In this document: positions 1-64,000 of the stretch, one piece after another
Layout: the number at the start of each line of letters is the position of its first letter
Position numbering within the stretch: the first letter of the stretch is position 1
Assembly: GCF_000153825.1 (NCBI RefSeq)
Contig: NZ_DS022299.1
Span: forward strand, 2,597,707 to 2,661,706
Reading direction: 5' to 3'
Origin: Synechococcus sp. RS9916
GTDB taxonomy: Bacteria; Cyanobacteriota; Cyanobacteriia; PCC-6307; Cyanobiaceae
Length of the DNA stretch: 64,000 nucleotides
Program-made: the position numbers and the translations under genes
Notes under the pieces: generated by a model
The model's database searches: none
Told to the model about the DNA's origin: nothing
The model's input: the letters and a program-made list of their open reading frames with translations, nothing else

Positions 1-168
1 ACCACCCTCAACGGATTCCAATAAAACACCTGGAGGACGTCCCTCTCCCACTTTGAGCCAGGTGGTGAGGGGGGTCTCCAGGTCTGCCGGCCAGCTGCGT
101 GCCACGGGAATAAACGTGGCACCAGCGGCTGCGGCCTCAAGGAACGCGGCGCGGTCGGGGCTGAGCAT
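1..168 (-). CDS. trpE: anthranilate synthase component I, N-terminus (partial)
   Basis: The first 56 codons of a minus-strand gene that runs off the left edge. It starts at an ATG at 166-168. The translation begins MLSPDRAAFLEAAAAG and continues with IPVARSWPADLETPLTTW and then GVLLESVEGG. These are the N-terminal signatures of TrpE, including the tryptophan-binding LLES element. The enzyme makes anthranilate from chorismate and glutamine, the first step of tryptophan synthesis. It lies 41 bp downstream of psaD on the same strand. PabB is a less likely alternative. Only the N-terminal regulatory part is visible. Confidence 0.85.
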   Translation of the reverse strand, partial: MLSPDRAAFLEAAAAGATFIPVARSWPADLETPLTTWLKVGEGRPPGVLLESVEGG

Positions 169-209
169 TAAGGGATTGTCGCAGCCCTAACCGACGCTTG
201 TCGACGGGA

Positions 210-641
210 TCAGGCGTCGAAGGTGTTCCGACCGCTGAACTTGATGTTTGCGGGGTTGGTGTTCTCGCCAATGCGGCGGGGGTTGTGGCCCACCATCTGG
301 CGACCTTCGTTCACCTTCTCGGGGAACACACCATCGCTGGGATGCAGGAACTCGGTGTCGCCACCAGGGAAGATCCGGTAGATCTTGTAGTCCTCGATCC
401 GGGGCTTGAACTTGGTGCGCAGCTGGGTGCCAAGGGCCAGGCACTGCTCTTTGCGGGCGAAATACATGATGTTTTCGCCTTGGCTCATCATCGCTGCGCC
501 ACCTGTGGGCAGCTCAAAAGCCTGCGCAGAGGAGCTGGTCCAGGTGATGGCGTACTTCTCTTCAGTCTCCGCGGCATTCAGAAGTCCACCGGTGCTGCCG
601 ATGAACTGGGGGAGCTGACCGTTCAACGCCGTTGCTGTCAT
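210..641 (-). CDS. psaD: photosystem I reaction centre subunit II (PsaD)
   Basis: 143 residues, normal length for cyanobacterial PsaD. This stromal-side peripheral subunit of photosystem I docks ferredoxin and holds PsaC in place. Family hallmarks are visible: [20 protein letters not shown] near the N-terminus, then [36 protein letters not shown], and the basic GRNPRRIG-like stretch near the C-terminus (here [13 protein letters not shown]). No transit peptide is present, as expected in a cyanobacterium. trpE follows on the same strand. The identification is firm. Confidence 0.98.
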
Positions 642-744
642 GGCTGTCCTCGAAAAATCGGCATGCCGTTACGGCTGGAAAGTAGCACCGTGATTCGGTC
701 CTGATCCCCTGTGCCGTCAGCAAGCTTCACACCCGTCAACATTG

Positions 745-2103
745 TCAGGCCACAGGGAAGAACACCGTCAGCCCGCGGTCCCGTTGCTGAATCAGTCGTC
801 CTCCCAGGCTGGCCAGGAGTCGGCGGGTCGCGCCCTGGCTGAGTTGCAGGCTGCCGGTGCCTGGATTCCAGCTCAGCACCGGCCCCAGCTCTGCGGTGCG
901 TTCGGCTGTGTTGTCTGCGGCGCGTCCATTGCGCACCTGGCCGCGGAGATGCAGCTTGAGACGCGCGCCAGCGGGCCGCAGTTGGATCAACAACTGGGCG
1001 CCGTCGGGAAGGCCGCGGCTGCTGCGGTCGATCAGGCCGCCGAGCATGGGTTCAAGCCGTCCGGGATCACTCAGCACCGCCGGCAAATTGGCGCTCAGGT
1101 CGAGCTGAAGGGTGATGCCCCGCCGCTGCAACTGCTGCTCCCATCCCGGAGCCAGATCCTTAAGCATGCGCCCCAGGTCGGTGCGAGCGAGGTCTCCGGG
1201 TGGGGGCGGTTGCCGTTGAAGTTCTGCGGCATGGAAGATCAGCCCGAAGCGATCGATCTGCTCGGTGCATTCGCTGTCAATCTGTTGCAGCCGGCTCATC
1301 ACCACAGCTGGAAGGTCTTTTCGGCGCAAGAGGGATCGGATCAGGGTGCGGATGGTGGCTAGGGGTGTCCGGACTTCGTGGGTGATCGCCTCCAGCAACG
1401 ACAGCTCCGCTTCCGCGGGATCGTTGCTGGTGTCTGGCTCTCGAAGGGTCTGAAGCGTCAGGCTGGGCGCCATCGAGGCCAGGCGTTCCGCCAGGCCTGG
1501 CCAGAACCGCTGGCCGAATTGTTCGCTGCTCTGCAGTGGGCCGAGTGCTCCGATGGCGCGCCTTAGGGCCATGGCTTGCTCAGGGGCCTGATCCTGCAGG
1601 CGTTGATCCAGCATGGCCAGCAGGGCTCCCAGGGTTTCTGGGTCGGAGCGCATCAGCAATTGGCGCCGGTTGCTGTCTCCATGCAGCGCTAAGGCCACCT
1701 GGCGCTCCGCGGTGATCACGATCAGCAGCGGGTCAAGGCCATCGCTGTCCAGCAGGGACAGGCGTTGATAGGGGCTGCTTGTTGTGCTGTTTTGATCGGC
1801 GCGATGCAAGCGATCCGGCGGCAGGAGGGCGCTGGGCCCACCTGTGTTCAGCTGGAGTTGATCCGGGGTCCAAACCCATCCCTCGAATCCAGCGAGCAGG
1901 TCGGGGTCGTAAAGCGCAGGTAGGGGGGCTGCGATCCAGACACCACGCGGGGGGGTGTGGGTGCCAACGGGCAGCAGTTCGGCCTGAATCGTTTCCAGCG
2001 CTGCCCACCAAAGTCGGCGGGCGGTGGCATCGTCGACGCGTCCAGTGTCCAGCCCTTCAGCCATTCGGGCTTGGAGGGTCTGCAGCGTGATCGTGGCTCT
2101 CAC
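745..2103 (-). CDS. two-component sensor histidine kinase with a degenerate ATPase domain
   Basis: 452 residues if it starts at the GTG at 2101-2103, which overlaps the rodA stop as GTGA. An ATG at 2145 would force a 46-bp overlap. The N-terminal 200 or so residues resemble no sensor domain I can name. A HisKA dimerisation domain has its phospho-accepting His in HEVRTP at about residue 242. The C-terminal HATPase region is hard to recognise: the N-box position reads LEPMLGGLIDRSS without the usual Asn, while a glycine-rich GTGSLQLSQG segment remains. No response regulator is adjacent. It may be a kinase with altered nucleotide binding or a phosphotransfer scaffold. Confidence 0.75.
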   Translation of the reverse strand: MRATITLQTLQARMAEGLDTGRVDDATARRLWWAALETIQAELLPVGTHTPPRGVWIAAPLPALYDPDLLAGFEGWVWTPDQLQLNTGGPSALLPPDRLHRADQNSTTSSPYQRLSLLDSDGLDPLLIVITAERQVALALHGDSNRRQLLMRSDPETLGALLAMLDQRLQDQAPEQAMALRRAIGALGPLQSSEQFGQRFWPGLAERLASMAPSLTLQTLREPDTSNDPAEAELSLLEAITHEVRTPLATIRTLIRSLLRRKDLPAVVMSRLQQIDSECTEQIDRFGLIFHAAELQRQPPPPGDLARTDLGRMLKDLAPGWEQQLQRRGITLQLDLSANLPAVLSDPGRLEPMLGGLIDRSSRGLPDGAQLLIQLRPAGARLKLHLRGQVRNGRAADNTAERTAELGPVLSWNPGTGSLQLSQGATRRLLASLGGRLIQQRDRGLTVFFPVA

Positions 2104-3431
2104 CGCAACTGCTGAATGCGGCTGCGACGTGCAACCGAAAGGCAAAGGCCAAGGGCGATGAAGTTCACGACCATCGCCGAGCGGCCGTAGCTCATGAATG
2201 GCAGTGGGATCCCCGTCACGGGGCCAAGGCCGATGGTCATGAAGATGTTTACCACCACCTGAAACATCACCATGGTGGCCACTCCGATCACAACCAGGGA
2301 TTCGAAGTCGCTGCGCGCGCGGTTGGCGATTTGGACCAACCGCGCCATCAATGCAGCAAAGCCCACCACAACAAGGACAGTGCCGATGTAACCGGTTTCC
2401 TCCCCCAGGGCACTGAAGATGAAGTCGGTGTGCTGCTCAGGGATGAAGCGCAGCTTGGTGAGTTGGCCCTGAAGGAGACCTGTGCCGAACCAGCCTCCGG
2501 AGCCGATCCCTACCGTGCTCTGCAGCAGGTGATAACCGCCGCCGAGTGGGTCTTTGCTTGGGTCGAGGAACAGCACTAGTCGGTCGCGCTGGTAATCCTT
2601 CAGACCGTGCATCCACAACCAGGGTGTAACGGCTGCCACCCCTCCCTGGATGAGCAAGACGGTGGCTGTGGCTAGGCGCTTCCAGGGCAGTGAGCGGTAG
2701 GCGATCACCATCATCAGCGGTACCCAAAGGGCGAGAGCCCAGGGGATGAGTCCTGCCAAAAGAGCCGTTCCCAGTGGGGCCAGCAACAGGACGAGCCATT
2801 CGAAAGGCATCCCTGACCAATAGAGCATGGTCAGCAGGAGTGCTCCGAACACCAACGACGTGCCGAGATCAGGCTGGATAAACACCAGCGCCCATGGAAT
2901 GGAAATCACACCAAGGGGGCGGAGGAGATCCACCGGTCGCTCCACTGGATAGCGATCGAGTACAGCGGCTAACAGAAGAATGGCGGCCAGCTTTGCGAAC
3001 TCAGAAGGCTGAACATTGAATGGTCCAATGCTGATCCAGCGCTGGGCCCCTAGTGCAGACGTGCCGATGAACCGAACAGCGATCAAGCTGATCACCGTGA
3101 CGATGTAAATCGGAAGTAGAGGGGGCTTGAGGCGTTCAAGCCTTAAGTTCGCGAACAACAGTGCGATCCCACAACCAACGAGTGCTGTCGCCAGTTGCGA
3201 TAACCAGAATTGGCTGTTGATGAATGCAAGAACTCCGACAAAGCTGAACTGGAACGACGAGAATCCTTCGATTGCCTCCTGGCGCTCAATGCTGAGGATC
3301 AGGAAGCTCGAGACTCCCACCATGGCCAGGGGCACGCCCCACAGCACGAGTTCGAAGTCGTTGCGGCGACGCAGTGACGAGCCCGTTCGGGACTGAAGAC
3401 TCTGTCGACGTCGCCGAAGACCCCCGAGCAT
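2100..3431 (-). CDS. rodA: rod-shape determining protein RodA (SEDS glycosyltransferase)
   Basis: 443 residues with about ten hydrophobic segments, typical of the FtsW/RodA/SpoVE family of peptidoglycan glycan-strand polymerases in the cytoplasmic membrane. Signatures seen are FNVQPSEFAKLAAILLLA, QPDLGTSLVFGALLL, GSGGWFGTGLLQGQLTKL followed by PEQHTDFIF, and the C-terminal GPVTGIPLPFMSYGRSAMV. The last motif is usually SYGGS, and here one Gly is Arg. The PEQHTDFIF form points to RodA rather than FtsW. It sits 2 bp downstream of mrp and overlaps the histidine kinase start, so the three genes are probably co-transcribed. The basic N-terminal 25 residues may be an over-long start. Confidence 0.92.
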   Translation of the reverse strand: MLGGLRRRRQSLQSRTGSSLRRRNDFELVLWGVPLAMVGVSSFLILSIERQEAIEGFSSFQFSFVGVLAFINSQFWLSQLATALVGCGIALLFANLRLERLKPPLLPIYIVTVISLIAVRFIGTSALGAQRWISIGPFNVQPSEFAKLAAILLLAAVLDRYPVERPVDLLRPLGVISIPWALVFIQPDLGTSLVFGALLLTMLYWSGMPFEWLVLLLAPLGTALLAGLIPWALALWVPLMMVIAYRSLPWKRLATATVLLIQGGVAAVTPWLWMHGLKDYQRDRLVLFLDPSKDPLGGGYHLLQSTVGIGSGGWFGTGLLQGQLTKLRFIPEQHTDFIFSALGEETGYIGTVLVVVGFAALMARLVQIANRARSDFESLVVIGVATMVMFQVVVNIFMTIGLGPVTGIPLPFMSYGRSAMVVNFIALGLCLSVARRSRIQQLR

Positions 3432-3433
3432 GG

Positions 3434-4528
3434 TTAAGCAGTGGCTCCAACCATCGTGGTGACGTCTTGAGCAAGCTGCTTGAAGCTCGCTGCACTTGCT
3501 GAATCGGGCTGGCTGATCACGATCGGACTGCCCTGGTCTCCCCCAGTGAGGACTGGCATCTCCAGGGGCACCTGAGCCAGAAGCGTGGTCTCGAATTCAT
3601 CAGCCAATGTTTGTCCGCCTCCTTCGCCGAACAGCGCATACCGCTTCTCTGGCTGATCGGGAGGGATGAAGGCGCTCATGTTCTCAACCACGCCGAGCAC
3701 GGGAATCGACATCTGCCGGAACATGGCCAGGCCGCGACGGGCGTCCTGCAGGGCCACTTGTTGAGGCGTGGTCACGATCACGACGCCAGCCATGGGGACG
3801 GCTTGGGCCAGCGAGAGTTGGGCGTCACCAGTGCCGGGTGGGAGGTCGACCACGAGCACATCGCGTTCTCCCCAGGTGACCTGATACAAGAACTGACGGA
3901 TGATGCCGTTCAGCATCGGTCCGCGCCAGATCACCGGTTGATCCGGGTCGATCAGAAGACCCATCGAGACCATGGCCACGCCACAGCTCTCAATGGGAGT
4001 CATCCGTTGTTCGCTGCCGCTGCCTTCCACTTCGGGCGTGCGATCCGCAACCCCCAGCATCGTGGGGGCATTGGGTCCATAGATGTCGGCATCGAGAAGA
4101 CCAACCCGCAATCCCTGACGGGCCAGGGCGCAAGCCAGGTTCACAGCCACGGTGCTCTTGCCAACGCCGCCTTTGCCACTGCTGACGGCGATCACCTGCT
4201 TCACGCCAGGAATGGGTTGCCGTTCCGCCACCTGACCGTGGCCTGCCTGGCCGATGCCCCCGGGCTGAGGACTGCTCTGCTGCTGAGCGGGAGAGCCCAG
4301 TTCGATCTGCACATCATCGATGCCATTGAGCTGCAGCAATCGCTCGCGACTCTCCTGGGCAATGCGTTCCCGCTGGCCCTGGGCAAAACTGGGCAGGTTC
4401 AGGCGAATGACAGCGCGAGGTGGTGCGATTCGGATGTTGTCGATCCAGCCGAGATCGAGAGCCGGGCGTCCAGTTCCGGCATCCAAAATCTGCTTCAGCG
4501 CTGTGGTGGCCTGCTCTGCGGTCGCCAT
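3434..4528 (-). CDS. mrp: Mrp/NBP35-type iron-sulfur carrier P-loop ATPase
   Basis: 364 residues. The N-terminal 90 form a MIP18/DUF59-type domain. The P-loop domain begins at [20 protein letters not shown], followed by DADIYGPNAPTMLG, VDLPPGTGDAQLSLAQ and GVVENMS, the order seen in Mrp/ApbC scaffold ATPases that carry or transfer Fe-S clusters in the cytosol. The usual CxxC after VENMS is absent; the segment reads MSAFIPPDQPEKRY. This matters if cluster binding is assumed from family membership. It precedes rodA by 2 bp and is divergent from hemF. Confidence 0.9.
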   Translation of the reverse strand: MATAEQATTALKQILDAGTGRPALDLGWIDNIRIAPPRAVIRLNLPSFAQGQRERIAQESRERLLQLNGIDDVQIELGSPAQQQSSPQPGGIGQAGHGQVAERQPIPGVKQVIAVSSGKGGVGKSTVAVNLACALARQGLRVGLLDADIYGPNAPTMLGVADRTPEVEGSGSEQRMTPIESCGVAMVSMGLLIDPDQPVIWRGPMLNGIIRQFLYQVTWGERDVLVVDLPPGTGDAQLSLAQAVPMAGVVIVTTPQQVALQDARRGLAMFRQMSIPVLGVVENMSAFIPPDQPEKRYALFGEGGGQTLADEFETTLLAQVPLEMPVLTGGDQGSPIVISQPDSASAASFKQLAQDVTTMVGATA

Positions 4529-4647
4529 GAAACCCGTGCGTTGAGCGGGATCCTAGGTGTGGGCTCCCGTGACAGTCCTTCACGGCCTCTTGTCGGGAGA
4601 GGGCACGGGCTGAAAAGGTTCCTGTCAGTACCTGCAGCAATTGATCC

Positions 4648-5757
4648 ATGGTTCGTTCACTGCTGAGGCGCCTGAAGGGTTCGTCCTCCTCCGCCCCCAG
4701 TGCAGCGTCCGGTAATGGCGCTGCAGCACCGATGTCTCCACCACCAGCTGATTCCAGGGAACGGGCTCGTGCTCTGGTGATGGGGCTCCAGGACGAGATT
4801 TGTGCAGGTCTGGAGGCCCTCGATGGTGTGGGCCGCTTCCAGGAGGAAAGCTGGGATCGCCCCGAGGGCGGCGGTGGCCGCTCTCGTGTCATGCGCGAGG
4901 GGCGCATTTTTGAACAAGGCGGCGTGAACTTTTCGGAGGTTCACGGCCAGGAGTTGCCGCCGTCCATCCTCAAGCAGCGTCCTGAGGCGAAGGGGCATCC
5001 CTGGTTCGCCACCGGCACCTCGATGGTGTTGCACCCCCGCAACCCCTATGTGCCCACGGTGCACCTCAATTACCGCTACTTCGAGGCAGGACCGGTGTGG
5101 TGGTTCGGCGGTGGTGCCGATCTCACGCCCTTCTATCCGTTCCTCGAAGACGCCCGCCATTTCCATCGCACCCATAAGCAAGCGTGTGATTCGGTGAGCA
5201 CCGACCTGTATCCGGTGTTCAAGCCCTGGTGTGACGAGTATTTCTTCCTCAAGCACCGCAATGAAACCCGCGGTGTGGGCGGAATTTTTTACGACTACCA
5301 GGACGGCAACGGCCAGCTTTACAAGGGTCAGAACCCTTCAGGACCTGCTGCAGACGTTGCCAAGGCCACGGGGTCTCGTCCTCTCAACTGGGAGCAGCTC
5401 CATGACTTGGCCAAGGCCTGTGGTCAGGGATTCCTGCCGGCCTACACCCCGATCGTTGAGAAGCGGCACCCTCTGGCCTATGGCGAACGGGAGCGTCAGT
5501 TCCAGCTCTACCGCCGTGGCCGTTACGTCGAGTTCAACCTGGTGTGGGACCGCGGCACGATCTTTGGCCTGCAGACCAACGGCCGCACGGAGTCGATCCT
5601 GATGTCACTGCCACCCCTGGCACGCTGGGAGTACGGCTTCACGGCAGAAGAGGGGTCGCGCGAGGCTCTGCTCACGGACGTGTTCACCCGTCCTCAGAAC
5701 TGGTTCGAGGATCCTTCTCTGGAGGAGCGTTGCCGTCCACATCAGGCGGTGAACTGA
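4648..5757 (+). CDS. hemF: oxygen-dependent coproporphyrinogen III oxidase
   Basis: 369 residues. It converts coproporphyrinogen III to protoporphyrinogen IX with O2 in heme and chlorophyll synthesis. Diagnostic segments are [74 protein letters not shown], and the C-terminal [20 protein letters not shown]. The N-terminal 40 residues are low-complexity and may start later. The gene is divergent from mrp. Its 3' end overlaps the convergent amidase-like gene by 74 bp. Confidence 0.97.
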
Positions 5758-6544
5758 CCTCCATGGGAGGTGCTGGCGGTAATCCATTGAGGATGGCGTC
5801 AGTGACCCGTCGGGCAATCGCATCGAGTGTTGCCTGACGGGTTTTGGGGTCCCGCAGTCGTGTCTCGAGTCGGCCCTCAAGCTTGCCGATTTCCAGGATG
5901 CCGATGCCGCGCTTCGGCGCACCGAGGCCCCCGCGGAACATCAGCGGGTAACGCCCGAAACTGACCGCCAGGCTTTCATCGATCGTGCTGGGGTGGCGGC
6001 GAATGGCAGGAATTAATCCGGATCCGTATCCATCACGGCCGTAGGCATCGAAATGAATCTCGAGCGCATAGCCGCCGCTGCCCACATGCTTCTTTCCCAC
6101 TGACCAATTGGTGCTGGGATGGTTGCCGTTGGCAATGGTGAGCGCCGGTGGGGTGTAGGCCCTGATGTTGAGGCCGCGGCGACGTCCGTGCTGCACAACT
6201 GCATCGCGCACCTTCAGGTTCCAATACAGCTCATCACGCATGCGGGGATCCATGGGTTTTGCCCCATGGAGGTCAACGGCGGCACCGGAGGTGCCGGACC
6301 CCTGCATCCTTTGAGAGTCGGCATGGCCGGCCAGCATCAGAATTGAGATGGCCCTGTTGGGACGTGTTGTCCCCTTCCAGCTGGCCTTCAGTTGCACTCT
6401 TGGGCCAAGCAGTGGGTCGGTGCTTGGGGGGCTGGGAGCCTCGGCCGCGGTGGCCAATCCGAGCGTGGCAGTTACCAATGCACCAGCAGCCAAGGCCATG
6501 GACAGCCGGCGACGGGAAATGGGGATGTGCCGAGAAATCGGCAT
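5684..6544 (-). CDS. secreted N-acetylmuramoyl-L-alanine amidase-like protein
   Basis: 286 residues from the ATG at 6542-6544, which lies 7 bp after the upstream stop. A twin-arginine-like or Sec signal ([20 protein letters not shown]) precedes AEA, so the protein is likely exported. Conserved blocks are [34 protein letters not shown] and [10 protein letters not shown]. The His, Glu, His, Glu spacing matches the zinc site of Amidase_3 enzymes that cut the MurNAc-Ala bond of peptidoglycan. That assignment is by motif only. The 3' end overlaps hemF in opposite orientation. It may be translationally coupled to the CCB-like gene upstream. Confidence 0.65.
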
Positions 6545-6551
6545 GGGAGTT

Positions 6552-7109
6552 TCAGATGGGAGACGACAGCAGCGAACCGTCGCTGGCGAGGTCGAGGGGG
6601 CCTGCCAGCTCGAGCTCGAGGGCAATCAGTTCGTCGCGATGGGCGCGGACACGAATGGTGCTACCGCCGGTTTCACCGTCTGGGTTCATCAAGCGGATCT
6701 CCACCCCTTCCTGGCGTTCAGCGCGCTTGCGGTAGATCACACCGGCCAGTGGTCCGAGCAGGGCCAGGCCAAGGGGCCACCAGTGGAGGGACGGCTGCAC
6801 CTGCCGAACGACCAGGCCAAGGCTGCCGGCGCCCACGGTCCCCAGCAATGACAAGAGCACCGCGAGTGGTGTGCTGGCCGCCACCCGGCCCTGAAATCGC
6901 AGCACTTGGCGTTCGGCATCGCCGCCCTCGGGCGACCAGCCCCGTTGTTCCAACCAGGCGCTCAATCCTTCGAGGACCTCTAGGGGCGGGCGCGATGAGG
7001 CCACGTCCACCACGGTGGTGCGGTCTTTGCTGGCTGCCCTCAGAAAGAACACCAGGCCAATGGCCAACAGGAGGGTGAGAAGGAGGGTTGAGGTCTGGAA
7101 GGAAGGCAT
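6552..7109 (-). CDS. CCB2/CCB4-like cofactor assembly protein of complex C (DUF2930)
   Basis: 185 residues. One N-terminal membrane segment (LLLTLLLAIGLVFFLRAASK) is followed by a soluble stretch with RTTVVDVASS and a second pair of hydrophobic segments near residues 80-120. The N-terminal FFLRAASKDRTT signature is that of the cyanobacterial CCB family, which helps attach the covalent heme c-i to cytochrome b6 in the thylakoid membrane. The substrate gene petB is also in this window, at 62882. It sits 7 bp upstream of the amidase-like gene. Family recognition comes from the N-terminal pattern and is moderately sure. Confidence 0.65.
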   Translation of the reverse strand: MPSFQTSTLLLTLLLAIGLVFFLRAASKDRTTVVDVASSRPPLEVLEGLSAWLEQRGWSPEGGDAERQVLRFQGRVAASTPLAVLLSLLGTVGAGSLGLVVRQVQPSLHWWPLGLALLGPLAGVIYRKRAERQEGVEIRLMNPDGETGGSTIRVRAHRDELIALELELAGPLDLASDGSLLSSPI

Positions 7110-7142
7110 CCGCTGGCCGTGGGGCTTGGCTGCCTATCCGTT

Positions 7143-7559
7143 TTAGGTCGCCACGGGGGCGTTCCTGCTGCCACTCAGGTCGCTGAGCCAGTGTTGCCAA
7201 GGCTTCATCAGTTTCTGGGCCTCGGGGCGAGAGGCGCTCTCCAGGTGCAACATGCGTCGCGGCCGGCCGCGGCTTGGGCAACGCTTGCTGTAGCGGGCCA
7301 ACATGCCCTGGCTCTCGAGAAAATCGAGGGCCTGGTGCAACACGGTCTCTGACAGCCGCAGTTTGGGATGTTCCGTCTCGAGGCGTTGCAGCAGGCCTGA
7401 GGGGTAGCTGTCGTTCTCCAGGAGGCAGTCGAGCACCCAGCAGACCGCGAGTTCCAGGTCCAGGAAGCGCGGTGGCGGTTGGCGGAAATAGCGCTCGATA
7501 TCGGCCAGGCAGGCCCGAGGTGGCTTATGGCGGCTGTGCACGGGAACCCTGTGTCTCAT
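7143..7559 (-). CDS. PadR-like winged-helix regulator
   Basis: 138 residues. The central part reads VCWVLDCLLENDSYPSGLL, then LSETVLHQALDFLESQG and RGRPRRMLHL, the order of a PadR-type winged helix: helix-turn-helix, recognition helix, then a Gly-Arg-Pro-Arg-Arg beta-wing. The N-terminus (HSRHKPPRACLADIERYF) is conserved-looking but unassigned. It is divergent from the RNase D-like gene with about 100 bp between the starts, so it may regulate that region or itself. The target is unknown. Confidence 0.6.
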   Translation of the reverse strand: MRHRVPVHSRHKPPRACLADIERYFRQPPPRFLDLELAVCWVLDCLLENDSYPSGLLQRLETEHPKLRLSETVLHQALDFLESQGMLARYSKRCPSRGRPRRMLHLESASRPEAQKLMKPWQHWLSDLSGSRNAPVAT

Positions 7560-7663
7560 TTGTGTCTATCTCGGTCTCGTTTTGATTTTCAAGTCTTTGA
7601 GAAAAAGTCTTGCGTCCCGCGGGTGGTCAAAGTGGATTGATCGATGTTTGTCCTGCGACCCCG

Positions 7664-8308
7664 ATGGCTGATGCCGCGTCTGCACCCCGCGAGTTCGCCG
7701 TTTTTGACGGTGATCTCGATGCTGCATGGGCCGAGCGCTATGGCCGCGCCAAAGCCCTGGCGGTCGACACCGAAGCCATGGGGTTGATCCACGGGCGTGA
7801 TCGCCTCTGTCTGGTGCAGATCTGTGATCCCGACGACCACGTCGCCTGTGTTCGCATCGGCTTGGGACAGACCGAGGCTCCACGACTGGAGGCGTTGATG
7901 GAGTCAAAGGCCGTGGAGAAGGTCTTCCATTTCGCCCGGTTCGATGTCGCCGCACTCGCCAGCGGCTTGGGGATTGCGGTGAATCCGATCTTCTGCACCA
8001 AGGTGGCGAGCCGCCTGGCCCGCACCTACACCCCGCGTCACGGCCTCAAGGACCTTGTGATGGAGCTGGTCGGGGTGGAGCTGGACAAACAAGCCCAGAG
8101 CAGTGACTGGGGTCGGGTGGATGAGCTGACCGAGGCTCAATTGGCGTATGCAGCCAACGATGCCCGCTACTTGTTGCCTGCCCGTGACCGTCTGGAGTTA
8201 ATGCTGCGCCGGGAAGGCCGCTGGGAGTTGGCGGAGCGTTGCTTCCCCTGCATTCCGGTGATCGCTGACTTGGATCGTCTGCGTTTTAACCAGGTGTTCG
8301 AGCACTGA
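7664..8308 (+). CDS. RNase D-like 3'-5' exoribonuclease
   Basis: 214 residues from the ATG at 7664; the 18 codons before it look non-conserved. DEDD-type exonuclease motifs are all present: Exo I in AVDTEAMGL, Exo II in KVFHFARFDVAAL, and Exo III in LAYAANDARYLL (the YxxxD form, DEDDy). The protein is much shorter than E. coli RNase D and lacks the HRDC domains. This matches the short cyanobacterial form, probably used in tRNA or small RNA 3' trimming. It is divergent from the PadR-like gene. Confidence 0.85.
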   Translation: MADAASAPREFAVFDGDLDAAWAERYGRAKALAVDTEAMGLIHGRDRLCLVQICDPDDHVACVRIGLGQTEAPRLEALMESKAVEKVFHFARFDVAALASGLGIAVNPIFCTKVASRLARTYTPRHGLKDLVMELVGVELDKQAQSSDWGRVDELTEAQLAYAANDARYLLPARDRLELMLRREGRWELAERCFPCIPVIADLDRLRFNQVFEH

Positions 8309-8345
8309 ACGGGCCAGTGTTCAGTTGATTGGGGTGCTGATGGGT

Positions 8346-8615
8346 TCAGTCCTCCAGCATGAAGTTTTCGTCTTCGGGGCTGGCGACGAGTAAGGCATCG
8401 AGGCTGGTGGATGCTGCACCTTTGTCGGCGTTTTGCTCTTCGCGGGTCTCATCGATGAGTTGGGTGGCGATCCGCATGCGGGCTTCCACATCACGCAGGC
8501 CTTCCTTGGCAGCTGCCATCTCCACGCGGCGTCGAGCTGCCGCCTGACTGACGCCAAGGCGACGGGCCAGTTCGGCGCAGAGTCTCAGGTAGTCATGGTC
8601 CTGGATGCCGGCCAT
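8346..8615 (-). CDS. conserved-looking small protein, unknown
   Basis: 89 residues and not recognised. The N-terminal half contains a helix-turn-helix-like run (LRLCAELARRLGVSQAAARRRVEMAAA). The C-terminal half is acidic and ends ASPEDENFMLED. Its start overlaps the 3' end of the LpxB-like gene by 23 bp, so the two are likely translationally coupled. The ARRLGVSQAAARRRV pattern suggests DNA binding but could equally be an amphipathic helix. Confidence 0.6.
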   Translation of the reverse strand: MAGIQDHDYLRLCAELARRLGVSQAAARRRVEMAAAKEGLRDVEARMRIATQLIDETREEQNADKGAASTSLDALLVASPEDENFMLED

Positions 8616-9852
8616 GGCGATGCGCAGTGGTGAGGCCAGTATCCGCGATCAAGCGTTCCACCACCAGCTCGGCCAGTGCCCGACTGCCTCCGGCCCGTCC
8701 CATTCGCTGGCGGCCGATGGTGCCGAGCTGATGCCGCAGGTTGGCGTCGGAGAGCAAGAGGTGCAGGCGACGTTGCAGGGCTTCTGCTGATGGGCAGGTG
8801 CGCACCGACCCTCCCAAAAGGCGGCTCTGGCGTTCAGCGAAGCCACGGGTGAACTGGGGGCCCGGTCCTGGCAGGGACAACGCGGGGATGCCAAGGCCCA
8901 CCAATTGTTCGGTGGCGGTTCCGGCAGTCGCGAGTCCGACTTCGGCCCAGCCTGCCCAGCGGCTGAAGCGACCGCTGCCCAGCAACAGCATTTGCACTCC
9001 ATTCACCCAGCAGGCCTGGGCGTCCAGGCTGTCTGCAGGCGGTGGGCAGGGGCGGAACCCCAGGTGCTGAAGCAGGGGCTCCAGTGCCTGGGCAGAGGGC
9101 TGAGAGCCCGTTGCCATCAACAAGGTGAGGGGGACGTCGCTTTTGAAGCCCTCCAGGCTGCGCAGCAGCCGCTCTGCGTTGGTCAGCGCTTCCGGCATAC
9201 GGCTACCGCAGAGCAGCAGGATTCGCGTGCAGCGCTCGAGCGCTGCAGGTGGATGGCCTGGAGTGAAGCCATCCATCATCGGGTTCCCTGGTGCCAGGGC
9301 CCTCACACCGTGGCGCCTCAAGCCCCGGGCCGTGAGGCGGTCACGCATGGCCACTAGACGGCACCGAGAGGTTCTCATTACGGCCCACTCCCACGGGTCC
9401 CATTCGCTTCCTTTCAAGCGGTGATAGAGATCGCTGAGGTGCCTGCCCGGTCCGCTGCTCCAGGTGTAATCGCTTTTTGGGGTTCCCACGAATCCGAAGC
9501 GTTGTCCGCTGCCCCAGGCCATCAGCAATGGCAGCAGATCCCCGACGGCCAGCACTGCATCAACGCCCTTGGCGTGACGTCGCAAACAGCGCCACTGCCG
9601 CCAGGTGAGCAGGGGGAGTCCGGCCACCAGATCGGCGATGAATCCCCGGGCGCTTTGATTGCTGAACCCCCCACTCGGCAGCTTTGCGTTGGGGCCGATC
9701 AGTCGCAGCCATCCCTGCTGCACCGGCAAGGTAAAGGCCTTGCCTTCGCCCACGAGAGGCAAAACGACCAGAGGAAGCCTTGGCTGAAGGCTGTGGAGCG
9801 CCTCGAGGATTCGCAGGGCGATCAGGTCCTCGCCGTGACCGTTGCAAACCAC
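8593..9852 (-). CDS. lipid-A-disaccharide synthase-related protein (cyanobacterial LpxB-like)
   Basis: 419 residues from a GTG at 9850-9852. An upstream ATG exists at 10035, but the codons between are the antisense of tRNA-Cys, so the long form is an artefact. The start of the fold is VVCNGHGEDLIALRILEAL. Further on are GDLLPLLMAWGSG, VGTPKSDYTW, LLCGSRMPEAL, GLATAGTATEQLVGLGIPALSLPGPGPQF and a C-terminal helix. This is a GT-B-like protein of the LpxB-related family (TIGR03492 type) whose real acceptor is not known. Marine Synechococcus generally carry few lipid A genes, so lipid A synthesis should not be assumed. Confidence 0.75.
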   Translation of the reverse strand: MVCNGHGEDLIALRILEALHSLQPRLPLVVLPLVGEGKAFTLPVQQGWLRLIGPNAKLPSGGFSNQSARGFIADLVAGLPLLTWRQWRCLRRHAKGVDAVLAVGDLLPLLMAWGSGQRFGFVGTPKSDYTWSSGPGRHLSDLYHRLKGSEWDPWEWAVMRTSRCRLVAMRDRLTARGLRRHGVRALAPGNPMMDGFTPGHPPAALERCTRILLLCGSRMPEALTNAERLLRSLEGFKSDVPLTLLMATGSQPSAQALEPLLQHLGFRPCPPPADSLDAQACWVNGVQMLLLGSGRFSRWAGWAEVGLATAGTATEQLVGLGIPALSLPGPGPQFTRGFAERQSRLLGGSVRTCPSAEALQRRLHLLLSDANLRHQLGTIGRQRMGRAGGSRALAELVVERLIADTGLTTAHRHGRHPGP

Positions 9853-9912
9853 CAGCAGCCCCCCACTGCGCTCGCTGATACGATCCGCTGGTGGAAACGC
9901 AGTTTCCCCGGC

Positions 9913-9983
9913 GGCGGCATGGCCAAGTGGTAAGGCAGAGGATTGCAAATCCTTTATCCCCAGTTCGAATCTGGGTGCCGCCT
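9913..9983 (+). tRNA. trnC: tRNA-Cys (GCA)
   Basis: A 71-nt cloverleaf. The acceptor stem GGCGGCA pairs with TGCCGCC. The D arm is GCCAAGTGGTAAGGC. The anticodon arm GGATTGCAAATCC gives anticodon GCA. The T arm contains GTTCGAATC. The discriminator base is T and no CCA is encoded. It lies antisense to the spurious N-terminal extension of the LpxB-like gene. Confidence 0.97.
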
Positions 9984-10108
9984 TCTGAATCCTGAAGGCT
10001 CGCTTCTCATCTCCATCACTGGTCTGCAGGCTCACGATGGCTTGCGCCCTTGAATCGAGATCTGATCGATCGTCTCACGCAGCAAGAGCTCTGCATCAGG
10101 TTGGGGAA

Positions 10109-10648
10109 TCACAGTTTGGCCTCAGCGCGGAGGGTCAGGCCATTGCTCAATTGCGCGTGGCATTCCACTCCTGAAGAGTTGATCTTGCAGATCCCTTTTG
10201 CGGGCCAGGCCCGGGGTAATCCTTCTGCGATGCCGAGGCCGTTGGAGAACGCCTCAGCGGCGCCCATCACCGGTCCCTCCCAGGCAGTGGTGCTCAGTTG
10301 GCAGAGGCCATTCCTGCAGGTGATTGGAAGGTCCTTCCCCGCATCGGTCGCCACGAAGGTGAGCATGCGTGTGATGCCCTTTCTGCTGTCAGGGCCGATG
10401 AAGCGCACGCGCAGCACAGAGTCAGTTTTGCGATCCAGCTGAATTCGATCACAGCGTTGCTCTGAGCCTTCTGTGGCTGTGGTGTTGCACGCAGCCGTGG
10501 TGCGTTGCAAGCGTCCGATCGTTGGCGTGCTGCTGCTTGCTCCGATGCCCGCATGGGTTAGCAACACGCCTGTCGCCAGGATCTGGGCCGTGCGGGTGAC
10601 CCATCGGTGGTTTACGGCTCTTGTTCCCATCGTTGCGAACGGACGCAT
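10109..10648 (-). CDS. secreted hypothetical protein
   Basis: 179 residues, not recognised. After about 18 residues there is a signal-like stretch (TAQILATGVLLTHAGIGASS), so it is probably exported. Four or five cysteines in the mature part (AACNTT, RCDRI, TCRNGLC, GICKI, VECHA) could form disulfides. It contains SVLRVRFIGPDSRKGITRMLTFVAT and ends in LRAEAKL. It lies 12 bp downstream of the small Cys-rich gene on the same strand. Its role is unknown. Confidence 0.6.
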   Translation of the reverse strand: MRPFATMGTRAVNHRWVTRTAQILATGVLLTHAGIGASSSTPTIGRLQRTTAACNTTATEGSEQRCDRIQLDRKTDSVLRVRFIGPDSRKGITRMLTFVATDAGKDLPITCRNGLCQLSTTAWEGPVMGAAEAFSNGLGIAEGLPRAWPAKGICKINSSGVECHAQLSNGLTLRAEAKL

Positions 10649-10660
10649 GCGGTCGTCGAT

Positions 10661-10828
10661 TCAATACTCGCTGTCGGCCACACAGATGCCCTGGCAGCGG
10701 ATCCCATTGTCTGCGGTGCGCTTGCAATGGGGGCAGAGCACGGGAGAGGAGGGCTCAGTCGGTTGTTCTGCGGCGGCAGGTGTCGCTGTCGGGTGGGAAC
10801 TGGAGGGGTGGTCGTGCTCTCGGGACAT
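10661..10828 (-). CDS. 55-residue Cys4 zinc-ribbon-like protein
   Basis: An ATG at 10826-10828 opens a 55-codon frame that stops 12 bp before the secreted protein's ATG. The N-terminal 28 residues are His/Ser/Pro/Ala-rich and disordered. The C-terminal 25 carry two Cys pairs, CPHCK and then RCQGIC, and end VADSEY. The spacing C-x2-C-x9-C-x3-C suggests one bound zinc or another metal. The ordered, Cys-rich C-terminus and tight spacing to the next gene argue for a real gene. Its function is unknown. Confidence 0.6.
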   Translation of the reverse strand: MSREHDHPSSSHPTATPAAAEQPTEPSSPVLCPHCKRTADNGIRCQGICVADSEY

Positions 10829-10899
10829 CTCGCTTTGAAGTGCTGCTGCGCTGCTTCCTGTTCGTCAGGCGATCATGGCGGCCAGCAGGAAAGAACGGT

Positions 10900-11859
10900 G
10901 TGACCGGAATCGGCTTCGGCACCTGGTCGTGGGGCAATCAGTTGCTTTGGGGCTATGACCCTGACCGGGATGACCCTGAGCTCGCCCAGACACTCGAGGT
11001 GGCGGCGCAAGGGGGGCTGTCGTTGGTGGATACGGCTGATTCCTATGGCACAGGTCGTTTCAACGGCCGTAGTGAGGCCTTGTTGGGAGCGATCCTCCGC
11101 GCCAGGGATCCAACCTTGCGGTCGCGTTTGACGGTTGCCACCAAATTGGCGCCGTTCCCTTGGCGGCTCGGACGGAGGGGATTCGATCGGGCGTTTGACG
11201 CCAGTCAGGAGCGTCTCGCTGGCCAGCTTCAGAGGGTGCAGTTGCACTGGAGTACGGCGCGTTATGCCCCTTGGCAGGAGGGGCCGTTGCTGGATGGTCT
11301 GGCCGACCTTGTGGAGCGAGGGCGTGTGGCTGAACTGGGAGTGTCGAATCTGGGCCCGAAGCGTTTGAGGGCTCTGCATGCTCGGTTGGCTGCGCGGGGC
11401 GTGCCCTTGCGCAGCGTGCAGGTGCAGCTGTCATTGCTGGCCCCGGATGCAATTCAGTCCGCAGGCTTGAAGTCAGTCTGCGCCGAGTTGGGGATTGATC
11501 TGCTGGCCTATAGCCCTTTGGCTCTCGGTGTGCTGGCTGTGGCACCTGGGGCGACTCCGCCGGCCTGTACGCAGTTGCGCAGCCGTCTCTTCCGCCGTCT
11601 GTTGCCGGCGAGTGATGGCTTGCGTCAGTGCATGGCATCCATTGCCCAGGAGCGTCAGGTGTCTCAGGCCCAGGTGGCTCTCAACTGGTGTCGCTCCCAT
11701 GGCGCGATGCCCTTGCCTGGATTGCGGCGCGTTCACCAGGCCAGGGATGCGGTGGCCGCACTGGCCTGGATGCTCAGTGATGGAGAGCGTCAGGACCTTG
11801 ATGGTTTGGCCCTGGATTGCCGGACCAGGATGCCCGCCAATCCATTCATGAGCGCCTAG
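10900..11859 (+). CDS. aldo/keto reductase
   Basis: About 319 residues. The open frame extends far upstream to 10621, but homology-like sequence begins at GIGFGTWSWGNQLLWGYD, so the GTG at 10900 is the best start seen. AKR hallmarks are LVDTADSYGTGRFNGRSEALLG (catalytic Asp and Tyr), VATKLAPFPW (Lys), LQRVQLHW in the substrate His position, GVSNLGPKRL, VQVQLSLL, and ALNWCRSHGAMPLPGLRR for NADPH binding. It is an NADPH-dependent carbonyl reductase of unknown substrate. Its stop abuts the convergent gene at 11860. Confidence 0.85.
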   Translation: MTGIGFGTWSWGNQLLWGYDPDRDDPELAQTLEVAAQGGLSLVDTADSYGTGRFNGRSEALLGAILRARDPTLRSRLTVATKLAPFPWRLGRRGFDRAFDASQERLAGQLQRVQLHWSTARYAPWQEGPLLDGLADLVERGRVAELGVSNLGPKRLRALHARLAARGVPLRSVQVQLSLLAPDAIQSAGLKSVCAELGIDLLAYSPLALGVLAVAPGATPPACTQLRSRLFRRLLPASDGLRQCMASIAQERQVSQAQVALNWCRSHGAMPLPGLRRVHQARDAVAALAWMLSDGERQDLDGLALDCRTRMPANPFMSA

Positions 11860-12492
11860 CTAGACCGCTTCTCCGGGTTCAGGGTCAGGACTGACCACGA
11901 CGGGAAGGGTGGATGTCGGATGGGGCAGCGCGACCACCTTCACAGGCCCCGTTGGGGTCGGTGTGGGCTGTTCGGTTTGCTCGCGTTGCTGTTCACAGGC
12001 CGCCAAGGCTTCCTGCAGAAGGGAATCAAACGTGGCCCCAGGGAGGCGATGACGGGCGATCTCCAGGAAGGTGCGGGGCAGCGACTCATTGGCTGCGTTG
12101 CGCACTGCGGGGTTGTTGCGCCGGTGTTCCTGCTCGTCGTGAATGGCCCTCAAGAAGCGATGGGTGACATCGCGTTTGGTGCAGGCCTTGATCAAGGTGT
12201 CGCGTTCGGGTTGCGCGATCGAGGATCCAGCCTCCAGTTCGCTGATCCGCCTTTCAAGGCTAGCCAGCACCTCTTCGGCTTCCTTGCTGATGTGGGTCAG
12301 CTGGCCATCGGAGAGATGGGGCATGTCGGCCACAAACACCTTGCCGTGGTCCTTGAGGGCCAGAAATGTGGGTCGGGGGCCTTGGCGGCTGGTGTGTCCG
12401 CGGTCGTGATTGGAAATAACAGGGCGACGCGGCGGAACCGGTCCCGCAGACGAACGTCTGCGGGTGGTGCGCTGGGGTTTATCGAAAGGCAT
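11860..12492 (-). CDS. conserved-looking hypothetical protein with coiled-coil
   Basis: 210 residues, unrecognised. A basic N-terminus rich in Arg is followed by FLALKDHGKVFVADMPHLSDGQLTHI. A predicted coiled coil covers about residues 68-90 (KEAEEVLASLERRISELEAG). A helical region contains RFLRAIHDEQEHRRNN, and the tail is Pro/Thr-rich. There is no membrane segment or enzyme motif. It is convergent with the aldo/keto reductase, with no gap. The function is unknown. Confidence 0.55.
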   Translation of the reverse strand: MPFDKPQRTTRRRSSAGPVPPRRPVISNHDRGHTSRQGPRPTFLALKDHGKVFVADMPHLSDGQLTHISKEAEEVLASLERRISELEAGSSIAQPERDTLIKACTKRDVTHRFLRAIHDEQEHRRNNPAVRNAANESLPRTFLEIARHRLPGATFDSLLQEALAACEQQREQTEQPTPTPTGPVKVVALPHPTSTLPVVVSPDPEPGEAV

Positions 12493-12621
12493 TCAACTAA
12501 GGAGATGTAACGGCGCGGATGTTGCGTAGGCGACGCAACAAAGCTTCGAGGTGATGTTACGGCGATTGGCTGGTCAAATTGGCCAGTTGAAACGTCGTTT
12601 GATCTGGCCGGCCTGCTGGGT

Positions 12622-13659
12622 TCAGGCTGGCAGCCCATCCACCCCATCTGTTGAGGTCGACGCTGCTGTCTGCACGTCGCCGATCTGCCAGGCGGAGAGC
12701 TTCAGCGATTGACAGAGCGACAGGGCCTGGGAAACGGCATGGTCCGGCAGCACCAGGCAGAAGCCAATGCCCATGTTGAAGGTGTGCCAAAGATCTCGTT
12801 CGGGGATCTCGCCGTTCTGCTGAAGCCACTTGAACAGCTCCGGACGGGGCCAGTTGGTGGGCGAGATGCGTGCACGCAGTCCTGTGGGGAGGCAGCGGGG
12901 GAGGTTTTCAGGAATGCCACCGCCGGTGATGTGGGCCATCCCGTGAATCGGCAGCTGGGCGGCCAGCAATGACTTCACCAACTCGCCATACAGCTGTGTG
13001 GGGGCGAGCAGGGCATCAACGAGTGGGAGTTGTTCCGGGCCAAAGGTGGTGCTGGCGTCGGCGTTGGCCATGGCCAGCACTCTGCGCACAAGGCTGAAGC
13101 CATTGCTGTGCACGCCGTTGCTGGTGATGCCAATGATCTGATCGCCGGCTTGGATCGTGCGGCCGTCAATCACCTCGTCTTCCTCGACTACAGCTACGCA
13201 GAAGCCCGCGAGGTCGTAGCGACCCGCTGGATAAAAACCAGGCATTTCCGCCGTCTCACCACCCAGGAGAGAGCAGCCGCTTTGCCGGCATCCGTCGGCA
13301 ATTCCCTCCACGACCTGCGCCATGGCCTCAGGGCTCAGGGCCCCAGTGGCCATGTAATCGAGAAAGAACAGGGGGGCGGCTCCAGAGGTGATCACGTCGT
13401 TGACGCACATCGCCACCAGGTCGATGCCCACGTTGTGGTGTTGGCCATGGTCTTGGGCTAACTCAAGCTTGGTGCCCACGCCGTCCGTGCCGGAGACGAG
13501 CAGTGGCCTGCGCATGCCGGCAGGCAGGCGCATCATTCCCCCAAATCCTCCAAGGCCGCCAACAACCTCAGGTCGAAAGGTCGCTTCCACGCTTGAGCGA
13601 ATCCTTCCGACGAAGGCCCGTCCTGCCTCTACATCCACACCAGCGGTTTTGTAATCCAT
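12622..13659 (-). CDS. purM: phosphoribosylformylglycinamidine cyclo-ligase
   Basis: 345 residues from the ATG at 13657-13659, normal for PurM. It closes the imidazole ring to AIR in purine synthesis using ATP. Hallmarks are [13 protein letters not shown] at the start, [76 protein letters not shown] and [13 protein letters not shown]. Upstream codons to 13845 are not conserved in appearance and are left out. It is isolated, with no other pur gene nearby. Confidence 0.97.
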
Positions 13660-14030
13660 GTCGGACGCGGGTCTGCCCCGATTCGCGCTTGTTCTGATCC
13701 TCTCTCCCCATGGGGCCCGTGCCAATTGCGCCAGCGTCCATCCCTCGAATAAGCGCCTCTTGTTTTGGGAATTAGCTGGTCTGATTGGAGACGGCTGTCC
13801 GCAGGTCTTGCCGCGCCAGGTCAGTGCTGGTATTCCAACGATCAACTCCCTGCCCCGATTCGGGACGACTGCGTCGAGGGTGGCTGTTCGACTCGGCTGA
13901 TTCTCCTTAAGTTTCGCAAGACTTTTTGCTCGCTAAGGCTGGTTCTTTGTTGATCCATTGCTGGATCAACTGATCGCTGGCAGGGGTGACCAAGTTTCCC
14001 CCCGCTCGATCACCGGGACAGTCGCCCGGC
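13660..14030. other. 371-bp intergenic region between purM and rlpA
   Basis: It lies between divergent purM and rlpA and should carry both promoters. Short open frames exist on both strands but lack convincing composition or start context. A short inverted repeat, GATCCATTGCTGGATC, is present near 13950. I see no RNA gene or riboswitch. Confidence 0.4.
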
Positions 14031-14624
14031 ATGCGTTCACCTTTCTCTCTTCTGCTCGTTGCAGGGATGGCCTCCAGTGGCTTCGCCCTTCTTCCCGTTC
14101 TGGCCCGCGAGCTGGATTCCGACGCCGTGCGTGAATCGCTTGACGCGGTGCTGGCCCAGCCTCTGGATCCTTTCGGTTCCGCCTCAGTCACGGAGACCGA
14201 CTCTGGCAGCGCCAAGGCTGAGGAACTCGAGTCTGGCGCCGTTGCGTCTCCTGAGACCCCAACAGAAGACACAGCCGTTGCGCCACAACCCGTTCAACCC
14301 CCTGCACCGCCCATCCCACAGCCTCGTGTGATCTCGGTGAGCACAGGAGAAGCCAGTTGGTATGGACCCGGCTTCTATGGCAATCGCACGGCCAATGGGG
14401 AAGTGTTTCGACCCGGAACCCTCACCGCTGCCCACCGGACGCTGCCTTTCGGCACCAAGGTTCGTGTCACCAATCTCTGGAACGGACGATCCACCGTGGT
14501 GCGGATCAACGACCGCGGCCCTTTTATTGGTCATCGGGTGATTGATCTTGCCCATGGTGCAGCAAACAAGCTGGGCTTGGTCGCCAGTGGCATCGCTCAG
14601 GTTCGCCTTGAGGTGCTTCGCTGA
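14031..14624 (+). CDS. rlpA: RlpA-like septal lytic transglycosylase (DPBB domain)
   Basis: 197 residues from the ATG at 14031. A signal peptide (SPFSLLLVAGMASSGFALLP) is followed by a Glu/Ser/Pro-rich linker to about residue 105. The double-psi beta-barrel follows: GEASWYGPGFYGNRTANGE, LTAAHRTLPFGTKVRV and VVRINDRGPFIGHRVIDL. The catalytic Asp lies in NDRGP. The family cleaves glycan strands in the periplasm. No SPOR domain is present. It overlaps the start of the panC-cmk gene, suggesting co-transcription. Confidence 0.88.
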   Translation: MRSPFSLLLVAGMASSGFALLPVLARELDSDAVRESLDAVLAQPLDPFGSASVTETDSGSAKAEELESGAVASPETPTEDTAVAPQPVQPPAPPIPQPRVISVSTGEASWYGPGFYGNRTANGEVFRPGTLTAAHRTLPFGTKVRVTNLWNGRSTVVRINDRGPFIGHRVIDLAHGAANKLGLVASGIAQVRLEVLR

Positions 14625-16171
14625 CCGTTCAGGTTCTCAGAACACTCTCTGAATTGCACCATTGGCGCGCTCAGCAGGCCAAGCCGGTGCATTTCGTTCC
14701 CACCATGGGCGGTCTGCACCAGGGGCATGGGCGCTTGATGGCCCACGCCCGTGCCGTCAGCATCGATCCGTGTGCGGTTCTGGCCAGTGTTTACGTCAAT
14801 CCTCTTCAGTTCGGTGCTGGGGAGGATTTTGAGCAGTATCCCCGGGATCTCAACGCCGATTGCCTTGTGGCGGCTCAGGCCGGAGTCGATGCGCTGTGGT
14901 GTCCGACCGATGCGCAGATCTATCCCGAGGGCCCGGAACAGGTGTTTCGCCTGCAGGTGCCGCAGAGACTGCAGCAGCATCTCTGCGGTGCGAGTCGCCC
15001 AGGCCATTTTGATGGTGTCGCCACGGTGGTGACCCGGTTGCTGTCACTCGTTCGCCCGTCAGTGCTTGTGCTGGGAGAGAAGGACTGGCAACAGCTCACC
15101 ATCCTTCGCCACCTGGTGAAGGCTCTTGGCTTACCTGTGCGTGTGATGGGGTGTCCCACGGTGCGGGAACTGGATGGGTTGGCCAGCAGCTCGCGCAATC
15201 GTTACCTCACGCCTGATCAGCGCCATCAGGCCGCAGTGTTGCCCCGTCTGTTGCAGCAGGAGGCCGCCGCTGTTCAAAGCGGATCCCGCGATCTGAATAC
15301 GGCAGCTTTGACGAACGCCCTGACCTCGGCGGGGTTTGAAGTTGACTATGTAGAGGTGGTGGATCCCAGCACGTTGCAACCCGCTGCAGCCGATCAGACC
15401 TGTCGGTTGCTGGCTGTGGCGGCGCGATGCGGATCGACCCGTTTGATTGATCACACCGTTCTGATGACTCGTTCGCCCATCGTCGCCATCGACGGCCCAG
15501 CCGGTGCTGGCAAAAGCACTGTGACCCGCGCCTTTGCGGAGCGCATGGGGCTTCTATACCTCGATACAGGGGCGATGTATCGCGCTGTGACCTGGTGGGT
15601 GTTGGAGCAGGGGCTTGATCCTGCGGATGCAGCAGCTGTGGCGCCCAGCCTCCAGGGGCTGGAGGTGGAGTTGGATCCTCTTCGCGATGGTGTGCAAGCC
15701 GTACGGGTCAACGGCAACGACGTCACCGACGTGATTCGTGATCCCCGGGTGACGGCCAAGGTGTCGGTGGTGGCTGCCCATGCCTGCGTGCGAGCTCTGC
15801 TCACTGCTCAGCAGCAGCGCATGGGTGAGCGTGGCGGTCTTGTTGCCGAGGGTCGAGACATCGGCACGGCGGTGTTCCCCCATGCCGAACTCAAGGTGTT
15901 CCTCACCGCCACGCCCGCTGAGCGTGCTCGCCGAAGGGCTGTGGATCTGGAGCGACGTGGCTTTGAGGTTCCGGCCTTGGCGGAGCTTGAATCGCAGATC
16001 GTGGAGCGGGACCATCTCGACAGCACCCGTGAGGTGGCTCCCCTGGTGCAAGCCCATGACGCCACGGAAGTGATCACCGATGGCATGGCGATTGAGGCGG
16101 TGATCGATGCCCTCGAGGATCTGTTTCGCCTCAAAGTGCCCGCAGAAGCTTGGCCTCGCCCTAGCGCCTGA
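14621..16171 (+). CDS. panC/cmk: bifunctional pantoate-beta-alanine ligase / cytidylate kinase
   Basis: A fusion of about 516 residues. The N-terminal PanC part (HFVPTMGGLHQGHGRLM, ASVYVNPLQFG, GEKDWQQLTILRHL, SSRNRYL) joins pantoate and beta-alanine with ATP. The C-terminal CMK part starts at about codon 282 with IVAIDGPAGAGKSTV, then LDTGAMYRAVTW, VTAKVSVVAAH and VAEGRDIGTAVFP, and phosphorylates CMP. This fusion is known in cyanobacteria. The start is odd: family alignment wants about 26 residues before VPTMG. That length is met only by a CTG at 14621 overlapping the rlpA stop; the next option is a TTG at 14654. Confidence 0.93.
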   Translation: MTVQVLRTLSELHHWRAQQAKPVHFVPTMGGLHQGHGRLMAHARAVSIDPCAVLASVYVNPLQFGAGEDFEQYPRDLNADCLVAAQAGVDALWCPTDAQIYPEGPEQVFRLQVPQRLQQHLCGASRPGHFDGVATVVTRLLSLVRPSVLVLGEKDWQQLTILRHLVKALGLPVRVMGCPTVRELDGLASSSRNRYLTPDQRHQAAVLPRLLQQEAAAVQSGSRDLNTAALTNALTSAGFEVDYVEVVDPSTLQPAAADQTCRLLAVAARCGSTRLIDHTVLMTRSPIVAIDGPAGAGKSTVTRAFAERMGLLYLDTGAMYRAVTWWVLEQGLDPADAAAVAPSLQGLEVELDPLRDGVQAVRVNGNDVTDVIRDPRVTAKVSVVAAHACVRALLTAQQQRMGERGGLVAEGRDIGTAVFPHAELKVFLTATPAERARRRAVDLERRGFEVPALAELESQIVERDHLDSTREVAPLVQAHDATEVITDGMAIEAVIDALEDLFRLKVPAEAWPRPSA

Positions 16172-16640
16172 TCTGGGGCTTAATCTCCTCGATCAGCCCG
16201 GAGCAGGCATCCTCCAGCAGGTCGAGCACCTGCTCAAACCCCTGCTCCCCGCCGTAATAGGGATCCGGTACATCGCTGATCTCGGTTGATCGGGCGTAAC
16301 TGAGCATCGGGCGGATCGTTGCTGTGGCGTTGTTCCCCGCCTCCTTGGCCAGGCTGCGCACGTTGCGCAGGTTGTCGCTGTCCATGGTCAGCACCAGATC
16401 GAAGCGACTGAAATCATCCAATTCGATCTGCCTGGCGCGACTCGGCAGGTGAATTCCGCGTCGTTCGGCCGCAGCACGCATGCGTGGGTCGGCCTTGTTG
16501 CCCACATGCCAGCTGCCGGTACCGGCGGAGTCAACGATGAAGTGCTTACTCAGTCCCTGTTGATTTAGTAGATGTAGAAAAACGCCTTCTGCAGCAGGGG
16601 ATCGGCAGATGTTGCCGAGGCAGACGAAGAGTATTTTCAT
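16161..16640 (-). CDS. low-molecular-weight protein tyrosine phosphatase
   Basis: 159 residues, typical length. The catalytic CX5R loop is seen at the start (FVCLGNICRSP), with the general acid Asp in DVPDPYYGG near residue 126. The enzyme removes phosphate from protein tyrosines through a phospho-cysteine intermediate. It overlaps the panC-cmk 3' end by 11 bp in convergent orientation. It is the last housekeeping gene before the rod island; rpcG lies 8 bp upstream on the same strand. Confidence 0.93.
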   Translation of the reverse strand: MKILFVCLGNICRSPAAEGVFLHLLNQQGLSKHFIVDSAGTGSWHVGNKADPRMRAAAERRGIHLPSRARQIELDDFSRFDLVLTMDSDNLRNVRSLAKEAGNNATATIRPMLSYARSTEISDVPDPYYGGEQGFEQVLDLLEDACSGLIEEIKPQIRR

Positions 16641-16648
16641 GATTGTTT

Positions 16649-18070
16649 TTAGAGAAGTGTTTTGTTCTCGGCTTGATGGATAGGCAGCTTATTTTTTGAT
16701 TCTAGTAATGCATTCTCAAGGCGCCTGGAAAGGACTGGATCTGTTTCTTTCGCTTTGGCTTCACTTAGAATTTTAACAGAGTTGGAGTTGCCAATTCCTT
16801 CTAGTGCCAGGCATGCGCTGTAGCGTAATCCCCAGTCTTCAGGTGACTGAAGTGTCCATTCCAGTTTTTGGACAATCGAATGTGTTGATTGTGATGGAAC
16901 TTTTTCGTCCCAAGCGATGTCTCCAAGGGCGCATGCAGCGACGCGACGTATGTTGCCTTGGCAATGATTGCCAATTTCGACTCCAATAGCATCAATAAAT
17001 GCGTTTGCATAATGGGGTTTTTTTAGTTCGGCCATTGCTTTTATTAGTCCCATTTTGATGTCTTGATCCGATTCTGAGAAGTACAGATCTTGTAGATTGA
17101 TTTGGGAATGATCAGCACCATGGATGAGTTGTTTGATGCCTGCTTCTCGGCTCGCCAAGGATGGTGATCGAAGATTCTTAAATGCGTGTGAAAGTAGATC
17201 GCTTACTGTTAAATTATTTTCCAGGCAGGTCTCTTGTATTTGATTGTCTTGCTCAATCAATAGGTTGCCCGAAAAATTATCTCTAGCGAGACTATCAAGT
17301 GCTTTAAAAAGAGAGCAGTGAATTGATTCGAGTTCTATTTCTGGAATGAAATCTGTCTGATTTGTCTTGCTGAGTGATTTGTTCAAGATGGCCTTGATGG
17401 CAAACATCTTGACATTGTTAGGGATTTTGGCATTCAGGATTGGATCTGCTGCCTTGATTGTTCCTATCCGGGCCAGGTCGAATGCAGCAGATTGTCTAAT
17501 GAAGCGATTCTGATGATCAAGAAGTGAGATGACTTTGTTTAAATAGTTTATTTCGCCAGTGCGGCTGTAGAAAAAAGCTGCTGCCGAGCTGGCGATTCTC
17601 TCCGACTCGTTGTCAAGATAAGGTTGAATCTTTTCTGAAGTTCTCCACAGTTTGTGTTCCGCCAAAGCTTCTATAAGCGCTTCTAATGGCTTATTGGGAA
17701 TGTCGCGCTCAAGGTAGTTAATGAGTGAGTCTGTGCATTCCTCGCTTTTGAATTCAATTAGGGCCCTAAGTGTTGCTTCGTGTAATTTAATATCATCTGT
17801 TTCCAGAGTTTTAAGAAGCTCTGGTATACAGCGTGAGTCTTTGATCATTCCAAGAGAGCGAGCTGCCTGTCGTCTCAGGGGATAGCCTCCTGCGGTTGTG
17901 ATCTCCCTTTTGTCGCTCAGGCAATTCACGAGTTTCGGTACAGCCTCCACGACTCTGTGCTTGCCAAGCCACCAGGCTCCGTGGTATCGCACGCCCGCGT
18001 CTGGGTGATCGAGGGCTTCAAGAGCGGCTGTGACTGAGTTAATTGGAATCAATTGAGTTTTGTATAACAA
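16649..18070 (-). CDS. rpcG: RpcG: fused phycoerythrobilin lyase-isomerase for R-phycocyanin alpha
   Basis: 473 residues of HEAT/Armadillo-like helices. The N-terminal half is CpcE/PecE-like (RYHGAWWLGKHRV, GGYPLRRQAARSLG). The C-terminal half is PecF-like and carries NHCQGN at residues 368-373, then IRRVAACALGDI and PEDWGLRYSACLALEGIG. RpcG is known to attach PEB to the alpha Cys-84 site of phycocyanin and isomerise it to phycourobilin; NHCQGN is the isomerase motif shared with PecF. The rpcBA substrate genes lie just upstream. There is no ATG near the start; a TTG at 18070 or 18052 must be used. It looks AT-rich relative to rpcBA. Confidence 0.9.
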   Translation of the reverse strand: MLYKTQLIPINSVTAALEALDHPDAGVRYHGAWWLGKHRVVEAVPKLVNCLSDKREITTAGGYPLRRQAARSLGMIKDSRCIPELLKTLETDDIKLHEATLRALIEFKSEECTDSLINYLERDIPNKPLEALIEALAEHKLWRTSEKIQPYLDNESERIASSAAAFFYSRTGEINYLNKVISLLDHQNRFIRQSAAFDLARIGTIKAADPILNAKIPNNVKMFAIKAILNKSLSKTNQTDFIPEIELESIHCSLFKALDSLARDNFSGNLLIEQDNQIQETCLENNLTVSDLLSHAFKNLRSPSLASREAGIKQLIHGADHSQINLQDLYFSESDQDIKMGLIKAMAELKKPHYANAFIDAIGVEIGNHCQGNIRRVAACALGDIAWDEKVPSQSTHSIVQKLEWTLQSPEDWGLRYSACLALEGIGNSNSVKILSEAKAKETDPVLSRRLENALLESKNKLPIHQAENKTLL

Positions 18071-18141
18071 AACCTGAGGTTTATTCTATAGGCTTGCCCC
18101 CACTGATTCGGGCGCTTGCCAGATGGCTTTTATGCTTGTGC

Positions 18142-18735
18142 TTATGTGGGACTATCTTGGTCCCACTTCGCTTCCCATGATTGTGTTCGTCTGAATCGAA
18201 ATTCGCCTGCAATGGATCCCCAAAGTCTTTCATTGGTTTTTGGGTCATGACCACGATCAAGAGTCTTCAACGTGTCCTCCTGGAGGTGAAAAGTGCTGAC
18301 CAGGAGTGTTTCTTGACCATTTCGATTGACAAGACACTGACATCCTGGTTCGATAGATCCATAATATCCGTCGGTTTTGTTTTGGACTTGGTAATGGCAT
18401 TGGTCAAGGCAGATGAGGTCGCTGTCTCGAATGGTCTGCCGACATTTTTTGTCAAAGCTTGCAGTGGCAAACCTTGATGGCTCGCGGAAGCTATGGTTCC
18501 ACAACTTGATAATTCCAGGCGATTGTTCCTCTGCTCTGATCATGCGTAGTCTGTAAGGATGGCTTGGGTTAACTGCATAGCTTTGTTCTAGCAAAATAGA
18601 CCCTGGTTGGAGATGCTCTAAAGGGCGATATCTCAGAAAAATATGTGCAAAGAAAGGCGGATTGTCCAAGGCTTGTTGCTGATTGCTGTATTCGCCGCAA
18701 AGCAAGCTGAGAAAGTTCTGCACCGTTGATGTCAT
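18142..18735 (-). CDS. cpcT: CpcT-family (T-type) bilin lyase, probably for phycocyanin beta Cys-153
   Basis: 197 residues from the ATG at 18733-18735; the 20 codons before it cover the rpcA terminator hairpin. CpcT/CpeT family blocks are NPPFFAHIFLRYRPL, GSILLEQSYAVNPSHPYRLR, EPGCQCLV and TLDRGHDPKTNERLWGS. T-type lyases attach bilin to the beta Cys-153/155 site. Position directly after rpcBA suggests RpcB is the substrate (also called RpcT in PE-II strains). It is separated from rpcA by a terminator, so it needs read-through or its own promoter. Confidence 0.88.
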   Translation of the reverse strand: MTSTVQNFLSLLCGEYSNQQQALDNPPFFAHIFLRYRPLEHLQPGSILLEQSYAVNPSHPYRLRMIRAEEQSPGIIKLWNHSFREPSRFATASFDKKCRQTIRDSDLICLDQCHYQVQNKTDGYYGSIEPGCQCLVNRNGQETLLVSTFHLQEDTLKTLDRGHDPKTNERLWGSIAGEFRFRRTQSWEAKWDQDSPT

Positions 18736-18765
18736 TTTAGAATCCTTGCTCAAGCTGTATGAACA

Positions 18766-18792
18766 ATAAAAAAGCCCTCCATAAGGAGGGCT
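18766..18792 (-). terminator. rpcBA terminator hairpin
   Basis: Stem AGCCCTCC / GGAGGGCT with an ATAA loop at 18773-18792. Read on the minus strand, the hairpin is followed by a run of T (complement of 18766-18772). It lies 23 bp after the rpcA stop. Confidence 0.85.
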
Positions 18793-18814
18793 CACAGAGT
18801 GGTGTTCTAACCAA

Positions 18815-19303
18815 TCAGGTCAGAGCATTGATGGCGTAATCAATGTAGCTGTTGGCTTCAGTGGCAGCGTCGCCAGAAAGGCCGTGGTTGGACTTGATGT
18901 GCCTCAGAGCTTCCACGTACCAGGTTGGAGAAAGCTCGAAGGTGCGGTTGATCTCGTCCAGACCTGCAATCAGGTAGTCATCCATGGGGCCAGTACCACC
19001 AGCAACCAGGCAGTAGGTGATCATCCGCAGGTAGTAGCCCACGTCACGGGAGCACTTGGCTTTGCCTTCGGGAGTTGCTGAGTAGTTGGGCCCCTCCATT
19101 TGGGTGGTGTAGGGGAACTTGGTGTAAACAGCTTGAGCTGCGCCGTTCACCAAGGAATCAGCCATGCTGGTGAGAGCCTTGGCGGCTTCGAGGCTGGCCT
19201 TGGCACGGTTGAAACGACCGGAGGCAGCCTGAACTTCGGTGTTGCTCAGGAAGCGGCCCTGAGAATCAGCTGCTGCAACAGCTTCGGTGAGGGGGGTTTT
19301 CAT
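18815..19303 (-). CDS. rpcA: R-phycocyanin alpha subunit
   Basis: 162 residues. It is the antenna protein of the disk next to the allophycocyanin core. Family pattern: [20 protein letters not shown], then [20 protein letters not shown] with the bilin-binding Cys at residue 83 (alpha-84 equivalent), and the C-terminal [11 protein letters not shown]. With rpcG present, phycourobilin is the expected bilin at this Cys. It follows rpcB by 41 bp in the usual beta-then-alpha order. It looks GC-rich and codon-biased as in highly expressed genes. Confidence 0.96.
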
Positions 19304-19344
19304 GAATCTGAGAGAGGATTAATGACGTCGAATCCAGGGGCCGA

Positions 19345-19863
19345 TCAGGCGACAGAGGCGGCGGCGCGGTCGAAGTAGGTGCCGATCTCGCTGCTGAGGG
19401 AAGCGCAGTCACCAGAGGTGATGCCAGCCTTGTCGTTGATGATGTCCAGGGCGGCTTCTTTCATCAGGTTCACGCCAGCGGCGACAGATGCGCCGGGGGT
19501 GCCCAGAGCCAGGTAGGTCTCCCGCAGACCATTGAGGCAGCGGTCTTCCATCACGGACGCATCACCGGTGAAGGCTGAGTAGGTGACGTAGCGAAGGATG
19601 ATCTCCATGTCGCGCAGGCAGGCAGCCATACGGCGGGAGGTGTAGGCGTTGCCGCCTGGTGCGATCAGCGCGGGCTGCTGAGCGAACAGGTTGCGAGCGG
19701 CAGAAGCAACGATGGTGGAAGCGTTGCTGGAGATTCGATTAACAGCATCCAGACGCTTGTTGCTGTCGGAAACCATGGCAGCGAGGGCATCGATCTCGCT
19801 GGTGTTGATGAATTGTCCCCGGGCGTCGGCCTGGGCGACAACCTTAGTGAAGGCGTCGAACAT
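19345..19863 (-). CDS. rpcB: R-phycocyanin beta subunit
   Basis: 172 residues. [18 protein letters not shown] is typical of phycocyanin beta. Bilin sites are Cys-82 in [15 protein letters not shown] and Cys-153 in [19 protein letters not shown]. The conserved Asn-72 is in GGNAYTSRR. It lacks the Cys-50/61 pair of phycoerythrin beta, so it is phycocyanin. It is the first gene of the rpcBA operon; the promoter should lie in 19864-20019. Confidence 0.96.
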
Positions 19864-20019
19864 GGTTGTTGTCCTTTCTCAGACTGAGATGAGATGGAAA
19901 AAGGCTATTGCCTTCATCCCGTCGCCCGTGATTCTGGACCAACAAGCCGGATGCCCTCCGAAAGCTGTTCATAATGCTTAACTCCCTTGCGGTAACAAGG
20001 AAGTTGGCGATTGGGTCGC

Positions 20020-22115
<2,096 letters not shown>

Positions 22116-22119
<4 letters not shown>

Positions 22120-22349
22120 TGGTTTTTGACTTGGAAGTCCCTTTGTTGTTTGAGCTGGCCTAGAACTTCGTCTATCCTGGTGAGTTCTGGATGTTCGTTT
22201 ATGGTTGCATCGATCTTTTTCTGTGAAAGTCGTAGTTTTTTGCCGAGTCCAATTACATCATTGTAGAGTCGCTCACGATAAGCAGATAATTCGTCTATGG
22301 ATTCCTGCAGTTCTTGAACGGTTGGTGCCTGGTCAGTTTGCTCTGTCAT
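22116..22349 (-). CDS. small coiled-coil protein of the rod island, unknown
   Basis: 77 residues, mostly helical with a heptad-like pattern (VQELQESIDELSAYRERLYNDV, then KKLRLSQKKIDATINEH and RIDEVLGQLKQQRD). It ends in ATGA overlap with the S-type lyase, so it is the first gene of the unknown-lyase-pebA-pebB operon. No known motif. Its place suggests a role tied to bilin synthesis or attachment. That is inference only. Confidence 0.7.
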
Positions 22350-23287
<938 letters not shown>

Positions 23288-23299
23288 TCGGTCTGCTGA

Positions 23300-23833
<534 letters not shown>

Positions 23834-23858
23834 TTTAGAGGCTCATAGCTTCAGGGGA

Positions 23859-23884
23859 GAAGGGGGCTTTCGCCCCCTTCTTTT
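23859..23884 (+). terminator. cpeBA terminator hairpin
   Basis: Stem GAAGGGGGC / GCCCCCTTC with loop TTTC at 23859-23880, followed by TTTT. It lies 26 bp after the cpeA stop on the plus strand. Confidence 0.88.
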
Positions 23885-23906
23885 GTGACCAAAAATGTTG
23901 GCTCTG

Positions 23907-24800
23907 CTAGCCACCCTCAGCTCTTGTTAGCTGATTAATGGCAAGTTTTAATACACTTAGGACAACATCATCATCTTCATTTTTTGCCCTCTCTTGAAGA
24001 GCGTTTAGCGCAGAAGTGTCCCGTAATTTCATCAATGAAAGTGCGCTATTCTTGCGTACCCAAGGGTCCGAATCTGCAAGTTTGGGCATCACAAGCTTTA
24101 CGGCAATCTTTGTGTCGTCAAATTTTCCTATGAGCGTAACTGCTTCTGCACGAATTTCAGCATAAGGATCGCTAAGTGCATTGAGAAAAAGTTGTTTATC
24201 GTCTTCAGCATCAAGATTTTGTATTTGGCTTCCTAATGCAGAAATTGATGCCTTTCTTATGTTGGGATTCTCTGATGTGGCGGCTTGTCGAAGTACTTGA
24301 GGTGCTCGGTCTCCAATAAGAGTTAGCGCCCAATTTGCCAGACCAATCTGCATTTCTGTGCTTTCTGGAGCTGCAATAATGCTCAGGATTGCTTCTACAG
24401 ATTGATCCCCCATTGAAGCCATGGCGCCCATGGTTGATCCTTGAACAACTGAGTCAGTATCAGAAAGAAATGTCGAAAGTAAATCGGGAAGACTGGAAGG
24501 ATCCTTAATTAAAGTCAGTGTTTTAGCAGCTGCTCTTCTTACAGTGACTTGAGGGCTATGCTTCATCGCTTGGCATAAAGCAGGAACAGCAGCCTTGCCA
24601 ACAGATCCAAGGCCACCCGAAAAACTACGACGTAGTAGTCCTCGGGAATCCCCGAGCCCAGCTATCATGGTCGCGATTGAGTCTGGATCAGAGTCAATCG
24701 GCAATCCGGCTCTAAGTCTCTCTTTGAGATGAGTAGCCAGATCAAGGGCTTCTTCTTCGCTGAGTTGCGCTTCAGAAGAGGTGTTCTCTCGAATCTCCAT
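23907..24800 (-). CDS. mpeV: MpeU/MpeV (CpeF)-type HEAT-repeat bilin lyase(-isomerase), possibly MpeV
   Basis: 297 residues of HEAT-like helices. The family pattern is seen in EEEALDLATHLKERLRAG, MIAGLGDSRGLLRRSFSGGLGSVGKAAVPALC, VRRAAAKTLTLI, DSVVQGSTMGAMASMG and DPYAEIRAEAVTLIG. It is a clear paralogue of the gene at 27960-28856 (same length, colinear). CpeF/MpeV members attach the doubly linked bilin at beta Cys-50/61 of phycoerythrin; MpeU members are PEB lyase-isomerases. The choice of mpeV rests on its position beside cpeBA and is tentative. Confidence 0.7.
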   Translation of the reverse strand: MEIRENTSSEAQLSEEEALDLATHLKERLRAGLPIDSDPDSIATMIAGLGDSRGLLRRSFSGGLGSVGKAAVPALCQAMKHSPQVTVRRAAAKTLTLIKDPSSLPDLLSTFLSDTDSVVQGSTMGAMASMGDQSVEAILSIIAAPESTEMQIGLANWALTLIGDRAPQVLRQAATSENPNIRKASISALGSQIQNLDAEDDKQLFLNALSDPYAEIRAEAVTLIGKFDDTKIAVKLVMPKLADSDPWVRKNSALSLMKLRDTSALNALQERAKNEDDDVVLSVLKLAINQLTRAEGG

Positions 24801-24884
24801 TATGCCTTTTGATGAAAATTGGTTGCTAGCTTCATAGCCTTGCGTTTGCCCTGATCAAGTTATCACCAACCATAGCCCCAGGCC

Positions 24885-25310
24885 ATGACAGTTTTCGTTA
24901 TTTCTCATAACCTCCAGTTGAAGTCCCCCCTTACTCCTGATTTTTCATCTCATGAGTTAGCAAAGGGATTAATGCATAATTCGAGCAAATTTTATTCTTC
25001 AGATGCTTTGGCCCACCCACATTGGCTGGTAAAACTTGAATCTGATTTGTCTGTCGATGACATGGCCAAGGAACTAGTGAGAGCTTGGAAAGCCTTCCGC
25101 CAAAGTGAAGGTCATTCAGTTACTCACTCTTTCTTAGCTCTTGGAGGTCGCAAAGATAGCACTGCGTTACCTGGAGCTCCACTTCAGATGGGAAGCTGGG
25201 GAGTTGATTTTGTTGAATGTGCCGATCCTGATGAATTTCTTGTGAGCATTAACTGGGATGCTCTGAAATCATCAAGACCGGCAGATGGTATTTTTGAGCT
25301 TAAAGCCTAA
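24885..25310 (+). CDS. rod-island protein of unknown function
   Basis: 141 residues, unrecognised. It starts MTVFVISHNLQLKSPL. Conserved-looking parts include HPHWLVKLESDLSVDDMAKELV, a helix AWKAFRQSEGHSV, HSFLALGGRKDSTALPGAPL and GSWGVDFVECADPDEFL. There is no bilin-lyase, linker or membrane signature. It sits between an MpeU/V-type lyase and the CpcD-like gene, convergent with the latter with an 18-bp gap. A phycoerythrin-related role is inferred from position only. Confidence 0.65.
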   Translation: MTVFVISHNLQLKSPLTPDFSSHELAKGLMHNSSKFYSSDALAHPHWLVKLESDLSVDDMAKELVRAWKAFRQSEGHSVTHSFLALGGRKDSTALPGAPLQMGSWGVDFVECADPDEFLVSINWDALKSSRPADGIFELKA

Positions 25311-25328
25311 ATGTAATTGAAAAGCTGA

Positions 25329-25775
25329 TCATTTATTTTTACGTTGCCGCCTATTCCGTTGGGCAGGCTTCCTCTTTTTGGTATTCTCTTCATCTTTACC
25401 GGTCAATTTGTTTATTAGTGTCTTGCCTGCGTTTAAAATTACCTCCTCATCTTTAGAAGTATTCCCTTTGAGTGTGCTTTGACCCTTAGAAGGCTTTTGC
25501 TCGTTGGAGCTATCTTTAGTCTTTTCAGTTAATTTGCTGATTAGCGCCTTTCCAGCTTTAACCGTAATTCCTCCATCATTGGAAGCAGATGATTTGGTTT
25601 CGTCCTGTGATGATATTGGCTGCATCTCAGTAATAACATATCCGGTTCTATGCATCGCTTGCATGCCATTGCATAAACCCCTTAATGGGAGACTGAAGTG
25701 AGTTGATAGTCCTGGCCGAGACCGATTTAATGCATTGACGTGTACTTTGAAGCGTGGACTTGAAAATGGACCCAT
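25329..25775 (-). CDS. CpcD-like domain protein with basic, repeated C-terminal tail
   Basis: 148 residues. Residues 8-54 (RFKVHVNALNRSRPG, then FSLPLRGLCNGMQAMHRTG and VITEMQPI) match the CpcD pattern seen in CpeC and MpeD here (FRIVV..., MKYIHARGGKIVSIT). No Pfam-linker domain precedes it. The rest is a hydrophilic tail with two similar units, ITVKAGKALISKLTEKT at 70-86 and VILNAGKTLINKLTGKD at 112-128, ending in KKRKPAQRNRRQRKNK. It could cap phycoerythrin rods or bind nucleic acid or membrane through the basic tail. It is divergent from cpeY. Confidence 0.65.
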   Translation of the reverse strand: MGPFSSPRFKVHVNALNRSRPGLSTHFSLPLRGLCNGMQAMHRTGYVITEMQPISSQDETKSSASNDGGITVKAGKALISKLTEKTKDSSNEQKPSKGQSTLKGNTSKDEEVILNAGKTLINKLTGKDEENTKKRKPAQRNRRQRKNK

Positions 25776-25921
25776 TTCTGTTTAGTTGTTGACTGTATTG
25801 ATTTTATACCATTTCGACTGTGGACAAAAGTACTACTCTTGTTAATTGAGTTGACTTTTGTGAAGACGTGCTTCGCGTCTTGGCCTAGTATTTAAGTGAA
25901 TCAATAGACCTTGAAGTTGTT

Positions 25922-27244
25922 GTGGGCCGTTTTGATAACATCCATCCAGGGCTTACATGTGATCATGCACGTCATATTCTTTCGTTGCCCATAGATGAAC
26001 TGGAGACCAACAGTGACTTATATATGGCGGCTGCGCACTTGGTTAATTGCCCCTGTTCGGAAACTGAGGATGCACTTCAGTCACTCCTAATCTGTGATTT
26101 GGAAGATCAGGCGGTCAAGATTGCAAAAAGAAAGGCTGTGGAGGTTTTGGCGCGCCTGGGATCAGAATCATCAATCCCATTAATTGGTCAATGCCTCTTC
26201 GCGGAAGATATTTATCTGGTTGAAAACTCTGTTTGGGCACTTGATCAATTGGGCTGCAACGATCAGAAATTGATTCGTCAGATGATTTCCTTATTAGGGG
26301 ACAACTCTCAAAACCAGAGGGTTCTTATTCAAGCTCTGTCTCGACTTGCAATTGAGCAGAGTCTTGATTCAATCCAATCACTTCAGGCTTCCGATAGACC
26401 TGGTGTTCGTGGGGCTGCCATAGCAGCAGTGTCTCAGTACACATGTGATAAATCCATGCTGTTGCAAATTACGGAGCATTTAATGCTTCCTAATCAAATG
26501 GATCGTCAATGTGCCGTACAGGATCTAATCGATGGGGGCGCGATTGATGTACTTCCATCTATCGCCTCTGCTCCTGTTTCGCCGGCGTTCAGAATACGTG
26601 CTTGCCGAGAGATTCTTGCCAAGGCCAAAGTCCTGCCTCAAGAACAGCTATGGCTCGAATTTATTGATACTATCCTAAGGGATGATCCTGCCAAGATAAA
26701 TATTATCCATAAGTATGAGGTGCTTCCTCCTCCTGAGGCTCTTATTCATCAGCTTTATGATACTGATTTTAGTCGTTGCTATTTGGCTATGCAGAATTTG
26801 CCAGCGTACTCTTCTGAGAGTCTGATCCCAATATTGCAGAAATCATGGGAAGAGGAGGCTCATAATGATTATGGTGCACATTACTTTTTTATGCATATTT
26901 TCGGCTCACGAGATGACTGGAGCCCTTCTGCTCTCGACTGGGTTCTTGACTTGTTGTATCAAGCTGCGATCAATCGCAGACCCCAGTTTCAAAAAAGTCG
27001 GGCAGCTGCGATTCAAGCAATTCATAGGCTTAACCCAGATTTGTTTTTTGAACTTGGTTCTCAGCTCCTTCGTGGTTCGATTCACTCCTCCTGGGATTGC
27101 CGCTATGTGACCATTATGTGCTTAGAGCGCTCATCCATAGCCAGTTTGGATCTGATCAAAGAGTTAATTATGGATAGCCAAAAAGATTCTGATATTTTTT
27201 TGCAGGCTAGAGCTGCTTTGGCTCTTACCACAATTGCTAGCTAA
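25922..27244 (+). CDS. cpeY: CpeY: phycoerythrobilin lyase for CpeA Cys-82 (HEAT repeats)
   Basis: 440 residues from a GTG start. Helical repeats run throughout (KRKAVEVLARLGSESSIPLIG, LVENSVWALDQLG, VRGAAIAAVSQY, RQCAVQDLIDGGAIDVLP). The segment RFDNIHPGL at the start and EAHNDYGAHYFFMHIFGSR near residue 320 match the CpeY/MpeY group; MpeY/Q in this window has SDYGANYLLTAVVGLK at the same place. CpeY with CpeZ attaches PEB to alpha Cys-82 of PE-I. cpeZ follows 80 bp downstream. Confidence 0.9.
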   Translation: MGRFDNIHPGLTCDHARHILSLPIDELETNSDLYMAAAHLVNCPCSETEDALQSLLICDLEDQAVKIAKRKAVEVLARLGSESSIPLIGQCLFAEDIYLVENSVWALDQLGCNDQKLIRQMISLLGDNSQNQRVLIQALSRLAIEQSLDSIQSLQASDRPGVRGAAIAAVSQYTCDKSMLLQITEHLMLPNQMDRQCAVQDLIDGGAIDVLPSIASAPVSPAFRIRACREILAKAKVLPQEQLWLEFIDTILRDDPAKINIIHKYEVLPPPEALIHQLYDTDFSRCYLAMQNLPAYSSESLIPILQKSWEEEAHNDYGAHYFFMHIFGSRDDWSPSALDWVLDLLYQAAINRRPQFQKSRAAAIQAIHRLNPDLFFELGSQLLRGSIHSSWDCRYVTIMCLERSSIASLDLIKELIMDSQKDSDIFLQARAALALTTIAS

Positions 27245-27324
27245 GAGACGATTCCCATGACGTCACCGTCAGGTGTGGATCTTTTGAATGCTAGAATTTA
27301 GAAAGATTAAATCAAGTATTTAAT

Positions 27325-27954
27325 ATGGACTCTTCTGTGCAATCGTTTGATCAGCTCGTTATCGACCTTAGTCATCCTAATCCGAATATTCGCGAAGCTG
27401 CTTGCAATCTCATGGCGGAACATTATGCCGATCAAGCAATGCCTCGACTAATCTCCTTGCTGCATGATCCAGATCCAGCGCTCTACAGAACCGCGGTTAA
27501 GGGGCTTGGCATTCTTGGTCACCAAAGTGTTCCACCCTTGTTAGAGCTGTTCAAAAAAACGGATAATGGCACAGTAAAAGCCTGCTGTATCAAAGCTCTT
27601 GTTCAAGTTTCTGTGAATTTCCCGACTCAAGCTTTCCCTCCACAGACGATGGACGTACTAGAGCAGGCACTTGATGAAGACAATCCAGTCGTTGCACAGT
27701 CAGCACTGATGACCCTCGGTCATCTTTCGAAGCAGGATTCTGAAAAAGAGCATGTCATTCCCCTTCTGATCAAGGCCTGCGAAAGAGACAACATTGCTCA
27801 TGTTCAGGGTGCATTAATGGCCTTAGCAGAACTTGACTCTCCTTTGGTTCATGACTGCTTGAAAAAGCTGGCTTCTGATACGAATAAGGACAGCTTGGTT
27901 AGAGAAATGGCTCAGGCAAGTGTCGAGCGTCGAGAAAGTCTCAATCTTGTCTGA
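27325..27954 (+). CDS. cpeZ: CpeZ: phycoerythrin lyase partner (HEAT repeats)
   Basis: 209 residues of HEAT repeats: DLSHPNPNIREAACNLMAEH, ISLLHDPDPALYRTAVKGLG, VPPLLELFKKTDNGTVKACC, DEDNPVVAQSALMTLGHLS. Length and order match CpeZ, which acts as partner or chaperone of CpeY and related lyases. It lies downstream of cpeY as in other phycoerythrin-bearing cyanobacteria. Its stop is 5 bp from the convergent MpeU-type gene. Confidence 0.9.
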   Translation: MDSSVQSFDQLVIDLSHPNPNIREAACNLMAEHYADQAMPRLISLLHDPDPALYRTAVKGLGILGHQSVPPLLELFKKTDNGTVKACCIKALVQVSVNFPTQAFPPQTMDVLEQALDEDNPVVAQSALMTLGHLSKQDSEKEHVIPLLIKACERDNIAHVQGALMALAELDSPLVHDCLKKLASDTNKDSLVREMAQASVERRESLNLV

Positions 27955-27959
27955 GCGCG

Positions 27960-28856
27960 TTATGAATTTATTTCTAGCTGGTTGAGTGCCACTTTCATAA
28001 CATTTTTGACTTGCTTGTCAGTCTCTCCCTTGATTGAAGCTGTTAAAGCCTCGATTGAATTAAATGATTCCATTTTCATTAGCGCAAGAGCAGTATTCTT
28101 CCTTACTTGAGGTGAGCTGTCTATAAGCAGAGCAATTAATTCGGCTTCTGCTTCCTCTGGCTCTAATGCCTTTCCAGTGATAGTTGCTGCTTCTGCCCTT
28201 ACCTCTGCTTCTTCATCTTTTAATGCTTCTAGTAAAATATTTTTTGCGGTTTTGCTCGCACTGGAATGGACTTGTTCGGATAATGCTGTAAGGGCTGCAA
28301 TCCTGATTTCCGGATTCTCTGATTTTGCGGCTGTCGTAAATGCATCTGGTGCTTTGGCTCCGATAAAGCTTAGAGCCAGATTGATCAATCCGACCTGAAA
28401 TGCTGTGCATTTATCATTTGAAAGTATCTTTAGTAGCGATTCGATTGCTGGTATCCCAATTGTCGCCATGGCTCCAGCGGATGAGCCCTGAACGACCGGA
28501 TCATTGTCAGTTTCAAATGCTTCTATCAGATTCGGTAGTGCTAATTCACTTCCGATGATATTGAGTGTTTTGGCAGATGCTCGTCTGATGACAACATTGG
28601 GATTTGATTTCAAGGCTACGCACAAAATTGGGATCGCTGCTTTACCTACTGAGCCTAGACTTTGCGCAAATGTGAGCCGGAGGGCTCCACGTTGGTCCCC
28701 CAATCCGGCCACCATTTTTTTGATCGAGGCCTCATCTGAGCTGGGCAGTTGCTGGTCTGCAAGTTGAAGTTTCAACGCTTCCGCCAGCTGGTAGGCCTCA
28801 TCTTCAGTTAGTTCCCCAACCTCGAGCGTTGGAGCGTTTCCAGAAAGCTCGGTCAT
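27960..28856 (-). CDS. mpeU: MpeU/MpeV (CpeF)-type HEAT-repeat bilin lyase(-isomerase), possibly MpeU
   Basis: 298 residues, colinear with the paralogue at 23907. Shared blocks are EDEAYQLAEALKLQL, MVAGLGDQRGALRLTFAQSLGSVGKAAIPILC, VIRRASAKTLNIIG, DPVVQGSSAGAMATIG and EEAEVRAEAATITGKAL. Either paralogue could be MpeU, reported to be a PEB lyase-isomerase raising PUB in blue light. mpeU is preferred here because the gene is next to mpeC-mpeBA. It lies upstream of nothing on its strand until cpeZ (convergent), and downstream of the mpeC terminator. Confidence 0.7.
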   Translation of the reverse strand: MTELSGNAPTLEVGELTEDEAYQLAEALKLQLADQQLPSSDEASIKKMVAGLGDQRGALRLTFAQSLGSVGKAAIPILCVALKSNPNVVIRRASAKTLNIIGSELALPNLIEAFETDNDPVVQGSSAGAMATIGIPAIESLLKILSNDKCTAFQVGLINLALSFIGAKAPDAFTTAAKSENPEIRIAALTALSEQVHSSASKTAKNILLEALKDEEAEVRAEAATITGKALEPEEAEAELIALLIDSSPQVRKNTALALMKMESFNSIEALTASIKGETDKQVKNVMKVALNQLEINS

Positions 28857-28930
28857 TATTAACTCTAATTTGTTGAGACTCTAGCTGATTCTGATAGGAC
28901 TTAGCTGTTTATCTATTTGATTTGAGAAAT

Positions 28931-28967
28931 TAAAAAAGCCTCCTCAGACCGTAGTCAGAGGAGGCTT
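28931..28967 (-). terminator. mpeC terminator hairpin
   Basis: Stem AAGCCTCCTC (28937-28946) with GAGGAGGCTT (28958-28967). On the minus strand it is followed by TTTTTTA. It lies 31 bp after the mpeC stop. Confidence 0.85.
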
Positions 28968-28998
28968 ACCTTTGAGGAGTTATTCGACTTCTGTCAAA

Positions 28999-29880
28999 TC
29001 AGAAGTGAACTCCGAACGGACGGAAGGCGACGTAGTCAGTCATCTTCGGTGTCTGGTGGCCAGTGTACTGTTGCTGAGGCAGTTTGACCGGAGTGCGAGA
29101 AACTGCTGTATAAGAGAATGGCATTGGCTTTGCACTCTCGCGAGCTGCAATGGCCAAGGGATTCACCGTACGGCTGTTACGCCCCTGTGCATTATCACTG
29201 ACGGCAACCTTCGTGCCACCCAATTCACGCATCAGGTTGAAGGTACGTGTAAACATACCTGCGTAGGAATCTTGACTGCGGTCGTAAGGAACGATGTCAG
29301 AGCCAAAAACTTCTGTGTATTCAGCTGAATCAGTCAAGCTGTCAATCAGAGCATCAAAGCCTTCTTCGGCTTGGAGCTTAATGCTTGCCTGAACTTCAGC
29401 CTGATTTAACGGAGCTCGGCCGAGCACATGCTTGTAGTTCAGTTCGATTCCACGCTGAGCACCAACAGCATGGAAGAAGTTGGCTTTGTAGAAGTCAGAC
29501 TTTGCTAGCCCATTCACGAAATCACGGACTGTGATCTCGCCATTCATCAGGCGAACTTCCAGAGATGTTTCACGCTGGTTGTCTGTTGGAGGGAGGTTGC
29601 CGAGCACTTGACGGTAAGCAGCAACAATCACACGCTCCAGTGCTGCTGTGCTTTCTGGGCTGTATTGATCAAAGGTGACACCGAAGGGGCACTCAGAGTG
29701 CAGCCTTGGTCCAATACCAATCCCCATCGCAGCACAATGCTGACGCTTGTACTCAGCAATGGCGCCTGCAACGGTGCGAGGAACGGTGTTTTTGCCAGCT
29801 TTGCTTGATGTGGAGAATGACGCGGGCCCTGTTCTTGTGGCTGAAGTGAGGGCTTTCAGGCTGGTTTCTGTGCCGAGCAT
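28999..29880 (-). CDS. mpeC: MpeC: PE-II-associated linker (gamma subunit) with bilin site
   Basis: 293 residues from the ATG at 29878-29880. That start puts the bilin-type Cys at residue 49 (RQHCAAMGIGIGPR), the known phycourobilin site of MpeC in strain WH8020. A PBS linker domain follows (AAYRQVLGN, LMNGEITVRDFVNGLAKSDFYK, ELNYKHVLGRAPLNQAEV, DSLTDSAEYTEVFGSDIVPYDR). The linker fills PE-II hexamers and adds a blue-absorbing bilin. It has no CpcD domain. It is separated from mpeA by a terminator, so it has its own promoter. Confidence 0.93.
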   Translation of the reverse strand: MLGTETSLKALTSATRTGPASFSTSSKAGKNTVPRTVAGAIAEYKRQHCAAMGIGIGPRLHSECPFGVTFDQYSPESTAALERVIVAAYRQVLGNLPPTDNQRETSLEVRLMNGEITVRDFVNGLAKSDFYKANFFHAVGAQRGIELNYKHVLGRAPLNQAEVQASIKLQAEEGFDALIDSLTDSAEYTEVFGSDIVPYDRSQDSYAGMFTRTFNLMRELGGTKVAVSDNAQGRNSRTVNPLAIAARESAKPMPFSYTAVSRTPVKLPQQQYTGHQTPKMTDYVAFRPFGVHF

Positions 29881-30177
29881 GATGAGAATTGGGATGAGAA
29901 TTACTTTTTGTCGGGACTCACTCCTGATCAATGCTGTTGTGTATGCACCTCAAGAGTTACGTCATTGACAAAGGTTGCAGCATCAAGAACTTGTTTTAGG
30001 TAGCTTTTTGCTGTCAACACTTATTTTATGTATTAGAGCCAACTGGCTAATTGTTTGATAAGGGAATTTTTGCCCTGGCGGTTTTGGCTCACGCCTCTAT
30101 TCCGGCAATGCTCTTGGCATGGACTGATACCTTCCGAAGCTGAATAGCTTGATTGGTTTTGAACTCATTCCAGCGGT
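29881..30177. promoter_or_regulatory. mpeC upstream region
   Basis: About 300 bp between the mpeC start and the mpeBA terminator, AT-rich, with no credible reading frame. It must hold the mpeC promoter and leader, since the hairpin at 30178-30206 should stop mpeBA transcripts. I could not define promoter boxes. Confidence 0.45.
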
Positions 30178-30206
30178 AAAAAAAAGGGTGGGCAGTATTG
30201 CCCACC
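30178..30206 (-). terminator. mpeBA terminator hairpin
   Basis: Stem GGGTGGGCA (30185-30193) with TGCCCACCC (30198-30206), loop GTAT. On the minus strand it is followed by TTTTTTT. It lies about 42 bp after the mpeA stop. Confidence 0.88.
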
Positions 30207-30247
30207 CAATTCACATTGCCGAAGTGATTAACAGCTAAGCTGAAAGA

Positions 30248-30745
30248 TCAGCCGAGGGAGTTGATCACGTAGTCGAGCAGGGTGTTGTAGGCGGTCAGAG
30301 CCTGGGGGCTCATGTCGCGAGGGGAGCAACCGTCGTTACGCATGTTGGCGAAACCAGCAACGTAGGTGCCAGCGTCGATGCTCAGAGCCTTATAGACTTC
30401 CTTCTGACCGTTGATGGCCAGCTCGTCCAGAGGGCCGGTGCCGCCGGTGACCAGGCAGTAGTTGATCAGACGCAGGTAGTGAACGAAGTCACGCTTGCAC
30501 TTCTCTTTGCCTTCGGTGGCACACTTACGAGGCTGGCGGCCGGTGGCGCCGTTGGGGTACTGGGCGTACACAGCGTCAACAGCACGCTGAGCGATGCCGT
30601 CGTAGTTGGAGGCCAGCTTCTCAGCAGCTTCCAGACGGGCAGCAGCGCGTTGGATGGAACCCTGCACGGACTCCATGTCGGAGGCGGAGGGGAAGCGGGA
30701 TGCACTGTCGGCTGCGCCGACAACGGTGGTGATGACGGACTTCAT
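30248..30745 (-). CDS. mpeA: phycoerythrin II alpha subunit
   Basis: 165 residues. Three bilin cysteines are present: Cys-75 (QPRKCATEG), Cys-83 ([18 protein letters not shown]) and Cys-140 ([11 protein letters not shown]). The extra Cys-75 is the mark of PE-II alpha. MpeY puts PEB, or MpeQ puts PUB, on Cys-83. It follows mpeB by 43 bp in the standard order. High-expression codon use is apparent. Confidence 0.97.
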
Positions 30746-30788
30746 GATTTAGAAGCTAGTTAGGGTTGGACGATCAAAAAGACTTGGT

Positions 30789-31364
<576 letters not shown>

Positions 31365-31521
31365 TCACGAATGACAGTACCCCTGGTTGCTGGCCCACGA
31401 GCGTGAACCGGAATGTGAGGACACACAAGTTTGCAAAAGTGAGTCCAGCGCGAAATGTAAAAAAAATTGGAACCGAATGGGCCTGTCGTTTTGGGGAAGC
31501 AAAGCGCAGCGTTTGCAGTAT

Positions 31522-32718
31522 TTATGACAAGCCTTTAAGGGCGTGTTCGCAGCTCCATTTGAGTGGTATCCAGGTCGCAGTGTTTTGAATGTCCCTGAGA
31601 AGTTCCACTTGGTCTGTCAGTCCGAGTCTCAGGCATGCCCAAGCGGCCGCAACGCGTGACTTCGCGTACTGCGGAAGTGTCTCCGCCAATGCGGTGCGTA
31701 CGACATCACTCCGCTCTTCAACGTTCTTCAGCCCAACAACTGCTGTCAAGAGATAGTTGGCTCCGTAATCGCTCCAGTATCGAGAGCGGAGTTGATCAAT
31801 TGTCTCAATCTGCAGCTCTTGAGGCATATTCATGAGGCTTAATGCTCCTCCATATTGTTTTCCTTCGTCTCTATGCTGTAAATTTTTTTCAATTTCCGTC
31901 AAGTTGCTGCTGCAGATCCAGTCTTTTTGAAGTGAAAGCATTGCGGGGTCATCTTGCAGGAGTTGAATGATGAGATCGCTATGTGCTGTAGGAACCGTGC
32001 CCGTCTTTTCTGGATCGACGAGCTGAAAGGCACTTTTTGCCCGCAAAGGCATTGAGACCGGGCATGTCACTAAATGGGGAAGCATGCTGACGTCCCCGGC
32101 ATCACCCAGGTCGATCACAGCTGCACGCCGCCTTCCGGCAATGGAATCCGTCAGTTGATGGATCAACGGTACGAGTCGATCCAATCGACCGTGAACCCTA
32201 GCGGCGTAAGCACGTGCTGCTCCGGCCACGAGCGGGTTTTCCTCCTGTTCAAGGGCTGCTATTTCCTCCTCCCCGCCGGCCAGGCCAAGACGAGTGTGGG
32301 TTTGAATCACAGAACGCTTCTGGTTGTCGCTGCCACGGAGTGCACAAAGAAGCTTCTGGCTTTGATTGCTGTTGAGAGCTGCTCCAATCTGTGCAATCGA
32401 ATCCACCGCGTTGATCACCGATGTTTCGTCGTCAAACGCGAGAGCTGTAAAAAGCGCAGGCAAAGCACGTGCATCTCTTCTCCTCCCCAGTGCTTCCAGC
32501 ACTTTTCGCCTTGTGATCCGGTTGAATAGATTTTCTGGATCTAGTTGAATGGCTTCAATCAAGCCTTCCAGAGATTGCTCGCTACGACTAGCAGCCAGCC
32601 TTGTAGCCGCTGTGTATTTCTCGACGGGATTGGAGAGATCTTCAGGATTTGTTCTCAGTAACTCTAACGCTTTCTCTTCTGATAGACCTTCGAATAAAAT
32701 ATCGAATCGTTCAGCCAT
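31522..32718 (-). CDS. mpeY/mpeQ: MpeY/MpeQ-family bilin lyase (or lyase-isomerase) for MpeA Cys-83
   Basis: 398 residues from the ATG at 32716-32718 (MAERFDILFEGLSEEKALELL). HEAT-like repeats with RRKVLEALGRRRDARALPALF, NAVDSIAQIGA, AGRRRAAVIDLGDAGDVSMLP, SDYGANYLLTAVVGLK and PLKWSCEHALKGLS match the CpeY/MpeY/MpeZ/MpeQ group. Position just upstream of mpeBA is that of mpeY (PEB lyase, green-light types) or its allele mpeQ (PUB lyase-isomerase, blue-light types). rpcG in this genome makes mpeQ plausible, but I cannot tell the two apart here. Confidence 0.85.
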   Translation of the reverse strand: MAERFDILFEGLSEEKALELLRTNPEDLSNPVEKYTAATRLAASRSEQSLEGLIEAIQLDPENLFNRITRRKVLEALGRRRDARALPALFTALAFDDETSVINAVDSIAQIGAALNSNQSQKLLCALRGSDNQKRSVIQTHTRLGLAGGEEEIAALEQEENPLVAGAARAYAARVHGRLDRLVPLIHQLTDSIAGRRRAAVIDLGDAGDVSMLPHLVTCPVSMPLRAKSAFQLVDPEKTGTVPTAHSDLIIQLLQDDPAMLSLQKDWICSSNLTEIEKNLQHRDEGKQYGGALSLMNMPQELQIETIDQLRSRYWSDYGANYLLTAVVGLKNVEERSDVVRTALAETLPQYAKSRVAAAWACLRLGLTDQVELLRDIQNTATWIPLKWSCEHALKGLS

Positions 32719-32841
32719 GATCGATGTGAGCTGTTTTCTAAAAAATGCCACTGGCATCTTACTGTTTTCTGCCACTCCGCTGGCGTTTTGGGATTATATG
32801 CCTTGTATCTGCTAATGTAGCGTATAGATTCTTTCTGTTTT

Positions 32842-33162
32842 ATGCCTGTCTCGGCTGAGGTGGAACAAGCTCTGCATCGTTTTGTGGATTCAATTGTTTC
32901 TCAATCTGCGCTTCAGGATCAGTTGAACCAGGTTGAAGATATTGAAGCCCTCCGCAACCTCGTTCAGTCGGCTGATCCGACGCTGACAGGAGCTGCTGTG
33001 ATCCCTTTGGAGCAGGCAACACTGCCTCCTAAGATTCTGGTGAATTCTGGAGTTACGAGTCAAGAGATTCCCTGGCGCCTACTTCGCTGTCCTGGTGGGC
33101 CGTTGGTGCTGCAACTGATCTGTAAAAAAGCAAATTTTGCTGTTTGGATCGAGAGTTGCTGA
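32842..33162 (+). CDS. Nif11-like small protein 1 of a tandem trio
   Basis: 106 residues. The N-terminal 45 (VEQALHRFVDSIVSQSALQDQL, then VEDIEALRNLVQSA) resemble the helical N-terminus of Nif11-type proteins, weakly. The C-terminal half is beta-rich and hydrophobic (IPWRLLRCPGGPLVLQLIC, KANFAVWIESC) with three cysteines. It overlaps the next gene as TGATG, so the two are translationally coupled. It is divergent from mpeY/mpeQ with 123 bp between starts. Confidence 0.65.
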   Translation: MPVSAEVEQALHRFVDSIVSQSALQDQLNQVEDIEALRNLVQSADPTLTGAAVIPLEQATLPPKILVNSGVTSQEIPWRLLRCPGGPLVLQLICKKANFAVWIESC

Positions 33163-33458
33163 TGTCTTCTCATGAGTTAACGCGTTTTATTGATTCTGTG
33201 GTCCGCTCCCATGAGTTGGCCACTGGGCTCAAGCCCCTCACTACGCATGAACAAATCATTGCCTATGGACAACAGCAGGGATTTGACTTTACAGTTTCCG
33301 AATGGTCTGATTTGCATCAGCAAGATTTGCTGAATCAGTCAAGTGCCGTTCAAGAGTCCATTCGTCTGGCTGATCCTGGTCACTGGTCTTGGGCATTTCG
33401 CCAACTGTCTTCCTGGAGGGCTATGCTAATGGAGGGTGCAGGAGACGGTCGGTCTTGA
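33162..33458 (+). CDS. Nif11-like small protein 2
   Basis: 98 residues from the ATG that overlaps the previous stop. Residues 3-50 (HELTRFIDSVVRSHELATGL, HEQIIAYGQQQGFDFTVSEW) fit the Nif11 pattern of a helix ending in GxxFTxxE. The remainder (LNQSSAVQESIRLADPGHW, SWAFRQLSSWRAMLM) is helical and lacks Cys, so it does not look like a lanthipeptide precursor. No maturation enzyme is nearby. The setting in the rod island suggests a phycoerythrin-related function. Confidence 0.7.
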   Translation: MSSHELTRFIDSVVRSHELATGLKPLTTHEQIIAYGQQQGFDFTVSEWSDLHQQDLLNQSSAVQESIRLADPGHWSWAFRQLSSWRAMLMEGAGDGRS

Positions 33459-33491
33459 ATACCCAAATTATCAACTTGACTTCCGATTCTT

Positions 33492-33713
33492 ATGTCTGAT
33501 GCTGAACAAGATCAGCTGCTTGAGAATTTTATATCGCTTGCGCGTTCTGATCAAGCCTTGAGAGATGAGATTAAATCTGCACGTAATCAAGACGAGATTA
33601 TCGCTATTGCGCAAACCAAAGGTTTCAAATTAGATTCGTTGGCTATTCTTCGCAAGTGGAGCAAGCATAGTGATTTTTCAAAGCCAACATGGTTAGGTTG
33701 GTTTGATGATTGA
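33492..33713 (+). CDS. Nif11-like small protein 3
   Basis: 73 residues. QDQLLENFISLARSDQALRD followed by NQDEIIAIAQTKGFKLDSL is a good Nif11 N-terminal match. The tail is short (RKWSKHSDFSKPTWLGWFDD) and Trp-rich, with no Cys. It is 33 bp downstream of the previous gene and meets cpeR tail to tail with 1 bp between. It probably shares a transcript with the two upstream genes. Confidence 0.7.
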   Translation: MSDAEQDQLLENFISLARSDQALRDEIKSARNQDEIIAIAQTKGFKLDSLAILRKWSKHSDFSKPTWLGWFDD

Positions 33714-33714
33714 A

Positions 33715-34020
33715 TCAGCTGTTGATCTCTGAGTAACGTGTCTGATTGCTCCCTTTTTTTGCCCAGTATGTGACAAGTTCTTCACCTCCTGGTCTAGGCA
33801 CGCTTGCTGTAGCCCTTAGGATTTTAAAGGATCTGTTTGGTCCCATGGGCCAGTTTCCCACTGCTTTTACACTTCTCACCCGTCCACCAAGTTTTTCAAT
33901 ACACTGTTCAAATTTTTCAAGTTGTGTTTGATCTACTGTCTCAAAAATAAAATCAGTCCCCGCGCAAATCAAGTGTTGTGATCGTATCCAGCTTTTGATT
34001 TGCTTCTGGCTATCTTGCAT
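33715..34020 (-). CDS. cpeR: CpeR: activator of phycoerythrin gene expression
   Basis: 101 residues. The family pattern is plain: KSWIRSQHLICAGTDFIFETV, TQLEKFEQCIEKLGGRV, SVKAVGNWPMGPNRSFKIL and RPGGEELVTYWAKKG. In freshwater species CpeR is needed for expression of cpeBA and is the last gene of cpeCDESTR. Here it follows cpeS and cpeT by only 3 bp, so the operon end is preserved. It has no recognisable DNA-binding domain. Confidence 0.94.
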   Translation of the reverse strand: MQDSQKQIKSWIRSQHLICAGTDFIFETVDQTQLEKFEQCIEKLGGRVRSVKAVGNWPMGPNRSFKILRATASVPRPGGEELVTYWAKKGSNQTRYSEINS

Positions 34021-34023
34021 ATT

Positions 34024-34635
34024 TTAAGGATCTCTACTAGCCCATTCTTCAGTTATTAATTCAGAAAATGATTTAATCCTCGCAAAACGAAGTGGTCCAT
34101 GTTCAGAACCCCATTTGGGCTCATCTGTTTCTGGATCAAACCCCCGATCACGACTGATCCAGGTCTCCTCATTGACTTCGACTTCGCTAACCAGATACGT
34201 TAGTTTCCCATCTCTAGGCACAATACATTTTTTCCCAGGCTCAACATTGCCAGTGTAATGACCTGGTCTGCTTTCAACAAAATGCATAGCGCATCCACAA
34301 CGAGGCTCAAGATTTTCTTTCTTGATTGATTCCAGTAGTTCTGGAACTCGTCCAGCACCTGCAAGTCTTTCTTTATTTGGGAATCCAAAGTTCTCCATTA
34401 CATATGTCTTTTCTTTAATCGTAAGGCGATGGATGCCTTGGCGATAGGGATCCCAGGGAGAGTGGTCGTAGTATTGTTCAGAATAAAATCCTGGTCCGTT
34501 AAAGATATCCCTTGGTAACGGCCTGAATACAATATTGATGCGAGCAAACTCTTTTGGATTCGCCTGAGACTGCGCAAAATTGTCAAAAATCCCGGCCATC
34601 GTTTTTGCGAACCGTATAATATTCACTTGAGACAT
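34024..34635 (-). CDS. cpeT: CpeT: T-type lyase for phycoerythrin beta Cys-165
   Basis: 203 residues. The T-type lyase pattern is seen: ARINIVFRPLPRDIFNGPGFYSEQYYDH, DPYRQGIHRL, HFVESRPGHYTGNVEPGKKCIV, SRDRGFDPETDEPKWGSEHGPLRF. The order cpeS-cpeT-cpeR and the divergence from the other two T-type genes support CpeT, which attaches PEB to the beta Cys-165 site of PE-I. It is spaced 18 bp after cpeS and 3 bp before cpeR. Confidence 0.92.
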   Translation of the reverse strand: MSQVNIIRFAKTMAGIFDNFAQSQANPKEFARINIVFRPLPRDIFNGPGFYSEQYYDHSPWDPYRQGIHRLTIKEKTYVMENFGFPNKERLAGAGRVPELLESIKKENLEPRCGCAMHFVESRPGHYTGNVEPGKKCIVPRDGKLTYLVSEVEVNEETWISRDRGFDPETDEPKWGSEHGPLRFARIKSFSELITEEWASRDP

Positions 34636-34653
34636 TTTTGAAATGATTGTCTT

Positions 34654-35190
34654 TTATGCGCTGATTCTTTTGACCTCAGATGCAAATGAGGTTTGCAAGA
34701 TACCTGAGCCTGCAGAGGTTTTTAGAACTGATGATCTGCATCTTAAGTTGTCTGATAAAAACCAGATTCGCTCCTCTGCAATTGATTGATCGTATTGGGT
34801 TGTGAGTATAAATGTGCCGTCTTCGAGGAATCGGTATTCTGATTCTGCTGGTACAGACTCTGCGTAACCCATGCTTCTCAGAAGATGCCCAGAATGATTA
34901 TCATTAGGTATTGGCACGATGATACATGATCCGCTGGATACTTCGCTTGGATCATCGGGCTCCCAATCACTCTCTGCGCTCCATTCCATTTTGAATGGGG
35001 ATTGGATTTTTGAATCAGAGGAGAATCTCGATTTTTCTATCAAGTCTGCGATTGATCCGGCTGTTTGATTTATCGCTGTGATTGAAATCTCACTTAAAAC
35101 ATCTTCGAATTGTTGAAAAGCAAGTGAGTGCCCCGAGCGCATCGATCGCCATTCACCAATACTTTGAGCAACAAATTGCTCAATATTCAT
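34654..35190 (-). CDS. cpeS: CpeS: S-type lyase for phycoerythrin beta Cys-82
   Basis: 178 residues from the ATG at 35188-35190 (MNIEQFVAQSIGEWRSMRSG), which overlaps the 61-residue gene upstream by 11 bp. The S-type lipocalin pattern is HSLAFQQFEDVLSEI, GSCIIVPIPNDNHSGHLLRSMGYAE, EDGTFILTTQYD, ERIWFLSDNLRCRSSV. CpeS attaches PEB to Cys-82 of the PE-I beta subunit. Its order with cpeT and cpeR supports the name. Confidence 0.9.
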   Translation of the reverse strand: MNIEQFVAQSIGEWRSMRSGHSLAFQQFEDVLSEISITAINQTAGSIADLIEKSRFSSDSKIQSPFKMEWSAESDWEPDDPSEVSSGSCIIVPIPNDNHSGHLLRSMGYAESVPAESEYRFLEDGTFILTTQYDQSIAEERIWFLSDNLRCRSSVLKTSAGSGILQTSFASEVKRISA

Positions 35191-35365
35191 AGCTATTGGT
35201 TGTTGAGTCCGATGTGACTCCTGGATTTTGATCAAGGTTGTTCTTCATCATGCTCACCATTGAGTCGACCATCATTGACATGGCCATGGGGCTAGAAGAA
35301 ACAGAATTTTGAAATTCGTCTGTTTGATTGGGTTGTTTGCTTGTTGTATTTCGGAGGATTGGCAT
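35180..35365 (-). CDS. Met/Ser-rich 61-residue protein upstream of cpeS
   Basis: ATG at 35363-35365; the stop overlaps cpeS by 11 bp. The middle is unusually Met-rich (SPMAMSMMVDSMVSMMKNN, eight Met in 19). The flanks are Ser/Thr/Asn-rich and hydrophilic. The overlap suggests translational coupling with cpeS. It could be a leader-type or small structural protein of the rod island. It is short, so chance cannot be excluded. Confidence 0.45.
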   Translation of the reverse strand: MPILRNTTSKQPNQTDEFQNSVSSSPMAMSMMVDSMVSMMKNNLDQNPGVTSDSTTNSYEY

Positions 35366-35491
35366 GGCTTGTGAGTCTTTAGGCTGACCTGGCAGTTACA
35401 ACTAGTTATCCTGCCCAGATTGAGGATGGTTTTTACCCAAACTCAATCATGGCAGATTCGATTGTAGAGGAGAGGGGTGATGCGGAAAGAC

Positions 35492-36223
35492 TTAAGCCTT
35501 CGCAATAGAGAGGATCTTTCCTTTTTGGGCCAGAATGCTCTGAATTGTTGAAGACATTGAGCTTTGGGGCACGACCGATGTTTGTACAGCACGTCGGTTC
35601 GCCCCAATCTGTTTTCCAGAGCTCCAGGTAATCGTTAACGCATTAGCATTACCAACACTCTTGCGATTGACGATGTTTGGTACCTCTCCAGTTGTCAGGC
35701 TGTTTAGCAGCTTAGAGCTTTGCTCTGCTCCATCAAATCCAGCGTATCCTGCATCCAAGATATTGGATCGTGTGAAGTTGATTGTTCTACCTCCTGCAAC
35801 TGTCTGCTTAGAACGGTTGTAGGGAACTTGATCGACTCCAAAAGCAGTGAGATATTCCTCGCTATATATGTAACTTTCTATCTCTGCATCGTAACCTTCT
35901 TCGTGTAAACGCCGTACATGCTCCATGACCTCAGTTTGGTCATGCGGTGAACGCCCAAGAAGATGTTTAAAATTCAGTTCAACAAATCGATAGGCGTTAT
36001 TGTTTTCCAAAAAAAGCTTTTTGTATGTATCAGACTGTGCAAGCGCTGTAACAAAACCCTGAACGGTGAGGTCCCCATTAATGAACAAGGCTTCAAGTGA
36101 CTTGTTCACATCCAATTCCATCAGATGACGATTGCCAAACACCTGCTTGTAGGTGCCCTGAATCACCTCTTCAGCGTGACCGAGGTCGCTATTAGCGGGT
36201 GCTGCAAGTGTCGTGGTTTCCAT
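35492..36223 (-). CDS. cpeE: CpeE: PE-I-associated rod linker
   Basis: 243 residues. The PBS linker domain covers about 15-150 (GTYKQVFGNRHLMELDV, LFINGDLTVQGFVTALAQS, VELNFKHLLGRSPHDQTEV, SYIYSEEYLTAFGVDQVPYNR). The C-terminus (ALTITWSSG, MSSTIQSILAQKGKILSIA) looks like a worn CpcD domain. Size and order (cpeC, mpeD, cpeE, cpeS) support CpeE. There is no bilin-type Cys, so it is colourless. Confidence 0.9.
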   Translation of the reverse strand: METTTLAAPANSDLGHAEEVIQGTYKQVFGNRHLMELDVNKSLEALFINGDLTVQGFVTALAQSDTYKKLFLENNNAYRFVELNFKHLLGRSPHDQTEVMEHVRRLHEEGYDAEIESYIYSEEYLTAFGVDQVPYNRSKQTVAGGRTINFTRSNILDAGYAGFDGAEQSSKLLNSLTTGEVPNIVNRKSVGNANALTITWSSGKQIGANRRAVQTSVVPQSSMSSTIQSILAQKGKILSIAKA

Positions 36224-36305
36224 CGTTGATCTGGGAGTGGAGAGAAGAGAAGGTGATTGAGCCTTGCGATAGCAAGGCTCAGATTGTTCAGAGTTTTGGC
36301 CTGTA

Positions 36306-37952
36306 TTACATCACCTCAGTGATGGATACGATCTTTCCACCACGTGCATGGATGTACTTCATTTGGCTAGACATATCCTTCCCAGACACCAGGTAGGTAC
36401 TTCCAGCTGTCCGCTGACGGGTCCGTGCAGCCTGAGCTGCCACAACAATACGGAAGCGCTTTTTGGTTGGATCGGGTGCCCCAGATTGAGTACCTGTGCG
36501 GTTAATCCGTGTCGTTGTGGAGCTCCAGCCCCCAGGCACTGTGCCAGTGGCCACTGAGGTCACCAGAGCCGAACTGGTTTGTACGGTGTCACTGGCTGCA
36601 TAGCCTTCGGCCAGTTTGAGATGACGGTTGAAGGCAACCTGTGACCGTCCATTTTCGGAAAGGATGCGTGCGAAGGGAACAGTGTCTTCCCCGAAAGTGC
36701 TTTGGTACTCCTCACAATCAACATAGCTGCAGATTTCTGCTTCGTAGCCACCTTCGGCGAGGATTCGGGTGTGTTCACTGATCTCTGCTTGAGATTTAGG
36801 AGCACGGCCTAAGAAGTGCTTGAAATTCAGCTCAATGAAGCGGTATGGGGCATTGGTTTCAAAGAACCGTCGCTTGTATTCAGCAGAGAGGCCGATTGCT
36901 CGAACGAATTCTCGTGTGCTCAGATATCCATCGATGAATTTACTTTCAGCGGAAATTGCTCTTTCGAACTCCATAAGATGGGGGTTGCCCATCACTTGTT
37001 TGTATGTGGCACGGATGAGAGCGCTGAGTTGATCTGCGCTGTCTCCTGGGCAACGCTGATACGTTTCTTGCTCTCTTTGCCCAAGCCCGAAGAAAACGTA
37101 GGAGTCACCACGCATCGGTGCTGTATCTTTTCCGCTTGTAACTCCGGGATCCTTGCTTGCAATCCGGCCGCTGGCGTAGCTTGCACTTGGACGTAGACCC
37201 AATGCTTCGGATGTCAGGCTGATGCGAGGTGCGATGCCGCTTCCCAAGCTGCGGGTAAGTGCACTGTTGCCACCTCGAGCACTATCGCTGCCGGCGAAGC
37301 TCTTCTGAACAGCCGCCAGCATTGGGAATGCTGCGGTTGACAGGTCTGCAGGTGAATTCCATGCCCGTGCATAAGGAACGACATCACTGCCAAACACTTC
37401 GAGGTATTCGGCAGAATCAATGATGCTGTCAATTAGGGCATCGTGACCGTGTTCTGCCTGAAGGGCAATTTTGGCCGAAACTTCGGATTGAGCGTGGGGT
37501 GCTCGTCCTAACAGGTGTTTGAAGTTCAACTCGATTCCCCGTTGTGGGGCTACGGCCGCAAAGAACCGATTTTTGTAGAAGCTTGACTTCGCAAGACCAC
37601 GGATGAAGTTGCGAACGTCGAGTTCACCGTTGCAAAGCTGGGCTTCCAGCTCGTTCGAACGTTCGAAGTCCATCACATGGGCGTTGCCGAATACCTGGCG
37701 GTAGGCGGCGGCGATCACTTCATTTAGAGCTGAAGTATCAGATGGGCTGTAGCACTCAAATGTGACGCGATGGGGGCAGTCTTCATGGTTGCGGGGGCCC
37801 ACCCCGATGCTCATTTGATCACAGGATTGTTTGAGGAACTCGCCGTTCGTCAGGGCAGGTTTCGAGGACGCCTTTGCTTTGTGCTTGAAGCTGACTGGGC
37901 TGCTCCACTTGGTTTCTGCGCCGAATCCGGTTGAGACTTGATTGCTAGCCAT
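36306..37952 (-). CDS. mpeD: MpeD: fused MpeC-like and CpeD-like linker with bilin site
   Basis: 548 residues, exactly the length reported for MpeD of strain WH8102. The N-terminal half is MpeC-like with the bilin Cys at residue 44 (KQSCDQMSIGVGPR) and linker domain 1 (AAYRQVFGN, ELNFKHLLGRAPHAQSEV). The second half has linker domain 2 (ATYKQVMGN, ELNFKHFLGRAPKSQAEI) and a CpcD domain at about 495-548 (RFRIVVAAQ, MKYIHARGGKIVSITEV). It likely joins PE-I and PE-II disks and carries PUB. It occupies the cpeD position of the cpeCDE series. Confidence 0.95.
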   Translation of the reverse strand: MASNQVSTGFGAETKWSSPVSFKHKAKASSKPALTNGEFLKQSCDQMSIGVGPRNHEDCPHRVTFECYSPSDTSALNEVIAAAYRQVFGNAHVMDFERSNELEAQLCNGELDVRNFIRGLAKSSFYKNRFFAAVAPQRGIELNFKHLLGRAPHAQSEVSAKIALQAEHGHDALIDSIIDSAEYLEVFGSDVVPYARAWNSPADLSTAAFPMLAAVQKSFAGSDSARGGNSALTRSLGSGIAPRISLTSEALGLRPSASYASGRIASKDPGVTSGKDTAPMRGDSYVFFGLGQREQETYQRCPGDSADQLSALIRATYKQVMGNPHLMEFERAISAESKFIDGYLSTREFVRAIGLSAEYKRRFFETNAPYRFIELNFKHFLGRAPKSQAEISEHTRILAEGGYEAEICSYVDCEEYQSTFGEDTVPFARILSENGRSQVAFNRHLKLAEGYAASDTVQTSSALVTSVATGTVPGGWSSTTTRINRTGTQSGAPDPTKKRFRIVVAAQAARTRQRTAGSTYLVSGKDMSSQMKYIHARGGKIVSITEVM

Positions 37953-38009
37953 TGTTCAGAGAGGGGATTGTTGAAGTGGTGAGTTCTTGAATGCTTGTTG
38001 CAGATTTGA

Positions 38010-38894
38010 TCAGGTCACAGGTGTGATACTTGCGATCTTTCCACCTTCCTTGTGAATCCGTTTGAATTGCTCTGAGAGCTTGTCGAACGGCACATAAAAG
38101 ACCCTGTTGCAACGGGTATAGCGTGAGATCCGACGCACATTATTGGCGCTGTACCCAGTCACTTCCACGCGGTAGCTCATGCCTTCAGCACCGGCCCCAA
38201 CTCCAAGTCGAGTCGGTGCATCTTCCAGATTCTTGGATCTTTGGAAGCTCCAACCAGTGGTTTCGCTAGAGGATGGCGGAACCACTGGGAGAGGAAGGTT
38301 CTGATAGGCAGCACCACCAAGTTTGCTGCTTTTCCCTGAGAGATCTCCCTTCAAGCTGCTGCTGCTGTTTCCCCGCAGCAGCTGGAAGGTCCAAGTGAAT
38401 TCCTGGAGTGTGGTGCAGCATTCGGTCTTCCAGCCGCGTTGGAAAGGAACAGTCCATTCGCCATAGGCATTCTGATAGTCAGCCGAATCGAGGTAACTAT
38501 CGATATCGGCCTCGAAGCCTTGGCTATCCAGCCGTTCGGCATGCGCACGCATCTCTTCAAAGTCTTCCGGAGCGCGGCCCATCAGGTGCCGGAATGCAAG
38601 CTCGATGTAGCGATACCGAGAGCAGCTATCGAAGAAGCGGTTGCGATAGAGCTCGCTTTTGGCGATGCGGCGCACCAATTCCCGCACACTGATCTCGCCA
38701 AGTTTGAACTGGGATTCAGGTATGAGCTGTCGCTCGCTTTCCATTACGTAGGCGTTGCCAAGCACCTGCTTGTAGACAGCACGGATGATTTGCTCCTTCT
38801 TGGCGTCTTCGTCACCGGGAAGCAGTTCAAGGGGAGCCTCACTCTCGTCCGAGAAGCGCTCGACCCCCAAAAGCGAAGCAGGACCGAAGGGCAT
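38010..38894 (-). CDS. cpeC: CpeC: PE-I-associated rod linker with CpcD domain
   Basis: 294 residues from the ATG at 38892-38894 (MPFGPASLLGVERF). The linker domain covers about 30-170 (AVYKQVLGNAYVMESERQ, LGEISVRELVRRIAKSELYRN, ELAFRHLMGRAPEDFEEM, YQNAYGEWTVPFQRGW). A CpcD domain lies at the C-terminus (MSYRVEVTGYS, FYVPFDKLSEQFKRIHKEGGK, IASITPV). It probably links the proximal PE-I disk. A longer frame to 38969 lacks support. mpeD follows 57 bp downstream. Confidence 0.92.
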   Translation of the reverse strand: MPFGPASLLGVERFSDESEAPLELLPGDEDAKKEQIIRAVYKQVLGNAYVMESERQLIPESQFKLGEISVRELVRRIAKSELYRNRFFDSCSRYRYIELAFRHLMGRAPEDFEEMRAHAERLDSQGFEADIDSYLDSADYQNAYGEWTVPFQRGWKTECCTTLQEFTWTFQLLRGNSSSSLKGDLSGKSSKLGGAAYQNLPLPVVPPSSSETTGWSFQRSKNLEDAPTRLGVGAGAEGMSYRVEVTGYSANNVRRISRYTRCNRVFYVPFDKLSEQFKRIHKEGGKIASITPVT

Positions 38895-39063
38895 GAAGGT
38901 ACTCGCGTTTTCGCCTGACCATGCTCCTTCAGAAGTGCCGTGAGAGGCCCTGTTCTTTATAAACCTCAATCAAGTGTGTCCTAATGTTGCGTGACGTGAC
39001 AGTTGTGGTCCTGCCATGCTCCTTGGTTGATTGGCTTACTGGTTACGTCTATAAGCCACAGGC

Positions 39064-39792
39064 TCAGTTCCCAGCGAGTAGGGACTCCAGGCTTTTCCGG
39101 GTTGTTGTTCTGGTCAAGGGGTTCCAGCAATCCAACTCGTCTGCATTTCTGGCAAGTAGTCCTTCAATTTGTCCTTGCTCCAGCCCAGTACAGAAGGAAA
39201 AATCGGCACCTTTGATCGATTCGACAGTGTCCAATGAGGCCTGCTCTAGATCGCATCCTCTCATGTCAGCCATCTGCATTTCGCAGGTGCCGAAGCGGGT
39301 GCCACGACACATGGCGCCTCGCAGGTTTGCTGCGCGTAGATCCGACCCAGCCATGGAGACACCGTCAAGAATTGCCCCACTGAGATCAGCTCCACTCAAA
39401 TAGGAGCCAAGAAGCACTGCTCCTCTGAGATCCATTGTTCGCAGATCACTATTATTGAGGAATGCTCCATTGAGTTTTGCGCCGGGTCCGACTGCCCCAC
39501 TTGTTCGGAGTTCAAAGTCTTCAGGCACATTTGTCTGATGGTCGTAAAGAGCAAGTCGAAGATCCGCTCCTTCGAGCTGACATAAACTGAGGTTCGCACC
39601 TCTGATATCGCATCGGCAGAGCTGAGCTTTTCGTAAGTCTGCTGTCCCCAAATCTTTGTTGTTCCAGTTCGCCCCTCTTGCATCGAGAGGCTTTTGGTCG
39701 AGGTCATTTGTTCTTGCATCCTCAGGGGGCAACCATTCCCAAAGATTCAACGATTCAGGATCTTTCACAGGCAATCCAGCTCTCTTGTTCAT
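39064..39792 (-). CDS. pentapeptide-repeat protein of the rod island
   Basis: 242 residues. Pentapeptide A(D/N)LxX units fill residues 37-205: DLRKAQLCRCDIRGANLSL, GADLRLAL, GAKLNGAFLNNSDLRTMDL, GADLSGAILDGVSM, SDLRAANLRGAMCRG. They would form a right-handed beta-helix. The C-terminal 40 residues (GADFSFCTGLEQGQIEGLLA) are non-repeat. It lies between mpeE and cpeC on the same strand. The role is unknown; a scaffold or protein-protein contact is the usual guess for such folds. Confidence 0.8.
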   Translation of the reverse strand: MNKRAGLPVKDPESLNLWEWLPPEDARTNDLDQKPLDARGANWNNKDLGTADLRKAQLCRCDIRGANLSLCQLEGADLRLALYDHQTNVPEDFELRTSGAVGPGAKLNGAFLNNSDLRTMDLRGAVLLGSYLSGADLSGAILDGVSMAGSDLRAANLRGAMCRGTRFGTCEMQMADMRGCDLEQASLDTVESIKGADFSFCTGLEQGQIEGLLARNADELDCWNPLTRTTTRKSLESLLAGN

Positions 39793-39976
39793 GTTGTTCG
39801 CATACTAACCCAAGTCCTTACAACTCAGAGCTTGTGAGAGGTTACCCTCCGTTACTGTGCCGGTAGTTGATGGTCGATCATCGCTCTGATGTTCTGTAAT
39901 CGCCTGATTTCTTGATGCGTTCGCTCCAGTTCCGCTCTTGTTGAAGACTTTAGATCAGGATCATCATAAGATCACT

Positions 39977-40010
39977 AAAAAGCACCGGATCTTGAGTGAT
40001 CCGGTGCTTG
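39977..40010 (-). terminator. mpeE terminator hairpin
   Basis: Stem AAGCACCGGATC (39981-39992) with GATCCGGTGCTT (39999-40010). Read on the minus strand it is followed by TTTTTAGT. It lies 63 bp after the mpeE stop, separating it from the pentapeptide gene. Confidence 0.87.
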
Positions 40011-40073
40011 AAATCAAGACATTGTGAGATCTATCTTTTTAAAGAATTTAGATCGTTAACGTCTTGGCTTGTT

Positions 40074-40976
40074 TCAAGCCCATGATTTGCAGTTTTTGGA
40101 TTGGTACATCCTACGGAATGCTCCAGACGTCGGATCGCTGGTTGCTTTGGAGTAAACGAACCCGCTCACGTCGTAGCCCTTGCTAGCGCCGCTAATGCTG
40201 CGGGCATTGCTGAATTCCATCACGAGCTGGCTACGGCCTTCGATAATCACGTCTGAGGCCGCATTGGCTGGAGAGATCCGAGCCAAGTTGACAAATGTTG
40301 AGCAGTATTTGCCTGCTTCAGATGTCCATGCTCGTGGATAGGGAACAGTCTGTGTTCCGAACACTTCGAGATACTCGCCTGAGTGGGTGATGTGCTCGAT
40401 AAAGGCGTCGAAACCTTGCTCTGCAATCAGACTGATGGCAGAGCTGACCTCTGCTTGGTTGATGGGAGGACGCCCCAACAGATGCTTGTAAGTGAGTTCT
40501 ACGCCACGGATGGGAGAAACCTTGAAAAAATAATTTTGCTTGTAGAGGTCTGACTTGGCTAGGCCAGCAACAAAGTCTCGTACTGTGATATCCCCATTGC
40601 AGAGCCTTGATTCGAGTTCGGTGCAACGCTGGCTGCTTGTGGGCCCCAAGTTGCCGAGAACTTGCTTGTAGGTGGCAGAGATTGTTGCACTCAGTGCATC
40701 GCTCCCTGTGGCAGCGAACTGTTCAGCAACTGTGCTGAAGGGGCACTCGCTATGAACCCTTGGGCCCATGCCAAGGCCCATGGCGTTGCAGGTGTTTTCT
40801 TTGAAGGCATGAATACTGCTCGATGGCAGGCCTATGCGCGTGAGGAGCGCGTTCTTCTCGACTTCTTCTCTGTAAACATTGATTGCCTTGCCTTGCTTAA
40901 GTTTCCCCTCGTTTCTGGCGGCGTATGAAACTCGGTTGAGGCTTGTGAAATCACGGGTCGGCTTGATGGCAACCAT
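40074..40976 (-). CDS. mpeE: MpeE: PE-II-associated linker with bilin site
   Basis: 300 residues, the length reported for MpeE of WH8102. It is MpeC-like: a bilin-type Cys at residue 63 (ENTCNAMGLGMGPRVHSECP), then a linker domain (ATYKQVLGNLGPTSSQR, LCNGDITVRDFVAGLAKSDLYK, ELTYKHLLGRPPINQAEV, EHITHSGEYLEVFGTQTVPYPR). No CpcD domain is present. It carries phycourobilin in the known orthologue. A terminator follows and a 435-bp upstream region precedes it. Confidence 0.94.
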   Translation of the reverse strand: MVAIKPTRDFTSLNRVSYAARNEGKLKQGKAINVYREEVEKNALLTRIGLPSSSIHAFKENTCNAMGLGMGPRVHSECPFSTVAEQFAATGSDALSATISATYKQVLGNLGPTSSQRCTELESRLCNGDITVRDFVAGLAKSDLYKQNYFFKVSPIRGVELTYKHLLGRPPINQAEVSSAISLIAEQGFDAFIEHITHSGEYLEVFGTQTVPYPRAWTSEAGKYCSTFVNLARISPANAASDVIIEGRSQLVMEFSNARSISGASKGYDVSGFVYSKATSDPTSGAFRRMYQSKNCKSWA

Positions 40977-41411
40977 TCTTGACTCTGGGAGGCGTATCTA
41001 ACAAGGATTTTACGGCTTGGCATGATTTCCTTTGGTCAGTCTTGCTGCTTCGCAACAAAATGTTTGCTGGAGCCTCCTCTTCGCAATTCTGAATAGTGCC
41101 AGAGCGCTTAACGCATGGCTGTTTTGTCTGGTTTAGATGTTTCTTGCGATCAGGCTAGGCCTTGATTGAGCTCACTTCCTCTAGCTCTCGCTGTGTCTTG
41201 TCTGATCGACCAAATTGATTTCTGAGAAAATTTTGTTGTGGTTTGCCTGCTCCGATGAACTGGTTTTACGAGGGCGGATACGTTGGATATTTTCTGGTGT
41301 TCCCGCCTTGAATGTTCGCTAAGGGTAAAATCAACCAAGCCAGTCTTTCAAATTATTTGGAGAAGCTGGATATGGTCGCTGACCTTTTTAAGGCCTGTAG
41401 GCTCGTCTGAA
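40977..41411. promoter_or_regulatory. 435-bp gap upstream of mpeE and downstream of cpcG
   Basis: It is AT-rich, with short frames on both strands that look random. It must hold the mpeE promoter. I see no tRNA, clear hairpin terminator or riboswitch in it. Confidence 0.4.
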
Positions 41412-42158
41412 CTAGCGAGTTCCGTACATTTCGGATGCAATAATGAGGAGAATTCGTGTGATCTCGATGCCTCCAATCACTGCAAGACCCAGCCAAGTTT
41501 TGGTAGCCCACGCTGGTGGTGTCGTCCAAGCAGCTGTGAGGTTGCTGGCCTCAGGTCTTGACTGTAGATTCTGCTCCCATTGCTGATCTCGCCAATCGCT
41601 GCCGTAGCGAGGAAATTGCTGATAGATCGGGGTTTCACCCAGGGAACGACCCGGTAGAACGCGCGACCTTTGTTGTGGGACTAAGTCGTAGCCGAAGCTC
41701 GCCATGTATTCCTCGCTGTTGAGGAGTTGGTCGACGAATGCGGTGAAGCCTTGTGATGCAATCACGATCGACCAGGCGCGGCGCTCAGTATCGCCGTGCA
41801 CCGGGCGACCGAGCACACGACCAACCACTTGATCCACCATTCGGTAGTTTGAGTTGCACTGGTAATAGCCGTGCTGAAATCGTTCCGACAGCAGCAATCC
41901 TCGTATGAAATCACGGGTGGTGATGTTCCCTGCTCGCAGTTGCGACTCCAGGTATGGATCTCGGTCGCAGCTCAGAGCATGAAAAAAGATCTGGCGGTAG
42001 GCCGTTGTCATTAAGGCATCGACAGTGGTGCGGCTTCCTTCGCTCGCGGCGCCAACTGAGCCCTGGAGTTGGCCACGAACGGTGGTACTGTCGCCAGCCA
42101 GATTGCTGACCCTGGAGTTTTGGGGCGTCAGCTCATAGCTCAGAAGCGGCAGGGCCAT
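41412..42158 (-). CDS. cpcG2: CpcG-type rod-core linker with membrane-like C-terminus (CpcL-like)
   Basis: 248 residues. The N-terminus (MALPLLSYELTPQNSRV) and linker domain (TTAYRQIFFHALSCDRDPYLESQL, GNITTRDFIRGLLLSERF, DQVVGRVLGRPVHGDTE, SEEYMASFGYDLVPQQR) are those of CpcG rod-core linkers. The last 35 residues contain a hydrophobic segment (WLGLAVIGGIEITRILLIIA) typical of CpcG2/CpcL proteins, which anchor core-less rods to the thylakoid near photosystem I. Marine Synechococcus have two CpcG; this is the hydrophobic-tailed one. Confidence 0.85.
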   Translation of the reverse strand: MALPLLSYELTPQNSRVSNLAGDSTTVRGQLQGSVGAASEGSRTTVDALMTTAYRQIFFHALSCDRDPYLESQLRAGNITTRDFIRGLLLSERFQHGYYQCNSNYRMVDQVVGRVLGRPVHGDTERRAWSIVIASQGFTAFVDQLLNSEEYMASFGYDLVPQQRSRVLPGRSLGETPIYQQFPRYGSDWRDQQWEQNLQSRPEASNLTAAWTTPPAWATKTWLGLAVIGGIEITRILLIIASEMYGTR

Positions 42159-42254
42159 GCCGATGTCTCCGTGGGTATAAATACTTGCTGGTAATCATCG
42201 CCCGGTTGAAGGTTTGTGATCCGTGAGTGACCGAGAAACGTATCAGTAGTTTGC

Positions 42255-42833
42255 TTAACCTTTGTGAAGCTCGCCATTTAAATGTGCAAGAGCTTTCTCG
42301 AGGCACTTTGCTTCATGCTGATGGTCTTGCTTCAATAAATCAGTCGTGATCAGTTGTGAAAGGGATTGAAGAGCTAGTGTCATGCCAGTGATGGGCACAT
42401 TCATCAGCTCAAACAGTTGGCGAACGGCCTTGATTCCAGAGGGGTCGGTGCATTGAGATTGATCGCTTGCCATCGCATAAATCGCAACACGGAGGAAATT
42501 CCAGCAATCTCGCCAGCAGGCGTCTGATCGCTCGGTTGGATAAAGTGCCCCTCCCTCTTCGAAAAGATGAGGCTGTCGAGCATGGAGCGTTTGCTTGCAG
42601 CTCTCCACATACCTGCTTGCTTCTCTAATCGTTAAATGGATAGCGCGTGGATTGGTCGCTGATTGTGTACAGATTGCTTCGATTTCTCTTTTATTCAGCA
42701 TTCTTCTCTCTTGATCGGCTTTCTTGATCAAGCTTCGAGATTCTTCGTCGATCTGAGGATGATTGTGCAGTCCGCAAACTTGTGCTTTGCTAATCAGCTG
42801 TTTGAATGCTGCTTGAGATTCGGCGTTGTTCAT
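42255..42833 (-). CDS. divergent phycobiliprotein-fold protein
   Basis: 192 residues from the ATG at 42831-42833. The segment LYPTERSDACWRDCWNFLRVAIYAM (98 to about 121) aligns with the Cys-82/84 bilin region of phycobiliproteins ([18 protein letters not shown]) and keeps Cys-106, Arg-108 and Asp-109. The following GIKAVRQLFELMNVPITGMTLAL matches the next helix ([15 protein letters not shown]...). The other cysteines differ from known bilin sites. It is not any of the subunits named in this window. Bilin binding is possible but unproven. It sits 7 bp after its partner gene. Confidence 0.7.
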   Translation of the reverse strand: MNNAESQAAFKQLISKAQVCGLHNHPQIDEESRSLIKKADQERRMLNKREIEAICTQSATNPRAIHLTIREASRYVESCKQTLHARQPHLFEEGGALYPTERSDACWRDCWNFLRVAIYAMASDQSQCTDPSGIKAVRQLFELMNVPITGMTLALQSLSQLITTDLLKQDHQHEAKCLEKALAHLNGELHKG

Positions 42834-42840
42834 GCCCCAC

Positions 42841-43248
42841 TTATGAATCGTTTGAAACTGGTGATGCACTCAATGCGCCACTTCGGTCGAGATAGAACGC
42901 CCATGTCAGTTCAGATCCCAGCCCTGGGCAAAGTTTGGGGAGGTTGCTTGCCAGTGATTGGTCCACGCCAAGCTTGGTGAGGAGAGGGACGACCTCCTCT
43001 GCAGATTCGACATTAAAAAAGCGAATTGCAGAACCAACAACCCATGTGATTTGCGTGTCTTCAAGGGCGCGATCTCCGTGGGCGCAGGCGAGTAAAAGAT
43101 TACAGCGTTGCTCACGAGAATTCAGTGTTTCGGCCCAAAGCCGAAGATCATCTGGCTTGAGGTCGATGCGAAATCTCTCAGGGCCAACGGCATGGATGAT
43201 TTCGCCATTCTGGTCTGCGTTGTTGAGCAGTTGTTTGATTAATGACAT
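42841..43248 (-). CDS. rod-island protein of unknown function
   Basis: 135 residues, unrecognised. Features are VGPERFRIDLKPDDLRLWAETLNSREQR, a helix with ACAHGD, VVGSAIRFFNVESAEEVVPLLTKLGVD and GLGSELTWAFYLDRSGALS. It is 7 bp upstream of the phycobiliprotein-fold gene, so the two are co-transcribed. It has no linker or lyase motif. A partner role for that protein is a guess from spacing. Confidence 0.65.
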   Translation of the reverse strand: MSLIKQLLNNADQNGEIIHAVGPERFRIDLKPDDLRLWAETLNSREQRCNLLLACAHGDRALEDTQITWVVGSAIRFFNVESAEEVVPLLTKLGVDQSLASNLPKLCPGLGSELTWAFYLDRSGALSASPVSNDS

Positions 43249-43301
43249 TGTTCCTTTGGGCTAGTAAGTGCTCTGAATTGGTTTTGCGCAGGCTTGTTTG
43301 G

Positions 43302-43898
43302 TTAGGGTGAATGCCACTCGGGTGGGATTTCGCTGGAGTAGTCCACTGTTTTGTCAAATTGAAAAGGGCCGGCGATTGATCCCCAAAGATGCTCGTGTGT
43401 TTTTGGGTCGTGGCCGCGATCAATCGTTGTCATCCCTGAGTCGGAAAGTTCAAAGCTGCTGACAAGGTAAGACTCGATTCCTTGTCGCTTCACAATGCAC
43501 TTGCACCCAGGCTCAACTTCTCCTTGAAAGCCTTTTCCATTTTCGCTGACGAGGTAGGTGCAGCCCTCAAGTAGTTTCAAGTCGGCCTCTGAGATTTGTG
43601 CTCGTTTGCTGTTGTCTTCAATGGCTCCCCAGAATCGTTGGTTGTCTTGGATGCCGTAATTGTTGATGACTAGTCCGCGTTGGTTGCAGATATTTGGTCT
43701 TAAAACACGAATTCTGTAGGGCTCTTTTGGTGCTACTGCATAGGCTTGCTCGAGCAAGAGCGATCCTGCTTTTAATTGGGGTAGGGGCCTGAACCGCACC
43801 AGGATGTGTCCGTAAAGAGGTGGGTTTTCGAAAGCTTGCTTCTGATTGTTGAAGCTTGCGCTTAGCTGCTTTGTCAGGCGGGCTAGAGACGCGTTCAT
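43302..43898 (-). CDS. third CpcT/CpeT-family (T-type) bilin lyase
   Basis: 198 residues. The pattern is as in cpcT: NPPLYGHILVRFRPLPQLKAGSLLLEQ, PKEPYRIRVLR, EPGCKCIVKR, TIDRGHDPKTHEHLWGSIAGPF. It is closer to the cpcT at 18142 than to cpeT (shared RGHDPKT.E.LWGSIAG). The substrate could be the beta Cys-153/159/165 of RpcB, MpeB or CpeB, or the nearby phycobiliprotein-fold protein. It is upstream of the 42841 gene by 53 bp on the same strand. Confidence 0.82.
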   Translation of the reverse strand: MNASLARLTKQLSASFNNQKQAFENPPLYGHILVRFRPLPQLKAGSLLLEQAYAVAPKEPYRIRVLRPNICNQRGLVINNYGIQDNQRFWGAIEDNSKRAQISEADLKLLEGCTYLVSENGKGFQGEVEPGCKCIVKRQGIESYLVSSFELSDSGMTTIDRGHDPKTHEHLWGSIAGPFQFDKTVDYSSEIPPEWHSP

Positions 43899-44041
43899 GC
43901 CGAATGGGTGCTTGCCTGCAATGGGTTCTGCCCATTGGTCGGGGCAAGAGCTTGCTCCTCATCATGTTGGCAGCCTGATCACGTTGCTCTGGACACTCCC
44001 GGCGGAATCGATACGATTCGCTTGCTTCTTGAGGCATGTTC

Positions 44042-44497
44042 ATGGGCGCGAATCTCGCCAGGCTCGACGATCAGGTCGTTCGGCACCTCTGCCGTCAGAT
44101 GCAGGATATGACTCAAGTTTGCGAAGCGATGGCTCTAAAGCTGTTGGAGGTCGAAACTCGCCTTGATCAAATGGACTCCTCTCTGCAGGGGGTCGCTGTC
44201 GCCATGGAGAGTGATGGCTTGCATGAGCTGCTTGATGCAGTGGGTGGAAGGCTGGGTGATCTGAAGGGCCTTCTTGGCGTTGACGGTGAATCTGTGGGGG
44301 TGCCTGAGGTTGTGGCCTCGTCGAGTGAAGTGCTTTCGGAGGAGCAAGTTGAGGCCGATGAGTCGGTCGTGGCACACCTTGATCTTCATTCATCCCAGAA
44401 TGAAGAAACTGATGAAGTGGTAGACCCAGTGGACACTGCTGAAGACGTGGACACCATTTATGTGGACGATCCTCAGATGGATTTGATGTCTGCTTGA
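44042..44497 (+). CDS. acidic coiled-coil protein, unknown
   Basis: 151 residues from the ATG at 44042 (44036 is also possible). The N-terminal 75 are helical with heptads (LARLDDQVVRHLCRQMQDM, LLEVETRLDQMDSSLQGV). The C-terminal 70 are Asp/Glu/Val-rich and disordered. It is convergent with the 72-residue gene next to tRNA-Phe. It has no known domain and is composition-biased. It looks like a genuine gene by its length and GC pattern. Confidence 0.55.
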   Translation: MGANLARLDDQVVRHLCRQMQDMTQVCEAMALKLLEVETRLDQMDSSLQGVAVAMESDGLHELLDAVGGRLGDLKGLLGVDGESVGVPEVVASSSEVLSEEQVEADESVVAHLDLHSSQNEETDEVVDPVDTAEDVDTIYVDDPQMDLMSA

Positions 44498-44506
44498 GTT
44501 GGGTGA

Positions 44507-44725
44507 CTAGGTCAGATCCAAAAGCCTGATTCTGAATTGAGCGACTTGTATCGCTTGCTCGGGATTGTCAATCAGAAATGGGTGCTCGCCAATCTTATTT
44601 TCAAAGATGAATGAAATTTTCTTTTCAATCGACTGATCCTTAAAGCTTGGATCGCTTGAGAGTTTTTTCCATGCATCATCGAATGTCATGGCAAAACTAT
44701 CGGCGTTATTAAAAAGCCTGTCCAT
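44507..44725 (-). CDS. 72-residue hypothetical protein downstream of tRNA-Phe
   Basis: ATG at 44723-44725; earlier codons run into tRNA-Phe and are excluded. Sequence features are MTFDDAWKKLSSDPSFKDQS, KKISFIFENKIGEHPFLID and EQAIQVAQFRIRLLDL. It is helical and soluble, without cysteines. It lies 15 bp downstream of the tRNA. Not recognised; it may be part of the island. Confidence 0.45.
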   Translation of the reverse strand: MDRLFNNADSFAMTFDDAWKKLSSDPSFKDQSIEKKISFIFENKIGEHPFLIDNPEQAIQVAQFRIRLLDLT

Positions 44726-44740
44726 CGCACAACCATCTAA

Positions 44741-44813
44741 TGCCAGGACCCAGATTTGAACTGGGGACACGGCGATTTTCAGTCGCCTGCTCTACCAACT
44801 GAGCTATCCCGGC
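44741..44813 (-). tRNA. trnF: tRNA-Phe (GAA)
   Basis: A 73-nt cloverleaf on the minus strand. The acceptor stem GCCGGGA pairs with TCCTGGC (one G-T pair). The D arm is GCTCAGTTGGTAGAGC. The anticodon loop CTGAAAA gives GAA. The T arm contains GTTCAAATC. It marks the right edge of the rod island. Confidence 0.96.
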
Positions 44814-44843
44814 CTGTCGCCTTGGCGACTGTCGAATTGTAGA

Positions 44844-45500
44844 TCACTGAGGGCACTTCATTGGAGTGCGACCCAGGCAAGCCGCTCCGCTGACTGTGAT
44901 GCCCGCCCGTTTGAGCGTTGTCATAGCGGCCATCACGGTTGCGCCGGTCGTGATGATGTCGTCGATAAGCCACGCCTGGTGTTGGCTCCAGTCGATGCCA
45001 GACCCTTCGGCTGCTGTGTTGTTGTAGCGAAAGCTGTTCCATTGGTTCTGCCACCGTTGCCGTCGATGGAGACGGTGTTGTCCCACCAAAGCTCTGGATC
45101 GCGCTAACAATGGAGCACGCGGGCGGTTGAGCACTTTGGCAATGCGCTCCGGTAAACGGTTGGCATGACTGGTCTGTTTCCAGCTGGGGATTGGAATCAG
45201 GATGGCTTGCGCCGGTAAGGCCTGCTGAAGGCTGTCGCTCAGACACCTGATTGGATGTTCGTGACCGCTCCTGCGCAGATGCAGGATCAGTCTTCTGAGA
45301 TTGCCCGAGTAGTGGCCACCAGCCATCCATGGCAATGGGTCATCACCTTGCAGTGGTTGGCTGGGCAGATCAAATTGCTTTCGGCAGTGGCTGCAAGGTG
45401 ATGCCGCCCCTTCCTTCGGCGCAGCCCATGTTGGTCCGCAGAGCGGGCAATGGGGCTGAAGGAGTAACTGTCCGATTTGAAAGCTGAGGGAGCTCCACAT
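44844..45500 (-). CDS. comF: ComF-family phosphoribosyltransferase
   Basis: 218 residues. Zinc-finger-like pairs at the N-terminus (CPLCG, CSHCRK), then GHYSGNLRRLILHLRRSG, LIPIPSWKQTSHANRLPE, and the PRPP-binding loop AWLIDDIITTGATV. The family is linked to DNA uptake. dprA, another competence gene, is also in the window. It starts about 40 bp upstream of the DUF2470 gene, on the same strand. Confidence 0.9.
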   Translation of the reverse strand: MWSSLSFQIGQLLLQPHCPLCGPTWAAPKEGAASPCSHCRKQFDLPSQPLQGDDPLPWMAGGHYSGNLRRLILHLRRSGHEHPIRCLSDSLQQALPAQAILIPIPSWKQTSHANRLPERIAKVLNRPRAPLLARSRALVGQHRLHRRQRWQNQWNSFRYNNTAAEGSGIDWSQHQAWLIDDIITTGATVMAAMTTLKRAGITVSGAACLGRTPMKCPQ

Positions 45501-45541
45501 CCTCGACAGACAACTGTGAGGAGTATTCCCCTGGCAGCGTG

Positions 45542-45814
45542 TTAGTCAGACGCGGGCATCGCCCGCAACATCGCGACCAAGGTGCGATGGGCGTCCTCGC
45601 TATCGCTCAAGGTGTGGTCGAAAGGGATTTCCACGCTGTTGCCATCCACCATCAGTTCCATAGCCTCGGGTCGCACCGCTGTCATGGCAGCGGTTTGGGC
45701 CGAGTGCATGCCGCCGTAGTGCTGGGCATAGCGCAGGACCGCTTCGCTGTGGTCGTCATTCATGTGCCGGCAGATGCGATCGCTGACGGCGGTTGTGAGG
45801 GGATCTGCAGCCAT
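45542..45814 (-). CDS. DUF2470 small protein
   Basis: 90 residues from the ATG at 45812-45814. It shows DRICRHMNDDHSEAVLRYAQHYG, then MTAVRPEAMELMV and the C-terminal DSEDAHRTLVAMLRAM. This is the DUF2470 pattern (His-rich N-terminal helix), as found at the C-terminus of haem-binding pyridoxamine oxidase-like proteins but here alone. Its role may involve haem or tetrapyrrole handling, by family only. The frame upstream is not conserved. Confidence 0.8.
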   Translation of the reverse strand: MAADPLTTAVSDRICRHMNDDHSEAVLRYAQHYGGMHSAQTAAMTAVRPEAMELMVDGNSVEIPFDHTLSDSEDAHRTLVAMLRAMPASD

Positions 45815-45846
45815 GAAGTGGCGGAGGAAAGAGTGGGTTCTGGATC

Positions 45847-45960
45847 TCAGCTGAAACGTTGCCAGAGCAGGAGCCCCAGACGCATGCCGCTGAAGGTCAC
45901 GTAACCGGCCAGAACGATGAACAAGCCAATGGCAAGAGCATCGCGCAGTTTGCTGGGCAC
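45847..45960 (-). CDS. 37-residue single-span membrane protein
   Basis: GTG start at 45958-45960, stop 45847-45849, 32 bp before the DUF2470 gene. One hydrophobic helix (ALAIGLFIVLAGYVTFSG) is flanked by basic residues (SKLRD before; RLGLLLWQRF after). Composition and position between two genes in the same direction support a real small protein. It has no match to any photosystem subunit I know. Confidence 0.5.
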   Translation of the reverse strand: MPSKLRDALAIGLFIVLAGYVTFSGMRLGLLLWQRFS

Positions 45961-46012
45961 GGCAGGGTGAGATGGACGACTTCGATTCTCGCCTGAAACC
46001 AGGGGGCAACGC

Positions 46013-47245
46013 TCAGGATGTGAAGGCCAATCGCGCTAACCGTGCAACCCCTTGTGCGGGGGGGGCCTGGCTGCTGACGACCGGACAGCCCAGAACGCGC
46101 TCCCGAATCCGTCGCCACTGAGGATTGCGGGCGCCTCCACCGATGCTGATCACCCGTTGGGGTGGTAGTGCTCCCAGTGCTGTCAGTTTCGCCCAACCTT
46201 CCGATTCAATCCGTGCCATCCCTTCCAGCAGGCCATGTAGATGGCGGACATCGCTCACCGGTCTTGGGGTGAGCACCGGTTCGCAAAACGGGTCATCCTG
46301 TGGAAAGCGTTCCCCGATGGTGGGCAAGGGCCGGTAATTCAGGCCACTGCTGCATTCTGGATCAATCTGCCGACTCAGTTCGGCCAAGTCGATCCCGGGA
46401 AATTGTTGTTGCAGCACCCCTCCACCGCTATTGGAGGCCCCTCCACACAACCAGCGCCCTCCAACGCGATGGCTGGTGATGCCTACTCCCTCCAGTGGCT
46501 GGTCGGTGAACCGTTTCATCACCAACGTGGTCCCAAGCACCGTGATCCCGTCGTCGTCTCCTGGATCGGCGGCCAAAACAGCGGCATTGCTGTCCGTTGT
46601 GCCAGCAACAATGCTGACTCGGTTGCTGAGGCCAAGGCTTGCGGCCACTTCGGGATTGATGGTTCCGAGAATGTTCCCACTGGCGCGCACCTGCGGTAAA
46701 GCGTGGTGCCAGCTTGTTCCCAGCATTCCTTGGGGCCAGCGCTGGTCTTGCAGATGCCATCCCAGCCGCAGGTTGTTTCCTTCTTCTCCCCAACGCCAGT
46801 CCTGCAGCAACCAGCCTGTGACCCAGTCAGCCTGATGTCGCAACAGCACAGTGTCGCCGTGCTGTTGGATCAAGCGAAGCGCACGGGCCAGGCTTCCGCT
46901 GCTGCTGGCTGCTGGTCCACCATCGGTCGCCAGGTCCTGCAGCTGTTCCATGTGCTCTGGGCAAGCTTCGCTGTAAGCCAATGCTTGACCCAGGGGATCC
47001 CCCTGTTGCGTGCAGGCCAGAAGTGTTCCTGAGGTGCCGTCAACGGCAACTGATTGGATGCGAAGGCGTAGATCAGCCGCAATCGATTCGATTAAGACCC
47101 TGGTGGCTTGGGCCCAGTCCTGAGGGTGGCAAAGATTGTGGGTGTAAGCCGTTGCTGCAGTGTGCAGCAGCAAACCTTCGCCATTAATCAGAGCAATCCT
47201 GACGCCGCTGGTGCCCAGATCAATGCCGAGCGCCAGTGGTGTCAT
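46013..47245 (-). CDS. FGGY-family sugar kinase (ribulose/xylulose kinase-like)
   Basis: 410 residues. ATPase-fold signatures are LALGIDLGTSGVRIALI, VAVDGTSGTLLA, IVAGTTDSNAAVLAADPGDDD, VLGTTLVMKRFT and VISIGGGARNPQWRRIRERVLGCPV. FGGY kinases phosphorylate pentoses, glycerol and related sugars. Cyanobacterial members of this length act on D-ribulose or D-xylulose. Substrate is not deducible. It lies 6 bp downstream of metK. Confidence 0.87.
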   Translation of the reverse strand: MTPLALGIDLGTSGVRIALINGEGLLLHTAATAYTHNLCHPQDWAQATRVLIESIAADLRLRIQSVAVDGTSGTLLACTQQGDPLGQALAYSEACPEHMEQLQDLATDGGPAASSSGSLARALRLIQQHGDTVLLRHQADWVTGWLLQDWRWGEEGNNLRLGWHLQDQRWPQGMLGTSWHHALPQVRASGNILGTINPEVAASLGLSNRVSIVAGTTDSNAAVLAADPGDDDGITVLGTTLVMKRFTDQPLEGVGITSHRVGGRWLCGGASNSGGGVLQQQFPGIDLAELSRQIDPECSSGLNYRPLPTIGERFPQDDPFCEPVLTPRPVSDVRHLHGLLEGMARIESEGWAKLTALGALPPQRVISIGGGARNPQWRRIRERVLGCPVVSSQAPPAQGVARLARLAFTS

Positions 47246-47251
47246 CGTTGA

Positions 47252-48478
47252 TTAGCCTTGCTGTAAGGCTGCTGCCTTGGCGCTGACGTCCTCCCAGGGG
47301 AGGTTCAGATCAGGACGTCCAAAGTGACCATAGGCCGCAGTGTCTTGATAAAAGCGGCCTCCCCGTTGCTGGGGCAGGTTGCGGAGACCAAAGGTCTCGA
47401 TGATGGCGCCGGGGCGCAGGTCGAAATGCTTCTGCACCAGGGTTGTGAGTTCAGCATTGGAGACTTTGCCTGTGCCGAAGGCCTCCACAAGAATGGATAC
47501 GGGCTTGGCTACACCAATCGCATAGCTCAACTGCACTTCGGCACGCTCAGCCAGGCCAGCGGCGACGAGTGCCTTGGCCACATAGCGAGCGGCATAGGCA
47601 GCTGAACGATCCACCTTGGTGGGATCTTTGCCGGAGAAGGCGCCGCCACCATGACGGGCGTAGCCGCCGTAGGTATCCACAATGATCTTGCGGCCGGTGA
47701 GGCCAGCATCGCCTTGAGGGCCACCCACCACGAATTTGCCGGTGGGATTGACCAGGTATTTGGTGGTGTCGCGCTTGGGCTTCAGGGTGAGATCCGCGGT
47801 GGCGGGCTCGACCACATGGGTCCAGAGATCGGCACTGATGCGCTCACGGATTCCCTTCTCATCGGAGATGCCAGCCACTTCAGCGGTGTGCTGCGTCGAT
47901 ATCAGGATGGTGTCGATGGCCACCGGCTTGTCGTTTTCATAAACGACGCTCACCTGGGTTTTGCCATCAGGCAAGAGGTAATCCAGGGTGCCGTTGTGAC
48001 GCACCTCAGCAAGTCGCCGCGAGAGCCGGTGGGCCAGGCTGATGGGCAGCGGCATCAGCTCGGGCGTCTCATTGCAGGCGTAACCGAACATGATGCCCTG
48101 GTCGCCAGCGCCAACGAGATCCAAGGGATCGCCGGCGTGGTCGTCAGCTTCATCAACGCCCTGGGCGATATCTGGCGATTGTTGGTCCAAGGCGACCAAC
48201 ACCGCGCAACTGTTGGCATCAAAACCGCCAGCACGGGCGCCGCTGTAGCCGATGTCTTTGATCACGCTCCTCACCAGGCTGATGAAATCAACCTGGGCGT
48301 TGGAGGTGACTTCCCCCGTGATCATGCAGAGGCCAGTGTTCACCACGGTTTCGCAGGCGACGCGGCTGGAGGGATCCTGGGCCAGCAGCGCATCCAGCAC
48401 TGCATCACTGACCTGATCGCAGATCTTGTCGGGATGCCCTTCGGTGACCGATTCAGAGGTGAAAACGTATTGACTCAT
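47252..48478 (-). CDS. metK: S-adenosylmethionine synthase
   Basis: 408 residues. It makes SAM from methionine and ATP. Diagnostic motifs are [53 protein letters not shown] and [19 protein letters not shown]. The length and all ATP/Met-binding segments look intact. No SAM riboswitch is visible in the 50 bp upstream. It follows the HAD gene. Confidence 0.98.
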
Positions 48479-48528
48479 AAGACGCCAGACTTGGCAGCGA
48501 CTTTAGAGGTTGGTGGTCGGGGGGCTGA

Positions 48529-49326
48529 TCAGCGGTCAACCACTTGTAGCTCGTCCCAATGACTGATCAGATGCTCATGCTCAGTGAGATCGGGGCTGCG
48601 CCTCCATCCGGCCACGTAGCCCAGGCTGAGTCCGATCCCTGCCTGGCGCGCCATGAGCAGATCTGAATCTGCATCTCCGATCAATGCACAGCGCGAAGGC
48701 TGCAAACCCAGGTTGTCGCAGAGCTGATGCACTGCCTCAGGGTCTGGCTTATTCGGTCGATCATCAGCGCTCCAGATGCCGGCCATGTGCCCCTCGAGTT
48801 GATGACCTCGCAGGAAGTCCTTAATCCCTTGATGGGTGTCGTTACTGATCACAGCGCAGGTGACCCCAGCCGCGTTCAGCTGATCGAGAAAGGGTTTCGT
48901 GGCAGGAAGCAGGGGGCTTGGGTTGTGGTCAGCAGTGGTGCTTTGGGCCTGCCGCCATTGGGCGGCCTTTTCGAAGCTGCGGTCCGCCATCAGCAGAGCA
49001 CGGGGCCAAGACAGGCCCAACAGGGTGAACACGGTGGCAGTGGCCACCAGATTGTGCTGGCGTGAGGCAACGGCCAGCAGTCCGTCGGGGCTGACACTCT
49101 CTTTGCTCAGGCCATAGGCCTGCTGCATCAGGGTTCTTAATTGCTCCACCCGCTCGCTGGTGGCTGACTCTTCCGTGCTTGAAATCCAGCAGTCGCAAGC
49201 TGCTGCAATTCTGCTGTGCCCCTGTTCGATCAGTCGCGGCTCACTGTGGGAAAGGGTGCCGTCCTTGTCGAACAGCACCCCATCAAAGTCGCCCAAACAC
49301 TCACCACGTAGCAGGAGTTGGGCCAT
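48529..49326 (-). CDS. HAD-superfamily phosphatase (phosphoglycolate phosphatase-like)
   Basis: 265 residues. HAD motif I is FDGVLFDKDGTLSHSEPR (nucleophile Asp and DxT). Motif II is in CAVISNDTHQG, the conserved Lys in RPNKPDPEAVHQ, and motif IV in CALIGDADSDLLMARQAG. A cap domain lies between motifs I and II. The family includes phosphoglycolate phosphatases. The exact substrate is unknown. It starts 18 bp after rpsA. Confidence 0.87.
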   Translation of the reverse strand: MAQLLLRGECLGDFDGVLFDKDGTLSHSEPRLIEQGHSRIAAACDCWISSTEESATSERVEQLRTLMQQAYGLSKESVSPDGLLAVASRQHNLVATATVFTLLGLSWPRALLMADRSFEKAAQWRQAQSTTADHNPSPLLPATKPFLDQLNAAGVTCAVISNDTHQGIKDFLRGHQLEGHMAGIWSADDRPNKPDPEAVHQLCDNLGLQPSRCALIGDADSDLLMARQAGIGLSLGYVAGWRRSPDLTEHEHLISHWDELQVVDR

Positions 49327-49343
49327 TCACAGTGGGCTGAAGA

Positions 49344-50423
49344 TCAGCCCATCATGCCGTAGGCCTCTTCGCCTTCCTCAGCCTGCTCGAGCAGCATTTG
49401 CTTGTAGCGGGCGGCCATTTCTTCGGCCTTATCGAACACTTTCTGGGGATCGGTGAGCATGTCACCGGGTTCCGGCTCGAGCGCCTTCGTGGAGAGGGAG
49501 ATGCGACCGCGCTCTGCATCGAGGTCGATGATCATCACCTTCATCTGATCGTTCACGTTCAGCACCGAGTGGGGGGTCTCGATGTGCTCGTGGCTGATCT
49601 CGGAGATGTGCAGCAGACCGCTGACGCCACCGATGTCGATGAAGGCACCGTAAGGCTTGATGCCACGGACGGTACCGATGACCACTTCGCCCACTTCCAG
49701 GCGGTTCATCTTGCGCTCCACCAGGGCACGGCGATGGCTGAGCACAAGACGGTTGCGCTCTTCGTCCACCTCGAGGAATTTGAGGGGGAGGAAATCGGCG
49801 ACCAGTTCTTCTTTGGGCTTACGGGTGCTGATGTGGCTACCGGGGATGAAGCCGCGCAGGCCTTCAACGCGCACCAGTGCACCACCGCGGTTGGTGGCGA
49901 ACACTTCGGAATAGATGGTCGCGTCTTCTTTCTGAAGCTGACGCACACGCTCCCAAGCGCGCTGATATTCAATGCGGCGAATGGAGAGAGCCAGCTGGCC
50001 GTCTTCGTTCTCCTCACTCATGATGAAGAACTCGCGCACTTCACCGGGTTGCAGCACATCGCCGAGGCCCTCGACGCGGTTGATCGAGACCTCTTGCATC
50101 GGCATGAAGGCCGCGGTCTTGGCGCCGATGTCGATCATCGCGCCCTTGGACTCCAGGGCGAAAACGGTGCCGTTGACGATGTCGCCAGGCTTGAAGTTGT
50201 AGTCGTACTTGCTCAGCAGGGCTGCGAACTCGTCGAGGGAGAAACCAGCACTCTCGAGATCGCGTGGGTTGGCCCGGCTGCTCGGATCGTCAGCACTGGG
50301 CACATCCTCCGGAATGCTCAGGTCCTCTTCGGCGAAGGCTTCCGCCATCGTGGCCTCGGCTGCAGCGTCCTGCTCGCTGGTTGCTGCGGGGTCCTGAACC
50401 TGATCGGTGGAGGTAACAGACAT
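49344..50423 (-). CDS. rpsA: 30S ribosomal protein S1
   Basis: 359 residues. Three S1 RNA-binding domains: FKPGDIVNGTVFALESKGAM (about 85), YSEVFATNRGGALVRVEGLRG (about 170), and EVGEVVIGTVRGIKPYGAF (about 250). The cyanobacterial form has three or four, fewer than the six of E. coli. The N-terminal 60 residues are acidic and disordered, as is the C-terminus. It binds mRNA during initiation. nrdR lies upstream, the HAD gene downstream. Confidence 0.95.
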   Translation of the reverse strand: MSVTSTDQVQDPAATSEQDAAAEATMAEAFAEEDLSIPEDVPSADDPSSRANPRDLESAGFSLDEFAALLSKYDYNFKPGDIVNGTVFALESKGAMIDIGAKTAAFMPMQEVSINRVEGLGDVLQPGEVREFFIMSEENEDGQLALSIRRIEYQRAWERVRQLQKEDATIYSEVFATNRGGALVRVEGLRGFIPGSHISTRKPKEELVADFLPLKFLEVDEERNRLVLSHRRALVERKMNRLEVGEVVIGTVRGIKPYGAFIDIGGVSGLLHISEISHEHIETPHSVLNVNDQMKVMIIDLDAERGRISLSTKALEPEPGDMLTDPQKVFDKAEEMAARYKQMLLEQAEEGEEAYGMMG

Positions 50424-50522
50424 AGGGGGGTGGCGGTCTGCCCGGAGACAGTGCGAAAGGAAGGATGCCGAGGCCCGCCGACCTCAAGCAATCAATCTTC
50501 CATCCTACAGATCAGCCAGGGA

Positions 50523-50996
50523 TCAAACAGCAGCCAACTTGCCCTTCGGGGTGTGCATCCCCTCGAGGGTGGAGACAAAATCGCTGATGCCTTGGAATTG
50601 GCGGTAGACGGAAGCGAACCGCACGTAGGCCACTTCGCTGAGATCTTTCAGCTGCTCCAGCACCAGCTCTCCGATCTCCTGGCTGGTGATATCCCGGTTA
50701 CTCCGTTGTTGGAGGATCGCTTCCAAGTCGTCGACGACCGTTTCAAGGCGCTCGGCTGATACGCCCGTTTTTTCACAGGCCCGGCCAAGACCGTGGAGCA
50801 GCTTGGTGCGGCTGAAGGTTTCACGGTTTCCATTGCGCTTGAGCACCGTGATGGGCATGGTTTCCACCCTCTCGTAGGTGGTGAACCGGAATTCGCAATT
50901 CAGGCATTCGCGTCTCCGCCGAACACTTTTGCCGCTATCGGCAGCGCGGGACTCCAGAACCCGACTATCTGTGTGTTGGCAGGAAGGGCACTGCAC
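50523..50996 (-). CDS. nrdR: transcriptional repressor NrdR
   Basis: 157 residues, normal length. A zinc ribbon ([36 protein letters not shown]) is followed by an ATP-cone ([22 protein letters not shown]). It represses ribonucleotide reductase genes when dATP is high. No nrd gene is in the window. It lies about 170 bp downstream of psbT, with the psbBT terminator between. Confidence 0.97.
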
Positions 50997-51116
50997 CGCC
51001 CGATGACCTCGAAACTCAAAGTTGTTCCAAGTTTAGACGCGCTGTCGAGCTCTGAACAGGGCGTGTTGCAACTGGTTTTTGCGATTGCTTCTTTGGGAGA
51101 TCGGTGTGTTTTCGGC

Positions 51117-51145
51117 AATAAAAAACCCCGCCTGATGGCGGGGTT
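51117..51145 (-). terminator. psbB-psbT terminator hairpin
   Basis: Stem AACCCCGCC (51124-51132) with GGCGGGGTT (51137-51145), loop TGAT. On the minus strand it is followed by TTTTTATT. It lies 17 bp after the psbT stop. Confidence 0.9.
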
Positions 51146-51162
51146 GATGAACGAAACCTGAT

Positions 51163-51258
51163 CTACTTGCCGATCTTCGGGGGATCGCGGAAGGCGATCG
51201 CGAAGAAGAGAGTGGCAATCGCCAGGGTGAGGATGAGGATGTAAGCGAAGCTTTCCAT
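51163..51258 (-). CDS. psbT: photosystem II protein PsbT
   Basis: 31 residues, the normal size. It begins [18 protein letters not shown], a single thylakoid membrane helix, and ends FRDPPKIGK. PsbT sits at the PSII dimer interface near CP47. It follows psbB by 21 bp, the usual cyanobacterial arrangement. Confidence 0.97.
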
Positions 51259-51279
51259 CGAGAGTCTCCGGTGGGGCGA

Positions 51280-52839
51280 TCAGCTGAGGGGGGTGCCTGC
51301 CGGGGGCACGTAGCCCTCGGGAAGACGACGGGTGGAACGGTCGCCCAGTTTCTGGAACAGACCGAACTCAACCTGTTCGCCCAGGTCGGGATCAATGCCG
51401 GCGAACACATCGCGGTAGAGGGTGCGAGCACCGTGCCAGATGTGGCCGAAGAAGAACAGTAGAGCGAAGCAAGCGTGGCCGAAGGTGAACCAGCCGCGGG
51501 GTGAGCTGCGGAAGGTGCCGTCGGAGTTATAGGTCTCGCGATCGAATTCGAACGCTTCACCCAGTTGAGCTTTGCGCGCCAGACGCTTCACGTCAGCAGG
51601 ATCGGTGAAGGTTTGGCCGTCGAGGGCTCCGCCGTAGACCGAGGCTGTCACGCCCTGCTGTTCGAAGGAGTACTTCGCTTCAGCACGACGGAAGGGGATG
51701 TCAGCGCGAACAATGCCGTCACTGTCTTCAAGCACGACAGGGAAGTTCTCGAAGAAGTTGGGAAGGCGACGGACCTGAAGGTCGCGACCGTCTTTGTCAG
51801 TGAAAGAGATGTGTCCAACCCAGCCGGTGGGGAGGCCATCACCATTCACCATCGGACCAACACGGAACAGGCCACCCTTTGCAGGGCTGTTGCCGACATA
51901 GTCGTAGAAGGCAAGCTTCTCGGGGATGGCGGCGTAAGCCTGTTCCATCGATGAGCCCTCGTCCATGGCGGTTTGGACGCGGCGGTTGATTTCAGTCTTG
52001 AAGTAGCTCTGGTCCCACTGATAACGGGTGGGGCCGAACAGTTCGACGGGAGTTGCTGCAGAGCCGTACCACATGGTGCCGGCCACGACGAAGGCTGCGA
52101 AGAACACAGCGGCAATCGCGCTTGAGAGCACCGTCTCAATGTTGCCCATACGCAGCGCTTTGTAGAGACGCTCAGGCGGACGGCTGGTGATGTGGAAAAT
52201 GCCGGCAATGATGCCAACAATGCCTGCGGCAATGTGGTGGGCGACGATGCCGCCCGGGTTGAAGGGGTTAAAGCCTTCTGGGCCCCATGCCGGTTGAACG
52301 GCTTCAAGGTGTCCTGTTAATCCGTAGGGATCAGAAATCCACATTCCGGGGCCAAATACACCAGTGAGGTGGAACGCTCCGAAGCCGAAGCAGCCAAGAC
52401 CGGCCAACAGCAGGTGAATGCCGAAGATCTTGGGCAGGTCGAGTGCCGGTTCACCGGTACGGGGGTCCTGCCAGATCTCGAGATCCCAGTAGGTCCAGTG
52501 CCAGATGGCAGCCAGCATCAGCAGGCCACTGAAAATGATGTGGGCAGCAGCGACGCCTTCAAAGCTCCAGAAGCCAGGGTCAACACCGGTTTCACCGGTG
52601 ATGCTCCAGCCACCCCAGCTCCCGGTCACACCGAGGCGGGCCATGAAGGGCATCACAAACATGCCCTGACGCCACATCGGATTCAGAACAGGATCCGAGG
52701 GGTCGAAAATGGCGAGTTCGTAAAGGGCCATCGAGCCGGCCCAGCCGGCAACGAGGGCGGTGTGCATGAGGTGCACGGCCAGAAGACGGCCGGGGTCGTT
52801 AATGACGACTGTGTGCACCCGATACCAGGGCAATCCCAT
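51280..52839 (-). CDS. psbB: photosystem II CP47 chlorophyll apoprotein
   Basis: 519 residues. Six membrane helices and a large lumenal loop. It begins [20 protein letters not shown] and contains [58 protein letters not shown] and [20 protein letters not shown]. It binds about 16 chlorophylls and funnels energy to the PSII centre. It is divergent from the ferredoxin gene. Confidence 0.98.
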
Positions 52840-53092
52840 GGGTCAGGTTCGGGGGAACGCAGCTGCTAAAGCAGCCAGACCTCGCGATCGTAAGGGGTGC
52901 TCCCTTGTGATCGGGCGCTGCTGTCGTGAGCTGCAACGTGTTGTGCCAGGGGTTTGGTCAAGTTGGCCATGCCCTGGCCCTGTGCTGTTGCTCGCTCGTG
53001 CCCGTGAGATGAGGAAGCCTTTGCGGGCGCCCACGGTTACAAAACGAAACTCTGGGCCTCAGAATGATGCGCTGACCTTTCTCTTGAGCGCC

Positions 53093-53584
53093 ATGCCCGT
53101 CATTCGATTCGTTCGTGAAGGTCGGGATGTGGAGTGCTACCCGGGCGAAAACCTTAGGGATGTGGCGCTCCGGGAGGGGATCGAGCTTTACGGCCTCAAG
53201 GGTCGGCTTGGAAATTGCAATGGCTGCGGCCAGTGCATTACCTGTTTTGTGGAGATCTCGGGTGGTGCTGGGCCAGATTCGCTGTCGCCGCGCACGGCCG
53301 TTGAGGACGCAAAGCTCAAGCGTCGCCCAGAAGATTGGCGCTTGGCCTGTCAGGCCCTTGTGCAACGGTCGGCGATTGTGTTGACCAAGCCCCAGACGGG
53401 CCTCCCTGATCGTGAAGGCAAAATTGCTGCCGCACGAGCCCAGGAGCTTCCGGCTGGTCCCACCGCCTGGCCCGTCGTGGAGGTGGATGAAGACGATGCC
53501 GATGAGTCGGCCGATGCCGGTGGCGAGTCGTCAGCCGAGGCCGGGGTTGAGCTGGATGCTGCTACGCCCGGTGACGAGGGCTGA
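53093..53584 (+). CDS. 2Fe-2S ferredoxin-like protein
   Basis: 163 residues from the ATG at 53093. The ferredoxin fold runs to about 110: [29 protein letters not shown] then [17 protein letters not shown] and WRLACQALV. The four cysteines of C-x2-C-x2-C type and the later Cys are all present. There is an acidic, disordered C-terminal tail of about 35 residues. It lies next to psbB and psbM, the known neighbourhood of this ferredoxin in cyanobacteria. The electron partner is unknown. Confidence 0.85.
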
Positions 53585-53643
53585 TGCAAGGTTCCGGAAG
53601 GTCGCCGAACGGTGATACCTTCCGGATGCATCTTTTATCAGCC

Positions 53644-53748
53644 ATGGAAACCAACGATCTCGGATTTGTTGCCAGCCTGCTGTTTGTTCTGGTTCCGACG
53701 ATCTTCCTGCTCATCCTGTACATCCAGACCAACAGCCGCCAGGGTTGA
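53644..53748 (+). CDS. psbM: photosystem II protein PsbM
   Basis: 34 residues: [18 protein letters not shown] then a membrane helix to [11 protein letters not shown]. This is PsbM, a small subunit at the PSII dimer interface. The ATG at 53644 lies 60 bp after the ferredoxin stop. Confidence 0.97.
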
Positions 53749-53774
53749 TTGAGGCGTGAGGCCGGAGGGGGTGA

Positions 53775-54623
53775 TCAGCCCCGCTCCGGTTCCCTGACCA
53801 GCATCACCGGGGCAGGTGCGTGCACTCGGATGTAATCGCTCACTGATCCACCCAACAACTTGTCGAGATCCACAAGGCCGCGGGCGACAAGTGGACGGCG
53901 GTCTTGGGAGGCAATCACCACCAGGTCTGCGTTGCTCTCTTCAGCGGCTTTGCAGACGCCCCGACCAACGTCGGCATCGGTGACGTGCATCGGCTTGAGT
54001 TCAACCCCAAAGGTGCGAGCCTTCTGAACCGCATTGTTCAGCAGGTCGTCGCCTTTGCTGGATGCGCCCCGAGATGGAGCCAGTTCCTGCCTGGCAACAT
54101 GCACGCCGATCAGCTGTCCGCCGGGGATGTCGCGGATCATTTCGCAGGCGATTTTGAGCGCGTCATCGCCGACGCCGGTGCCATCCACGGTCACCATCAA
54201 CCGGTTGACATGGCGGACATAAAGGTCATCGCGCACCAGCAGCATGGGTCTGGTTGAGAGCTGGAAGACGTACTGACTCGTGCTGTTGGCGAGGATCGAT
54301 TGCAGGCGTCCCAGGCCGCGGGAGCCCATCACAATCAGATCGGCATCCAATTCCTCTGCCACCTTCAGCACGGTTTGCTTGGCGTCGCCGTTGCGGATGA
54401 TCGAATTCACTTCGCTTGCATCCAAACCCATGCGTCCTACGGCTTGGGCCAGGAGCGATGCGGCGGCGCCCCAGTGTTCCTCAGAGCCTGCGCTGCCCTG
54501 TTCCGGGACGACATGAAGCAGGTTGATCCGCGCGGTGCGGAACCCGGGCAAATCCCGCAGCATTCGCACCATCTCTTCCACGTGTCCCTTGCCGGAATCG
54601 GCGATCAGGAGATTCTTGAACAC
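53775..54623 (-). CDS. tandem universal stress protein
   Basis: 282 residues from a GTG at 54621-54623 (VFKNLLIADSGKGHVEEM). Two UspA domains: the first with LDADLIVMGSRGLGRLQSILANSTSQYV (ATP-binding G2xG9GST-like), the second beginning LMVTVDGTGVGDDALKIAC and ending with LVVIASQDRRPLVARGL, DLDKLLGGSVSDYI. An upstream ATG at 54677 would leave only 1 bp to the divergent thioesterase gene; the GTG is preferred. Its stress signal is not known. Confidence 0.88.
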   Translation of the reverse strand: MFKNLLIADSGKGHVEEMVRMLRDLPGFRTARINLLHVVPEQGSAGSEEHWGAAASLLAQAVGRMGLDASEVNSIIRNGDAKQTVLKVAEELDADLIVMGSRGLGRLQSILANSTSQYVFQLSTRPMLLVRDDLYVRHVNRLMVTVDGTGVGDDALKIACEMIRDIPGGQLIGVHVARQELAPSRGASSKGDDLLNNAVQKARTFGVELKPMHVTDADVGRGVCKAAEESNADLVVIASQDRRPLVARGLVDLDKLLGGSVSDYIRVHAPAPVMLVREPERG

Positions 54624-54678
54624 GGTTTCGTTCAGGCTTTGCTGCAGCCTATGGCGAGACTCTGTCTTCAGAACCACG

Positions 54679-55134
54679 GTGACTGAGAGCGTTACGACTC
54701 ATCCATGGCGCCTTAAAAAGCGAGTTCTCCCGCAGCACACCGACCATGCTGGCGTGATGTGGCACGGCTCCTACGTGTCTTGGTTGGAAGAGGCTCGAGT
54801 CGAGGCTCTGGCTTCGGCAGGGATGCCCTATGGCCGGGTCTCTGAAGAGGGCTACGAGATGCCTGTGGTCCGGCTTGAGTTGACGTATCGCCATGCCTTG
54901 GCCCATGGCGATTTAGTGACGCTTGAAAGCAGGGCCCTACCGCGTCGGGGTGTGCGTTGGCCTTGGGAGTCCCGCTTCTGTCTCCCTGATGGAACGTGTG
55001 CGGCTGAGGCGACAGTGGAGCTCGTGCTGCTGCGTGTCGCAGATGGCAAACGTGGAGTGGTGCGGGAGGCGCCTGTCGCTTTGGCGGAAGCGCTCGCAGT
55101 GCTGGTGCGCGGCGAAGATCGCGCAGCTGATTAA
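54679..55134 (+). CDS. 4HBT-fold acyl-CoA thioesterase
   Basis: 151 residues from a GTG at 54679. Hotdog-fold signatures: RVLPQHTDHAGVMWHGSYVSWLEEARVEAL (catalytic Asp and Gly), VVRLELTYRHALAHGDLVTL, CAAEATVELVLLRV. It resembles YbgC/DHNA-CoA thioesterases. In cyanobacteria such enzymes can act in phylloquinone synthesis, which photosystem I needs. The exact substrate is unproven. Confidence 0.8.
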   Translation: MTESVTTHPWRLKKRVLPQHTDHAGVMWHGSYVSWLEEARVEALASAGMPYGRVSEEGYEMPVVRLELTYRHALAHGDLVTLESRALPRRGVRWPWESRFCLPDGTCAAEATVELVLLRVADGKRGVVREAPVALAEALAVLVRGEDRAAD

Positions 55135-55158
55135 GTAGTACCTTTGTACTGTTGGCGA

Positions 55159-56268
55159 ATGGGTGCTGTGCGGCGTTGGTGGTGGCTATGGGCGCAGTGT
55201 CCTGGGGTTGGTCCTGCTCGGTTGGCCCAGCTTCAGCGAGTCGCCCTTGAGCACGGAACCGACCTCGGCGGTCTCTGGACCTGGCCATTGGACCAGTTGC
55301 GGATGGCGTTGCGCTGGTCGGATCAGCTGATCTGCGCGCTGGAGCGGCATCGCCAACGTTTGGGGCCTGATCCGCGTCTTCCACTCCCCCAGCGATTGTT
55401 ATTGCCTGTGGATTCCCAATGGCCCAAGGGTTTTCATGCGCTGGACAGGCCTCCGATGATGGTCTTCTGGGAGGGCAATGATTCCCTGTTTGCTCCGCTG
55501 GGTTCGGGTCACGCTGTTGCCGTTGTCGGTTCAAGGCGACCGTCTGCCCATGGGTTGCGTGCGGCAGAGAAGTTAGGGGAAACGTTGGCCCGGGCGGGGT
55601 GGCCCGTGGTGAGTGGGCTGGCTGAGGGGATTGATGCTGCAGTGCATCAAGGTTGCCTGCGTGGGGGCGGACAGCCCGTTGCCGTACTGGGGACCCCATT
55701 GGAAAGGGCCTACCCGCCAGAGCATCGTCAGTTGCAGTCCGATGTCGCCCGTGCAGGCCTGCTGATCACTGAGCTTGCTCCGGGGGGCCGTGTGCAGCGC
55801 TCGAGCTTTGCTCTGAGGAATCGGTTGCTGGTGGCTCTTGCCCAGACGGTCGTGGTTGTCGAATGTCCAGAAGGCAGTGGTGCACTGTTATCAGCTAAGG
55901 CGGCCAAGACGCAGGGACGCGCGCTCTGGGCGATGCCAGCGGATGTTCTTCGGCATTCGGCGCGGGGAAGCAATCAGCTGTTGATCGACCAGGCCCGGCC
56001 GTTGCTGGATCCTGAACAATGGGTCGAGGGTTTGGGAGCGGGACCACTCACGCCCCTGTGTGGGGTGCAGGGCCTTCGCAATGGGGTGGCGTCGCACAAA
56101 GCTCTTCACGATCCTGCGTTGATGACGCTGTTGGAAGACGGAGCCACGCTCCAGCAATTGGCCCAAGGTTTGGGCCGCTCTCCAGCTGCTCTGGCTCAAC
56201 AACTGGTGCAACTGGAGTTGGAGGGTGTGCTGAAAGCTGAAGCGGGAATGCGCTGGCGTCTTGCTTAG
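55159..56268 (+). CDS. dprA: DNA-processing protein DprA
   Basis: 369 residues from the ATG at 55159 (MGAVRRWWWLWAQCPGVG). The Rossmann-like DprA core is seen: VAVVGSRRPSAHGLRAAEKLG, PVVSGLAEGIDAAVHQGCL, VAVLGTPLERAYPPEHRQL, FALRNRLLVALAQTVVVVE, and the C-terminal winged helix (ALMTLLEDGATLQQLAQGLGRSP). It loads RecA on incoming ssDNA in natural transformation. prmC follows 8 bp downstream. Confidence 0.95.
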   Translation: MGAVRRWWWLWAQCPGVGPARLAQLQRVALEHGTDLGGLWTWPLDQLRMALRWSDQLICALERHRQRLGPDPRLPLPQRLLLPVDSQWPKGFHALDRPPMMVFWEGNDSLFAPLGSGHAVAVVGSRRPSAHGLRAAEKLGETLARAGWPVVSGLAEGIDAAVHQGCLRGGGQPVAVLGTPLERAYPPEHRQLQSDVARAGLLITELAPGGRVQRSSFALRNRLLVALAQTVVVVECPEGSGALLSAKAAKTQGRALWAMPADVLRHSARGSNQLLIDQARPLLDPEQWVEGLGAGPLTPLCGVQGLRNGVASHKALHDPALMTLLEDGATLQQLAQGLGRSPAALAQQLVQLELEGVLKAEAGMRWRLA

Positions 56269-56276
56269 CTGGACGG

Positions 56277-57176
56277 ATGGTCTCGCCGCCTCTCAAGGGA
56301 TCCGACCTGCTGGCATGGCGCCGTCGCCTACTGGGGGACGGTGGTCACGCGGCCGACCTCGATTGGTTGCTGGATCTGGCCGCTGGATTGCGCTGGCCGG
56401 ATTTGCAGCGTCTGCAGTTGGATCCCGATGGTGTGGAGCTGACACTGGCTTGCTCATTGGAAGCTTTAGAGCAGCAGTGGCTTCTGCATCGCCAGCGTCA
56501 GATTCCCCTGCAGCATCTGGTGGGCCGCTGTCCCTGGCGTGATCTGGAATTGTGGGTGTCGCCCGATGCGTTGATCCCCCGCCAGGAAACCGAGCTTTTG
56601 GTGGATCTTGCCGTGGCTCGGGGCCTTCAGTCTCCTTCTCCTCAATGGGGTCGGGGGCGGATTTGGGCTGATCTGGGAACGGGTTCCGGAGCTGTGGCGG
56701 TCGCTTTGGCGCGTCAGTTATCCGGCTGGCAAGGACACGCTGTCGATTGCAGCGCTGCAGCCCTGGCCTTGGCCCGCCGCAATCTTGAGTCGTGGGCTGA
56801 TGGCATGGCTTGGCAGTTGCATCAGGGCAGTTGGTGGCAGCCGTTGCGGCCCTGGTGGGGGCAATTGGACCTGGTGGTATCAAACCCGCCTTACATCCCT
56901 GCGGGGGTGGTGGATCAATTGGATCCCGTCGTGCGTGATCACGAGCCGCGTTTGGCCCTTGATGGTGGTTTAGACGGGCTGGATTGCTGCCGTCTGTTGT
57001 TGGATGGCGCTGCTGAAGCTTTGGCTCCGGGGGGATGGTTGTTGCTGGAGCATCACCACGATCAGAGCGAGGCGGTGTTGGCGCTGATGACGAACGCTGG
57101 ATTGCGCGACGTTCAAGCTGCTCAGGATTTGGAGGGTATTCGTCGCTTTGCCTTGGCCCGTCGTGCAGCAGGCTGA
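56277..57176 (+). CDS. prmC: peptide chain release factor N5-glutamine methyltransferase
   Basis: 299 residues. It methylates the GGQ Gln of RF1/RF2 with SAM. Motifs: IPLQHLVGRCPWRDLELWVSPDALIPRQETE, WADLGTGSGAVAVALA, and the catalytic NPPY in LVVSNPPYIPAGVV, then LALDGGLDGLDCCR. It is divergent in no direction and closely follows dprA. Confidence 0.96.
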   Translation: MVSPPLKGSDLLAWRRRLLGDGGHAADLDWLLDLAAGLRWPDLQRLQLDPDGVELTLACSLEALEQQWLLHRQRQIPLQHLVGRCPWRDLELWVSPDALIPRQETELLVDLAVARGLQSPSPQWGRGRIWADLGTGSGAVAVALARQLSGWQGHAVDCSAAALALARRNLESWADGMAWQLHQGSWWQPLRPWWGQLDLVVSNPPYIPAGVVDQLDPVVRDHEPRLALDGGLDGLDCCRLLLDGAAEALAPGGWLLLEHHHDQSEAVLALMTNAGLRDVQAAQDLEGIRRFALARRAAG

Positions 57177-57199
57177 AGAGGGTTTTGCCGACGAACGGC

Positions 57200-57853
57200 A
57201 TGTCGATGGCCGATCATCCGTCACCTACTGGCCAGCCCAACGTCTGCTCGACAGATGCGATGGCCCGCTGTTTATTGGCAGGAGGGGCCGGCTTGATGCC
57301 TACGGACACTCTTCCTGCTCTCATCGCGTTGCCGGGCCATGCTCGCCAGATTTGGACCCTGAAGCAGCGGCCCTCTGAAAAGCCTCTGATCCTGATGGCT
57401 GCAAACGCGGAAGCTTTGCTTGCTCTGGTCAGGCCTGAGGCCCAGGCTGCTGCGCGTCCACTGGCGCAACTCCATTGGCCTGGGGCCCTCACCATGGTGC
57501 TGCCGATTGCCGGTGATGCGCTGGCGCAATCCTGGTTGCGTGCGCTCAATCCGGGTGCCACAACGTTGGGGCTCAGGGTGCCGGCTTGTGCGCAGGCCAG
57601 ACAGCTTCTGGCGCGTACGGGCCCTTTGGCCACCACCAGTGCCAATCCTTCCGGCGATGCTGCGGCATTGACCGCTGCCCAAGCGCATTGTTATTTCCCC
57701 GATCTGCCGTTGTTGGGGCCGACACCATGGCCCGCACCGCAGGGATTGGCCAGCACGGTGCTGGCCTGGCAAGACTCAGGGAGTTGGCAGACCTTGCGTG
57801 CAGGTGCTGTGATGCCCGCAGGAGTGGATTCATCTCCACCATGCTCTGGTTGA
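57200..57853 (+). CDS. Sua5/YciO/YrdC-family protein (TsaC-like)
   Basis: 217 residues, ATG at 57200 (57206 is an alternative). Pattern: GGAGLMPTDTLPALIALP, WTLKQRPSEKPLILMAA, HWPGALTMVLP, TLGLRVPACAQARQLL, GPLATTSANPSG. The last is the SxNxSG ATP-binding motif. The family makes threonylcarbamoyl-AMP for the t6A modification of tRNA. The N-terminus is rather divergent, so a paralogue role is possible. It lies 23 bp after prmC. Confidence 0.85.
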   Translation: MSMADHPSPTGQPNVCSTDAMARCLLAGGAGLMPTDTLPALIALPGHARQIWTLKQRPSEKPLILMAANAEALLALVRPEAQAAARPLAQLHWPGALTMVLPIAGDALAQSWLRALNPGATTLGLRVPACAQARQLLARTGPLATTSANPSGDAAALTAAQAHCYFPDLPLLGPTPWPAPQGLASTVLAWQDSGSWQTLRAGAVMPAGVDSSPPCSG

Positions 57854-57999
57854 TTGCCCTGGTTGTGATCCTGCAGAGCCTTGGGCTTTGGTTGTTCGAC
57901 CCGCTGATTCAGCTCGGCACGGCCTTGACCAATCTCAGCTTCCTTCCCTGGATGTTGCTGCTGGTGGCGCTCTGGCTGCTGTCAGGACGCATGGATTGA
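57841..57999 (+). CDS. 52-residue membrane protein
   Basis: ATG at 57841, overlapping the tsaC-like stop by 13 bp. Two hydrophobic helices: LWLIALVVILQSLGLWLF and LPWMLLLVALWLLSG. It ends GRMD at the tRNA-Thr edge. The overlap suggests coupling to the upstream gene. Not recognised. Confidence 0.6.
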   Translation: MLWLIALVVILQSLGLWLFDPLIQLGTALTNLSFLPWMLLLVALWLLSGRMD

Positions 58000-58071
58000 A
58001 GCCGGCTAACGGATTTGAACCGATGGCCTTCGCTTTACAAAAGCGCTGCTCTACCGCTGAGCTAAGCCGGC
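58000..58071 (-). tRNA. trnT: tRNA-Thr (UGU)
   Basis: A 72-nt cloverleaf on the minus strand. Acceptor GCCGGCT pairs with AGCCGGC. D arm GCTCAGCGGTAGAGC. The anticodon loop TTTGTAA gives TGT. T arm contains GTTCAAATC. It directly abuts the small membrane gene. Confidence 0.96.
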
Positions 58072-58097
58072 GTCGATCGCACTGTACCGGCCGACTC

Positions 58098-58334
58098 TCA
58101 GCTCTGCATTGGGGTGTGGGTCATCAACCAGATCACGAGCTCCAATCGGCTGCGGCATCCGGTTTTTGCCAGGGAGTGGCTCACATGGGATTCGACGGTT
58201 CGCACACTCAGCATCAGCTGGGAGGCGATGGCTTTATTGCTCAGACCCTCGAGCAGCAGCGCGTTCAAACCATTTCGGCTGGGCTTAACGAGAAACGGGG
58301 CATGACGTCGAGGAATGCAGGCATGAGCAAGCAT
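58098..58334 (-). CDS. stand-alone LuxR-type HTH regulator
   Basis: 78 residues and only a C-terminal-type GerE domain: LNALLLEGLSNKAIASQLML, SVRTVESHVSHSLAKTGCRSRLELVIW. There is no receiver domain. A single Cys (KTGCRSR) next to the recognition helix recalls the redox-responsive small regulator PedR of Synechocystis, though that link is only an inference. It follows minE on the same strand by 18 bp. Confidence 0.65.
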   Translation of the reverse strand: MLAHACIPRRHAPFLVKPSRNGLNALLLEGLSNKAIASQLMLSVRTVESHVSHSLAKTGCRSRLELVIWLMTHTPMQS

Positions 58335-58352
58335 TCCCCGGTTGTCGGCATC

Positions 58353-58634
58353 TCAGCTCTCGTTGCGGTTGACCGCAAGCGGACGACGGATCGGAAGGTT
58401 GGCCACAAGGGCCGTGACGCGGTCTTCGGTTTCCAGGCTCACGTCGCCCTCGGAGAGGTCAATCTCCACATATTTCGCCACCACTTCAAAAATCTCGCGC
58501 CGCATCTGATCCAGCAGTTCTGGACTCAGATCACTGCGGTCATGGGCGAGCACCAACTGCAGCCTTTCACGCGCTGTGCTGGCGCTGGCGGGCTGTCGGT
58601 TCAGCAATTTGTCGAGAATGTCGCGCAGGGTCAT
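58353..58634 (-). CDS. minE: cell division topological specificity factor MinE
   Basis: 93 residues. It begins [20 protein letters not shown] and contains [23 protein letters not shown], the MinE anti-MinCD region, and a C-terminal dimer region. It drives oscillation of MinD on the membrane. It lies 5 bp after minD in the minC-minD-minE operon. Confidence 0.96.
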
Positions 58635-58639
58635 CGGTT

Positions 58640-59455
58640 TCAGAAAATCTTCTTTTGCATCAGTCGGCGCACCTTGGCGCGGAGTCCACTCCGTTCCTTG
58701 GAGGGATCAATGAGGGGCACTTCTTCTCCCTGCAGTCGACGGGCCACATTCCCGTAAGCACGGGCCGCAGGAGAGTGACTTCCATTCAGCGTCAAGGGCT
58801 CACCACGGTTTGTGCTCACAATGACCTGCTCGTCCTCCAGGACCAGACCCAGTAGGGGCAGAGCAAGGATGTCGGTGACGTCGTCGACCGCAAGCATTTC
58901 CTGATTGGCCATCATCTTGGGACGGACCCGGTTGAGCACCAATTGCACAGGGCTGACGCCGTGGGTGTTCAGCAGCCCGATCACGCGATCAGCATCGCGT
59001 ACCGCAGACACTTCCGGCGTCGTGATCACGATCGCTTCTTTCGCTGCAGCAACAGCATTTTTAAAGCCGTCTTCGATGCCGGCCGGGCAGTCGATCAGCA
59101 CGTAATCGAACTGCTGCTCCAGCATCTTGGCGATTGCCTGCATGTCCTCAGGCTTGAGCCACTCGAGCATGCGTGGATTACCTGCCGGCAACAGAGCAAG
59201 GTTCGGCTCCTGCTTGTGCTTGACCAGAGCCTGTTCCAGGCGACAGGTCTCGGCCAGCACCTCCTGCGCGGTGAAGACAATCCGATTCTCCAGACCCAGC
59301 AGTAGGTCCAGGTTGCGCAGGCCGAAATCGGCATCGAGCACAACCGTGCGAAGCCCCAGTCGGGCTAAGGCGATGCCGAGGTTGGCTGTCAGTGTGGTTT
59401 TCCCGACCCCTCCTTTACCGGAGCAGATCAGGATCGTTCGCGAAGTGGACGCCAC
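58640..59455 (-). CDS. minD: septum site-determining ATPase MinD
   Basis: 271 residues. The deviant Walker A is in [20 protein letters not shown], then [38 protein letters not shown]-terminal amphipathic membrane-binding helix ends [11 protein letters not shown]. It dimerises with ATP on the membrane and recruits MinC and MinE. Confidence 0.98.
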
Positions 59456-59527
59456 GGATTCCCGGGAAGTCGCGCCACCTTAAGGGTGGTCAAAGCTTCA
59501 GGCCAATCATTTCCCTTCAGTTCCTGA

Positions 59528-60196
59528 TCACTCGATCCCGATCAGGTGCTTCGAAAGCCTGGGATCCGCGGGCTCAATCACGATTTCTCCGCCACTCATG
59601 CGTGCTTCTTCGGCCAGACCCGCCAGGGGTTGATCCTCGGGGCCACGCGCCACTTGATCGGCGATCCGCAGTTGCAGCGGGCGGAGCTGCAGAGCCACGA
59701 TGCGAGCGGATTGATCACCTTGACGTCCGGCATGGGCCACCCCGCGCAGCCGCCCCCAAACCATGACGTCACCAACTGCTGTGACTGTGGCTCCGGGGTT
59801 TACGTCCCCCAGGACCAACAGGTCCCCTTCGCTGTCCAAGCGGTCACCTGCCCGAAGCGTGCCCCTGTGCAGGCGTAGTGAATCCGTGCTTTGGGGTGGG
59901 CTTGGCGCAGCACTCCCGGTTTGCTGCAGCTCCACGGGCAAGCCCAGGGCTTGGGCGCTGACCGCTGTCTGGGGATTCAGCGTTTGCAGTTGAGCAATGG
60001 TGAATCCGGATCCTGCCAACAGGTGCTGGAGCTGCCGAAAGTCTCTGCACCGCAGCAGCCAACCATGAGCGATCAGTTCGAGAGGGCCTGGGGACAGCGC
60101 TTGCAGCTGCTGGGGAAGAGTGTCTTCCCAGTGGGCCCTTCGCGGTTGCGGAAGAGTGAGTCGCTGGCGCATGCCTGGGATGTCATCAGCGGCCAT
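59528..60196 (-). CDS. minC: septum formation inhibitor MinC
   Basis: 222 residues. The C-terminal beta-helix has the MinC_C hallmark: LHRGTLRAGDRLDSEGDLLVLGDVNPGATVTAVGDVMVWGRLRGVAHAG (shown in short here: GDVNPGATVTA, GDVMVWGRLRG). The N-terminal 110 residues are divergent, as usual. It blocks FtsZ assembly away from midcell. It is 72 bp upstream of minD. Confidence 0.93.
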   Translation of the reverse strand: MAADDIPGMRQRLTLPQPRRAHWEDTLPQQLQALSPGPLELIAHGWLLRCRDFRQLQHLLAGSGFTIAQLQTLNPQTAVSAQALGLPVELQQTGSAAPSPPQSTDSLRLHRGTLRAGDRLDSEGDLLVLGDVNPGATVTAVGDVMVWGRLRGVAHAGRQGDQSARIVALQLRPLQLRIADQVARGPEDQPLAGLAEEARMSGGEIVIEPADPRLSKHLIGIE

Positions 60197-60242
60197 CGGT
60201 GTGGTGGGAAAGGTGGGCAGAAGCGTGACCCGTGACTAGACG

Positions 60243-61508
60243 CTAGGCGCCATTGCTGAAGTTTTCGCCCTGCAGTGCGTATCGCAAATCCGACTGAATT
60301 TCGCGCGGATGGATCATCCAGGCCGTGGCCGCTGGGGTGGAGAGACTTTGCACCAGTGCTGAAACCTGCTCGAGCCCTTGCAGCATCACGCCATCCCACA
60401 ACCGCAGGCCGCCGCGATAGGGGTGATACCCGCGGATCTGTTGATGGCGTAAGCCGCAGCAATGTTCGGGGTCCATGCCTGTCTGTTCGCTGAGACGACG
60501 CGCCAGCGTCAGTGCTTCCAGCTGCTCGCTCGGCTTGAGGTGGCCGACGGCCGTGGCTTTCAAAAGGCGACGATCGAGGAAGCGGCTACAGAGTGAGGCC
60601 AGCGGAGCGGGTGCCTCCTCCGCCCAGCGCTGCAGGTGATAGCCCGTGCGCAGGTCGTCATTGGCCAGAAAGGCTTCGGGTGTCAGGGCATCGGGTTCCC
60701 AAAGCCAGATGGCCATCACTGGATCGCACCACACCCGATCGCCCCCGAGTTGTCTGGCCAGACGAATCAGACGCTCCAACATCCAGTTGCACACCACATT
60801 CAGGCGATGGGTGTAGACGCTGCGGTACATCAGATTTCGCACCACCAGGTAGTGCTCCACAGCCATGAGTCCTTTGGGGTCGATGGCCAGGTCTCCATCC
60901 GGGGCCAGGGTGAGGGCCGCGATGATGCGCTCCAGATCCAGTTGGCCGTAGCGGGTGCCGGTGCTGTGGCTGTCGCGCATCAAATAGTCCAGCCGATCGC
61001 AGTCCAGCTGGCTGCTGACCAGGGCCTTGATCACCGGGCGCTCAGCGCGTCCATGCTCCAGCAAGGATGCGACTCCCTCCGCCGTGCCTGGGGCCAGCTG
61101 TTCCAGCAATGGGTTGATCTCTGGATGTTCGCGCACGAGGCGGGCTGACCAGCTCTCGTGATGGAGCCCGAACATCTCCTCACCGGTATGGCTCAGGGGG
61201 CCATGGCCGAGATCGTGAAGCAGGGCCGCGGCGTACAGCACCCTTTTCTGTTCGTTCAAGCTCGGATCGAGTTGCACCAGCCTGCGGAAGGCGAGACGTG
61301 CCAGATGAAACACCCCCAGCGAGTGGGTGAAGCGACTCGACTCCGCGCCATGAAAGGTGAGGAAGGCGGGCCCCAACTGCCTGATCCGCCGCAGTCGCTG
61401 GAAAGGGCGGCTGTCCACCAGCCCCATCACCATGGCTTCAGCGGGATCCTCGCCAGCAAGCTGGATGCTGCGATGCAGTGGATCGTGATACGTGCGTGAC
61501 GCCATCAC
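60243..61508 (-). CDS. HD-domain phosphohydrolase
   Basis: 421 residues. HD motifs: SRFTHSLGVFHLARLAF (metal His), HDLGHGPLSHTGE, and later LDCDRLDYLMRDSHSTGTRYGQ (Asp). Similar proteins cleave nucleotides such as dGTP, but the cyanobacterial substrate is not established. It lies 3 bp downstream of ctpA and 46 bp upstream of minC, all on the same strand. Confidence 0.88.
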   Translation of the reverse strand: MMASRTYHDPLHRSIQLAGEDPAEAMVMGLVDSRPFQRLRRIRQLGPAFLTFHGAESSRFTHSLGVFHLARLAFRRLVQLDPSLNEQKRVLYAAALLHDLGHGPLSHTGEEMFGLHHESWSARLVREHPEINPLLEQLAPGTAEGVASLLEHGRAERPVIKALVSSQLDCDRLDYLMRDSHSTGTRYGQLDLERIIAALTLAPDGDLAIDPKGLMAVEHYLVVRNLMYRSVYTHRLNVVCNWMLERLIRLARQLGGDRVWCDPVMAIWLWEPDALTPEAFLANDDLRTGYHLQRWAEEAPAPLASLCSRFLDRRLLKATAVGHLKPSEQLEALTLARRLSEQTGMDPEHCCGLRHQQIRGYHPYRGGLRLWDGVMLQGLEQVSALVQSLSTPAATAWMIHPREIQSDLRYALQGENFSNGA

Positions 61509-61511
61509 GGA

Positions 61512-62822
61512 TCAAATCGCATCCGGATCGGCTGCATCCGCTGAGGTTGCCTCCTCCGGGCTTGGATTTTGTTCTGCGTTGCTCTCGAGCAGGGGCTCAA
61601 GGACCCGTTGGGCATCGATCAGCCAGCTGTCTCCGTCCCCGCCAGGATTGAGGGGTTCGGGTTGATCGAGTCGCCTGTCAGGCTCCAGGCCCTGTCCCTG
61701 GATGTCGCGCCCACTGGGAGTCAGATACCCCGCCACGGTCACTGCGAGGCCACTGCCGTCACTGAGATTGGTGAGGGTCTGGATGAGCCCTTTCCCGAAG
61801 GTTCGACTCCCCAGCAGTTGTGAGCGGCCATCGTCCTGGAGTGCTCCGGCGAGAATCTCGCTTGCGCTGGCGGTGCCTCCATTCACCAGTGTCACCATCG
61901 GCCCGTCGTAGAGGGTGAGGGCACTGGCCTGGATTGGATCGGCGATCCCTTCGCGATTCCTGGTTTCAACAATGGGATCGTTGCTGATGAAAGCGTCCGC
62001 CACTGCCAGCCCAGCGCTCACCAGGCCACCGGAGTTGTTGCGCAGATCGAGAACAAGTCCTTCGATTCCCTTTTCAGACAGTTCGGCGATGGCTTCCTGC
62101 ACTTGCTGGGGCACCCCCTCGCTGAACTGGGTAATGCGCAGATAACCGAGGGTGTGGTCGTTCTGACGCAGGCGTCGGGTGCGGACTGGGCGCAGATCCA
62201 CGCTGCGTCGCTCCAGGGTCACTTCATCTGTGGTGCCATCTGGGGCTTGCAGATTCAGCACCACCTGGGTTCCCACATCACCACGCAAGCGTGCTGCGGT
62301 TGCTTCCAGCCCGAGGCCGTCGGTGGGTTCACCATTCACAGCTAAAACTGCAGTCCCGCTTACCACCCCTGCTTCTGCGGCAGGTGAACCCTCCAGAGGG
62401 GCAATCACGACCACGCGGCCATCGTCACTGCCGTGGGCCAGTTGCAGGCCGACACCACTGAGGCTGCCTTGATTGCTGGCCTTCATGACGGTGTAGTCAT
62501 CCGGGCGCAGCAGCCGGGTGTAGGGATCGCCCAAAGGGCTGAGCATGGTCTCGATGGCGCTGTAGGCCTGCTCACTGCTGGTGATCGTTCCCTCTAAAGC
62601 CTTCTGGCGCAACCGCTTCCAGTGCACCTCCTCGAAGCGATCAGGATTGACGTAGCTCTGGTTGACCAGCTTCCAGCTCTCCACCACCAGCTGCTGGGCG
62701 TCGTTCAGCGCGATGGCTGGGCTGGCGACCAGCACCGTGCTCAGCACCAAGGACACCAGTGCTGTGGCCACTTGTCGCCAGGTGGTCCATTGGCGATTAA
62801 CAGTCGGCAACATCGACTTCAT
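61512..62822 (-). CDS. ctpA: carboxyl-terminal processing protease
   Basis: 436 residues from the ATG at 62820-62822. A signal peptide (VATALVSLVLSTVLVASPAIA) directs it to the lumen or periplasm. A PDZ domain (GSLSGVGLQLAHGSDDGRVVV) is followed by the S41 core with the catalytic Ser in GGTASASEILAGAL and Lys in SRTFGKGLIQT. CtpA cuts the C-terminus of the PSII D1 precursor. It is divergent from petB. Confidence 0.93.
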   Translation of the reverse strand: MKSMLPTVNRQWTTWRQVATALVSLVLSTVLVASPAIALNDAQQLVVESWKLVNQSYVNPDRFEEVHWKRLRQKALEGTITSSEQAYSAIETMLSPLGDPYTRLLRPDDYTVMKASNQGSLSGVGLQLAHGSDDGRVVVIAPLEGSPAAEAGVVSGTAVLAVNGEPTDGLGLEATAARLRGDVGTQVVLNLQAPDGTTDEVTLERRSVDLRPVRTRRLRQNDHTLGYLRITQFSEGVPQQVQEAIAELSEKGIEGLVLDLRNNSGGLVSAGLAVADAFISNDPIVETRNREGIADPIQASALTLYDGPMVTLVNGGTASASEILAGALQDDGRSQLLGSRTFGKGLIQTLTNLSDGSGLAVTVAGYLTPSGRDIQGQGLEPDRRLDQPEPLNPGGDGDSWLIDAQRVLEPLLESNAEQNPSPEEATSADAADPDAI

Positions 62823-62881
62823 ACCTGGCGCGATCGCTGGGATGTGTTCAGTAGACTCTCGCAATCCAAGCCCACTTCTGC

Positions 62882-63538
62882 ATGGCGAACTCCTCACCTG
62901 TCTACGACTGGTTCCAGGAACGTCTTGAAATTCAGGACATCGCTGACGACATCAGCAGCAAGTACGTGCCCCCCCACGTCAACATCTTTTATTGCCTTGG
63001 CGGGATCACCCTGGTCTGCTTCCTGATCCAGTTCGCGACTGGATTCGCGATGACCTTCTATTACAAGCCGACTGTGGCTGAGGCCTATTCCTCGGTTCAG
63101 TACCTGATGACCGATGTCAGCTTCGGCTGGCTGATCCGCTCCATCCACCGCTGGAGCGCCTCGATGATGGTGCTGATGCTGATCCTGCACGTGTTCCGCG
63201 TGTATCTGACTGGAGGTTTCAAGCGTCCTCGTGAGCTCACCTGGGTCACCGGCGTCACCATGGCAGTGATCACCGTTTCCTTCGGCGTGACCGGCTATTC
63301 CCTTCCTTGGGACCAGGTTGGTTATTGGGCTGTGAAGATCGTGTCCGGCGTGCCCGCAGCTATTCCTGTTGTTGGTGACTTCATGGTCGAATTGCTTCGG
63401 GGCGGCGAGAGCGTGGGTCAGTCCACCCTCACCCGCTTCTACAGCCTTCACACCTTTGTGATGCCCTGGCTGCTGGCCGTGTTCATGCTCATGCACTTCC
63501 TGATGATCCGGAAGCAGGGCATCTCCGGTCCCTTGTGA
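62882..63538 (+). CDS. petB: cytochrome b6
   Basis: 218 residues. Four membrane helices. Heme b ligands: [21 protein letters not shown] and [19 protein letters not shown]. The heme c-i Cys is near residue 35 (NIFYCLGGI), the site attached by CCB factors such as the one at 6552. It forms the core of the cytochrome b6f complex in the thylakoid. petD follows 48 bp downstream. Confidence 0.98.
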
Positions 63539-63586
63539 TCCAGCCACATCCGTTCAGTTTCAAGCGAACACGTACTGGTCATTCCA

Positions 63587-64000
63587 ATGCACATTCTCAA
63601 GAAGCCTGATCTCGCCGATCCCAAGCTGCGCGCCAAGTTGGCCAAGGGCATGGGTCACAACTATTACGGTGAGCCTGCGTGGCCTAACGATCTCCTCTAC
63701 ATCTTCCCAGTGGTGATCCTTGGCACCATTGCTTGTGTGGTGGGCCTCGCCGTGCTTGACCCTGCCATGCTTGGGGACAAGGCTGATCCGTTTGCCACTC
63801 CTCTGGAAATTCTTCCCGAGTGGTACCTCTACCCCGTCTTCCAAATTCTGCGCGTCGTTCCCAATAAGCTCCTCGGGATCGCTCTGCAGACCCTCGTTCC
63901 TTTGGGTCTGATGTTGGTTCCGTTCATCGAGAGCTTCAACAAGTTCCAAAACCCTTTCCGCCGTCCTGTGGCGATGGCAGTCTTCCTTTTCGGAACTGTC
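63587..64000 (+). CDS. petD: cytochrome b6f subunit IV (partial)
   Basis: 138 codons are present before the right edge. It begins [20 protein letters not shown] and shows [19 protein letters not shown] and [20 protein letters not shown], all hallmarks of PetD. It is the usual partner of petB in the same operon. The gene lacks only its last 20 or so codons. Confidence 0.97.

Follow-up and report, generated by a model that had tools for sequence, protein, structure and literature searches.

We have identified the open reading frame at 42255..42833 on the minus strand of the window, by which we mean the whole stretch of 64,000 nucleotides that was analysed, as aplA, a gene already named and discussed in print. 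Its 192-aa product is a phycobiliprotein-fold protein with its bilin-site cysteine at position 106 within a C-W-R-D motif, as supported by a PF00502 match, its clade, an AF2 model and gene order, and its most likely role is as a sensor or helper, with a bound bilin, of phycobilisomes that contain phycoerythrin (PE). What is added here is the invariance of the site among 89 sequences, the tracking of PE by AplA and, outside the window's family, the neighbourhood of aplA with PE genes and a HEAT protein. AplA has been proposed as a phycobiliprotein whose function is not in light harvesting, and its tie to PE over several families, its invariant CWRD site and its neighbours, Unk4 and an NblB-like HEAT protein, provide named, testable partners. 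If it is true that AplA regulates PE, an antenna protein would have been turned into a sensor of its own.

The aplA gene, its bilin site and its fold

The aplA frame lies where the earlier note had placed an open reading frame, and is open up to a GTG at 42869 (204 aa) or an ATG at 42833 (192 aa); the ATG was chosen as the start because M1, which is conserved in the 12 aligned sequences, is shared by the other 11. Residues 35-182 match PF00502 in Pfam (E 6.8e-27, 94.8 bits against a curated cut-off of 22.2), 34 homologues were found at E <= 0.01, so that the resemblance is well outside chance, and AplA is the weakest of the 13 PF00502 matches in the genome except for two inside one 1195-aa frame. 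The gene order in the window is T-type lyase, unk4, aplA, a cpcGII-type rod-core linker (41412..42158, minus strand; PF00427, E 7.4e-36, with the NCBIfam CpcG1-G4 models all below cut-off), a 300-aa rod linker (40074..40976, minus strand; PF00427, E 3.6e-42) and the pentapeptide-repeat protein gene unk5 (39064..39792, minus strand; PF00805). This matches the printed description in passages of Six et al. (2007), in which every PEII-containing strain has an aplA orthologue upstream of cpcGII, unk4 lies upstream of aplA, and unk5, with its pentapeptide repeats, is generally found downstream of cpcGII (PMC2246261), and it is on the basis of this match that the gene was identified as aplA. Its position between unk4 and cpcGII, with unk5 beyond, is therefore that seen in PEII-containing marine Synechococcus. 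Two PE-beta-type genes in the window score above the CpeB cut-off, one of which would be that of PEII. The closest named loci, from a scan of the contigs of named genomes that yielded nine loci with patterns made from the window's closer relatives, are those of Synechococcus, and parts of later publications place AplA by name in this cluster (PMC5478717, PMC6776005, PMC6363710). A new phycobiliprotein class was considered and rejected, as the name aplA is already found in portions of the published record (PMC2246261, PMC5478717, PMC6776005).

The bilin site lies within residues 104-121, DACWRDCWNFLRVAIYAM, whose codons occupy 42471..42524 of the minus strand and whose cysteine is Cys-106, as the earlier note had said. 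Ten residues (C106, W107, D109, F113, R115, Y119, L46, L97, R102 and P147) are invariant in all 89 distinct AplA sequences, and R108 is kept in 88 of the 89, with His in the one exception, so that the C-x-R-D motif is complete in all but this homologue. At the places matching the AplA site, C, R, D, R and Y are likewise present in 41/41 other phycobiliproteins; the position of Trp-107 is Leu in 31 of these 41, and the Asn found just before the bilin helix in 31 of them is replaced by A, G, D or E in 74/89 AplA sequences. C106, W107, R108, D109, R115 and Y119 are also invariant in an alignment of 65 sequences, among them the homologues from Tolypothrix tenuis PCC 7101 (P0106), Fortiea, Kamptonema and Crocosphaera. 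We take Asp-40 (Asp in 79/89 AplA and 41/41 other phycobiliproteins) and Arg-115 (Arg in 89/89 and 41/41) to be the salt-bridge positions of the alpha/beta interface, and their retention would allow AplA to pair with an antenna subunit. AplA would most likely carry one bilin (PEB or PCB), joined by a thioether bond at Cys-106, with Arg-108 and Asp-109 holding it in place. No support was found for a chromophore of the doubly linked or dual-cysteine kind, since the other cysteines are not conserved over the 89 sequences, in which Cys is present at position 20 in 14, at 55 in 48, at 110 in 50 (Phe in 31) and at 128 in four.

The earlier note had proposed a phycobiliprotein fold that keeps the C-x-R-D site and had asked whether the predicted fold is globin-like. 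The AF2 model of AplA (pLDDT 93) is globin-like and its structure matches are phycobiliproteins, and together with PF00502 and the 89 homologues it bears out both parts of this proposal. The accompanying claim, that the rest of the protein is unlike other subunits, was right as to divergence, the identity to the listed solved chains being 16-23%, but wrong in so far as it implied unrelatedness, as the Pfam match covers residues 35-182. By sequence, the closest solved chains are AP alpha-B (3jbb/4po5, E 2.4e-29). None of the NCBIfam equivalog models for ApcA, ApcB, CpcA, CpcB, CpeA or CpeB was reached above cut-off, the best being that of allophycocyanin beta (apcB; residues 34-188, E 1.8e-13, 50.8 bits against a cut-off of 228). 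With the allophycocyanin subunits ApcA, ApcB, ApcD and ApcF, AplA shares the globin core and the C-x-R-D bilin helix, but it differs from them in having CWRD in place of CLRD or CIRD, in the loss of the common Asn, in an extra N-terminal helix and in failing to reach the equivalog cut-offs. This N-terminal stretch, which is missing in 37/41 other phycobiliproteins, is modelled as a helix at residues 3-16. Structure evidence on the placement of the N-terminal X/Y hairpin relative to antenna subunits is mixed: Foldseek placed full-length antenna subunits about 8 A from the AplA model and 6hrk_A at 1.8 A, from which a hairpin folded back on the core was read, but this reading was weakened by VIA-align, where 140-152 residues of several cryptophyte beta chains, beginning at about residue 27-32, fit AplA at 2.0-2.6 A, which counts against a wholly different hairpin placement.

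AplA was reportedly described by Montgomery and colleagues in 2004 (J. Bacteriol. 186:7420) as an allophycocyanin-like protein of Fremyella diplosiphon, for which the homologue of Tolypothrix tenuis PCC 7101 (P0106) is presumably a close stand-in. An AplA profile built from 12 sequences and searched in 201 genomes of the window's family and in 386 phylum genomes found AplA in 56 of the former at >= 87 bits (next match 60.8) and in 53 of the latter at >= 78.8 bits (next match 71.9). Sequences were taken from 49 of the 56 family genomes, from all 33 genomes outside the family and from the nine named loci, which gave the 89 distinct sequences. In a quick tree search, unrooted and with several long branches, a branch with SH-aLRT 100 separates all of them from the 41 other phycobiliproteins, a partial sample drawn from the same loci and from the window's own genome, so that AplA-type proteins of other cyanobacterial families are united with that of the window apart from antenna subunits. 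The window gene has the order unk4-aplA-cpcGII-unk5 and the divergence from other phycobiliproteins in common with known AplA and its marine Synechococcus orthologues, and its CWRD site in common with named homologues from Tolypothrix (T. tenuis PCC 7101), Calothrix and Nostoc, which lie outside the tree set. However, its product shares only about 21-31% identity with the rows outside the window's family, and C110 and C55 vary between AplA subgroups.

Occurrence of AplA with phycoerythrin

PE was scored as a CpeB match above the NCBIfam cut-off, which was found in 61/386 phylum genomes. Matches to this model were found in 128 genomes beyond the window's family, of which three (G342, G372 and G441; E > 1e-16) were set aside because they were taken to have no ordinary phycobilisome. 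Among the remaining 125 phycobilisome-bearing genomes, in tables compiled by hand from the per-genome match rows, 28 have both AplA and PE, five AplA only (G236, together with G414, G416, G429 and G477 of one genus), two PE only (G291 and G467) and 90 neither, so that AplA is present in 28/30 PE-bearing against 5/95 other genomes (Fisher 1.5e-20, in a test that ignores phylogeny). Within the seven genera that include both PE states (26 genomes), AplA and PE are fully concordant. Inside the window's family, CpeB scores above cut-off in 123/201 genomes, 60 of which have at least eight model matches; AplA is present in 53 of these 60 and in three of the 141 others (G096, G119 and G183). The seven that lack it (G080, G081, G105, G125, G128, G180 and G199), with G291 and G467, bring to nine the genomes with PE and a phycobilisome but without AplA. 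These nine, like the five outside genomes with AplA but no CpeB, weigh against the role in PE phycobilisomes proposed below. In the other 63 PE-positive family genomes, which we infer to be Prochlorococcus-like, there are one or two model matches each and AplA is absent. The occurrence of AplA mostly in PE-making species is a hint that it may act as a helper or sensor. No phylum-wide comparison of AplA with PE was found in the portions covered of the AplA and phycoerythrin literature (including PMC2246261, PMC6363710, PMC5478717, PMC6776005, PMC4139726 and PMC2327270), though one may still exist in print. At four loci of a single genus (g87; L046, L050, L053 and L063), aplA lies outside any PE cluster in genomes without CpeB and adjoins a gene of a cluster whose tested member (L053:5694-6320) is a PAP/fibrillin protein.

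Neighbours of aplA inside and outside the window's family

The small partner gene that the earlier note had seen beside aplA is unk4 (42841..43248, minus strand), which encodes 135 aa without a Pfam or NCBIfam match, and for which a search of solved structures gave a chance-level match only (E 0.5). Seven nucleotides separate the unk4 stop from the aplA ATG; in the locus rows, an overlap of exactly 4 nt is the commonest spacing (25/61 rows, that of the window included). The family of the window is represented by 67 locus rows, in which some genomes occur twice; unk4 adjoins aplA in 60 of these and is absent there in seven. In the phylum set it occurs in 23/386 genomes, all of the window's family, these being the 20 with AplA, G081, which has PE but no AplA, and G029 and G058. 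Both of the latter have PE and only two phycobiliprotein-type matches; unk4 is in two pieces in G029 (C9:26886-27300) and is a remnant with stops in G058 (C1:804873-805250). At one locus (L035 of G096, minus strand, 1453-2547) unk4 and aplA form a single 364-aa frame from the Unk4 start, whose junction differs from that of L037 by a frame change; the assembly consists of about 140 contigs, and the single frame may reflect either a mistake in it or a genuine fusion. At another (L007:4605-5608), matches to the cpcGII-type linker are spread over three separate frames immediately downstream of aplA, and the gene may be broken.

Outside the window's family, aplA often has PE genes around it and the gene of an NblB-like HEAT protein next to it. 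Neighbour clusters there were named from one to three tested members each. HEAT proteins of one cluster are present at 21 of the 33 outside loci, at 17 of them no more than 250 bp from aplA (for example, L092:4229-4924, minus strand; L066:5560-6276, plus strand; L065:4230-4916, minus strand), and the three tested members score 96-105 bits to the NblB model, whose cut-off is 300. A HEAT protein similar to NblB, CpcE/F and other HEAT bilin proteins adjoins aplA in many outside loci; no kinship of such proteins to AplA is claimed, and none lies beside aplA in the window. At the same 33 loci a cluster with a bilin reductase as tested member is found in 17, a CpeS cluster in 16, unk5-related pentapeptide proteins in 13, and a rod linker cluster and a CpeT cluster in 12 each, while a cpcG-type match lies near aplA at one locus (L059). 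A DUF2656 protein is encoded close downstream of aplA at L067:5702-6202 (plus strand), and its cluster is found near aplA in three outside loci.

Possible roles of AplA and attachment of its bilin

The earlier note had offered a sensor, a chaperone or a minor rod component as possible roles, of which a sensor or helper fits best, with a minor rod component still a rival. Our working hypothesis, to which we give an even chance, is that AplA is a globin-core bilin protein apart from the antenna, loaded by an S-type lyase, that senses or helps the making or turnover of the PE phycobilisome. It would probably be a bilin protein in its own right rather than a repeated antenna subunit, its partner would be Unk4 in picocyanobacteria and perhaps the NblB-like HEAT protein elsewhere, and its task would be the sensing of light or bilin state, or assistance in the making or turnover of PE-containing phycobilisomes. 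The identity, fold, conserved site, link with PE and operon neighbour are results of the present analysis, whereas the bound bilin, the choice of lyase, the separateness from the antenna and the sensing or helper role are inferred. Photoreceptor behaviour is ascribed to AplA in a passage of Six et al. (2007; PMC2246261). A more ambitious form of this hypothesis, in which AplA is a phylum-wide biliprotein regulator that reads bilin or light state and controls PE making or breakdown via Unk4 or the NblB-like HEAT protein, perhaps being kept from rods by its changed N-terminus, we regard as distinctly unlikely. The odds of both were lowered because the VIA-align fit weakened the case for a folded-back hairpin.

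AplA might instead be a minor structural subunit that pairs with a phycobiliprotein subunit or linker, for example next to CpcGII where rods join the core, and contributes to energy transfer. The position of aplA directly upstream of the cpcGII-type linker in the window and at other family loci, the retention of Asp-40 and Arg-115, and a phycobiliprotein core to which cryptophyte beta chains fit over nearly their full length all speak for this explanation; yet aplA stands alone, without a gene for an alpha/beta partner next to it, its product has an extra N-terminal helix, has lost the common Asn and is a misfit to full-length subunits in Foldseek, and outside the family a cpcG-type gene is near aplA at one of 33 loci where PE genes and the HEAT protein are common. 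Moreover, a passage of Six et al. (2007) states that AplA of F. diplosiphon is not linked to the phycobilisome (PMC2246261). We consider a structural role unlikely, although it is the foremost of the alternatives. Rather unlikely too, and ranking after it, is a PE assembly or turnover factor without sensing, which would take up free bilin or hold a PE subunit together with Unk4 or the NblB-like HEAT protein. Such a factor would suit the link with PE, the location in PE clusters, the proximity of the HEAT protein with its resemblance to NblB, the presence of Unk4 in all 20 AplA-bearing family genomes of the phylum set, and the split or decayed unk4 of the two genomes with few phycobiliprotein-type matches; against it, the invariance of the bilin site points to a chromophore that stays bound, no match to Unk4 occurs outside the family among the 386 phylum genomes searched, and the HEAT match falls far under the NblB cut-off. 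Strong divergence from the solved chains could also mark a relic, a phycobiliprotein in decay that has neither bilin nor function, but this is contradicted by the conservation of C106, W107 and D109 in 89/89 sequences, by an open frame kept in many lineages and by a conserved operon neighbour, and we hold it to be highly improbable.

In our preferred reading of AplA as a sensor or helper, its bilin would probably be attached by an S-type (CpcS/CpeS) lyase rather than by the T-type lyase next to unk4. Lyases of the S type act on the 82/84 bilin site, and the genome has four S-type lyase matches, one of them partial. The T-type lyase gene beside unk4 (43302..43898, minus strand; PF06206, E 4.6e-54) is indeed a third one, as the earlier note had counted, the three PF06206 matches lying at 18187-18714, 34078-34611 and 43350-43877 in the window, in one phycobilisome island. 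The hint that it goes with AplA was weakened: a T-lyase adjoins unk4 elsewhere too (for example, at L002, L009, L084, L088, L089 and L107), but no T-lyase match was found upstream of unk4 within the locus stretches examined at L003-L007, the Cys-153 site type is absent from AplA, and, in a weak tree, the lyase groups at support 90 with T-lyases several of which are near a phycocyanin-beta-type gene (L079, L080 and L103-L105), a group that also holds two lying beside unk4 (L002 and L009). As the CpcT lyase of PCC 7002 is quoted as acting on Cys-153 of phycocyanin beta (in a passage of PMC2246261), the lyase beside unk4 is probably of cpcT type, serving phycocyanin beta-153; from the tree grouping and the locus survey, it is not favoured as AplA's own lyase. 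The T-lyase that lies downstream of rpcA, at 18187-18714, agrees with rpcT as defined in print, and the genome perhaps has both a cpcT-like and an rpcT-like gene, a combination in RS9916 that Six et al. (2007) call surprising in the passage concerned (PMC2246261).
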